DNA from: Betaproteobacteria bacterium
GTDB lineage: Bacteria > Pseudomonadota > Gammaproteobacteria > Burkholderiales > SG8-39
DNA length: 38,497 nucleotides
Direction: 5' to 3'
NCBI GenBank assembly: GCA_004298385.1
Contig: SCTX01000153.1
Location: 1-38,497 of the forward strand
Within the stretch, counting starts at the first letter, position 1. Every line of letters starts with the position of its first letter. The notes beneath the pieces were generated by a model. The model ran no database searches, was not told where the DNA came from, and saw only the letters and a program-made list of their open reading frames with translations. Shown piece after piece: positions 1 through 38,497 of this stretch. The translations under genes and the position numbers were made by a program.

Positions 1-163
1 CCCCGGCCTGCAGCACGGAGCGCGCCTGCGCGTGTTCGGCGCTGAGTTCCAACTGCCGCGCCCAGGTGCTTTGCGACACCATGATCGCCGCTGCCACCAG
101 CGCGGCAAGCGCCACCACGCCGATGGCGAGCACGATGGCGACGCCCTGCTGTCGCGTTCTCAT
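1..163 (-). CDS. gspK: Type II secretion minor pseudopilin GspK (partial, N-terminus only)
   Basis: Only the first ~54 codons are inside the window; the gene continues past the left edge. The visible protein starts MRTRQQGVAIVLAIGVVALA, a short basic leader with a Gly followed by a hydrophobic helix, as in the GspK prepilin family. GspK is the large minor pseudopilin that caps the type II secretion pseudopilus together with GspI and GspJ, in the inner membrane and periplasm. The start codon overlaps the gspJ stop as ATGA (positions 163-160), so it is the last visible gene of the gspGHIJK operon and probably translationally coupled. The position after gspJ supports the call. gspL and gspM, if present, would lie further left. 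Confidence 0.85.
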   Translation of the reverse strand, partial: MRTRQQGVAIVLAIGVVALAALVAAAIMVSQSTWARQLELSAEHAQARSVLQAG

Positions 164-759
164 GATTGCAAGGCGAATATGCGCACGATTTCTTCGTCCG
201 AGGCGAGCACGATGCGCAGGCGCACTGCCTGCGGAATAGGCGGATCGCCCGGCGACGCGGGCCAGGCATCCACCCAGGTCAATCCAGGATTGAGGTAGTG
301 CAGCTCGAATGCTTTCACGCCGGCCAGAACGGGGTAGCGCAGGGGCAGGGCGCCGGGCGCGACATCCAGGCCCGGCCACAGCCACAACTCGATTTCCTGC
401 TTCTCGTTCAGTTGGTAGGCGATCCGCCGCGCCGTGTCTACGCCCTCGGTCGCGGCAAAGCGGCTGAATTCCAGGCGCGGCTGCGGCGCCGCCACGGCTT
501 CGCCGCGCCATGCCGGCGCGCTGCCGGAATCGGAGCGCACCGGACGTGGCGCGGCAAGCTGCACGTCGCGTTCGAAGCGCGCGAAAAAAGCGGCCACACG
601 CCGCCATTTGTCGGTCTCAAGTCTGACGTGCTCGCGCGCATCGAGCACCGCGCCGAGTCCGCGGTAGGACATCAGCGCGAGCAGCGAAAGCACCAGCAAC
701 GCGGTCAGGAGCTCGATCAGGGTGAAGCCGCGCGCCGCGGCGCCCGCAGCCGGTTTCAT
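160..759 (-). CDS. gspJ: Type II secretion minor pseudopilin GspJ
   Basis: A 199-residue protein with a type IV prepilin leader: basic N-terminus, then RGFTLIELLTALLVLSLL. The prepilin peptidase GspO would cut after the Gly before FTLIE and methylate the Phe. The hydrophobic helix (about residues 12-32) anchors it in the inner membrane. The rest is a periplasmic beta domain, with the usual GspJ length. GspJ forms the pseudopilus tip complex with GspI and GspK. Its ATG overlaps the gspI stop (ATGA at 759-756) and its stop overlaps the gspK start, so the three genes are tightly coupled. Order and spacing within the gspG-K run make the identity firm. Confidence 0.92.
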   Translation of the reverse strand: MKPAAGAAARGFTLIELLTALLVLSLLALMSYRGLGAVLDAREHVRLETDKWRRVAAFFARFERDVQLAAPRPVRSDSGSAPAWRGEAVAAPQPRLEFSRFAATEGVDTARRIAYQLNEKQEIELWLWPGLDVAPGALPLRYPVLAGVKAFELHYLNPGLTWVDAWPASPGDPPIPQAVRLRIVLASDEEIVRIFALQS

Positions 760-1163
760 CGGGCCGACCCCGGCGAATAAACGACGAACCCGGCGAGGTG
801 CGCCAGGGAATGCGATTCTTCGGTGCTCGCGAAAACCCGGACATCGACACGGCGGAATGACGGGTTGGGGGTGGCGATCACTTCCTCGCGCCAGGCGAAG
901 TCGAGGCCGCCCTCGCGTCCGCTGCCGCGCTGAATCCCGAGCGGCAGCCAGTCGCGGCGGGCGCGATGCTCCGCCAGCCGATTCTCGGCGACCCAGCCGG
1001 CGAGCAGACGCGAGCGCAGTTCGCCAACCGTGTTGGTGCCCTGTCCCGCCGCGCGTAGCGCCGACATGAGCGCGATCGCCACGATGGCCAGCGCGACCAG
1101 GACCTCGATCAGCGTGAACCCTGTCCGCTTAGCGCAGCGCCACGTCGCCATGGAGTGTTCCAT
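756..1163 (-). CDS. gspI: Type II secretion minor pseudopilin GspI
   Basis: A 135-residue prepilin-like protein with the motif TGFTLIEVLVALAIVAIALM near the N-terminus, giving a GspO cleavage site and a membrane helix at about residues 16-36. Length and position between gspH and gspJ fit GspI, the minor pseudopilin that nucleates the tip complex. The annotated start at 1163 overlaps the end of gspH by 35 bases. A second in-frame ATG at 1151 would give a leader four residues shorter and is equally possible, as neither has a strong ribosome binding site. The stop overlaps the gspJ start. Confidence 0.9.
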   Translation of the reverse strand: MEHSMATWRCAKRTGFTLIEVLVALAIVAIALMSALRAAGQGTNTVGELRSRLLAGWVAENRLAEHRARRDWLPLGIQRGSGREGGLDFAWREEVIATPNPSFRRVDVRVFASTEESHSLAHLAGFVVYSPGSAR

Positions 1164-1653
1164 CGCCCGGGAGCGTGCGCACGTCGCCGACCGGAGATCC
1201 TGCGACTGTGTAACGCTCGGCGCCCAGCGACATTCCGACAGTGAAGGCCAGTGAGGAACCCTGCGGGGCGAACTCCAGGCGCGCGGCGCCCTGCGGCCGC
1301 ATGTTTTCCACGCGAAAGCCGGAAACCGCCATGCCTTGCGGCAGGGTTCGCGCGCGCAGCAGTTCGCTGTCGCGGATTTCGGACCAGGCGGAATCCTCGC
1401 CTAGGCGCCAGAACCGGTAGCCCGAATCGTCGGCGGTCCAGGCGATGGATTTGCCGGTGAGTTGCGCTTCGGCGGCGGCGAAATCGAGGAGTTGCGCCAG
1501 CCGCTCCGCCTCCAGGCGCAGCACCGCGCGCTCGTCCGGCCGCGTGATGGTGCTGACCAGCCCCAGAAACAGACCCATGATCATCAGCACCACCAGCATC
1601 TCGATGAGGGTGAAACCGCGGTCGTTGCGTGCCGCTGGCGCGCGGAAATCCAT
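1129..1653 (-). CDS. gspH: Type II secretion minor pseudopilin GspH
   Basis: A 174-residue protein with a prepilin leader ending in DRGFTLIEMLVVLMIMGLFL, so a GspO site lies after residue 13 followed by a membrane helix. The remaining ~140 residues match the GspH/FimT-type periplasmic domain in size. GspH is a minor pseudopilin linking the tip to the GspG shaft. It starts six bases after the gspG stop, which is a double TAG (1661-1656), and its 3' end overlaps gspI. No unusual feature apart from that overlap. Confidence 0.9.
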   Translation of the reverse strand: MDFRAPAARNDRGFTLIEMLVVLMIMGLFLGLVSTITRPDERAVLRLEAERLAQLLDFAAAEAQLTGKSIAWTADDSGYRFWRLGEDSAWSEIRDSELLRARTLPQGMAVSGFRVENMRPQGAARLEFAPQGSSLAFTVGMSLGAERYTVAGSPVGDVRTLPGDGTLHGDVALR

Positions 1654-1658
1654 GGCTA

Positions 1659-2093
1659 CTAGAGATTCCAGGAGCCGATATCGGCGTCGTTGCCTTCGCC
1701 GCCGGGCGCGGCATCGGCGCCATAGCTGAAAACGTCGATCTCGCCGCGCACTCCGGGAGCGAGGTACTGATAGGGACTGCCCCAGGGGTCCTTCGGCAGG
1801 CGCTCGACGTACCCGCCCGGCTTCCAGTTGAGCGGGATCGGGGCGGAGGTCGGTTTGGCGAGCAGCGCCTGCAAGCCTTGTTCGGTCGTGGGGTAGCGCT
1901 GATTGTCCAGACGGTAGAGCTTAAGCGCTTGCATCAGGCTCGCGATGTCCTGTTTTGCCGCGATCACCCGCGCCTCATCGGGGCGGCTGATGATCTTCGG
2001 CACCACCAGGGCGGCGAGAATGCCGAGAATGACCACGACCACCATCACTTCGAGCAAGGTGAAACCGCGTTGCCCGCGAACCCCGATCAGCAT
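1659..2093 (-). CDS. gspG: Type II secretion major pseudopilin GspG
   Basis: GspG is the major subunit of the type II secretion pseudopilus, which works as a piston in the periplasm. The protein shows the class leader [20 protein letters not shown], and a C-terminal region with [15 protein letters not shown] and [12 protein letters not shown], typical of the GspG calcium-binding fold. The ATG at 2093 is preferred: it gives 144 residues, the normal size, and a 10-residue leader, with a GAGG-type ribosome site upstream. An upstream in-frame ATG at 2120 would give 153 residues but has no visible ribosome site. First gene of the leftward gspGHIJK operon. Confidence 0.93.
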
Positions 2094-2159
2094 CGGCAAG
2101 CCATCCTCGTTAGATCTCATTGCAATATGAGGGGATGTCCCCCGAGGGGACTTTCCTCT

Positions 2160-2187
2160 CTCCCGTCTCCCGTCTCCCGTCTCCCGT
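2160..2187. repeat. Tandem repeat, four copies of CTCCCGT
   Basis: Four exact head-to-tail copies of the heptamer CTCCCGT, preceded by CTCT. It directly precedes a second tandem tract made of 14-mers. The CTCCCG units can pair weakly with the CGGGA units of the neighbouring tract. Copy-number change here would alter the gspGHIJK leader length but not a reading frame. Confidence 0.95.
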
Positions 2188-2190
2188 CAA

Positions 2191-2246
2191 GCGGGACCGA
2201 GGAAGCGGGACCGAGGAAGCGGGACCGAGGAAGCGGGACCGAGGAA
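2191..2246. repeat. Tandem repeat, four copies of GCGGGACCGAGGAA
   Basis: Four exact 14-base copies followed by a decayed fifth (about 2247-2260). The unit is twice the length of the adjacent heptamer. It is non-coding by position, and each unit carries a GAGGAA that resembles a ribosome binding site only on the + strand, away from any start codon. Confidence 0.95.
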
Positions 2247-2325
2247 GGGGGATCGAGACCTTCAGAGGTCCCCTTAACTGATTCACCCGCGCCCGATGAA
2301 CAACAACGCCTCAAAAGTAAGAGTT

Positions 2326-2338
2326 TATATTATATAAT
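2326..2338. promoter_or_regulatory. Candidate back-to-back -10 elements for the divergent gsp operons
   Basis: The AT-rich core contains TATAAT on the + strand (2333-2338) and TATAAT on the - strand (2334-2329), overlapping by two bases. They would serve gspCDEF rightward and gspGHIJK leftward. No convincing -35 hexamer was found for either, so this is a candidate only. Mutually exclusive polymerase binding at overlapping elements would be expected. Confidence 0.45.
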
Positions 2339-2413
2339 GCTTCGCGAGGCATCTGGTCGATTACTGCGCCCGACCTACACTCCTTACAGCGCGCGAACGA
2401 CGAACGACGAAGA

Positions 2414-3013
2414 ATGCAGGCACTCCCGCTCGGACGACCGGGTCTTGCGCAAACGGCCCTGGTGTATTTGCTGACGCTTGCCGCGTTGGCGCTGTTCGGC
2501 CTAGTGCTCGCGTACTGGACCTGGGCGTGGTTTGCCCCGCGCGCGGAACCGCGTGCGGAGCCCGCCGCAGGGGAGGCGGGAAATTTGGCGTTCACCGGCC
2601 GCGTGTTCGGCCGCGTGGAGCGCAACAAGAACAGCGCCACGCCGACCGGGATCGCGATCAAGCTGCTCGGCGTCGCGGCGGCCTCGGGCGGCCGGCGCGG
2701 ATACGCGGTGGTGCAACTCGACGCGAAGCAGATTCTCGCGGTGCACGAGGGAGGAGATGTCGCCCCCGGCGTCCGCCTCGCGGAAGTACTTCCGGATCAC
2801 GTCATCCTGGAGCGCGGCGGGATGCGCGAAACGCTCGCCTGGCCGGAAAAGAAGGGATCTGCCCCTCTGTCTCCGAAGGCCGCGGAATCGGTTGCCGCGC
2901 GAGCCGCGGAAACCGCGGCGCCAAAGCCCGCAGAAGTTCTTGTCCCTCGAACTGCGGAAGCGGTTGCTCCGCGAGGAAGGCGATCGGCCGGCCGGGGAAG
3001 TGACGGCGATTAG
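2414..3013 (+). CDS. gspC: Type II secretion inner-membrane protein GspC (short form)
   Basis: A 199-residue protein with a short cytoplasmic N-terminus, one membrane helix (about residues 14-38, VYLLTLAALALFGLVLAYW) and a periplasmic homology region (about residues 55-140) that includes TGRVFGRV, GIAIKLLGV, GYAVVQL, VLPDHVILERGG. GspC links the inner-membrane platform to the GspD secretin. The C-terminal PDZ domain of longer GspC proteins is absent; the end is a low-complexity Ala/Glu/Pro tract (residues ~150-190). It heads the rightward gspCDEF operon, 60 bases before gspD. Confidence 0.88.
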   Translation: MQALPLGRPGLAQTALVYLLTLAALALFGLVLAYWTWAWFAPRAEPRAEPAAGEAGNLAFTGRVFGRVERNKNSATPTGIAIKLLGVAAASGGRRGYAVVQLDAKQILAVHEGGDVAPGVRLAEVLPDHVILERGGMRETLAWPEKKGSAPLSPKAAESVAARAAETAAPKPAEVLVPRTAEAVAPRGRRSAGRGSDGD

Positions 3014-3073
3014 AATCCCTAATTTTCAAATAATGTCGCCACCGCTTATTCACGGCGCGCCCGAGGATCATCT

Positions 3074-5161
3074 ATGAAGCGTTACTGGTTACGAACTGGT
3101 TTTTTGTGGCTGGCCGTGGTGGTTTCGGGCGCTCAGGCGTGGGCGGCCGACACTGCGTCCGCCGAGCGCTCCGGCGTGAGCGCCGCCGCGCGCCCGGCCG
3201 GTCCCGACATGGTCACGCTTAACTTCGTTAACGCCGACATCGAAGGCGTGGTGAAGGCGGTCAGCGAAATCACCGGCAAGAATTTCGTGCTCGATCCGCG
3301 TGTCAAGGGCACGATCAATATCGTCTCGGCCAAGCCGATGTCCAGGGCGCTCGTGTACGACGTGTTTCTGTCGGCAATGCGCCTGCAGGGCTTTGCCGCG
3401 GTGGAGGAACGCGGCAGGGTCGCGATCCTTCCCGAGATCGACGCCAAACTGTATCAGAGCGTCACACCGGGGCCGAAGGACAGGCAGCGCCCCGCGGGAG
3501 ATACCGTCCAGACGCAGGTGTTCAAGCTGCAACATGAGTCGGCGCTGCAACTGGTGCCGGTTTTGCGCCCGCTGATCGCATCCAACAACACCATCAACGC
3601 CTACGCCAACAACAACACGCTGGTGATCACCGATTACGCGAGCAACCTAGCGCGCATCGAAAAAATCATCGAATCGATCGATCAGCCGGGCGGCTCCGAT
3701 CCGATCATGATCCCGCTACGCTACGCGTCGGCAGTCGATGTCGCGCAAACGATCAACCGCCTGTTCGCCGAATCGGCGCAGAACCAGGCTTCGCCGGACC
3801 AGAGCCTGCGCTTCGCGGTCAGCGTGGATGCGCGCTCGAACAGCATCCTGGCGCGCTCGGGCGAACCCTCGCGGCTTTCGCGCGTGCGCCAGTTGGTGGC
3901 CATGCTCGATACACCCACCAGCGCTGCCGGCAATATTCACGTCGTCTACCTGAAAAACGCCGAAGCGGTGAAACTGGCGGAAATATTGCGCGCGATCTAC
4001 AGCGGCGAATCCGCCCTCGCGCAGCCGCGCACGACGCAGCCGCTGGGCGCATCGCCGCTGGGGCAAACGCCGACACCGGCGCAAGCGCCAGGCAGCGCCT
4101 CGGCACCCGGCATCATCCAGGCCGATGCCGCCACCAACTCGATCATCATCACCGCCCCCGATGCGATTTACAACAATCTGCGCGCCGCGCTGGAAAAACT
4201 CGACGTGCGCCGCGCGCAGGTGTATGTCGAGGCGCTGATCGCGGAGCTGACCGCGGACAAGGCGGCGGAGTTCGGTATCCAGTGGCAGGACTTGGCCGGC
4301 CTCGGCAAGACCACCGGGCAGGCGTTCGGCGGCACCAATTTCGGCACGGCGGCGCAGAACATAATCGGGCTTTCCGGCAATCCGATCGCGGCGGGACGCG
4401 GTCTGAATATCGGCGTGGTAAAAGGCACGATCACGCTTCCGGGTGTCGGTGGCGCCCAGATTCTGAACCTCGGCCTGCTGGTGCGCGCGCTGGAAACGGA
4501 CGCCAATGCCAACATACTGTCCACGCCGACGCTGCTGACCCTCGACAACGAGGAGGCGAAAATCGTGATCGGCCAGAACGTCCCGTTCATCACCGGCTCC
4601 TACGCCGTTTCGGCCGCGGCGACCACGCCGACCCCGTTCCAGACGGTCGACCGCAAGGACGTGGGCCTCACCCTGCGGATCAGGCCGCAGATTTCGGAAG
4701 GCGGGGCCGTGCGCTTGCAGATTTACCAGGAAGTGTCGAGCATTCAGGACAGCACCAACGCCTCGGGCGTGATCACCAATAAACGCGCCGTCGAGTCGAC
4801 GGTGCTGGTAGACGACGGTCAGATCGTGGTGATCGGCGGCCTGATTCAGGACTCGGTCAAGGATGGCGTAGAAAAAATTCCCGGCCTCGGGGATATTCCC
4901 CTGATCGGCGGCCTGTTCAAGTACAACACGCGTTCGCGCAGCAAGACCAACTTAATGGTGTTCCTGCGGCCGACGCTGCTGCGCAGCGCCGAGCGCGCCG
5001 ATTCGCTTTCGAACGACCGCTACGACTACATCCTAGGCGAGCAGCTCAAGGCCAGGCCCGCGCCTAGCGTGCTGCCCGATTTCGGCGCACCCAGCCTGCC
5101 GCCGCGCCAGAGCGCGGCCCCGGGGGCAACGGACAAGCCCGCAATCGTCGCGCCGAAATGA
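3074..5161 (+). CDS. gspD: Type II secretion outer-membrane secretin GspD
   Basis: A 695-residue secretin with a Sec signal peptide (cleavage near AQAWA, residue ~25). The N0 domain begins near VTLNFVNADIEGVVKAVSE and is followed by N1-N3 repeats with the Asn-rich NTINAYANNNTLVITD. The C-terminal secretin barrel domain has VPFITGSY, VGLTLRIRPQ and the conserved IPGLGDIPLIGGLF near residue 600. It forms the multimeric outer-membrane channel through which folded exoproteins leave. An N3 loop rich in Gln, Pro and Ala (about residues 320-350) is low complexity. GAGGA lies upstream of the ATG. The stop overlaps the gspE start by ATGA. Confidence 0.96.
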   Translation: MKRYWLRTGFLWLAVVVSGAQAWAADTASAERSGVSAAARPAGPDMVTLNFVNADIEGVVKAVSEITGKNFVLDPRVKGTINIVSAKPMSRALVYDVFLSAMRLQGFAAVEERGRVAILPEIDAKLYQSVTPGPKDRQRPAGDTVQTQVFKLQHESALQLVPVLRPLIASNNTINAYANNNTLVITDYASNLARIEKIIESIDQPGGSDPIMIPLRYASAVDVAQTINRLFAESAQNQASPDQSLRFAVSVDARSNSILARSGEPSRLSRVRQLVAMLDTPTSAAGNIHVVYLKNAEAVKLAEILRAIYSGESALAQPRTTQPLGASPLGQTPTPAQAPGSASAPGIIQADAATNSIIITAPDAIYNNLRAALEKLDVRRAQVYVEALIAELTADKAAEFGIQWQDLAGLGKTTGQAFGGTNFGTAAQNIIGLSGNPIAAGRGLNIGVVKGTITLPGVGGAQILNLGLLVRALETDANANILSTPTLLTLDNEEAKIVIGQNVPFITGSYAVSAAATTPTPFQTVDRKDVGLTLRIRPQISEGGAVRLQIYQEVSSIQDSTNASGVITNKRAVESTVLVDDGQIVVIGGLIQDSVKDGVEKIPGLGDIPLIGGLFKYNTRSRSKTNLMVFLRPTLLRSAERADSLSNDRYDYILGEQLKARPAPSVLPDFGAPSLPPRQSAAPGATDKPAIVAPK

Positions 5162-6630
5162 GTTCCAAACCGGCTGTTCCTTACGCCTTTGCCAAGGCGA
5201 ACGGCGTCGTCGTCACCGCTTTGGATGAAGGCTTGGCGCAGGTGGCGGTGCGCAGCGGCGCCCACGCCGGCGCGCTCGCCGAAGTTCGCCGCGTGCTGGG
5301 CGTGCCGCTGCAGGCGCGGCGCATCGGCGCCGACGAGTTCGACGAGCTGGTATCGGCTTTGTACAACGCCGCCGACGCCGGCGCGGCCGCCCTGGCCGAC
5401 GACCTCGCGCAGGACCTCGATCTGGGCCGGCTGCTGCAGGAAATCCCCAGGATCGAGGATCTGCTCGAAAGCCAGAACGATGCGCCGCTCATCCGGCTGA
5501 TCAACGCGCTCTTTACGCAGGCGCTGCGCGAGGGCGCCTCCGACATCCACATCGAGCCCTTCGAAACGCGTTCGGTGGTGCGCCTGCGGATAGACGGCAC
5601 GCTGCGCGACTTGATCGAGCCCGCGCGCGCGCTGCACGGCGCGATCGTCTCGCGCGTGAAGATCATGGCGCAGCTCGACATCGCCGAGAAGCGCCTGCCG
5701 CAGGATGGGCGGATCACGCTGCGGGTGGCCGGCAAGCCGATAGACGTCAGAGTGTCGACGATCCCGACCGGGCACGGCGAGCGCGTGGTGCTGCGCCTGC
5801 TCGACAAGCAGGCCGGCCGGCTCGACCTGTCGCGGCTCGGTATGGACGACGCGACCCTCGCGCACATGGACAAGCTCATCCGCGAGCCGCACGGCATTGT
5901 CCTCGTGACCGGCCCGACCGGTTCGGGCAAGACCACCACGCTCTACGCCGCGCTGTCGAGGCTGGACCCGAAGGCGCTCAACATCATGACCGTCGAGGAC
6001 CCGATCGAGTATGACCTCGATGGCATCAGCCAGACGCAGATCAACACCCGCATCGAAATGAGCTTCGCGCGCGCCTTGCGCACCATCTTGCGCCAGGACC
6101 CGGACGTCGTCATGATCGGCGAAATCCGCGATCTGGAGACGGCGCAGATCGCGGTGCAGGCGAGCCTCACCGGGCATCTGGTGTTCGCCACGCTGCACAC
6201 CAATGACGCGGTCGCCGCCGTCACCCGGCTGGTCGATATGGGGGTGGAGCCTTTTCTGCTCGCCTCCAGCCTGATCGGGGTAGGGGCGCAGCGCCTGGTG
6301 CGCCGGCTGTGCATGGAATGCCGCAAACCCTTTGCCGCCGATGGTGCGCAACTCCAGGCGCTTGGTTTCGCGCCGACGCGGGGGACTTTCTTTACCGCCC
6401 AGGGCTGCCCCGCCTGCAAGCATTCGGGTTACCGCGGCCGCACCGGCATTTACGAATTGCTGAGCGTCGATGACGGGCTGCGCCGGCTGATCCATGACCG
6501 CGCGTCCGAGCAGTTGCTGCGCGAGTATGCCGTTTCCCACGGCATGCGCTCGCTGCGCGACGACGGCATGCGTTGGGCTGCCGAGGGCGCGATTAGCCTG
6601 GAAGAGGTAGTGCGCGTGACGCGCGAATAG
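5158..6630 (+). CDS. gspE: Type II secretion ATPase GspE
   Basis: A 490-residue cytoplasmic hexameric ATPase that powers pseudopilus assembly. Visible motifs: Walker A GPTGSGKT at residues 252-259, the Asp box around IMTVEDPIEYD, the Walker B region DPDVVMIGEIRD, the His box LVFATLHTNDA, and a zinc-binding tetracysteine module (C385, C388, C417, C420). The N-terminal N1/N2 regions that contact GspL precede the ATPase core. Length is standard. The ATG overlaps the gspD stop; gspF follows nine bases after the stop. Confidence 0.97.
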   Translation: MSSKPAVPYAFAKANGVVVTALDEGLAQVAVRSGAHAGALAEVRRVLGVPLQARRIGADEFDELVSALYNAADAGAAALADDLAQDLDLGRLLQEIPRIEDLLESQNDAPLIRLINALFTQALREGASDIHIEPFETRSVVRLRIDGTLRDLIEPARALHGAIVSRVKIMAQLDIAEKRLPQDGRITLRVAGKPIDVRVSTIPTGHGERVVLRLLDKQAGRLDLSRLGMDDATLAHMDKLIREPHGIVLVTGPTGSGKTTTLYAALSRLDPKALNIMTVEDPIEYDLDGISQTQINTRIEMSFARALRTILRQDPDVVMIGEIRDLETAQIAVQASLTGHLVFATLHTNDAVAAVTRLVDMGVEPFLLASSLIGVGAQRLVRRLCMECRKPFAADGAQLQALGFAPTRGTFFTAQGCPACKHSGYRGRTGIYELLSVDDGLRRLIHDRASEQLLREYAVSHGMRSLRDDGMRWAAEGAISLEEVVRVTRE

Positions 6631-6639
6631 CACCGGGTA

Positions 6640-7845
6640 ATGGAAGCATTCCGCTACGAGGCGCTCGACGCGGCCGGGCGCACGCTATCCGGCGTAGTGC
6701 AAGCCGATACGCCGCGCCAGGCGCGGACACAGTTGCGCGCCCAGGGCCTGCACCCCACCTCGGTCGAGTTGGTGCGCGCGCGCGAGCGTGCGCGGCAACC
6801 CTGGACACGGGGCATATCGTCGGACGAGCTGAGCCTGGTGACCAGGCAGATGGCGACACTGCTCGCATCCGGCCTGACCATGGAGCAGTCGCTCAGCGCG
6901 CTGATCGAGGAGGCCGCGGCGCCGATGACGCGCGAGGTGCTGGGCGGGGTCAAAGCCGAGATTAGCGCCGGGCTCTCGCTGGCCGCCGCCCTGGGTACCT
7001 ACGACAAAAGTTTTCCGGATTTCTACCGGGCGCTGGTGCACGGAGGCGAGGAATCTGGCGCGCTGCCGACGGTGTTGCAGCATCTCGCCGATTATCTCGA
7101 TGCGCGCCAGAGGCTGAAGCAAAAAACCAGTCTTGCGCTGCTCTACCCCGTGCTGGTGACCCTGGTCGCGATCAGCATCGTCACCGGCCTCCTGGTGTTT
7201 GTCGTGCCGCAGATCGTGCAGGTGTTTCAGCAGTCGCGGCAAAGCCTGCCGCTGCTCACGCGCGCCCTCATCGCGCTGTCGGATTTCCTGCGCGCGGGCT
7301 GGCCTTATCTCGCGCTCGCCGGCGTCGGCGCCGTGGTTGCCGCGCGCCTGGCGCTGCGCCGCGATGCCCCCAGACGCAGTTGGCATGCCCTGTTGCTCGG
7401 CGCCCCCTGGCTGGGCACGCTGATTCGCGGCGTCAACACTTCGCGTTTCGCCAGCACGCTCGCCATACTCGTGGGCGGCGGCGTGCCGCTGCTCTCGGCG
7501 CTCAATTCCGGCGCGCGCGTGATGACCAACATGGTGATGCGCGCGGCCGTGGAAGGCGCGATCGAGCGCGTGCGCGAAGGCGAGAGCCTGGCGCGCTCGC
7601 TGGGTTCGACGCGGGTGTTTCCGCCGCTGATGGTCCATCTGGTGGCAAGCGGGGAAGTAAGCGGCAAGCTGGAGCAGATGCTGCAGCGCGTGGCGCAGCT
7701 CGAAACGCAGGCGCTCGAGCGGCGCCTGGCGGTATTCCTGACCCTGCTCGAGCCGGTGATGATCCTGGTGATGGGCGGGATCGTGCTGCTGATCGTGCTT
7801 GCCATCCTGCTGCCGATCATCGAGATCAACCAGCTCGTGCGCTGA
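6640..7845 (+). CDS. gspF: Type II secretion platform protein GspF
   Basis: A 401-residue polytopic inner-membrane protein with two GspF/PilC-type domains. Each carries the family pattern seen in LVTRQMATLLASGLTMEQSL and FASTLAILVGGGVPLLSAL. Membrane segments are visible near residues 165-190, 220-240 and 370-395. It couples the GspE ATPase to the pseudopilus. It ends the rightward gspCDEF run, in which spacings are 60 bases, -4 and +9. A diverged copy of codons ~339-363 recurs downstream at 9185-9258. Confidence 0.95.
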   Translation: MEAFRYEALDAAGRTLSGVVQADTPRQARTQLRAQGLHPTSVELVRARERARQPWTRGISSDELSLVTRQMATLLASGLTMEQSLSALIEEAAAPMTREVLGGVKAEISAGLSLAAALGTYDKSFPDFYRALVHGGEESGALPTVLQHLADYLDARQRLKQKTSLALLYPVLVTLVAISIVTGLLVFVVPQIVQVFQQSRQSLPLLTRALIALSDFLRAGWPYLALAGVGAVVAARLALRRDAPRRSWHALLLGAPWLGTLIRGVNTSRFASTLAILVGGGVPLLSALNSGARVMTNMVMRAAVEGAIERVREGESLARSLGSTRVFPPLMVHLVASGEVSGKLEQMLQRVAQLETQALERRLAVFLTLLEPVMILVMGGIVLLIVLAILLPIIEINQLVR

Positions 7846-7932
7846 GTTTGTCCTCCTTCGGCGAAGGGCAGGAAGAAATACGCCGTGGTGGCAGATGCGC
7901 TGACGACCCGGAGAATGCGCGGCCGAGCCCGA

Positions 7933-9135
7933 TCAGGTGCGGTTCTTGGGCGCAAACAGGCTTTGCGTCGCGACGCCGATATCGCGCCAGCCGTACACGT
8001 TGACGGCGCCGCGCCGCTGTGCTTGGCTGCCCGCATAGATCAGCGCGCCCTGTCCGGCGTTAGACCAGTCGATGAATCGTACGATGCTGTCGAACCAGTC
8101 CCGCGCAATCGTCGCCCCCGCTTTTGCTTCGAGCGGCCGTTGCTCGCTGCCGTGATCGACCAGTAGATCGACCTCGCGGCCGTTGCTGTCGCGCCAGTAG
8201 TACAGTTCGGGCGCGAGTCCGAAGTGGCAGCGCCGCTTAAGGAATTCGCCGACCACCCAGGTCTCGAACAACGCGCCGCGCATGGAGCCAAGCGCGAGTT
8301 CGTGCGGCGACTGCACCCCGGCGAGCGCCGCGGCCAATCCGCTGTCGTAGAAATAGAGCTTAGGTGTTTTTACCAGCCGCTTGCCGAAATTACGATGGTG
8401 CGGTGGCAGCAGGAACACGATGTAGCTCGCTTCCAGTACCGAAATCCACGCACGCGCCGTGTTATGCGTAATGCCGCAGTCGGCTGCGAGCCCTGCGAGG
8501 TTGAGCGCCTGCGCGCAGCGTGCCGCGCACATGCGCAAGAAACGGCGGAAGGCGGAGAGATCGCGCACATTGATCATTTGGCGCACGTCGCGCTCGATGT
8601 AAGTAGCGACATAATCGCGCAGCCAGGTTTGTGGCGGCGGCTCGCGGTCGATGACCGGCGGGTACAGTCCCTGCCATAGCAGCGTCTCCAGATCCCGCGG
8701 CGGCTTGGCGGCACTCACCTCATCCAGCGAAAACGGCAGCAGGTGCACCAGGCCGGAGCGCCCGGCAAGAGACTGACTTATGCCCGCCAGCAGGCCGAAT
8801 TGCTGCGATCCGGTGAGGAGGTACAGCCCCATCCTGCAATCTGTGTCCACGCGGGTTTGCAGATAGGAAAAGAGCGACGGACAGCGCTGCGCCTCATCGA
8901 ACACTGCGCCGTCGGGGTACTGCGCCAGAAATCCGCGCGGATCGCGTTCGGCGAATTCGCGCGTGTCCAGATCCTCCAGACTGGTATAGGGCTTGCCGGG
9001 AAACGCGGCGCGCGCCAGGGTCGTCTTCCCTGATTGCCGCGGGCCGGTGAGGGCCAGCACGGGGTAGTGATGGGCGAGCGACTGCAGCGTGGCGGCGGCA
9101 TGGCGGGCGAGCATGGGGAGTAGCTTAGCGTCCAT
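7933..9135 (-). CDS. AAA-fold ATPase with C-terminal DUF4143
   Basis: A 400-residue member of the solitary bacterial ATPase family with an N-terminal AAA_14-like domain and a C-terminal DUF4143 (nuclease-fold-like) domain. Walker A is GPRQSGKT at residues 31-38 and Walker B is AVFDEAQ at about 77-83. Further on, LLTGSQQF fits sensor 1, and the end of the protein has YYWRDSNGREVDLLVD, typical of DUF4143. The cellular role of this family is unknown. The ATG at 9135 is chosen; an in-frame TTG at 9150 and ATG at 9114 are alternatives, the latter matching the usual family start. It runs against gspF, has no partner gene, and has a decayed gspF piece just upstream, which suggests acquisition by recombination. 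Confidence 0.85.
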   Translation of the reverse strand: MDAKLLPMLARHAAATLQSLAHHYPVLALTGPRQSGKTTLARAAFPGKPYTSLEDLDTREFAERDPRGFLAQYPDGAVFDEAQRCPSLFSYLQTRVDTDCRMGLYLLTGSQQFGLLAGISQSLAGRSGLVHLLPFSLDEVSAAKPPRDLETLLWQGLYPPVIDREPPPQTWLRDYVATYIERDVRQMINVRDLSAFRRFLRMCAARCAQALNLAGLAADCGITHNTARAWISVLEASYIVFLLPPHHRNFGKRLVKTPKLYFYDSGLAAALAGVQSPHELALGSMRGALFETWVVGEFLKRRCHFGLAPELYYWRDSNGREVDLLVDHGSEQRPLEAKAGATIARDWFDSIVRFIDWSNAGQGALIYAGSQAQRRGAVNVYGWRDIGVATQSLFAPKNRT

Positions 9136-9136
9136 T

Positions 9137-9169
9137 ATGCATATTGTCAATTAAACTGACGATTTGCAT
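9137..9169. promoter_or_regulatory. Imperfect 13-base inverted repeat at the ATPase gene start
   Basis: The arms ATGCATATTGTCA (9137-9149) and TGACGATTTGCAT (9157-9169) match at 11 of 13 positions around a 7-base spacer. The stretch is AT-rich compared with its surroundings and lies directly upstream of the ATG at 9135. On the minus strand it contains TTGACA (9151-9146). It could be an operator for the DUF4143 ATPase gene; no regulator gene is adjacent. Confidence 0.45.
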
Positions 9170-9184
9170 AAAACACGAGCGTCG

Positions 9185-9258
9185 AAATGAGCGGCAAGCT
9201 GGAGCAGATGCTGCAGCGCGCAGCCTCGCTAGAGACGCAGGCCCTCGAGCGGCGCCTG
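9185..9258 (+). pseudogene. Remnant of a gspF 3' region
   Basis: Bases 9191-9258 align without gaps to 7661-7728 inside gspF, with nine mismatches in 68. The encoded peptide SGKLEQMLQRAASLETQALE parallels SGKLEQMLQRVAQLETQALE of GspF. Similarity fades before 9185 and stops after 9258, so the last ~40 codons of gspF are missing. It is read as a broken second copy left when the ATPase segment was inserted, not as a gene. Confidence 0.8.
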
Positions 9259-9291
9259 AGCCGCATCTCTCGCTCCGGGGTTTGCTCCGCT

Positions 9292-9954
9292 TCAGGCCAG
9301 GACGCGTGCCAACCATGCGCCGATGGCGGCGATTTCCTGCGGGCACACCGAGTGCTCCATGCGGTATTCGCTCCATTCGACTGCGTAACCCAATTGCCGC
9401 AGCAGGTCGCGCGAGGCCTGGGCGCGCGCGGACGGGATCATCGGGTCGTGCGTGCCATGCGCCATGAAGATCGGCACCCCGCGGTTGGCCGGGTTCGCCT
9501 CCATTGTCAGCCGGTCGCCGAGCGGCACATAAGTCGATAGCGCCATGATGCCGGCCAGGCGCTCGCCATGGCGCAGGCCGGTGTGCAGCGCGATCGCGCC
9601 GCCCTGGGAAAAGCCGGCGAGGACGATGCGGCTCGCCCCGATGCCGCGCGATTTCTCGCGTGCGAGCAAGGCTTCCACGCGTCGCTGCGAGGCGCGCACG
9701 CCCGCCTCGTCTTCGCGCCGGATGGCGGCATCGCTGATGTCGTACCAGGCGCGCATCACATAGCCGCCGTTGATAGTCACCGGCATCATCGGGGCATGGG
9801 GGAAAATGTAGCGCAGCGCGACGGGCAGTTCGATCTCATCGGCGAGGGGCGCGAAGTCGTTGCCGTCGGCGCCCAGGCCGTGCATCCAGATGATGCTGGC
9901 CTGGGGGTTGGGCGCAGTCTCGATTTCTATGGTTTCCAGCGGTTCTGCGCTCAA
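9292..9954 (-). CDS. Carboxylesterase / phospholipase family hydrolase
   Basis: A 220-residue cytoplasmic alpha/beta hydrolase of the Abhydrolase_2 (carboxylesterase/acyl-protein thioesterase-like) family. The nucleophile motif is GFSQGG with Ser116; the acid is Asp170 in HGTHDPMIP; the base is His201 in MEHSVC; the oxyanion-hole region is WMHGLGADGNDF. It hydrolyses short acyl esters in characterised relatives; the true substrate is unknown here. It starts with TTG at 9954, overlapping the mogA stop as TTGA; no earlier ATG fits the conserved N-terminus. It forms a leftward operon with darP and mogA. Confidence 0.88.
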   Translation of the reverse strand: MSAEPLETIEIETAPNPQASIIWMHGLGADGNDFAPLADEIELPVALRYIFPHAPMMPVTINGGYVMRAWYDISDAAIRREDEAGVRASQRRVEALLAREKSRGIGASRIVLAGFSQGGAIALHTGLRHGERLAGIMALSTYVPLGDRLTMEANPANRGVPIFMAHGTHDPMIPSARAQASRDLLRQLGYAVEWSEYRMEHSVCPQEIAAIGAWLARVLA

Positions 9955-10589
9955 AGCGGGTTATCCTTCTTCGGCCGGATCGCGGATTTCGGGCGGAACG
10001 CCTTGATCACGTCTTCGTTGGTCTCGATGTACGGGCCGCCGATGAGGTCGATGCAATAGGGCACGGCGGCGAATATGCCCGGGACGAGCTGTTTGCCTTC
10101 CTTGTCCTTGAGGCCTTCCAAGGTCTCCTTGATCGACTTGGGCTGGCCGGGAAGGTTGATGATGAGGCTGCCTGTCACGGGAACGCCGACCGCGCGGCGG
10201 TAGCGGATCACCGCGACTTGGCGCGACAAGATGGCGGTGGGCACGAATTCCAGGCCGATCCTGCGCATCTGCTCGCCGAAACCGGGCAGCGGCTTGTCGG
10301 CGACGGCAAGCGTCGCTTCGGGCGTCACATCGCGCCAGGCGGGACCGGTGCCGCCGGTGGTGAGTACCAGATGGCAGCCTGCCTGATCGACCAGTTCGAT
10401 CAGCGCCGCTTCGATTGCCGGCCGCTCATCGGGAATCAGGCGTTTTTCCGTGCGCCACGCGGGTGCCGCGATGGCGTGCGAGAACCAGTCCTCGAGCGCG
10501 GGTATGCCCTCGTCCCGGTACACGCCGGCCGAGGCGCGGTCACTGATGGAAACCAGGCCGATCAATAGTACGTCGGGATTATCTTGCAT
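9951..10589 (-). CDS. mogA: Molybdopterin adenylyltransferase MogA
   Basis: A 212-residue MoaB/MogA-family protein that adenylylates molybdopterin before molybdenum insertion. The conserved pieces are GLVSISDRAS near the N-terminus, the nucleotide/pterin-binding TTGGTG (residues 78-83) followed by RDVTPEAT, and GSLIINLPGQP near residue 140. The ATG at 10589 gives the usual family start. An in-frame ATG at 10613 overlaps the darP stop as TAATG and would add eight residues; coupled initiation there is possible. It would supply cofactor for the molybdenum hydroxylase encoded near 26-28 kb. The stop overlaps the esterase TTG start. Confidence 0.92.
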   Translation of the reverse strand: MQDNPDVLLIGLVSISDRASAGVYRDEGIPALEDWFSHAIAAPAWRTEKRLIPDERPAIEAALIELVDQAGCHLVLTTGGTGPAWRDVTPEATLAVADKPLPGFGEQMRRIGLEFVPTAILSRQVAVIRYRRAVGVPVTGSLIINLPGQPKSIKETLEGLKDKEGKQLVPGIFAAVPYCIDLIGGPYIETNEDVIKAFRPKSAIRPKKDNPL

Positions 10590-10612
10590 GGATTTGGTCC
10601 GCCCGCCAAGCA

Positions 10613-11143
10613 TTAGGCATCGGCTGCGGGCGTCGTCTCCTTTGTAATTGTGTCCTTTGTAATCATCTCGCGCAGCGCCCGGAACAGTTCGCGGTAGCTC
10701 TTCGGCGGCAAGGCCGCGCTCTGTTCGCGCCGCGCGTTGCGGATCAGGCTGCGCAGCTTCTGGCTGTCGGCGCCGGGGTATTCGCGCAGAAAACGCTCCA
10801 GCGCGGGGTCTCCGGCGAGGAGTTCGTCGCGCCAGCGCTCGAGCGCGTGAAGTTGCGCCGTGTGCTCGCGTCCTTGCCCCAGCCACTCCTCCAGCCGCTC
10901 GCGGATCGGCGCCGCGTCGAGGTCGCGCATCAGGCGACCGATGTACTGCATTTGCCGCCGCCTCGCCTCGTGCTTGGTGATGCGCCTCGCTTCCCGCACC
11001 GCCGCGAGCAGCGATTCGGGCAGTTGCATGGTCTCGATCTGCTGCTCATTCAGATCGACCAGTTTCGCGCCCAGATCCTGCAGGGCGAGCATGTCCTTTT
11101 TCTTGCGCGTTTTGCTGGCGAGTTCGTCTGGTTCGTCTTGCAT
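10613..11143 (-). CDS. darP: DarP (YjgA/DUF615) 50S ribosome assembly protein
   Basis: A 176-residue, highly charged, helical protein of the DUF615 family. It shows KKKDMLALQDLGAKLVDL near the start and the conserved ARRRQMQYIGRLMRD in the middle, as in E. coli YjgA/DarP, which helps large-subunit maturation. It is the first gene of the leftward darP-mogA-esterase operon and is divergent from pmbA, an arrangement common in betaproteobacteria. The C-terminal ~12 residues are Thr/Lys-rich and not conserved. Confidence 0.93.
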   Translation of the reverse strand: MQDEPDELASKTRKKKDMLALQDLGAKLVDLNEQQIETMQLPESLLAAVREARRITKHEARRRQMQYIGRLMRDLDAAPIRERLEEWLGQGREHTAQLHALERWRDELLAGDPALERFLREYPGADSQKLRSLIRNARREQSAALPPKSYRELFRALREMITKDTITKETTPAADA

Positions 11144-11271
11144 AGGGCCAGGTGAGGAAGGTTCGACCTGTTATCATAACGGTTTTTAGTTCCGGCATAA
11201 CGCGCTTCGCGCATCAGCCTCGACCAAAATTCATTTTCCGGATTGCACTCGATCCCAATGGGTATAGTTCA

Positions 11272-12627
11272 ATGACGACAGGTTCAATGACGGCAGCGCG
11301 CTTTACCTATCCGCTCGATACCCTCAGGCAAATCGCCCTGGATTTGCTGCGTCAAGCCGCCGCGCAGGGCGCGAGCGCCTGCGAAACCGATGTGTCCGAG
11401 GGCTACGGCCAGACCGCCGTGGTGCGGAAGGGCGAGGTCGAGACCATCGAGTACAACCGCGACAAGAGCATCGGCGTCACCGCCTACCTCGGCCGGCGCA
11501 AGGGTTTCGCCAGCACCTCGGATTTTTCGCCCAAGGCGCTTACCGACACGGTGGCGGCGGCGGTCAGCATCGCGCGCTTTACCGCGAGCGACGACTGTGC
11601 CGGCCTGGCCGAAGCCGAGCTGATGGCGCGCGAAATTCACGACCTCGACCTGTTTCATCCCTGGGACCTGCCCATCGACGAGGCGATAGCGCGCGCGCGC
11701 GCCTGCGAGGCCGCGGCCTTTGCCCTGGATGCGCGCATCGTCAACTCAGAAGGGGCGGGCGTCTCCACGCAGCAGCATCAGTTCGTGGTGGCCAACTCCA
11801 ACGGCTTTGCCGCCGGCTATCCGACTACGCGCCATTACCTTTCGTGCGCGGTGATCGCCGAGGAGGGCGGTTCGATGCAGCGCGACGACTGGTACGCCGA
11901 GGCGCGCGATCGACGCGATCTGCCGGCCGGCGAGGCCGTCGGGCGCTATGCCGGACAGCGCGCCCTGGCGCGATTGCGCAGCCGCAAGCTGAAGACCATG
12001 AAAGCGCCGGTGCTGTTCGAGGCGCCGATGGCGGGCGGTCTGCTCGCGAGCTTTGTCAGCGCGGTGAGCGGCGGCAGCCTCTACCGCAAGACCTCATTTC
12101 TGCTCGACAGCCTGGGCAAGCAGGTGTTCTCGCCGCTGGTGCAGATCAAAGAGCGGCCGCACCTGAAGAAAGGGATGGCGAGCGCCTACTTCGACGACGA
12201 CGGCGTCGCCACGCATCCGCGCGATGTGGTGAAGGACGGCGTGCTGCAGGGCTATTTTCTCGGCGCCTACTCGGCGCGCAAGCTCGGGCTTCGCTCTACC
12301 GGCAACGCCGGCGGCAGCCACAACCTGATACTTCAAAGCGGCGAGCTCGATCTGCCCGGCCTGTTGAAAAAAATGGGCCGCGGCCTGTTCGTCACCGACC
12401 TGATGGGGCAGGGCATCAACATGGTCACCGGCGACTATTCGCGCGGCGCGGCCGGCTACTGGGTGGAAGGCGGGGTAATCCGCTACCCGGTGGAGGAGAT
12501 CACCATCGCCGGCAATCTGCGCGACATGTTCAAGGGCATCGCGGCGGTGGGCCGGGATGAGCTCACGCGCGGTTCGCGCCGCTGCGGCTCGATACTCGTT
12601 GACAGCATGACCATTGCCGGGAACTGA
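11272..12627 (+). CDS. pmbA: TldE/PmbA subunit of the TldD-TldE metalloprotease
   Basis: A 451-residue protein of the PmbA/TldE family, the non-catalytic partner of TldD; it lacks HExxxH, as expected. The pair processes unfolded peptides such as microcin B17 precursor and CcdA in E. coli. Visible landmarks are ACETDVSEGYGQTAVVRKGE, the Gly/Ser-rich GLLASFVSAVSGGSLYRKTS, and the C-terminal GNLRDMFKGIAAVG. The ATG at 11272 (or 11287) is chosen because the longer frame upstream has no family similarity and runs through the divergent promoter region. tldD is not in the window. A 130-bp copy of this 3' end recurs at 20257-20386. Confidence 0.93.
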   Translation: MTTGSMTAARFTYPLDTLRQIALDLLRQAAAQGASACETDVSEGYGQTAVVRKGEVETIEYNRDKSIGVTAYLGRRKGFASTSDFSPKALTDTVAAAVSIARFTASDDCAGLAEAELMAREIHDLDLFHPWDLPIDEAIARARACEAAAFALDARIVNSEGAGVSTQQHQFVVANSNGFAAGYPTTRHYLSCAVIAEEGGSMQRDDWYAEARDRRDLPAGEAVGRYAGQRALARLRSRKLKTMKAPVLFEAPMAGGLLASFVSAVSGGSLYRKTSFLLDSLGKQVFSPLVQIKERPHLKKGMASAYFDDDGVATHPRDVVKDGVLQGYFLGAYSARKLGLRSTGNAGGSHNLILQSGELDLPGLLKKMGRGLFVTDLMGQGINMVTGDYSRGAAGYWVEGGVIRYPVEEITIAGNLRDMFKGIAAVGRDELTRGSRRCGSILVDSMTIAGN

Positions 12628-12716
12628 GCGAACGCCGCCGAGATCCACGGCGTCCAGGCGCGGCGGACCTCGATGCAAGCAGGGTAATTCCTTGCCGGCT
12701 ACGCGGAAAAACCTCC

Positions 12717-12722
12717 TATAAT
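12717..12722 (+). promoter_or_regulatory. Candidate -10 element of the first TRAP operon
   Basis: TATAAT lies 71 bases upstream of the dctQ1 GTG. The second TRAP operon has TATAAT at exactly the same distance (77 bases) after the end of the shared pmbA-derived segment, so the position is conserved between duplicates. A weak TTGCCG at 12692-12697 is the best -35, with a long 19-base spacer. Confidence 0.5.
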
Positions 12723-12793
12723 TCCTCGGCCGTTACCTGGAACGTCAGCTTACCGACGCGGCTTGATGTCCTTGTCTCATGCAGAGGGATCCC

Positions 12794-13333
12794 GTGAAAT
12801 TTCTGCTCCGCTTCTCCGGCCTGGTCGATGCGATGAACGAGCGCCTGAGCCACATCGCAGACTGGCTGGTGCTGCTGTCTTGCGCGATAAGCGCCGGCAA
12901 TGCCTTCTCGCGCTACGCGTTCAGCATCAGCTCCAATGCCTGGCTGGAAATTCAGTGGTACATGTTCGGCGCTCTGGTGATGCTCGGCGCCTCCTATACA
13001 CTGAAGAGGAACGAGCACGTGCGGGTCGATATCGTCTATGCTAACGTTTCGACGCGCCGCCAGATAGGCATCGATATTTTCGGCACGATCCTGTTCCTGC
13101 TTCCGGCCACGCTGATCCTCGCCTACCTGTCCTGGCCGGTGTTCTACAACTCCTGGACTGAGAACGAAATCTCCAGCAACGCCGGCGGCCTAATACGCTG
13201 GCCGATCAAGATCTTCCTGCCTCTGGGCTTCGCGCTGCTCAGCCTGCAGGGGATTTCCGAACTGATCAAGCGTATCGCCATGCTCACCGGCCACATGCAG
13301 GCCGACCTGCATTACGAAAGGCCGCTGCAATGA
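12794..13333 (+). CDS. dctQ: TRAP transporter small permease subunit DctQ (module 1)
   Basis: A 179-residue integral membrane protein with four helices typical of DctQ (around residues 22-42, 56-74, 95-118, 140-160) and the conserved SSNAWLEIQWY and NAGGLIRWP motifs. It forms the membrane complex with DctM for Na+-dependent uptake of an organic acid delivered by DctP. The GTG at 12794 is chosen because the paralog at 20543 also begins GTG-AAR-YTT in the same context; an ATG at 12779 is in frame and would add five residues. It overlaps dctM1 by ATGA. Confidence 0.9.
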   Translation: MKFLLRFSGLVDAMNERLSHIADWLVLLSCAISAGNAFSRYAFSISSNAWLEIQWYMFGALVMLGASYTLKRNEHVRVDIVYANVSTRRQIGIDIFGTILFLLPATLILAYLSWPVFYNSWTENEISSNAGGLIRWPIKIFLPLGFALLSLQGISELIKRIAMLTGHMQADLHYERPLQ

Positions 13334-15117
13334 TACCGCATGACATGATGGCACCCCTGATGTTCGGGGGGCTGGTCCTCTTCATGCTGATCGGATACCC
13401 GGTGGCGTTCTCGCTCGCGGCGGTCGGGCTGTCGTTCGGCTTCATCGCGATACGGGAGGGCTTCTTTGACTTCAGCCTGATGCAGGCGCTGCCGGAGCGC
13501 GTGTTTGCCATCATGGCGAACGATACCTTGCTCGCGATCCCGTTTTTCACGCTGATGGGCGCGATCCTCGAGCGCTGCGGTCTCGCCGAGGATCTGCTCG
13601 ACGGGCTGGGCCAGCTTTTCGGCCCGGTGCGCGGCGGGCTCGGTTATGCCGTAATCGTGGTCGGTGCGATCCTCGGCGCCATCACCGGAACTGTCGCTGC
13701 CTCGGTGATTGCGATGGGCCTCATTTCACTGCCGGTGATGATGCGCTACGGCTACGACATGAAGTTCGCAACCGGCGTCATCGCCGCCTCGGGCACGATT
13801 ACCCAGTTGATTCCGCCCTCGCTGGTGCTGATCGTGCTGGCCGACCAGCTCGGCCGCTCGGTCGGCGACATGTACGCCGGGGCCTGGGGCCCGAGCCTGA
13901 TTCAGGTAGTGCTGTTCAGTCTGTACGTATTCGGCGTGAGCATGGTGAAGCCGCGGTGGGTGCCCGGCATACCGCCCGAGTCGCGCACCATCACCGGCTG
14001 GCCGCTGGTCAAGCGCTGCCTATGGGGGATTGTTCCCTCGCTGGTGCTGATCTTTCTCGTGCTCGGCACCATCTTCCTCGGGCTGGCGACGCCGACCGAG
14101 GGGGGCGCAATGGGCATGGTTGGCGCGATCGTGCTGGCCGTGCTGCATCGCAAGGAGTTCTCGCGGCGCGGCAAGATCGCCGCCTGGATCGCGCTTGTCG
14201 CCATCTGCGCGATTACGCTGCTGGCGGCAACAGCATGGGCGGAAGCATCGATGCCCGCGGGGCTGGTCGCCGCGGCGAGCGGGTTCTTCGCCACGGCCCG
14301 AATTCCCCTGTTCATCGTTTTCTACGCCGGACTGGCGGTCCTGCTGTGGGAAGCCGTGGTTATCGGCGAGTTGCGCGGCCTGATCGACCAGGCATCGCGC
14401 ATGACGATGCGCATCACCGCGATGGTGATTTTCATCCTGATCGGGTCGACCATTTTCACGCTGGTGTTTCGCGGCGTGGATGGCGATCTGTGGATCGAAC
14501 ACCTGCTCACCAGCCTGCCCGGCGGCAGGATCGGCTTCCTGGTGTTTGTCAACGTGTTCGTGTTCTTCCTCGCCTTCTTTCTCGACTTCTTCGAAATCGC
14601 GTTCATCATCGTTCCCCTGCTCGCGCCGGTGGCCGCAAAACTCGGCATCGACCTCATCTGGTTCGGCGTGCTGCTGTGCGTCAACATGCAGACCTCGTTC
14701 ATGCATCCGCCGTTCGGCTTCGCCTTGTTCTACCTGCGCGGCATTGCGCCGCGGGAAGTGAAGAGCGCGGACATCTACTGGGGCGCGATCCCGTGGGTGG
14801 TGCTGCAGCTCATCATGGTGTGTATCGTCATCGCCTGGCCCGGACTCGTCACGGCTCTCCTCGATAAGGGCACGGGCGTCGATCCGGCAACCATCGAGAT
14901 CCAGCTCCCGCAGAGCGACTATGGCGCCGAAGGCAACGCCGCGGGCGATGCAGCCGCAGCAGCGGACGCGCCCTACGGCAAGGAAGAAGAGCGCGCGGCC
15001 GATGCGCAGAAGGCCGGCAAGCGCAGCGAAGAGCAATCGAGCAGCGACCTCGAAAAGGCGTTCGGGCAGCCGAGAGCGGACGAGCCGCCGACGCGGAAAC
15101 GACAAACCCCGCCGTAG
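13330..15117 (+). CDS. dctM: TRAP transporter large permease subunit DctM (module 1)
   Basis: A 595-residue polytopic protein, longer than the ~430 residues of a minimal DctM. Family landmarks: NDTLLAIPFFTLMGAILE, GVIAASGTITQLIPPSLVLI, FLGLATPTEGGAMG and NMQTSFMHPPFGFALFYLRG. Extra membrane helices occupy about residues 279-346, after the ATPTEGGAMG helix. The last ~75 residues form a charged Ala/Glu/Lys tail with no membrane segment. It carries the ion and substrate pathway of the TRAP importer. The stop TAG lies inside the terminator hairpin shared with the convergent dctP1. Confidence 0.93.
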   Translation: MIPHDMMAPLMFGGLVLFMLIGYPVAFSLAAVGLSFGFIAIREGFFDFSLMQALPERVFAIMANDTLLAIPFFTLMGAILERCGLAEDLLDGLGQLFGPVRGGLGYAVIVVGAILGAITGTVAASVIAMGLISLPVMMRYGYDMKFATGVIAASGTITQLIPPSLVLIVLADQLGRSVGDMYAGAWGPSLIQVVLFSLYVFGVSMVKPRWVPGIPPESRTITGWPLVKRCLWGIVPSLVLIFLVLGTIFLGLATPTEGGAMGMVGAIVLAVLHRKEFSRRGKIAAWIALVAICAITLLAATAWAEASMPAGLVAAASGFFATARIPLFIVFYAGLAVLLWEAVVIGELRGLIDQASRMTMRITAMVIFILIGSTIFTLVFRGVDGDLWIEHLLTSLPGGRIGFLVFVNVFVFFLAFFLDFFEIAFIIVPLLAPVAAKLGIDLIWFGVLLCVNMQTSFMHPPFGFALFYLRGIAPREVKSADIYWGAIPWVVLQLIMVCIVIAWPGLVTALLDKGTGVDPATIEIQLPQSDYGAEGNAAGDAAAAADAPYGKEEERAADAQKAGKRSEEQSSSDLEKAFGQPRADEPPTRKRQTPP

Positions 15118-15126
15118 CGGGGTTTG
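15103..15126. terminator. Bidirectional terminator between dctM1 and dctP1
   Basis: A perfect 10-bp stem, CAAACCCCGC (15103-15112) with GCGGGGTTTG (15117-15126), and a CGTA loop. A-rich and T-rich flanks in the stem allow function on both strands. The dctM1 stop codon (15115-15117) is within the loop and stem. It would end both the rightward dctQM and the leftward dctP1 transcripts. Confidence 0.85.
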
Positions 15127-15164
15127 TGGCTTACCGCCGACCTCCCGGATGCGGCGCGCCTGCG

Positions 15165-16283
15165 CTACTTCTTCTTCGCCGGCGCGGCGCCGACCTTCGA
15201 GCTGAACACGTAGTTGTCGTAAGTGTTTTCCGCAACGCGGAACCAGAGGAATTGCTCGTCCCGGAACTTCTTCCACTCCGGATAGATGCGTTTCCAGTGG
15301 GCGCTCTTCGCCGACAGTTCGTCATAGACTTCGTACACCGCTTTCTCCGCCGCCTCCAGCACCGCCTTCGGGAACGGACGCAGCTTGGTGCCGCCGGCGA
15401 CCAGCCGGCGCAGCGCCTGCGGGTTTTTCACGTCGTAGTCCGCCATCATGCGCACATTGGCCTCGCCGCACGCCGTCTCCAGCGCCGCCTTGTAGGGCTT
15501 GGGCAGCTCGTTCCATTTCTTGTCGTTGACCAGGAACGCAAGCATCGGTCCGCCTTCCCAAAAGGACGGATAATAGTAGTACTGCGCGATCTTGTTGAAA
15601 CCGAGCTTTTCGTCGTCGGCCGGACCTACCCACTCGGTTGCGTCGAGCGTGCCCTTCTCCAGCGCCGGGTAAATGTCGGGGCCGGCGAGTTGCTGCGGCA
15701 CCACGCCGAGCTTCGCCAGCACCATGCCGGCCAGGCCGCCGATACGGAATTTCAGCCCCTTCATGTCGGCCAGCGTCTTGATTTCCTTGCGGTACCAGCC
15801 GGCCATCTGGGTGCCGGTATTGCCCGCCGGGAAAATGACGCAGTTGTACTCCTTGAACAGAGGCGCCATGGCTTCGGCGCCGCCACCGTAGTACCACCAT
15901 GCGTTCATCTGCCGGGCGTTAAAGCCGAAGGGTATGGCGCAAGCGAAGGCAAAAGCCGGATCCTTGCCGATGTAGTAATAGGTTGCGGTGTGCCCGCATT
16001 CGACGGTGCCGGCTTGTACCGCGTCGAGCACTTGCAGCGCGCCGACGATCTCGCCCGCCGCAAACGCGCGGATCTGGAACTTGTTGTCGGTTATTTCGGC
16101 AACGCGTTTGCCGATGAATTCGGCGCTGCCGAACAGTGTATCCAGGCTCTTGGGGTAGCTGGTTGGCATGCGCCATTTGATCTCGGGCAGGCCTGCGGTC
16201 TGCGCCTGTGTCAGGGCTGGCGTGGCAAGCGCGCCGGCGGCGAGGCCAGTGCCTGCTTTTTTAAGAAAGGAACGACGTTCCAC
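15165..16283 (-). CDS. dctP: TRAP transporter periplasmic solute-binding protein DctP (module 1)
   Basis: A 372-residue DctP/DctP7-type binding protein with a twin-arginine signal (RRSFLKKAGTGLAAGALA, residues 3-20). The mature part has LDTLFGSAEFIGKRV, AAGEIVGALQVLDAVQAGTV, and the conserved Arg/Trp region MKGLKFRIGGLAG with TEWVGPADDEKLGF. It binds the substrate in the periplasm and hands it to DctQM. The GTG at 16283 has GAGGAG seven bases upstream and aligns with the GTG start of the paralog; the longer upstream frame is not used. It converges on dctM1, and follows the indolepyruvate oxidoreductase gene in the same direction after 147 bases. Confidence 0.93.
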   Translation of the reverse strand: MERRSFLKKAGTGLAAGALATPALTQAQTAGLPEIKWRMPTSYPKSLDTLFGSAEFIGKRVAEITDNKFQIRAFAAGEIVGALQVLDAVQAGTVECGHTATYYYIGKDPAFAFACAIPFGFNARQMNAWWYYGGGAEAMAPLFKEYNCVIFPAGNTGTQMAGWYRKEIKTLADMKGLKFRIGGLAGMVLAKLGVVPQQLAGPDIYPALEKGTLDATEWVGPADDEKLGFNKIAQYYYYPSFWEGGPMLAFLVNDKKWNELPKPYKAALETACGEANVRMMADYDVKNPQALRRLVAGGTKLRPFPKAVLEAAEKAVYEVYDELSAKSAHWKRIYPEWKKFRDEQFLWFRVAENTYDNYVFSSKVGAAPAKKK

Positions 16284-16324
16284 GGTTATCTCCTCATTTG
16301 ATTGCCCGGCCTCGAATATGAAAT

Positions 16325-16353
16325 GCAACACTTGCCGGGAGCCAAAGTGTTGC
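16325..16353. promoter_or_regulatory. Inverted repeat between the oxidoreductase gene and dctP1
   Basis: Perfect 9-base arms GCAACACTT (16325-16333) and AAGTGTTGC (16345-16353) with an 11-base spacer. It lies 42 bases upstream of the dctP1 GTG and 78 bases after the upstream gene's stop. It may be an operator of dctP1 or a weak terminator; there is no strong U-tract. Confidence 0.45.
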
Positions 16354-16430
16354 GATGAAAACGAATGAAAAATATCTGGGTTGTGAACGACGCACAATGA
16401 TCCAGTAGGGTCTTGAGCAGGGCTGCAGCA

Positions 16431-19400
16431 TCAGTGCATGCCCAGTGAAGCAAGCAGCGCGCGCTGTTGGCTGCGCACACGGGCCGCGTTGGCCGAGCGG
16501 ACATGGCCGTAACCGCGAATCTCGTCATTCAACGCGAGATAGCGTAGGGCGGAGGCGTAGTTCGACTCGTCGAGATTGTCAGCCAGGGCCGCAAGTTCCC
16601 GTTCGAAAGCCGCCAGCAGAGCCACGTGCTCCCTGCGTTCCTCGCTGTAGCGGAAAGGATCAAGCCAGGTGCCGCGAACGCCCCGCATGCGCGCCAGCAT
16701 GCGCAAGGCGGGCAGCATGAAACGGGTCGAATATTCCTTCTTCTGCAACTTGCCCGAGCCCGGATCTCTGTGCGCCAAGGCGGGCGGTGCGAGATTGAAT
16801 ACCAGCCGGTAGTCGCCCTCGAACTGCTGCTCGATGCGCTTCAGGAAGCGCGGCTGAGTCATCAGACGCGCCACCTCGTACTCGTCCTTGATCGCCAGCA
16901 TCCTGAAGTAAGCGGCGGCGGCTGCCGCCGCAAATTCCCCAGGCGCCCCCTTGATTCTGCGCTCGGCCGCCAAGATCCGATCGAGCATTGCGCTGTAGCG
17001 CGCAGCATAGGCCGCGTCCTGGTACTCGGTCAGATAGTCGCGCCGGTACGCAAGCGTCTCATCGAGCCCCTGCAGCGTCGGGACCGGCACGCTCGCATCG
17101 CCCCTACCCAGTGCAACCTCCATCACCCGCGCCGGGTCGACCGCGGCGCGCCGCCCCCACTCGAATGCCGCTTTGGTCAGATCGACAGCGACCCCATTGA
17201 GTTCGATCGCGCGCACCAGCGCCGCGTGCGACAGCGGGATCTCCCCCCGCTGCCAGGCAAAGCCCAACAGCAGCGAGTTCGACAGGATCGAATCGCCCAG
17301 CAGCGTGTTGGCCAGCGATCCAGCATCAATCTGCTCGACACTTTCCGTCCCCAGCCGCCGGCGCAGTTCGACGGTCGACGCCTCAGGCGAGGGCGGCGCC
17401 AGATTGGCGTTGCTCGCCGCTGCGGCCGTGACAATGGCCGTACTGACGATGGCGCGCGTGGTTCCCTTGGCAAGCACCTTGAGGGCGGTCGCCTCGAGGG
17501 CAACCGTGGCCTCGCAGGCAATGAAGATATCGGCGAGGACCAGGCGGACCGCGTTCAGTTGGGTCTGCGACTGCGCAATCTGCACATGGGAGAACACTGC
17601 GCCGCCTTTTTGCGCGAGTCCCGTCATGTCGAGGACCGTCACGGCCTTGCCATCGAGATGGGCTGCCATGCCGATGAGGGCGCCCATGGTAACTACTCCG
17701 GTGCCGCCAATCCCGCCGATGAGTATTCGGCGCGGCTGATCCAGCGAGGGAAGGACCGGTTCGGGCAAAGTCCTGAACGTGTCAGTGAGCGTCTGCGTGG
17801 ACTTGCGCAACTGGCCGCCGACGACCGTAACAAAGCTCGGGCAAAAGCCTTTCACGCACGAATAGTCCTTGTTGCAGGTGGACTGATCGATGGCGCGCTT
17901 GGTCCCCAGAGCGGTATTCAGCGGAACCACCGAAATGCAGTGCGACTGCTCGCTGCAATCGCCACAACCTTCGCAAACGGCATCGTTGATCACCATCCGC
18001 TTGGGCGGATCGGGATACTCGTGCCGCTTCCGCCGCCGGCGCTTCTCCGCCGCGCAGGTCTGATCGTAGATCAGCACAGTGCAGCCCGTGATTTCGCGCA
18101 AGTCGCGCTGGACCTGGTCCAGGTGGTCCCGATGAAAAACCTCGACGGCGGGCAAACTGCCGGCCGCATATTTGCCCGGTTCGTCGGTCACGATCACGAG
18201 CTTGGCCACGCCTTCGCTCAGCAGCTCGCCGGCCATCTGCGCGACGCTCATAACGCCGTCGATCGGCTGGCCGCCGGTCATGGCGACCGCATCGTTATAC
18301 AAGATTTTATAGGTCACGTTGACCTTGGCCGCAATCGATTGGCGCACTGCCAGGAAGCCGGAATGAAAGTAGGTGCCGTCGCCCAGATTCGCAAAGACAT
18401 GGCGCGTCGTCGTGAAGGGAGCTTGGCCGACCCAGTTGACACCTTCGCCGCCCATTTGGGTGAAGGTCGCGGTCTGGTCGCCGTAGATCCACATGGCCAT
18501 GAAATGGCAGCCAATGCCGGCAAGTGCGCGCGAGCCCTCGGGAACCCGCGTCGATGTGTTGTGCGGGCACCCGGAGCAATAGTAGGGCGTGCGCGCGCCG
18601 GGGGTGAGAATGGCCTTTTGGTCCTGGGCCGTGGGAGCGGGCGCGAGCACCATGGACTGCCGGGCGCGCTGCTGCTCGCGCGCTTCCATCTCGGCGAGCC
18701 GGTCGCGGATGCGCTTGCCCAGCCCTTCCGGCATCGCGCGGGCGAGCAGTCTGGCGCCAAGGACCCGGGCGATGCGCCCCGGATCGAGCTCGAAGACCGG
18801 CGGCAACAGCCAGTCGTCGGACGGCACGGCCCACATCGAAGCACCGCCGGTCTTGCCCACGATCATCGGCCGCTGTGCTTCGTTGTAGAGCAGATCCTTG
18901 AGCTGCGTCTCGACGGTCGGGCGTTTTTCCTCGACCACCAAGATTTCTTCCAGCCCGGCCGCGAAGGAGCGCATGCTCTCCGGTTCGAGCGGCCAGATCA
19001 GATCCACTTTCATCAGGCGAATGCCGGCCTCGCGTGCCGTTGCCTCATCGATACCGAGCCAGCGTAATGCCTGACGCACATCGAAATAGGCCTTGCCGGT
19101 GGCAACGATACCGAAGCGCGGGGCGGGACTGTCGAAAATGCGCCGGTTGAGGCTGTTGGCACGCGCGTAAGCCTGTGCGGCGTATACCTTCTCGCGCAGC
19201 AGGCGGTGCTCCTGCGTGAGCACGGGGTCGGGCCAGCGTATGTTCAAACCGCCGGCGGGCGGGGTGTAGTCGTCGGGCAGTTGGATCGAAAAACGGTCCA
19301 GATCGAATTCCACCGACGCCGAACCGTCGACGATTTCGGCCAGCACTGTCATCCCCGTCCACAGGCCGGAATAGCGCGACAGCGCGATGGCATGTAAACC

Positions 19401-19967
19401 CAGTTCCAGGTAATCCTGAATGAACGCGGGATTGAAGACCGGAATCATGGCTGAACTCAAGGCCAGTTCGCTCTGGTTGGGCACCGATGCCGAACGTGCC
19501 GCATGATCGTCGCCCGCCAGGACCAGGACGCCGCCGTGCTTGCTCGATCCGGCTGCGTTGGCATGGCGCAGCGCGTCGCCAGAGCGGTCGATGCCGGGGC
19601 TCTTGGCGTAAAGAATCGAATAGACACCGTCGACGGTCGCGCCCTCGAACAGGTTGACCTGTTGCGAACCCCACACGGCGGTCGCCGACAGTTCCTCGTT
19701 GACGCCTGGCTGAAACTTGATACCCTGGGCGTCAAGGAACCTGGAAGCCTTCCACAACTGCTGGTCGTAGCCGCCCAGCGGGGAGCCGCGATAGCCGCTG
19801 ATGAAACCACGGGTGTTCAGGCCAGCTTTTTTGTCGAGGGCTTTTTGCAGCAGCGGTATCTTGACCAGGGCCTGGCTGCCTGTCATGTACCAGCGGCCGG
19901 AGGTTTGCGCATACTTGTCGTCGAGCGACACCCTCAGCAAGTGCGACAGATCCTTGGGATTACCCAT
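16431..19967 (-). CDS. Indolepyruvate ferredoxin oxidoreductase, fused alpha-gamma type
   Basis: A 1178-residue protein that oxidatively decarboxylates aryl (or branched) 2-oxo acids to acyl-CoA with reduction of ferredoxin. Order of domains: N-terminal pyrimidine-binding domain (NTRGFISGYRGSPLGGYDQQ near residue 51), C464 and C467 in CSGCPHN, the TPP-binding domain with MGGEGVNWVG and NLGDGTYFHSG, a ferredoxin-like cluster (C665, C668, C671, C677, then CNKDYSCVKGFCPS), and a C-terminal gamma domain beginning GGIGGTGVVTMG near residue 745. This is the single-chain form typical of proteobacteria. A GGAG lies upstream of the ATG. It sits between two TRAP modules and is co-oriented with dctP1. 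Confidence 0.95.
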   Translation of the reverse strand: MGNPKDLSHLLRVSLDDKYAQTSGRWYMTGSQALVKIPLLQKALDKKAGLNTRGFISGYRGSPLGGYDQQLWKASRFLDAQGIKFQPGVNEELSATAVWGSQQVNLFEGATVDGVYSILYAKSPGIDRSGDALRHANAAGSSKHGGVLVLAGDDHAARSASVPNQSELALSSAMIPVFNPAFIQDYLELGLHAIALSRYSGLWTGMTVLAEIVDGSASVEFDLDRFSIQLPDDYTPPAGGLNIRWPDPVLTQEHRLLREKVYAAQAYARANSLNRRIFDSPAPRFGIVATGKAYFDVRQALRWLGIDEATAREAGIRLMKVDLIWPLEPESMRSFAAGLEEILVVEEKRPTVETQLKDLLYNEAQRPMIVGKTGGASMWAVPSDDWLLPPVFELDPGRIARVLGARLLARAMPEGLGKRIRDRLAEMEAREQQRARQSMVLAPAPTAQDQKAILTPGARTPYYCSGCPHNTSTRVPEGSRALAGIGCHFMAMWIYGDQTATFTQMGGEGVNWVGQAPFTTTRHVFANLGDGTYFHSGFLAVRQSIAAKVNVTYKILYNDAVAMTGGQPIDGVMSVAQMAGELLSEGVAKLVIVTDEPGKYAAGSLPAVEVFHRDHLDQVQRDLREITGCTVLIYDQTCAAEKRRRRKRHEYPDPPKRMVINDAVCEGCGDCSEQSHCISVVPLNTALGTKRAIDQSTCNKDYSCVKGFCPSFVTVVGGQLRKSTQTLTDTFRTLPEPVLPSLDQPRRILIGGIGGTGVVTMGALIGMAAHLDGKAVTVLDMTGLAQKGGAVFSHVQIAQSQTQLNAVRLVLADIFIACEATVALEATALKVLAKGTTRAIVSTAIVTAAAASNANLAPPSPEASTVELRRRLGTESVEQIDAGSLANTLLGDSILSNSLLLGFAWQRGEIPLSHAALVRAIELNGVAVDLTKAAFEWGRRAAVDPARVMEVALGRGDASVPVPTLQGLDETLAYRRDYLTEYQDAAYAARYSAMLDRILAAERRIKGAPGEFAAAAAAAYFRMLAIKDEYEVARLMTQPRFLKRIEQQFEGDYRLVFNLAPPALAHRDPGSGKLQKKEYSTRFMLPALRMLARMRGVRGTWLDPFRYSEERREHVALLAAFERELAALADNLDESNYASALRYLALNDEIRGYGHVRSANAARVRSQQRALLASLGMH

Positions 19968-20256
19968 GCCATATCACTCCGTTTCGTCCGCGCGGTGTGG
20001 CGTGCCGGAGGCGCAACGCTTCATGACGGCATGCCCCCGGTTTCCGGCGCCCCCGGATTGGCTGTCATGATCGTCGCGGGGTTCGCGGTCAGTGCTTTCG
20101 CCGGCAAACCTGCCAACTTTCGCGCGAGTATATCAGTCGGTGCTGTCGAAATCTGTGCGCCTATCCATACGCCATCGCGTGGGTAACACTTGCACACCCA
20201 GTTCAGCGCCCCCGACATTAAAATTAAAACACGTTTTCGTTCGAACTGCTGGAGCG
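19968..20256. other. Gene-free region upstream of the oxidoreductase gene
   Basis: No coding signal. The segment must hold the leftward promoter of the indolepyruvate oxidoreductase gene. The only AT-rich stretch is about 20216-20241 (TTAAAATTAAAAC on the + strand), just before the pmbA-derived fragment begins; no clear -35/-10 pair was recognised. Confidence 0.5.
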
Positions 20257-20386
20257 GGCAATCTGCGCGACATGTTCAAGGGCATCGCGGCGGTGGGTCG
20301 GGATGAGCTCACGCGCGGTTCGCGCCGCTGCGGCTCGATACTCGTTGACAGCATGACCATTGCCGGGAATTGAGCGAACGCTGCCG
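20257..20386 (+). pseudogene. Detached copy of the pmbA 3' end
   Basis: These 130 bases match 12511-12640 with three differences, all C in pmbA and T here (127/130). The copy keeps the last ~38 codons of pmbA in frame, the TGA stop and 13 bases beyond it, but has no start and no 5' part. Like the intact gene it stands directly upstream of a dctQ-dctM pair. It marks a duplication or gene-conversion joint for the second TRAP module. Confidence 0.95.
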
Positions 20387-20462
20387 CGGGCAGAGGACGC
20401 AAGATCCGCAGGTCAGGTCGGTGGTAGTCGACGCTTGCGCGCGCCGCGCCGGCAATATCCCC

Positions 20463-20468
20463 TATAAT
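20463..20468 (+). promoter_or_regulatory. Candidate -10 element of the second TRAP operon
   Basis: TATAAT lies 77 bases after the end of the pmbA-derived fragment, the same offset as in module 1, and 75 bases before the dctQ2 GTG. The sequence around it is otherwise diverged from module 1, so conservation of this hexamer supports function. No good -35 was found. Confidence 0.5.
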
Positions 20469-20542
20469 GACAGCGCCGTCGCCACCGAAAAACACACACG
20501 AACAGCGGTCCGGTTTTCTCGCCTTTTCCAAAGGAGGGTCCC

Positions 20543-21133
20543 GTGAAGCTTCTTCTGCATCTGTCCGGCCTGATCGACGCGTTGAACGAGCGCGTGGGCA
20601 AGTTTACCTACTGGCTGATTCTGCTCGCCGTGCTGATCAGTACCGGCAACGCCATCGCGCGCTATTCGCTCAACCTAAGTTCGAACGCCTGGCTGGAAAT
20701 CCAGTGGTACCTGTTTTCGGCGGTGTTCCTGTTCTGCGCCGGCTACACCCTGCTGCACAACCAGCATGTCCGCATCGACGTGATCACCGCACGCTTGTCC
20801 AAGCGCGCGCAGACCTGGATCGACATCCTCGGCACGCTGTTTTTCCTGCTGCCGATGGCGATCGCCATCATGTGGATGTCGTGGCCGGTGTTCGTCGATG
20901 CCTACCGGAGCGACGAGGTTTCGTCGAATGCCGGCGGCCTGCCGGTGTGGCCGGGGCGGCTGATGCTGCCGCTCGGTTTCCTTCTGCTGGTGCTGCAGGG
21001 GCTGTCGGAATTGATCAAGCGCATCGCCTTCCTGCGCGGCCTGATTCCAGATCCGAGCGAGAAAGACGCCGGCCCGACGCCGGAAGAACTGCTCGCCGCG
21101 GAATTGCGCCGTGAACGCGGAGAAGCGGCATGA
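20543..21133 (+). CDS. dctQ: TRAP transporter small permease subunit DctQ (module 2)
   Basis: A 196-residue paralog of the module 1 DctQ, sharing SSNAWLEIQWY, the four membrane helices and the SSNAGGL and GLSELIKRIAFL ends; roughly half the residues are identical by eye. The GTG start has a strong AAGGAGGG ribosome site. A charged C-terminal extension of about 25 residues (PTPEELLAAELRRERGEAA) is absent from module 1. The stop overlaps dctM2 (ATGA). Confidence 0.92.
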   Translation: MKLLLHLSGLIDALNERVGKFTYWLILLAVLISTGNAIARYSLNLSSNAWLEIQWYLFSAVFLFCAGYTLLHNQHVRIDVITARLSKRAQTWIDILGTLFFLLPMAIAIMWMSWPVFVDAYRSDEVSSNAGGLPVWPGRLMLPLGFLLLVLQGLSELIKRIAFLRGLIPDPSEKDAGPTPEELLAAELRRERGEAA

Positions 21134-22923
21134 TCGAACTGCTCACGCACAACATGGCGCCGGTGATGTTCGGCGCGCTGATCGTGTTCCTGCTGCTTGG
21201 CTACCCGGTGGCGTTCGCGCTGGCCGCCAACGGCATTTTCTTCGGCCTGATCGGCGTCGAGCTGGGCTTGCTGCATCCCTCCCTGTTTCAGGCGCTGCCG
21301 CAGCGCCTGTGGTCGGTGATGTCGAACGATACCCTGCTGGCGGTGCCGTTTTTCACCTTCATGGGGCTGATCCTGGAGCGCAGCGGCATGGCGGAGGACT
21401 TGCTCGATACCATCGGCCAGTTGTTCGGCCCTTTGCGCGGCGGGCTTGCCTTCGCCGTGATATTCGTCGGCGCGCTGCTTGCGGCGACGACCGGCGTAGT
21501 GGCCGCCTCGGTCATCTCGATGGGGTTGATTTCGCTGCCGATCATGCTGCGTTACGGCTATGACCGGCGCTTTGCCACCGGCGTCATCGCCGCTTCCGGC
21601 ACGCTGGCGCAGATTATTCCGCCCTCGCTGGTGCTGATCGTGATGGCCGACCAACTGGGAAAATCCGTGGGCGACATGTACGCCGGCGCCTTCATTCCGG
21701 GCCTGTGCCTGGCCGGTCTGTATGCCCTGTACGCTGGGGGCGTCGCCGTGTTCAAGCCAAGCTGGGCGCCGGCGCTACCGCTCGCGGCGCGCACCTTTCG
21801 CGAGCCGGATGGCGGCAGCGGCATCGCGTCGCTGGCGCTGCAGGTGATCGTCGCCGTCGCGGTGGCGCTCGCATTCGCCAAATACCATTATCCGCCGGAT
21901 GCGCCCACGGACGAGTTGCTGGTCGTATCGACTTCGGTAGGGGTAGGCGTCGCGTTTGTCGCGGCGGTGATCAACCGGCTGCTCAAGCTCGGCCTGCTCT
22001 CGCGCATCGCCGAGCGCGTCACTTTCGTGCTGATTCCGCCGCTGGCGCTGATTTTCCTCGTGCTCGGCACCATTTTCCTCGGCGTGGCGACGCCGACCGA
22101 AGGCGGGGCGATGGGCGCGAGCGGCGCCCTGGTCATGGCGCTGGCGCGCCGCCGCATTTCCTTCTCCCTGCTGCGCCAGGCGATGGACACCACCGCCAAG
22201 CTGACCTCGTTCGTGGTGTTCATCCTGGTCGGCGCGCGCGTGTTCAGCCTGACCTTCTATGGCGTCGACGGCCATATCTGGGTGGAGCATCTGCTCACCG
22301 GCTTGCCCGGCGGGCAACTCGGCTTTCTCATCGTCGTCAACATCCTGATCTTCGTCCTGGCGTTTTTCCTCGACTTTTTCGAGCTCGCGTTCATCGTCGT
22401 CCCGCTGCTCGGTCCGGTGGCGGCGAAGCTCGGCATCGACTTGATCTGGTTCGGCGTGCTGATCGGCGTCAACATGCAGACCTCGTTCATGCACCCGCCC
22501 TTCGGCTTCGCCTTATTCTACCTGCGCAGCGTGGCGCCGGCCAAGGACTATACCGACAAACTGAGCGGCAAGCTGACGCCCAAGGTCACCACGGGGCAGA
22601 TCTACTGGGGCGCCGTGCCCTTTGTCGTGATCCAGTGCATCATGGTGGCGCTGATCATCGCCTTGCCGGGCATCGTGACCGGCGGCCTGGCGAAAAAGGA
22701 AGCCGTCAATACGGACCAGATGCGCATCGAGGTGCCGGTGGAGGCGTCGGAGTCCGAGGAAGCGCCGCTGATGGGCGACCCGGCCGCCGCGTCGGACGCG
22801 GAGGACGCGGCCAAGGACGAGGACGATCCGGCGAAGGCGGTCGAGCGCGCGCCGCGCGCGGATGACAAGTCGCCGCCCGGCGCGAGCGCGGATGCGGCCA
22901 AACCGCCGGCCGGCGGGAAATAG
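21130..22923 (+). CDS. dctM: TRAP transporter large permease subunit DctM (module 2)
   Basis: A 597-residue DctM with the same landmarks as module 1: NDTLLAVPFFTFMGLILE, GVIAASGTLAQIIPPSLVLI, FLGVATPTEGGAMG, NMQTSFMHPPFGFALFYLRS. Extra helices are at about residues 224-291, before the ATPTEGGAMG helix, whereas module 1 has them after it. The C-terminal ~60 residues are Glu/Asp/Ala-rich and probably disordered in the cytoplasm. It probably forms one transporter with DctQ2 and the convergent DctP2. Confidence 0.94.
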   Translation: MIELLTHNMAPVMFGALIVFLLLGYPVAFALAANGIFFGLIGVELGLLHPSLFQALPQRLWSVMSNDTLLAVPFFTFMGLILERSGMAEDLLDTIGQLFGPLRGGLAFAVIFVGALLAATTGVVAASVISMGLISLPIMLRYGYDRRFATGVIAASGTLAQIIPPSLVLIVMADQLGKSVGDMYAGAFIPGLCLAGLYALYAGGVAVFKPSWAPALPLAARTFREPDGGSGIASLALQVIVAVAVALAFAKYHYPPDAPTDELLVVSTSVGVGVAFVAAVINRLLKLGLLSRIAERVTFVLIPPLALIFLVLGTIFLGVATPTEGGAMGASGALVMALARRRISFSLLRQAMDTTAKLTSFVVFILVGARVFSLTFYGVDGHIWVEHLLTGLPGGQLGFLIVVNILIFVLAFFLDFFELAFIVVPLLGPVAAKLGIDLIWFGVLIGVNMQTSFMHPPFGFALFYLRSVAPAKDYTDKLSGKLTPKVTTGQIYWGAVPFVVIQCIMVALIIALPGIVTGGLAKKEAVNTDQMRIEVPVEASESEEAPLMGDPAAASDAEDAAKDEDDPAKAVERAPRADDKSPPGASADAAKPPAGGK

Positions 22924-22944
22924 CGCGCGCGAGCCGGACCGGAA

Positions 22945-22978
22945 AAAGCAAAACCCCGCGCAGGCGGGGTTTTGCTTT
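22945..22978. terminator. Bidirectional terminator between dctM2 and dctP2
   Basis: A perfect 15-bp stem (22945-22959 with 22964-22978) and a GCAG loop. The core AACCCCGC/GCGGGGTT is flanked by A-rich and T-rich arms, so it can act on both strands. It resembles the shorter terminator at the same place in module 1. Confidence 0.9.
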
Positions 22979-22987
22979 GGCGCGCTG

Positions 22988-23013
22988 TTCGAGGCCCGTG
23001 GCGGGGCCTCGAA
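22988..23013. terminator. Second hairpin between dctM2 and dctP2
   Basis: A perfect 10-bp stem TTCGAGGCCC / GGGCCTCGAA with a six-base loop, 16 bases beyond the dctP2 stop on its strand. No T-tract follows, so it may be an RNA-stabilising hairpin ahead of the true terminator. Confidence 0.5.
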
Positions 23014-23028
23014 CGGACGGCGGCGGCT

Positions 23029-24159
<1,131 letters not shown>

Positions 24160-24533
24160 TTTGATCTCCTCAATTTGGTTGAATAGGTTTCTAGGTATGG
24201 CGCCCGCCGCCTGGCAGCGGGCGCTGCCGCATTGTGCCGGATTGGGATCCGAACAGCGATATCTATACGCAATTATCCCGGGCCAGTCAAATTATCCTCA
24301 TGCGTGTTTCGCTCGCCGGAAAGGCGGCAATAAGCCAGGTTGGGGATCGGCGCCTCGTGGAAGGCGCGGATGCGGTCAGGGTCGATCCGCGATCGATGGC
24401 GCCGGCCAACGCGAGCGCCCTGCAACCAATTGGCGATTTCACTTGCGCGGTCGCACATAATGCTCGCTATCTGGCGATTTCACTTGCGCGGCCGCATAAT
24501 GCTCGCCAGCGCAAACCGAAACGGGGAGGCAGC
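24160..24533. other. Divergent regulatory region between dctP2 and the alcohol dehydrogenase
   Basis: This 374-base gap has no credible gene although it stays open in the adh frame. It contains a hairpin with 8-bp arms GCGCCCGC/GCGGGCGC (24200-24207 and 24217-24224) in the dctP2 leader, an AT-rich stretch at about 24258-24297, and a tandem 35-37-base repeat (24431-24506) directly before adh. Promoters for both genes should lie here. Confidence 0.6.
24431..24506 (+). repeat. Tandem promoter-like repeat upstream of adh
   Basis: Two copies, 24431-24467 and 24472-24506, share TGGCGATTTCACTTGCGCGG followed by a CATAATGCTCGC end; copy 1 has two extra bases (CA) and one substitution. Each holds a CATAAT (24456-24461 and 24495-24500) resembling a -10 element, the second 33 bases before the ATG. 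It may be a duplicated promoter or operator. Confidence 0.75.
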
Positions 24534-25640
24534 ATGGGACGCAAGGCAAAAGCCGTTATCTGCCGCCGGAACAATGCGCCGGTGGTGGTGGAACAGATCG
24601 AGGTCGAGTCGCCGCACCGCGGCGAGGTGATGGTCAAGCTGGGCGCCTGCGGCGTGTGCCATAGCGATTTGTCGGCCGTCAATGGCACCATCGGCATGCC
24701 CTTGCCCTTGATCCTCGGCCATGAAGGCGCGGGTACCGTGGTCGAAGTCGGCGAAGGCGTGACCGAGCTCGCCGGCGGCGATCTAGTGATCAGCTCCTTC
24801 GTCAACATGTGCGGTAAATGCCGCTACTGCGTCACCGGCCGCCCGCATTTGTGCGACGTCGGCGCGAAGGCGATCATCTCCCTGCCCGACGGCAGCCTGC
24901 GCACGCGCGACGCTAAAGGCGCACCGCTGAATATCTTTTCCGCCTGCGGGGTGATGGCCGAATATGCCACGCTGCACGTGGACAACGTGGTGAAAATCGC
25001 GCCCGGCATGCCGCTCGCGCAGGCGGCGCTGATCAGTTGCGGCGTGATGACCGGGGTCGGCGCGGTGTTCAACACGGCCAAGGTGGTGCCGGGCGCCAGC
25101 GTGCTGGTGATCGGCGCAGGCGGCGTCGGACTGAACGTGATCCAGGGTTGCGCCATCGCCGGCGCCGGCATCATCATCGCGGCGGACATGACCGAGCATA
25201 AGCTCGCGCTGGCGCAGCAGTTTGGCGCCACGCATACGCTCAACACGGGCCGCGAAGAGAACCTGGTCAAGGCGGTGAAAAAGCTCACCGGCGGCGGCGT
25301 GGACTACGCCTTCGAGTGCGTCGGCCTGGGCAAGATGGTGGAGCAGGCGTTCCGCGCCGTGCGCAAAGGCGGTACCGCACTGGTGGTGGGTGTGGCGCGT
25401 GGCGACGACAGCACTTCGCTGAAGACGGCCTCGATCACCTTCGAGGAAAAGACCCTGACCGGCAGCTACTACGGCTCGGCCCGTCCGCGCGAGGATTTCC
25501 CGCGGCTGATCGCGGCATACCAGGCGAAGAAGTTGAAGCTGGACGAACTCATCACCCGCAGCTACCGCATCGACGAGGCGGCGCAGGCGTTCGCGGATCT
25601 TGAAGCGGGACGCAACGCGCGCGGCGTGATCGTGTTCTGA
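24534..25640 (+). CDS. Zinc-dependent alcohol dehydrogenase (MDR family)
   Basis: A 368-residue medium-chain dehydrogenase. Catalytic zinc ligands are C39 (ACGVCHSD) and H63 (GHEGAG). The structural zinc site is C93, C96, C99, C107. The NAD-binding fold has GAGGVG at residues 194-199, followed by AADMTEHKLALAQQFGATHT with an acidic residue that favours NAD. It oxidises an alcohol, or reduces the aldehyde; the substrate is not evident. The ATG at 24534 with GGGGAGG upstream is the start; the longer open frame is non-coding. Co-oriented with the molybdenum hydroxylase 129 bases downstream, so the pair may act in sequence. Confidence 0.93.
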   Translation: MGRKAKAVICRRNNAPVVVEQIEVESPHRGEVMVKLGACGVCHSDLSAVNGTIGMPLPLILGHEGAGTVVEVGEGVTELAGGDLVISSFVNMCGKCRYCVTGRPHLCDVGAKAIISLPDGSLRTRDAKGAPLNIFSACGVMAEYATLHVDNVVKIAPGMPLAQAALISCGVMTGVGAVFNTAKVVPGASVLVIGAGGVGLNVIQGCAIAGAGIIIAADMTEHKLALAQQFGATHTLNTGREENLVKAVKKLTGGGVDYAFECVGLGKMVEQAFRAVRKGGTALVVGVARGDDSTSLKTASITFEEKTLTGSYYGSARPREDFPRLIAAYQAKKLKLDELITRSYRIDEAAQAFADLEAGRNARGVIVF

Positions 25641-25769
25641 GGTCTCAGCGCAAACTCAGCAGAATGCGCGCTTCATGCAAAGCTGTTTAGGCGCCGTGTG
25701 CGCATTCCCGATCGCGCATGGCAGTGATTGCATCCCGGTGATGGCCCCCGCAACTACGGAGGAATTCGA

Positions 25770-26237
<468 letters not shown>

Positions 26238-26239
26238 AT

Positions 26240-28375
26240 ATGAGCGCCATCTACAATGCTTCGCGCCGCGGCTTCCTGAAGACTTCCGCGCTGGCCGGAG
26301 GCGGACTGCTGATCGGTTTCACCCTGCCCGGCGCGTCGCGGCTGGCGCAGGCAGTCAGCGTATTCAGCCCCAATGCCTATCTTCGCATCGGGTCCGACAA
26401 CCAGATCACCGTCATCTGCGGCTTGTCGGAGATGGGGCAGGGCGTGCACACGGCGATCCCCATGCTGGTGGCGGAGGAACTCGACGCCGACTGGTCAAAA
26501 ATCAAGGTGGAGCAAGCCGAAGCCGATCCGGCCTTCAACAATCCTATTTTCGGCATGCAGGCGACCGGCGGCTCGACCTCGGTGCGCGGGCACTGGGAGC
26601 CGATGCGCAAGGCCGGCGCCGCCGCGCGCGCAATGCTGGTCGCCGCGGCCGCCGAACGGTGGAACGCGGACCCGGCCGATTGCCGCACAGAGAAAGGTAT
26701 GGTGGTGCACAAGAGCGGCAAGAAGCTCTCCTACGGCCAACTCGCCGCGGCCGCCGCGAAACAGCCGGTGCCGGCGCAGGTGCAACTGAAGAGCCCGAAG
26801 GCGTTCAGGATCCTCGGCCGCGCGGCTAGACGCCTCGATACGCCCGCCAAGGTAAATGGAAGCGCCAAGTTCGGACTGGACGTGCGCTTGCCCGGAATGC
26901 TCACCGCAGTAATGGCGCGCCCGCCCGTGCCGGGCGGCAAATTGGTGTCGGTGGACGATAGCAAGGCCAAGGCGATAGCGGGAGTCAAGCAGGTGCTGCA
27001 GATTCCGGGCGGTGTCGCCGTGCTCGCCGAGGGTTACTGGGCCGCTAAGCAGGGCCGCGACGCGCTGCAGATCAAATGGGACGACGGCGCCAACGCTGCG
27101 CTGTTGTCGGACGCCGTGTCGAAAATGCTGGCCGAGGGTGCGGCCAAAGGCGGCGCCCTCGGCCGCAACGAAGGCGACGTGGGTGCGCCGGTGGCGAAAA
27201 GGCTCGAAGCCGTCTACGAAGCGCCGTTCCTCGCGCACGCCTGCATGGAGCCGATGAACGCTACGGTATGGGTCAAGCCCGATGAGATCGAAGTCTGGGC
27301 GGGCACGCAGTCGCAGGGGCCGTCGCAGGGCATCCTCGGCGAGGTAGCCGGCGTCGCGCCCGGCAAGGTCAAGGTGCACACCATGTATCTGGGCGGAGGT
27401 TTCGGCCGGCGCTTCGCCCCGGATTTCACCGTCGACGCGACCTTGCTGTCGAAGATATCTGGCAAGCCGGTACAATTGGTCTACACGCGCGAGGATGACA
27501 TGAAGGCCTATTTTTACCGTCCCGCCTCGGTTGCGCGCTTCGCCGGCGGACTCGATGCAAACGGCAAGGCGGTGTCGTTTTCCGCTTCCATCTGCTCTCC
27601 TTCGCTCATGGAAGCCTCGGGCTTCATGAAACTGCCTGCCGACGGCGTGGATGAAATGGCGGTCGAGGGCATTCGCGATTGCCCCTACGATTTCCCCAAC
27701 CTGCGCGTAGAGTACGCGCGGCGCGAGCCCGGCGTGCAGATCTGGTTCTGGCGTTCGGTCGGGCATTCGCAAAACCTGTTTTTTATCGAGAGCTTCGTCG
27801 ATGAGATGGCGGCGGCCGCGGGCAAGGACCCGTGCGAGTTCCGCCTCGGGTTGTTGGGCAAACAACCGCGCTTCCGAGGTGTGCTCGAACTTGCCGCGAA
27901 AAAGGCCGGCTGGGGCAAGCCGCTGCCGGCGGGCGTGCATCGCGGCATTGCCGTGGCGCATTCGTTCGGCAGCTATGTCGCCGAGGTTGCCGAGGTTTCG
28001 GTCGGCAGGGACGGCAAGGTCAGGGTGCACCGCGTGGTCGGATCGGTGGACTGCGGCTTGACGGTCAATCCCGAGATCGTCAAGCGCCAGATAGAAAGCG
28101 CCATCGTCTACGGTCTCAGCGCGGCGCTCTATGGCAAGATCACCTTCAAGGACGGCAGGGTCGAGCAGTCGAATTTTCACGACTATCCGGTGCTGCGCAT
28201 CGACGAAATGCCCAAAGTGGAGGTGCATATCGTCGCCAGCACCGAGCCGCCCGGCGGCATCGGCGAACCGGGGCTTCCACCCGTCGCGCCTGCCGTCGCC
28301 AACGCGATCTTCGCCGCGACCGGCAAGCGCGTGCGCAAGCTGCCGATCAAGGCCGAGGAGTTGAAACAAGCCTGA
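26240..28375 (+). CDS. Molybdenum hydroxylase large subunit, Tat-exported (IorB-like)
   Basis: A 711-residue molybdopterin-binding subunit like isoquinoline 1-oxidoreductase beta (IorB) and related aldehyde oxidoreductases. It begins with a Tat signal ([20 protein letters not shown], residues 8-27). Molybdopterin contacts include GGGFGRR (residues 385-391) and the catalytic Glu676 in GGIGEPG near the C-terminus. Such two-subunit enzymes hydroxylate N-heterocycles or oxidise aldehydes. No FAD subunit and no cytochrome c gene is adjacent, so the electron acceptor is unclear. CoxG-like and CoxE-like genes follow on the opposite strand. Confidence 0.93.
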
Positions 28376-28420
28376 GCTGCCGCGCGGCTGGTGCTCGGGC
28401 GCGCCTCGGCTCAGGTCTGC

Positions 28421-28969
28421 TCAGCTTAAATGGGCGAGCAGGAACATGGCCACGATGATGGCCACCACCCACCACAGCGGCGCCGCGCCGGGCGCCGCCT
28501 CAGCCGAGGGTTCCGGGGCGGCCGCGGCCGGCCCGGTTATTTTCTGGTTGAAGGCGGAGAAGAAATCATCCGCCATTTTTTTCGCCACGCCGTCGATGAG
28601 GCGCGAACCTATTTGCGCCAGCTTTCCGCCCACCTGGGCTTTCACCGTATAGCTCAAGCGGGTGCCCGAGTTCTCCGTCGCGAGCGACACTTTGGCCGAG
28701 CCCTTGCCGAAGCCCGCCGCTCCACCCTGGCCGTCGAAGGAAAGGGAATACGAATTCGGCGGATCGAGGTCGGCGAGCACGAGCTTGCCGCGGAACCTGG
28801 CCTTGACCGGGCCGATCGCCACGGTGGTCACCACCGTATATTCGGTGTCTGCCAGCTTTTCGATCGACTCGCAGCCGGAAATGCAGGCCTTGAGCACTTC
28901 GGGATCGTTCAAACCGCGCCAGACTTCGGCTTGCAATGCGGGGATGAACTGCTCGCCGGTCATTTCCAT
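28421..28969 (-). CDS. coxG: CoxG-like SRPBCC protein with C-terminal membrane anchor
   Basis: A 182-residue protein of the CoxG (carbon monoxide dehydrogenase subunit G, SRPBCC) family. It shows FIPALQAEVWRGLNDPEVL, the family signature LKACISGCESIEKL, and GKGSAKVSL. After a Pro/Ala linker (about 148-162) a single C-terminal helix (WWVVAIIVAMFLLAHL) anchors it in the inner membrane with its domain in the cytoplasm. CoxG recruits the CoxDE maturation proteins to the membrane in carboxydotrophs. AAGGAG precedes the ATG at 28969. It is convergent with the hydroxylase gene and lies next to repeat module U. Confidence 0.9.
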   Translation of the reverse strand: MEMTGEQFIPALQAEVWRGLNDPEVLKACISGCESIEKLADTEYTVVTTVAIGPVKARFRGKLVLADLDPPNSYSLSFDGQGGAAGFGKGSAKVSLATENSGTRLSYTVKAQVGGKLAQIGSRLIDGVAKKMADDFFSAFNQKITGPAAAAPEPSAEAAPGAAPLWWVVAIIVAMFLLAHLS

Positions 28970-28981
28970 TTCCTTGACTCC

Positions 28982-29061
28982 TTATGCAATTACTCCGCAA
29001 CAATTGCCGCATCCGCGCGAATGTTCTTGTCGTATTAGTTGCGGCCAGCGGCAGCGCTAAG
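28982..29061 (+). repeat. Composite repeat, module U (locus A)
   Basis: Eighty bases starting TTATGCAATTAC and ending GCGCTAAGG. It is about 91% identical to the copy at 33668-33748. It contains its own small inverted repeat GCAATT/AATTGC. Its first bases form part of the ribosome binding site of coxG on the opposite strand, so the coxG leader is made of this repeat. Confidence 0.9.
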
Positions 29062-29076
29062 GTAAACACCAAACAT

Positions 29077-29194
29077 GGCGTGGGGGTTTTATTCAAGATC
29101 GCCGCTTGCGCACGGATGTGTTTTTCATCCGTGCGCAAGCGACGATCCGCGTGGACGGTTTTTCGTCCGCGCAGGTTTTGCCAAAACCTGCGCG
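29077..29194 (+). repeat. Composite repeat, module V with three hairpins (locus A)
   Basis: It starts GGCGTGGGGGTTTT. Hairpin 1 has perfect 16-bp arms 29103-29118 and 29126-29141. Hairpin 2 pairs GCGTGGACG (29149-29157) with CGTCCGCGC (29164-29172) with one G-T pair. Hairpin 3 has perfect 12-bp arms 29168-29179 and 29183-29194, overlapping hairpin 2. The same order, except hairpin 3, recurs at 33458-33550. Confidence 0.9.
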
Positions 29195-29254
29195 CTGCGC
29201 GCGCCAACCGTATTTTCTACACGGATAAAAACCATCCGTGCAGAAAATACGGTT
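29191..29254 (+). repeat. Composite repeat, module W hairpin (locus A)
   Basis: It opens with a GCGCG palindrome and CCAACC, then a long hairpin: outer arms 29206-29218 and 29242-29254 (13 bp), inner arms 29220-29226 and 29234-29240 (7 bp), and one mismatch. It ends in GGTTATGCAATTAC, the joint to the next U module. Two more copies occur at 33368-33437 and 33602-33669. Confidence 0.9.
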
Positions 29255-29293
29255 ATGCAATTACTCCGCGACGATTGCCGCATCGGCGCTAAG
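29253..29293 (+). repeat. Composite repeat, internally deleted module U (locus A)
   Basis: The 5' part (TTATGCAATTACTCCGC) and 3' end (GCGCTAAG) of module U are present but about 40 central bases are missing. It ends three bases before the stop codon of the VWA gene. The distance from the first U start is 271 bases, which defines the period of the array. Confidence 0.85.
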
Positions 29294-29295
29294 CT

Positions 29296-30489
29296 TCAGG
29301 CGGCGATTCTACCCGAACGGTGCTGCCACTTGCCGTGCTCCAGCTCGCGCGCGAGTCCGACCAGGCTGTCGATGTTGTGCACCGGCATGAAGGCGTCCAC
29401 GTGCGGCAGCATCGCGCGCACCCCGGACGGTCGCGGCTGAAAGCCATCGTAGCGCAACAGCGGGTTGAGCCAGACGAGCTTGCGGCAGGATTTGTGCAGT
29501 CGTTCCATCTCCGCGCCCAGGCCCTCGCCGATGTCGCGGTCGAGGCCGTCCGAGATCAGCAGCACCACCGCGTTCTGGCCGAGCAGGCGCCGCGACCATT
29601 TGCGGTTGAATTCCTCGAGGCATACGCCGATGCGCGTGCCGCCGGCCCAGTCCTGGATGGCCGAGGCCACCCGGTTCATGGCGATGTCCACGTCGCGGTT
29701 GCGCAGGTGGCGGGTAATGTTGGTGAGCCGCGTGCCGAACACCAGGGTGTGCACGCGGTCGCGGTCGTTGGTGATGGCGTGCAGGAAATGCAGGAACATG
29801 CGCGAATAGCGGCTCATGCTGCCGGAGATGTCGCATAGCACCACCAGCGGCGGATGCCGGGTGATGCGCGAGCGGCGCTTCAATGCGATGATCTGCGCCC
29901 CGCTCTTGAGGCTCGCGCGCAGCGTCGCCGGCAAATCGATGCGCGACCCCAGGGCATCGGGGCGGAAGCGGCGCGTCCGCACTTCGGGAATGGGCAGGCG
30001 CAGGCGCGCGATCAGTTTCTTCGCCTGCGCCAGCTCGGCGCCGCTCATGGTCTCGAAGTCGGCATGTTGCAGCAACTCGCGCGGGGAAAAAGTGACACTG
30101 GCGTCGATCTCGATTCTCCGTAGCTGCCGCTCTTCCTGCGCCTGCTCGCGCTTCGAGTACAGCGCCTCCGACAGGCGCTTCCCCGCTTGCGGCTGCTCGG
30201 CTTGGCCGGCGCGGCCGTAGATCTGCGGCAGCAACAGGCTCATGATGCGCTCGAGCAGTTGCGGGTCGCGCCAGAAGATGTGAAAGGCCTGGTCGAACAG
30301 TTCCTGTTGCTCGCGTTTGGACAGGAACACCGCGGCCAGCGTCCAGTAGAAATCCTCGCGCCGCTCGATGCCGGCGGTCTCCAGGGCCCGCAGCGCATCG
30401 ACCACCCGGTCCGGGCCGATCGGCAGCCCCGCCGCGCGCAACACGCGGGCGAAATGCATGACGTTTTCCGCCAATTTTCCTGTAACCAT
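29296..30489 (-). CDS. coxE: CoxE-like von Willebrand factor A protein
   Basis: A 397-residue protein of the VWA_CoxE family. The N-terminal ~200 residues are helical and charged; the VWA domain follows with the metal-ion adhesion site D220-I-S222-G-S224 and a later TRIGVCLEEF and LLISDGLDRD. CoxE acts with the AAA+ protein CoxD in inserting or sulfurating the metal site of CoxLMS. A MoxR/CoxD-type ATPase is encoded at 35133-36086, separated by other genes. Start ATG at 30489; a -10-like TATAAT ends five bases upstream. The 3' end abuts repeat locus A. Confidence 0.9.
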   Translation of the reverse strand: MVTGKLAENVMHFARVLRAAGLPIGPDRVVDALRALETAGIERREDFYWTLAAVFLSKREQQELFDQAFHIFWRDPQLLERIMSLLLPQIYGRAGQAEQPQAGKRLSEALYSKREQAQEERQLRRIEIDASVTFSPRELLQHADFETMSGAELAQAKKLIARLRLPIPEVRTRRFRPDALGSRIDLPATLRASLKSGAQIIALKRRSRITRHPPLVVLCDISGSMSRYSRMFLHFLHAITNDRDRVHTLVFGTRLTNITRHLRNRDVDIAMNRVASAIQDWAGGTRIGVCLEEFNRKWSRRLLGQNAVVLLISDGLDRDIGEGLGAEMERLHKSCRKLVWLNPLLRYDGFQPRPSGVRAMLPHVDAFMPVHNIDSLVGLARELEHGKWQHRSGRIAA

Positions 30490-30494
30490 GCGGT

Positions 30495-30500
30495 ATTATA
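30495..30500 (-). promoter_or_regulatory. Candidate -10 element abutting the VWA gene start
   Basis: TATAAT on the minus strand ends six bases before the ATG at 30489. If used, transcription would begin at or next to the start codon, giving a leaderless mRNA. No ribosome site is seen between them. The -35 region is poor. Confidence 0.4.
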
Positions 30501-30600
30501 CGGGCTCGCCCTCTGCTCGCGGTTCCAGCCATGCACGACGTCACGCGCCGCCGCCCTTACCGCCGCATCTTTGCGGCGAAGCGGCTATAGAGACGACCGA

Positions 30601-31869
30601 ATGAATGTCTTCTCCAAGCTGTACTACAAACTGCGCAAGATGTGGAAGGCGATCCAGCTCTATCTGGTCATCGCAGGGCCGGGCATCGTGGTCATGGTCG
30701 CCGACAACGATGCCGGCGGCATCACCACCTACGCGGCGACCGGCGCCAAGTACGGCTATCACCTGATCTGGTTCCTGCTGCTGCTGATCCCGGTCGCCTA
30801 TTACGTGCAGGAGATGACCGTGCGCCTGGGGGCCGTCACCAAGCGCGGCCTCGCGGAGGCGATTTTCGACGGTTTTGGCGCCACCTGGGGCTGGTTCGCG
30901 CTCGTCGACCTGATGCTGGTGAACTGGCTGACGCTGGTCACAGAATTCATCGGCATGACGGCCGCCCTCCATATATTCGGGGTGCCGCCCTGGCTGACGG
31001 TTACCGCCGTGGTGCTGCTGATGGCGATCATCGTCCTGAACGGCCGCTACTGGACCTGGGAGAAAATCGCGCTGCTGTTCTGCGCCCTCAACCTGATCTA
31101 CATTCCGGCCGCCTTCATGATCCATCCCTCGGTGTCGGACATCGTGAAACACGGTCTGATCCCGAACTTTCCGGGCGGCTTCAACGGTCAGTTGTTTTTC
31201 TTCCTCATGGCCAACATCGGCACCACCATCGCGCCGTGGATGCTGTTTTTCCAGCAAAGCGCGGTGGTCGACAAGGGCATGCAGGAGAAGGACATTCCCT
31301 GGGGCAAATTCGACACCCTGCTCGGCTCCGCGCTCACCGTGGGGGTGGCCATTTTCATCGTCATCGTCACCGGCACGACCCTGAACGGCACCGACATCGC
31401 AAGCGCCGGACAGGCGGCCGAGCACCTGATGCAGACCGACCGCTATGTCGGCGCCTTCATGGCCATCGGCCTGTTCGACGCCGGCCTGCTCGGCGCCATC
31501 TGCATCTCGCTCGCGAGTTCCTGGGCGTTCGGCGAAATCTTCGGCTGGGCGCACTCGCTCAACCAGAACATCAAGCAGGCGCCATGGTTCTACGCCAGTT
31601 ATTTCTTCGCCCTGATCACTTCCGGACTGGTGGTGTTGATCCCGGGCGCGCCCCTGGTGCTGATCACGCTGTTCGTGCAGGTGATCGCGGTGACGCTGCT
31701 GCCCGCAGCGCTGGTGTTCCTGATATTGCTGCTCAACGATCCGCGCACCATGGGTGATTACCGCAACAGCGGCTGGCAGAACCTGATCGGCGGATTCATC
31801 GTCGCCGCGATCGTGGCCTTGTCCTCGCTCTACGGGATCAGCATCATGTTCCCGAACCTGTTCCAATAA
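30601..31869 (+). CDS. Atypical NRAMP-family divalent metal transporter
   Basis: A 422-residue inner-membrane protein with about eleven helices and the NRAMP fold. The metal-binding helix 1, normally DPGN, reads DNDAGG (D35-N36-D37-A38-G39-G40), so the Asn is Gly. Helix 6, normally with Met-Pro-His, reads GTTIAPWMLFFQQSAVVDKG and lacks the Met and His. These are features of divergent clades thought not to be classic Mn/Fe carriers; loss of the Met is known in NRAMP-related magnesium transporters. It is followed by a 57-residue membrane protein and a soluble MgtE_N/CBS protein, supporting Mg2+ or related cation transport. The ATG at 30601 follows a small CGCCGC/GCGGCG hairpin; the ribosome site is weak. 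Confidence 0.85.
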   Translation: MNVFSKLYYKLRKMWKAIQLYLVIAGPGIVVMVADNDAGGITTYAATGAKYGYHLIWFLLLLIPVAYYVQEMTVRLGAVTKRGLAEAIFDGFGATWGWFALVDLMLVNWLTLVTEFIGMTAALHIFGVPPWLTVTAVVLLMAIIVLNGRYWTWEKIALLFCALNLIYIPAAFMIHPSVSDIVKHGLIPNFPGGFNGQLFFFLMANIGTTIAPWMLFFQQSAVVDKGMQEKDIPWGKFDTLLGSALTVGVAIFIVIVTGTTLNGTDIASAGQAAEHLMQTDRYVGAFMAIGLFDAGLLGAICISLASSWAFGEIFGWAHSLNQNIKQAPWFYASYFFALITSGLVVLIPGAPLVLITLFVQVIAVTLLPAALVFLILLLNDPRTMGDYRNSGWQNLIGGFIVAAIVALSSLYGISIMFPNLFQ

Positions 31870-31883
31870 ACGGGAACCGCTCC

Positions 31884-32057
31884 ATGCGCGTCAGCCTGAA
31901 ACGCCTGTTCCGCAAGATCGAAGAAATCAACCGGCGCTATCGCACGCCGCGCATCGCCATGTCCCGCGGGGGCAGAGCCGCGCTGGAGTTTTTGCGCCTC
32001 TACCTGCTCTTCCTTGTGTGCCTGATGGTGTACAAGTTCATACTGCTGGTGAACTGA
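31884..32057 (+). CDS. Small single-pass membrane protein in the NRAMP operon
   Basis: A 57-residue protein not belonging to any family I recognise. The N-terminal half is very basic (MRVSLKRLFRKIEEINRRYR, then TPRIAMSRGGR). The C-terminal half is one hydrophobic helix (about residues 38-55, RLYLLFLVCLMVYKFILL). It starts 14 bases after the NRAMP stop and ends 13 bases before the CBS gene start, so it sits tightly inside the operon. Codon use matches its neighbours. The basic side should face the cytoplasm. It may be an accessory subunit or regulator of the transporter; that is inference from position. Confidence 0.75.
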   Translation: MRVSLKRLFRKIEEINRRYRTPRIAMSRGGRAALEFLRLYLLFLVCLMVYKFILLVN

Positions 32058-32070
32058 GGGAGGGGCTGCG

Positions 32071-33318
32071 ATGGTCGCCGCACTGGAGCACGAGTTCTTC
32101 TTGGGAGAGATACTGGGCCGCAAGGTGTACCTGAAGTCCGAGAAAACCGGGCGGCTGGACGATCTGGTGATCGTCGAAACCGGCAGGATCCCCGAGGTCA
32201 CCCATCTGGTCGTGAGCCGTTCGTTCGGTTACCCGTCCCTGCTGCTGCCCTGGGACAAGATCGCCCTGATCTCGAACACCGAAATCGTGGCCGACGTGGT
32301 CAACGCCGGCGACTACGAGAAAGCGCCGCCGGCGGGCTCGATTCTGCTCAAGGATCACATCCTCGACAAGAAGATCCTGGACATGGACGACCATGAAGTG
32401 GAGGTCGTCTACGACGTCAAGCTGGTGCTGCAAAACGGAAAACTCTACGCCAGCGAAGTGGATTTCAGCCGCTACCGGCTGCTGCGGCGGCTGGGACTCA
32501 AAAAACTGGCGAATTTCATGGTCGAGCACAATGAAACGGCCACCGTGTCGTGGATGTACGTCCAGCCGCTGCCGGAGCACATCGGCAGTTTTTCCGGCAG
32601 CGTCAAGCTCAAAGTGCTGAAGGACAAGCTGCACGACATCCATCCGGTCGATCTGGCCGATATCCTGGAAGAGCTCGATAGCCACCAGCGCATGGCCATT
32701 TTCAGCGAGCTCGAGCCCGAGCATGCTTCCGACACCCTGGAAGAAATCGAGCCGCGGGTGCAGCGCGAGCTGATCAGCGCGATGAAACTGGAGGCCGCCG
32801 CCAAGCTCATCAATGAAATGAGTCCCGCGCAGGCGGCGGACATCCTGGCGATACTGCCGACGGCGGAGGCCGACGCGATCCTCAAGCTGATCGACAAGGA
32901 CAGCGCGCCCACGGTGCAGCAGATCATCGAGGGCCACGACGAGAATATCCTGCTGTTCGCCACGCAGCAGTACGTCAAGATGCCCGAATCGGCCCCGGTC
33001 GGGGATGTGCTGAAGGACTACCGCGAAATCGTGCGCAACATGGACGTGGACATGTACGTCTACGTCACGGACGCGAAGGATACGCTGCGCGGCGTGGTCG
33101 ATCTGCGCGAATTGATCGCCGCGGAACCCGGGCAGATCATCGGGGAAATCATGACCGACAACGTGATCTCGCTCAACCCGGATGAAACCTTGCAGGACGC
33201 AGTGGACATGTTCGGGCGCTACGGTTTTCGCGCCATCCCGGTCACCGACAATGAGGAACGTTTATTGGGCGTCGTTTCCTTCGACGACATCAAGGGCATC
33301 AAGCCGAGGCTGGACTAG
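32071..33318 (+). CDS. Soluble MgtE_N / CBS-pair protein (cation sensor-like)
   Basis: A 415-residue protein without membrane helices. An N-terminal PRC-barrel-like region (about residues 1-170, with FLGEILGRKVYLKSEKTGRL) is followed by a superhelical MgtE_N domain (about 185-285, HPVDLADILEELDSHQRMAI) and two CBS domains (about 300-415, ending LLGVVSFDDIKG). This is the cytosolic Mg2+-sensing half of an MgtE channel with no channel domain. Next to an NRAMP gene it could gate that transporter by cytosolic cation level. It has a strong GGGAGGGG ribosome site before the ATG. The gene ends the operon; repeat locus B follows. Confidence 0.88.
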   Translation: MVAALEHEFFLGEILGRKVYLKSEKTGRLDDLVIVETGRIPEVTHLVVSRSFGYPSLLLPWDKIALISNTEIVADVVNAGDYEKAPPAGSILLKDHILDKKILDMDDHEVEVVYDVKLVLQNGKLYASEVDFSRYRLLRRLGLKKLANFMVEHNETATVSWMYVQPLPEHIGSFSGSVKLKVLKDKLHDIHPVDLADILEELDSHQRMAIFSELEPEHASDTLEEIEPRVQRELISAMKLEAAAKLINEMSPAQAADILAILPTAEADAILKLIDKDSAPTVQQIIEGHDENILLFATQQYVKMPESAPVGDVLKDYREIVRNMDVDMYVYVTDAKDTLRGVVDLRELIAAEPGQIIGEIMTDNVISLNPDETLQDAVDMFGRYGFRAIPVTDNEERLLGVVSFDDIKGIKPRLD

Positions 33319-33367
33319 GCGTTCTTATAAGACGCATTGATTGCCGGCACGTGCCAAGAGCGATCAT

Positions 33368-33437
33368 TGCGCGCTCCGCGCGCCAACCGTGTTTTCCGTA
33401 CGGATGCAAAAGGCGCATCCGCACAGAAAACACGGTT
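33368..33437 (+). repeat. Composite repeat, module W hairpin, first copy (locus B)
   Basis: It begins TTGCGCGCTCCGCGCGCCAACC. Outer arms AACCGTGTTTT (33385-33395) and AAAACACGGTT (33427-33437), inner arms CGGATGC and GCATCCG (33401-33407, 33415-33421). Compared with locus A, a T-A pair has become C-G on both arms. Confidence 0.9.
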
Positions 33438-33550
33438 ATTGATAAAAACAGGAACAACGCGGGGGTTTAATCCGAGATCGCCGATTGCGCACGGGCGGCT
33501 TTTCGCCCGTGCGCAATCGGCGATCCGCGCGGACGGGCCGCCGTCCGCGC
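33438..33550 (+). repeat. Composite repeat, deleted U joint plus module V (locus B)
   Basis: A short U remnant (about 33438-33457) leads into CGCGGGGGTTT, then hairpin 1 with perfect 22-bp arms 33476-33497 and 33504-33525 and a GCTTTT loop, then hairpin 2 with perfect 10-bp arms GCGCGGACGG and CCGTCCGCGC (33527-33536, 33541-33550). Stem bases differ from locus A in compensating pairs. Confidence 0.9.
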
Positions 33551-33601
33551 AAGCTTGATCGCGGCAGCTCGAGGTATTCGCCGATGTCTGCGCGCGAGCA
33601 T

Positions 33602-33669
33602 TGCGCGCTCCGCGCGCCAACCCTGTTTTTGGTACGGATGAAAAGCGCATCCGTACCAAAAACAGGGTT
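33602..33669 (+). repeat. Composite repeat, module W hairpin, second copy (locus B)
   Basis: The same opening palindrome as the first copy, then a perfect 22-bp hairpin with arms 33619-33640 and 33648-33669 and a 7-base loop. It continues directly into module U as in locus A. Stem positions differ from the other W copies on both arms. Confidence 0.92.
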
Positions 33670-33775
33670 ATGCAATTACCCCGCAACAATTGCCGCATCC
33701 GCGCGAATGTTTTTGTCATTTTGGTTGCGGCCAGCGGCCGCGCTAAGGATAAAACAAAGGGGGCGTGGGGGGTGC
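33668..33775 (+). repeat. Composite repeat, module U and start of module V (locus B)
   Basis: A full module U (33668-33748) is followed by the first bases of V (GGGGGCGTGGGGGGTGCG, about 33758-33775), where the array stops. The palindrome GCGGCCAGCGGCCGC (33727-33741) lies within it. The truncated V ends 17 bases before the malonyl-CoA decarboxylase stop codon. Confidence 0.88.
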
Positions 33776-33791
33776 GACAACGGCGGCGCAC

Positions 33792-35111
33792 TTATCCCTT
33801 GCGCTTGACCTTCAGACGCGCAAGCAGGCTCTCGCGCGCGAGCAGCGACAGGCCCGGCGAGGCCACGACCAGGTGCTTGTTCGCGTAGGCCTCATGGTTG
33901 CGCTCGACATCCTTCAGGCGGTACACGTAATTGACCATCAGGCCGGCCGAACGCGCCATCCCCGCCTTGGACGAATCGGCAAGCCAGTTCAAGCGCTCCA
34001 TGCGCGCGCCGTTGCCAAGGTGAAAGCGCGCTACCGCGTCGGCCGGCTCATTGCCGTGTTTGGCCTGTTGCAGGTAGTAGGCGCAAAGCCGCATCAGTTC
34101 CGTCTGCGTGCGCGTGCCCGGCCCGGCGCGCTCGATCCAGTTGGTCTCGGCCGGCGCGCCGGCGAGCTCTGCCAGTTCTGCATGCGTTGCGGCGGTTTCG
34201 GCGAGCCATTCGCGGAATCCCGGTATGGGCGAGAGCGTGGCGAAGGTCTTGAGGCGCGGGAATTCGCGGCCCAGGTCCTCCGCCACCTGCTTGATCAGGA
34301 AATTGCCGAAGGAGATGCCGCGCAGGCCTTCCTGGCAGTTGGTTATGGAGTAGAAAATGGCGGCGTTTGCGCCGGCCGGATCGATCACCGGCGAATCCGG
34401 GTCGAGCAGAGGCTGCACCTGCCCGCTCATGCCTTTGGTAAGCGCGACTTCGATGAAAATGATGGGCTCGTCGGGCAGGGCAGGATGGAAGAAGGCGAAG
34501 CAGCGGCGGTCGGCCGCAAGGCGGCGGCGCAGGTCGCGCCAGCCCTGGATCTCGTGCACCGCCTCGTATTGCATGAGCTTCTCCAGCACCAGCGCCGGGG
34601 TGCGCCAGTCGATGCGCTGCAGCGAGAGAAAGCCGCGGTTGAACCAGGAGGCGAGCAGATGCGCGAGATCGGCATCGATGCCCGCCCAGTGCGGCTGCGC
34701 CTTGAGCTCGCGCAGCAGGCGCCGGCGCATTTCCACCAGTGCAGGGGTACCGCCGCTGGCCAGGTTGAGACGCCGGAACAGTTCCTGCCGGGGCGCCTCG
34801 ACCGCCTGCTGCAGCCGGATCAGCTTGGCCGGCGAGGGATCCTGACGGTAGGCGTCGGCGGCCTCCCCCACCGCCTGCGGATCCGGGGAGAATTCCTCGG
34901 CGAGAACATCGAAAAAAGCCGACAGCGCCGGCCCCGCGAGCATGCGATAAGCGGCGAGCGCCTCGCGCGCCAGTGCGGCGCCGGAGGCCTCGCCGCGCTC
35001 GGACAGCAGCGCATGGCACAGGGACACGGTTCTGCGCGTGTGCCTATCGGCCCTGCTGCCGGTCTTGGCGGCAGGGGTGAACAGGCGTTTGATGAAGGCG
35101 GGGGATCTCAT
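33792..35111 (-). CDS. Malonyl-CoA decarboxylase
   Basis: A 439-residue MCD-family enzyme that converts malonyl-CoA to acetyl-CoA and CO2. The N-terminal helical domain is followed by the catalytic GNAT-like domain with HPALPDEPIIFIEVALTKGM, NCQEGLRGISFGNFLIKQV, the catalytic Ser region TLSPIPGF, and the conserved C-terminal NYVYRLKDVERNHEAY. Length is normal for bacterial MCD. It starts 21 bases after the MoxR ATPase stop, so the two form an operon; how they are connected is unknown. No malonyl-CoA synthetase (matB) is seen next to it. Confidence 0.94.
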   Translation of the reverse strand: MRSPAFIKRLFTPAAKTGSRADRHTRRTVSLCHALLSERGEASGAALAREALAAYRMLAGPALSAFFDVLAEEFSPDPQAVGEAADAYRQDPSPAKLIRLQQAVEAPRQELFRRLNLASGGTPALVEMRRRLLRELKAQPHWAGIDADLAHLLASWFNRGFLSLQRIDWRTPALVLEKLMQYEAVHEIQGWRDLRRRLAADRRCFAFFHPALPDEPIIFIEVALTKGMSGQVQPLLDPDSPVIDPAGANAAIFYSITNCQEGLRGISFGNFLIKQVAEDLGREFPRLKTFATLSPIPGFREWLAETAATHAELAELAGAPAETNWIERAGPGTRTQTELMRLCAYYLQQAKHGNEPADAVARFHLGNGARMERLNWLADSSKAGMARSAGLMVNYVYRLKDVERNHEAYANKHLVVASPGLSLLARESLLARLKVKRKG

Positions 35112-35132
35112 GCGCCAGCGCGAAGCGCGGCC

Positions 35133-36086
35133 TCAGGCGGCCGCGATCTCCGCTCTGACTTCGGACAGCAGCCGTTCGGCTTCGCTGCCGCGCACGTGGC
35201 TGATATCGTCCTGGTATTTGAGCAGGGCGCCGAGCGTGTCGTTGACCGTGTCCGGATCGAGAGCGAGTTTGTCCAAGGCCACCAGCGCCTTGGTCCAGTC
35301 TATGGTTTCAGCCACGCCGGGGAGCTTGAACAGGTCCATCTTGCGCAACCGCTGTACGAAGGCGACGATCTCCTGCGACAGGCGTTCCGCCGCGCCGGGG
35401 GCTTTCCTGCGCAGGATGTCGAGTTCGCGCGCCGCGTCCGGATAATCCACCCAGTGATACAGGCAGCGGCGCTTGACCGCGTCGTGGATCTCGCGCGTGC
35501 GGTTGGAGGTGATGATCACGATGGGGGGCTGGTCCGCCTTGATCGTGCCGAGCTCGGGGATGCTCACCTGGAAGTCCGACAGCACTTCCAGCAAATAAGC
35601 CTCGAACGGCTCGTCGGTGCGGTCGAGCTCGTCGATCAGCAGCACCGGCGCCGCGCCGCCGCTCGTTTCGAGCGCCTGCAGCAGCGGCCGCTTGATCAGG
35701 AACTGCTCGGAAAAAATGTCCTGGCTGAGTTTCTTGCGGGCGGCTTGGCCGGAGGACTTGTTCGCCTGGCCGGAGGCCTCGTGCACTTTGCCGCTCGCTT
35801 CCGCCAGCCGGATTTCGATCATTTGCCGCGGGTAGTTCCATTCATATACGGCCGAGGAGATGTCCAGGCCTTCGTAGCATTGCAGCCGCACCAGCCGGCG
35901 CTCAAGAGTGATCGAGAGCACCTTGGCGATCTCGGTTTTGCCGACGCCGGCCTCGCCTTCCAGAAACAGCGGCCGTTGCATCTTCAGGGCGAGAAACAAG
36001 GCGGTGGCGAGGCTGCGCTCGGCCACGTAGTCGGCGTGCGCCAGCAGCGCGGCGGTGTCGTCTATCGATTGCGGAAGTTGGACCAT
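35133..36086 (-). CDS. MoxR/CoxD-type AAA+ ATPase
   Basis: A 317-residue AAA+ protein of the MoxR family, closest in appearance to CoxD. Walker A is GEAGVGKT (residues 44-51), Walker B VLLIDELD (148-155), sensor region PIVIITSNRTREIHDA. MoxR ATPases work with VWA partners as metallo-enzyme chaperones; the CoxE-like partner is at 29296-30489. Residues about 97-119 form a repetitive Ala/Ser/Gly/Lys insert (EASGKVHEASGQANKSSGQ) between the strands of the AAA core, absent in most relatives. The ATG at 36086 is chosen; the frame extends further upstream without similarity. Operon with mcd. Confidence 0.88.
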   Translation of the reverse strand: MVQLPQSIDDTAALLAHADYVAERSLATALFLALKMQRPLFLEGEAGVGKTEIAKVLSITLERRLVRLQCYEGLDISSAVYEWNYPRQMIEIRLAEASGKVHEASGQANKSSGQAARKKLSQDIFSEQFLIKRPLLQALETSGGAAPVLLIDELDRTDEPFEAYLLEVLSDFQVSIPELGTIKADQPPIVIITSNRTREIHDAVKRRCLYHWVDYPDAARELDILRRKAPGAAERLSQEIVAFVQRLRKMDLFKLPGVAETIDWTKALVALDKLALDPDTVNDTLGALLKYQDDISHVRGSEAERLLSEVRAEIAAA

Positions 36087-36121
36087 TTCTGTCACGGCGT
36101 AGAATTCGGGGGAGACTAAAG

Positions 36122-36147
36122 CACGCAAGGATTTTATACCTTGCGTG
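36122..36147. terminator. Hairpin between ribE and the MoxR gene
   Basis: Perfect 9-bp arms CACGCAAGG and CCTTGCGTG around ATTTTATA. On the minus strand it lies about 84 bases after the ribE stop and is followed by CTTTAGT, a poor T-tract. It may be the ribE terminator. Its loop also holds TATAAA on the minus strand, which could serve as a -10 for the MoxR gene. Confidence 0.5.
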
Positions 36148-36230
36148 GCTCGCATTGATCGCTTTTTTGTCGCTCTTTCGTCCCGGCCCCTGGTGGCAAT
36201 CATCGAGCCGCGCCCGGTTGAAGCACGGCG

Positions 36231-36821
36231 CTAAGCGCCGTAATGCTGCAGGCGCTCGATGTAACGCGCGATCAGGTCGACTTCCAGGTTGACCCGGCTG
36301 CCGGGTTTGAGCTTGTTCAGGTTGGTCACCGCGATGGTATGCGGAATCAGGTTGATCTCGAACTCGGCGCCCTCCACGCGGTTGACCGTGAGGCTGACAC
36401 CGTTCACCGTGATCGAGCCCTTGCGCGCGATATACTTGGCCAGGTCCTGCGGCGCGCGGATGACGAGGAGGAAGCTGTCGCCTGCCGGCTCGAAGCGCGT
36501 TACTTCGCCCACGCCGTCGACGTGGCCGGACATCAGGTGCCCGCCCAGGCGGTCCGACAGGCGCAGCGATTTCTCCAGATTGACCTCGTTCGGCCGGTCC
36601 AGGTCCACGCTGCAGTTGATGGTCTCCTGCGACACATCCACTTCGAAGCGGTCACCGTGCAAGGCGATGACGGTGAGGCAGACACCGTTCACGGCGATGC
36701 TGTCGCCCAGCGCCACGTCCGAGAGGTCGAGCATGCCCGCGTCGATGACGAGGCGCAGCCCCTGGTCGCGCGGCGCGGCCTTGGTGATTTTTCCGATCGA
36801 GGTGACGATGCCGGTAAACAT
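36231..36821 (-). CDS. ribE: Riboflavin synthase, alpha chain
   Basis: A 196-residue protein with two lumazine-binding repeats: the first begins MFTGIVTSIGKI with NGVCLTV, the second has GHLMSGHVDGVGEV and NGVSLTVNRV. It converts two 6,7-dimethyl-8-ribityllumazine molecules to riboflavin and a pyrimidine. It starts two bases after the ribD stop, giving a leftward nrdR-ribD-ribE operon. No FMN riboswitch can be seen, as there is no leader between these genes. Confidence 0.96.
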   Translation of the reverse strand: MFTGIVTSIGKITKAAPRDQGLRLVIDAGMLDLSDVALGDSIAVNGVCLTVIALHGDRFEVDVSQETINCSVDLDRPNEVNLEKSLRLSDRLGGHLMSGHVDGVGEVTRFEPAGDSFLLVIRAPQDLAKYIARKGSITVNGVSLTVNRVEGAEFEINLIPHTIAVTNLNKLKPGSRVNLEVDLIARYIERLQHYGA

Positions 36822-36823
36822 GG

Positions 36824-37912
36824 TTAATTCAGGACGCGGGCGAGAATGCGAAGGTCGCCGCCTATGGGCTGCACATCGGCGAATTGTACCAGCCGTTTCT
36901 GCGCAAGGTGTGCGAGTTCGGGCAGGCTGAACATGCCGCGTGCGCTATCGCCGAGAATGCTGGGCGCGACATAGATCAGCAGTTCGTCCGCCAGCCCGGA
37001 GACTAGCAGCGCGCCGTTCAGTTTGAAGCCGGCCTCGACGTGCACCTCGTTGAGCTCGCGCCGTGCGAGCTCGCGCATTAGATCCGTCAATTCCACCTTG
37101 CCGCGCGCGTCCGGCAGCAGCACCACCTCGGCGCCCTGATCCTGCAAGGCGGCGATCGCGGGCTTGTCCTCCACCGCGGCGGCGACCAGCACTTTGCCGC
37201 TCGCTAGCAGTTTCGCCGACAGCGGCAATTGCAGCCGGCTGTCCACCACCACCTTGAGCGGCTGGCGCGTGGTCTCGACCTCACGCACGTTCAACTGCGG
37301 GTCGTCGTCCCTGACGGTGCCGATGCCGGTGAGCACGGCGCAGGCGCGGGCGCGCCAGGCATGGCCGTCGCGGCGCGCCTCGGGCCCGGTGATCCACCGG
37401 CTCCGGCCGTTGGCGAGCGCCGTCCTGCCATCCAGGCTCGCCGCGATTTTCATGCGCACCCAGGGCCGGCCGCGGCTCATGCGCGCAACGAAGCCGATGT
37501 TCAGCGCGCGCGCCTCGTCTTGCATCAGCCCGGACTCGACCAGGATTCCCGCCGCGCGCAAGGCGGCGAAGCCGCTGCCCGCAACCCGGGAATTCGGATC
37601 CTGCATTGCTGCGACGACGCGCGCGATTCCGGCTTCGATCAGAGCATCGACGCAGGGCGGCGTGCGTCCATGGTGGCTGCAGGGCTCCAGCGACACGTAC
37701 GCCGTCGCGCCGCGCGCGCGCTCGCCTGCGGCGCGCAGGGCCAGGACCTCGGCATGCGGTTCTCCGGTCTTTTCGTGCCAGCCTGCGCCTACCGCCTCGC
37801 CGTCGCGCACGATCACGCAGCCGACGCGGGGATTGGGTGTGGCGGTATAGAGGCCTTTTTCGGCGAGGCGCAGCGCCTCGGCCATGCGCTCGCGATCGGC
37901 GGGGCTGAACAT
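36824..37912 (-). CDS. ribD: Bifunctional riboflavin deaminase/reductase RibD
   Basis: A 362-residue enzyme. The N-terminal deaminase domain (about 1-145) has the zinc motif HAE (GEPHAEVLAL) and PCSHHGRTPPC. The C-terminal reductase domain (about 150-362) has MKIAASLDGRTAL and VEAGFKLNGALL. It makes the 5-amino-6-ribitylamino-pyrimidinedione phosphate precursor from the GTP cyclohydrolase II product. It begins 29 bases after the nrdR stop. Confidence 0.96.
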   Translation of the reverse strand: MFSPADRERMAEALRLAEKGLYTATPNPRVGCVIVRDGEAVGAGWHEKTGEPHAEVLALRAAGERARGATAYVSLEPCSHHGRTPPCVDALIEAGIARVVAAMQDPNSRVAGSGFAALRAAGILVESGLMQDEARALNIGFVARMSRGRPWVRMKIAASLDGRTALANGRSRWITGPEARRDGHAWRARACAVLTGIGTVRDDDPQLNVREVETTRQPLKVVVDSRLQLPLSAKLLASGKVLVAAAVEDKPAIAALQDQGAEVVLLPDARGKVELTDLMRELARRELNEVHVEAGFKLNGALLVSGLADELLIYVAPSILGDSARGMFSLPELAHLAQKRLVQFADVQPIGGDLRILARVLN

Positions 37913-37941
37913 GAGGACCGCGCGCCGGTAACGAATAGGCC

Positions 37942-38421
37942 CTACGGGGCCTGGCGCCGCGCTTTGCGCCCCGGCCGCTTGACCTGCAATATGGCGTCGC
38001 GGAAATCGTCGACGCGCTGGAAGTCTTCGTACACCGAGGCAAAGCGGATGTAGGCGACGTCGTCCATTTTTTTCAGTTCCCGCATCACCAGCTCGCCGAT
38101 GGTGCGCGACTTGATCTCACGCTCGCCCAGGGCGAGGATGCGCGCTTCGACGCGGTTGATGGCGTCGTCGACGTTGTCGGTCGGCACCGGGCGCTTGTGC
38201 AGCGCGCGCATGAAGCCGGTGCGGATTTTTTCGCGGTCGTAGGCGGTGCGGTAGCCGTTCGACTTGATCACCGTGGGCATGGCCAGTTCCACCCGCTCGT
38301 AGGTGGTGAAGCGCTTGCCGCATTCCTTGCACTGGCGCCGGCGGCGCACGCTTGCGGCGTCTTCGGACAAGCGCGAGTCGATCACCGCGGTATCGTCGGC
38401 TTTGCAGAAAGGGCATTTCAT
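37942..38421 (-). CDS. nrdR: Transcriptional repressor NrdR
   Basis: A 159-residue protein with an N-terminal zinc ribbon (MKCPFC near the start, then [12 protein letters not shown]) and an ATP-cone domain (about 46-136, [18 protein letters not shown]). It represses ribonucleotide reductase genes in response to dATP/ATP. The C-terminal tail is basic ([12 protein letters not shown]). The nrdR-ribD-ribE order is common in proteobacteria. NrdR boxes were not seen in this window. Confidence 0.97.
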
Positions 38422-38497
38422 GATCGGGGGAGCTCGGAAGAAAAAGGCGAGAGGCGTGAAATGGAAGCTCCGCGCTGTTTGTTCCTCTCTCCTCAGG
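38422..38497. other. Edge region upstream of nrdR
   Basis: Only 76 bases, with no open frame and no clear promoter. A purine-rich stretch on the minus strand is the only feature. Confidence 0.5.

Follow-up and report, generated by a model that had tools for sequence, protein, structure and literature searches.

The hairpins at two non-coding loci of the window (the whole stretch of DNA analysed, 38,497 nucleotides) belong to a dispersed family of extragenic repeats, the W-V repeats, in which the two arms of a hairpin change together, both among copies and in place at orthologous sites. We consider it somewhat probable that this family is a large REPIN-like non-autonomous mobile element, probably mobilised by a RAYT, whose arms are kept complementary by arm-to-arm copying.

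The W hairpin has 136 matches in this MAG (G000; 150 candidates scored). The repeat is present in all 14 genomes of the host genus and in 11 of 84 other genomes of the host family, and an order-level sample of 399 genomes gave three matches, all within the host's family. None of the 29 placed elements lies inside a predicted ORF. The composite hairpin family proposed from the sequence alone is thus real, with copies dispersed across the host genome and its relatives, its extragenic position is borne out, and the 136 W matches show that the two loci are not unrelated terminators lacking other genome copies. An Rfam scan of the window revealed no family at gathering score; the sub-threshold matches were to palindromic microRNA models and Burkholderia sRNA models. 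The sbcD RNA (RF01757) was rejected as a candidate, with 30.8 bits versus a gathering score of 40, no match in G000, and a match in one of the 399 genomes of the order. No published description of the W-V/U repeats was found in the literature searched, a weak negative since subscription journals were thinly covered.

Both loci are built from common modules, and the modules, coordinates, and stems of the sequence-only reading were confirmed (Table 1); the stem differences that it quoted for the V and W copies match the sequence exactly. In locus B, the first spacer, which it read as a 'deleted U', is instead an ordinary W-V linker of the repeat family. Folding gave a z score of -10.5 for W-V of locus B as single-stranded DNA and of -7.7 for locus A as RNA. 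An Nramp-like gene, named by eye, lies at positions 30642-31754 of the window.

Table 1. Features of loci A and B (positions in the window).
Feature	Coordinates	Strand	Remarks
Locus A, target	28982..28986	+	TTATG, left of composite; TATG likewise at 6/7 outside U sites with intact left end
Locus A, U insert copy 1	28987..29061	+	
Locus A, V module	29087..29173	+	22-bp V hairpin 29097-29147 (arms 29097-29118/29126-29147, 95% complementary) and V2 hairpin 29149-29172
Locus A, V-W junction	29174..29188	+	Short palindrome GGTTTTGCCAAAACC; recurs in other U-V-W-U copies
Locus A, W module	29190..29254	+	w0 hairpin 29190-29205 and W hairpin 29206-29254 (arms 29206-29226/29234-29254, 95% complementary)
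Locus A, U copy 2, shortened	29258..29293	+	
Locus B, degenerate left inverted end (L) of array	33326..33368	+	Profile match
Locus B, w0 and W module 1	33369..33439	+	W arms 33385-33407/33415-33437, 91% complementary
Locus B, ordinary W-V linker without U	33440..33465	+	Compared with 43-copy consensus
Locus B, V module	33466..33551	+	V hairpin 33476-33525 (arms 33476-33497/33504-33525, 100% complementary) and V2 hairpin 33527-33550
Locus B, long V-W junction (~50 bases)	33552..33602	+	
Locus B, w0 and W module 2	33603..33669	+	W arms 33619-33640/33648-33669, 100% complementary
Locus B, U insert 3' of TTATG	33673..33747	+	Also in G011 at corresponding place (L141)
Locus B, W-V linker remnant after U; V lost	33748..33771	+	Compared with consensus

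Judged from sequence comparison, the core unit is W-V: two half-units of two hairpins each, arranged in inverted orientation and bounded by imperfect inverted ends. The W half (w0 and W) and the reverse-complemented V half (V2 and V) are homologous, with an alignment score of 72 versus a maximum of 28.5 in 500 mononucleotide shuffles of a single consensus, and the unit is therefore read as an inverted dimer. Terminal inverted repeats were found and are imperfect; the ends fit TATAYRYGGCGWCTTAAAT, which has 33 matches in G000 versus 3 for the reversed control (at most 3 mismatches). Among 176 sampled distinct elements, some of whose loci were retrieved via U, W-V alone was the commonest layout (89) and U was carried by 27. 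The U-V-W unit of the sequence-only reading was thus right as a composite hairpin family and wrong in counting U as a core module.

U is a later insert, located 3' of TATG. This tetranucleotide was present at six of the seven outside U sites whose left end is intact, and no target duplication was detected at the single site having empty relatives (two of them); two early empty-site candidates were unclean, one retaining a U remnant and the other being rearranged. U occurs in 3 of the 14 genomes of the genus, and the U-V-W-U composite of locus A is absent from the corresponding place in three relatives. IS200/IS605-type elements and their non-autonomous derivatives insert 3' of a short, fixed target, do not duplicate it, and have a subterminal hairpin. 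U resembles them in all three respects and may behave as a separate single-strand element of this type, although no transposase is tied to it: Y1_Tnp was found in 11 of the 14 genomes of the genus, in no case tied to U. U may now also move V-W, carrying it within a U-V-W-U composite such as locus A. An IS200-type TnpA was rejected as the driver, V-W being nearby at only one (L154) of the three strongest Y1_Tnp loci. BOX elements of pneumococcus, an unrelated host, are likewise modular hairpin repeats that have an optional inner module.

The statement that no transposase lies nearby holds for loci A and B, but a candidate RAYT transposase is encoded elsewhere in the genome (G000:C14). In a tree of 40 RAYTs, all members of two clades (12/12 and 5/5) came from repeat-positive genomes; labels went to one RAYT per positive genome, and the second RAYTs of such genomes, like the RAYTs of G003 and G107, had none. 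Outside the genus, the repeat was present in 7 of 7 genomes with a RAYT of these clades versus 4 of 77 others (p 7e-8, Fisher test, kinship ignored). A split by bit score, with a cut picked after the list had been inspected, gave 9/13 versus 2/71. Exceptions were observed: G002 (100 W matches, 89% complete) and G008 (72 W matches, 59% complete) had no RAYT match, G006 had a RAYT yet 5 W matches, G040, G071, G077, and G107 were V-positive with no RAYT in the two clades, and G003 and G012 had just 3-4 copies. The flanks of RAYT genes (350 bp on each side, 18 loci) contained no significant match to W, V, U, or the ends; hairpins with arms of at least 8 bp were present beside the RAYT gene at 3 of the 18 loci. 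No GTAG-like tag beside the hairpins was detected in the 43-copy consensus.

The covariation of the stems noticed in the few copies of the window holds when more copies are aligned. In W, 159 doubly changed cells were counted, a number reached in none of 500 shuffles. Paired cells made up 96.9 and 98.0% of the total, doubles involving transversions were common (20 of 158 W copies, unusable by the parser, having been excluded), and unequal arms were seen by eye in at least two W copies (L067 and L178). The wobble bias of the mismatches was on opposite strands in the two hairpins (W: GT 23, AC 53; V: GT 122, AC 50, with 80 of the 122 GT mismatches of V located in two columns). Since this bias is opposite-stranded, a single transcript with one functional strand is disfavoured.

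Changes in place were analyzed in 25 orthologous element pairs with flanks about 90% identical, obtained after dropping 22 of 71 orthologous matches that rested on one flank and removing dependent pairs (49 to 25). Decayed orthologs are under-represented in this set because elements were mostly retrieved through their hairpins. The 18 hairpin comparisons of W, from which two with shifted arm length were left out, revealed 25 matched doubles, 3 unmatched doubles, and 15 singles; the 17 comparisons of V revealed 24 matched doubles and 31 singles. Within the arm interiors, 28 changes coincided in W and 22 in V, versus shuffle means of 7.1 and 7.4 (maximum of 14 in 2000). Arm length also changed in a matched fashion, by one base in L054/L325 and by two bases per arm in L012/L072 if the W order of the array is ancestral. 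At these fixed sites the arm interiors co-change, and w0, the hairpin bases, the V tip, and V2 vary little, their divergence being far below that of the linker and the ends, the latter being the least conserved part.

Copying of one arm from the other by template switching at the hairpin may explain these observations: once one arm had mutated or gained a small insertion, the other would change to match, the arm interiors would stay complementary as a result, and a base pair would therefore evolve nearly as a single site. Hairpin-templated copying, already raised from the sequence alone, remains a live explanation for the matched arms. Some template switches should invert the loop, and no such inversion was found among 293 classified loops (23 ambiguous). 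As described by Monttinen and Loytynoja (2022; PMC8794818), RNA hairpins are maintained by template switching that copies arm from arm and yields compensatory changes in a single event. The mutation process proposed here is alike, but that account concerns rRNA and microRNA genes, whereas the present case concerns dispersed bacterial repeats at orthologous sites with no loop inversion seen.

Ectopic gene conversion, in which other copies of the family would overwrite hairpins so that both arms change at once, and in which the conserved parts would be those common to all donors, does not require loop inversion and has many donor copies available in each genome. Consistent with it, the in-place doubles include 7 (of 25) in W and 4 (of 24) in V that use only arm haplotypes found also at other sampled loci, and doubles are commoner where the loop also changed (for W, 23 in 12 hairpins versus 5 in 6). 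However, the other 18 W and 20 V doubles involve a haplotype found at no other locus of an incomplete sample, doubles per hairpin are near Poisson rather than clustered, and the ends diverge freely although they too are common to the copies. Gene conversion, which also leaves the origin of the matched diversity unexplained, is unlikely in our judgement. Selection for pairing at each site with ordinary mutation, acting on RNA (e.g. mRNA 3' regions) or on a DNA structure to which a host protein binds, would account for the high proportion of paired cells and for the low in-place divergence of w0, the bases, the V tip, and V2. We regard it as quite improbable: at modest divergence matched doubles roughly equal singles in frequency, doubles involving transversions are common, and the two arms of a hairpin change length in step, all of which a two-step path would hardly produce. 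This is an argument from population genetics rather than from a measured rate; moreover, the opposite-strand wobble bias in W and V is not expected from a single transcript.

That the family is a classical MITE, mobilised at its terminal inverted repeats by a DDE transposase, is very unlikely. The excess of end matches over the reversed control is in its favour, and flank lengths at the L218 site permit a 2-bp TA duplication, but a pattern search of three genomes turned up no longer element bounded by ends of this kind, the sole far pair of ends (G013 C69) encloses apparent host genes, as judged by eye, and the ends are the part least conserved in place.

The favoured reading is that of a REPIN-like element. 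As described by Bertels and Rainey (2011; PMC3116915), REPINs share with the W-V repeats an inverted palindromic pair, high copy number, extragenic position, a RAYT in the genome, and tandem clusters. They differ in that the half-unit here is about 85 bases long and contains two hairpins (one of 21-22 bp) where REPINs have a short REP, the ends are inverted, there is no GTAG tag, and the repeat does not flank the RAYT gene. REP families tagged GTAG or CGTC are described in PMC3733652 as small palindromes, 20-40 bp in length, that carry a terminal tag. Extragenic palindromes, complementary stem variants, and dimer arrangements are common to both, whereas the size and the tag misfit.

More tentatively, with doubt slightly outweighing confidence, the W-V repeats may be a new, large, tagless type of REPIN whose structure a RAYT recognises, with template switching making the paired bases of their long stems evolve in a coupled way at fixed genomic sites. 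In the favoured reading, too, the RAYT would recognise the folded half-units as single-stranded DNA via their bases, tips, and terminal hairpins rather than via a GTAG tag, and would then move them. The family would also offer a RAYT system without the usual tag.

Covariation is the standard proof of functional RNA structure; on the same tentative proposal, it would also be the record of a mutation process and not only of selection on an RNA fold. The orthologous copies provide a natural experiment: at modest divergence, paired changes occur at about the same frequency as unpaired ones, and matched changes of arm length are seen too. If arm copying is the cause, covariation alone would be weaker evidence of RNA function than assumed, and the rate of the process would be measurable.

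The two hairpin-repeat loci of the window, locus A (28982-29293) and locus B (33368-33775), had been described from the sequence alone as arrays of a composite repeat. Their coordinates and stems were all confirmed, and the stem differences then quoted were exact on re-examination of the sequence. The window lacks tRNAs, and no Rfam model reached its gathering score there. Searches of the host genome and its relatives returned many copies, establishing a dispersed family: the covariance model of the W hairpin gave 136 matches in the window's own genome (G000), 145 each in G011 and G004, and few, 3 to 5, in G003, G006, and G012 (150 candidates scored per genome). With locus A as a sequence query (E up to 10), the own genome held 129 matching pieces; among 40 genomes, matches were obtained in the own genome, the rest of the genus (13 of 13), and other members of the family (1 of 10), but not in other families (0 of 16). 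The V model was positive in all 14 genus genomes and in 11 of 84 genomes from elsewhere in the family. Across the order, three of 399 sampled genomes were positive, all of the same family as G000, the sample comprising at least 13 family members among the genomes listed and about 386 others, which were negative. The closest named records of the repeat are MAGs labelled Betaproteobacteria or Burkholderiales. In G011, many contigs stop within U, V, or W (e.g. L128, L130, L134, and L149), which suggests that recent near-identical copies break the assembly.

The modules and stems of the composite repeat are real, but its unit is not U-V-W, as the sequence-only reading had it: W-V is the commonest layout (89 of 176 sampled distinct elements). 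A 43-copy consensus runs through the w0 and W hairpins, the linker, and the V and V2 hairpins, in that order, with an inverted end on either side. The W half aligns with the V half taken as its reverse complement (score 72; shuffles ≤28.5, n=500), the tip CGGATGAAAAGCRCATCCG is common to both in that orientation, and the linker joining the halves is itself an inverted repeat. The W-V unit is thus an inverted dimer whose half-unit carries two hairpins. In arrays, the V-W junction is either a 15-base palindrome or about 50 bases long. At L214:10856-10898 (G000:C124, genome:contig), W has shrunk to a perfect 15-bp palindrome; the G011 ortholog (L290) has long arms of different sequence.

The insert U (about 75 bases) was found in 3 of the 14 genus genomes. 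Within the W-V linker, GGTTATG-GATAAAA becomes GGTTATG-CAATTAC...GCGCTA(A/T)G-GATAAAA (hyphens, junctions). Outside, TATG directly precedes U at six of the seven sites with an intact left end and CATG at the seventh; two further outside copies lack that end. Two relatives are empty at the L002 site with flanks of equal length, indicating that there was no target duplication. One site harbors a solo U in G000 (L142, G000:C152:10313) and U-V-W-U in G011 (L064, G011:C218:75430), resembling the solo-LTR pattern. Locus A, located between coxE and coxG (identified by Pfam), is missing at that place in L071, L072, and L073. Locus B is older than locus A, its place also carrying W/V arrays in G011 (L071, L141), G005 (L072), and G008 (L073), with U in G000 and G011 only. 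At about 7700-7730 of L213 (G000:C124), only the U tail is present where G011 (L235) has W-V, and the L215 site has W-V in G000 and a different hairpin-like sequence in other species (L261-L264, L266, L258).

The copies that were placed lie between genes: none of the 29 elements in 20 pieces of G000 and the window was inside a predicted ORF, genes being called by a simple codon-usage script. Flanking genes were codirectional for 20 elements, convergent for 7, and divergent for 2, compared with 180, 48, and 44 for all gene pairs. Locus A, one of the 2 scored as divergent, was miscalled, because coxE and coxG have the same direction.

The repeat works like a REPIN, and a RAYT transposase probably drives it. 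Y1_Tnp was detected in 11 of the 14 genus genomes, and G000 encodes one RAYT (G000:C14), above the PF01797 cut-off and below that of NF047646 (57.1 of 80 bits). In a tree of 40 RAYT sequences (20 best loci and 20 chosen others), all members of clade 1 (12 of 12; support 93/83) and clade 2 (5 of 5; support 95/88) came from repeat-positive genomes, and the repeat-positive label required 3 changes (shuffle average, 13.7). Beyond the genus, a RAYT of these two clades occurred in 7 genomes, all of them repeat-positive, versus 4 positives among 77 others (p = 7e-8, kinship ignored and RAYTs unplaced in the tree counted as outside both clades). G040, G071, G077, and G107 were repeat-positive without such a RAYT. 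No RAYT was found in G002 and G008 (89% and 59% complete), which have many copies; in G006, which does have the RAYT, the copies number 5; the 3-4 copies in G003 and in G012 are accompanied by no RAYT of the repeat-linked clade. In published systems, REPs are reported to adjoin the RAYT gene (PMC3116915) and a GTAG motif to be important (PMC8266576). Searching 350 bp on each side of 18 RAYT loci gave no significant match to W, V, U, or the ends; hairpins whose arms reach 8 bp or more were found at 3 of the 18. Neither of the two usual REPIN marks tested, repeats flanking the RAYT gene and a GTAG-like tag beside the hairpin (looked for in the 43-copy consensus), was found. By eye, RAYT genes of several species (L338-L341) have similar leaders, about 60 bases long, before the start. 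At L154 (G010:C409), V-W (1022-1182) lies about 320 bases from a Y1_Tnp gene (1501-1857) encoding an IS200-like transposase; no V-W was found near the other two of the three strongest Y1_Tnp loci.

Divergence in place differed between regions of the element. The w0 hairpin, the hairpin bases, the tips, and V2 look constrained where they stand, or homogenised from other copies.

In-place divergence by region of the element in 14 W-V pairs
Region	Differing in place (%)
Ends	27
w0	3.6
W bases	1.8 and 3.8
W tip	1.5 and 9.2
Linker	18.6
V bases	5.4 and 0
V tip	4.2 and 1.4
V2	6.9
Loops	16-20
Arm interiors	15-19

Most elements were retrieved via their hairpins, and intact elements are thus favoured in the sample. 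Among sites reached by their flanks, L279 has lost both hairpins and L280 and L285 the V hairpin, which is degenerate in L281 and L287. V2 was kept in L279, L280, and L285, short direct repeats at the feet of the hairpin apparently bounding the deletion.

The stem changes proved to be compensated once more copies were aligned, as had been proposed. For W, 96.9% of the cells in 80 sequences (78 distinct) were paired, and 159 cells carried a change in both partners (shuffle mean, 33.5); for V, 98.0% were paired and 76 doubly changed (shuffle mean, 20.2). None of 500 shuffles was as high in either case, although relatedness of the sequences can inflate these counts. The 120 distinct W hairpins, with 51 different perfect arms, contained 254 matched double cells versus 68 single. 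Double types comprised 16 transitions and 23 transversions, and single cells 56 and 12, respectively. The short V2 hairpin had 1 double versus 18 non-Watson-Crick cells.

Paired change was also observed at orthologous sites, in 25 independent pairs of elements from different species with both flanks matching (mean flank identity, 90.4%). In place, doubles in W (18 comparisons) were matched in 25 cases and unmatched in 3, against 15 singles; V (17 comparisons) had 24 matched doubles and 31 singles. Positions 5-16 of 21 hold all 25 matched W doubles. Coincident interior changes numbered 28 for W and 22 for V, versus 7.1 and 7.4 on average in shuffles (maximum 14, n=2000). Two W comparisons with shifted arms, excluded from these counts, were matched length changes of two bases per arm (L012/L072) and one (L054/L325). 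Both arms were equally longer in 3 of 166 parsed W hairpins (L006, L072, L325), and arms were unequal, by eye, in at least two others.

If one arm were templated by the other, such arm-to-arm copying would give doubles and transversions as well as matched changes in arm length, and each of these was seen. Inverted loops, expected from some template switches, were found in none of 293 classified loops (23 ambiguous). From independent mutation followed by selection for pairing, many more singles than doubles would be expected at such divergence on our qualitative population-genetic argument. Conversion of hairpins from other copies is possible, although in 18 of the 25 W doubles and 20 of the 24 V doubles an arm haplotype was involved that was found at no other sampled locus, the sampling being incomplete. 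The paired change at fixed sites is the most interesting part of the finding.
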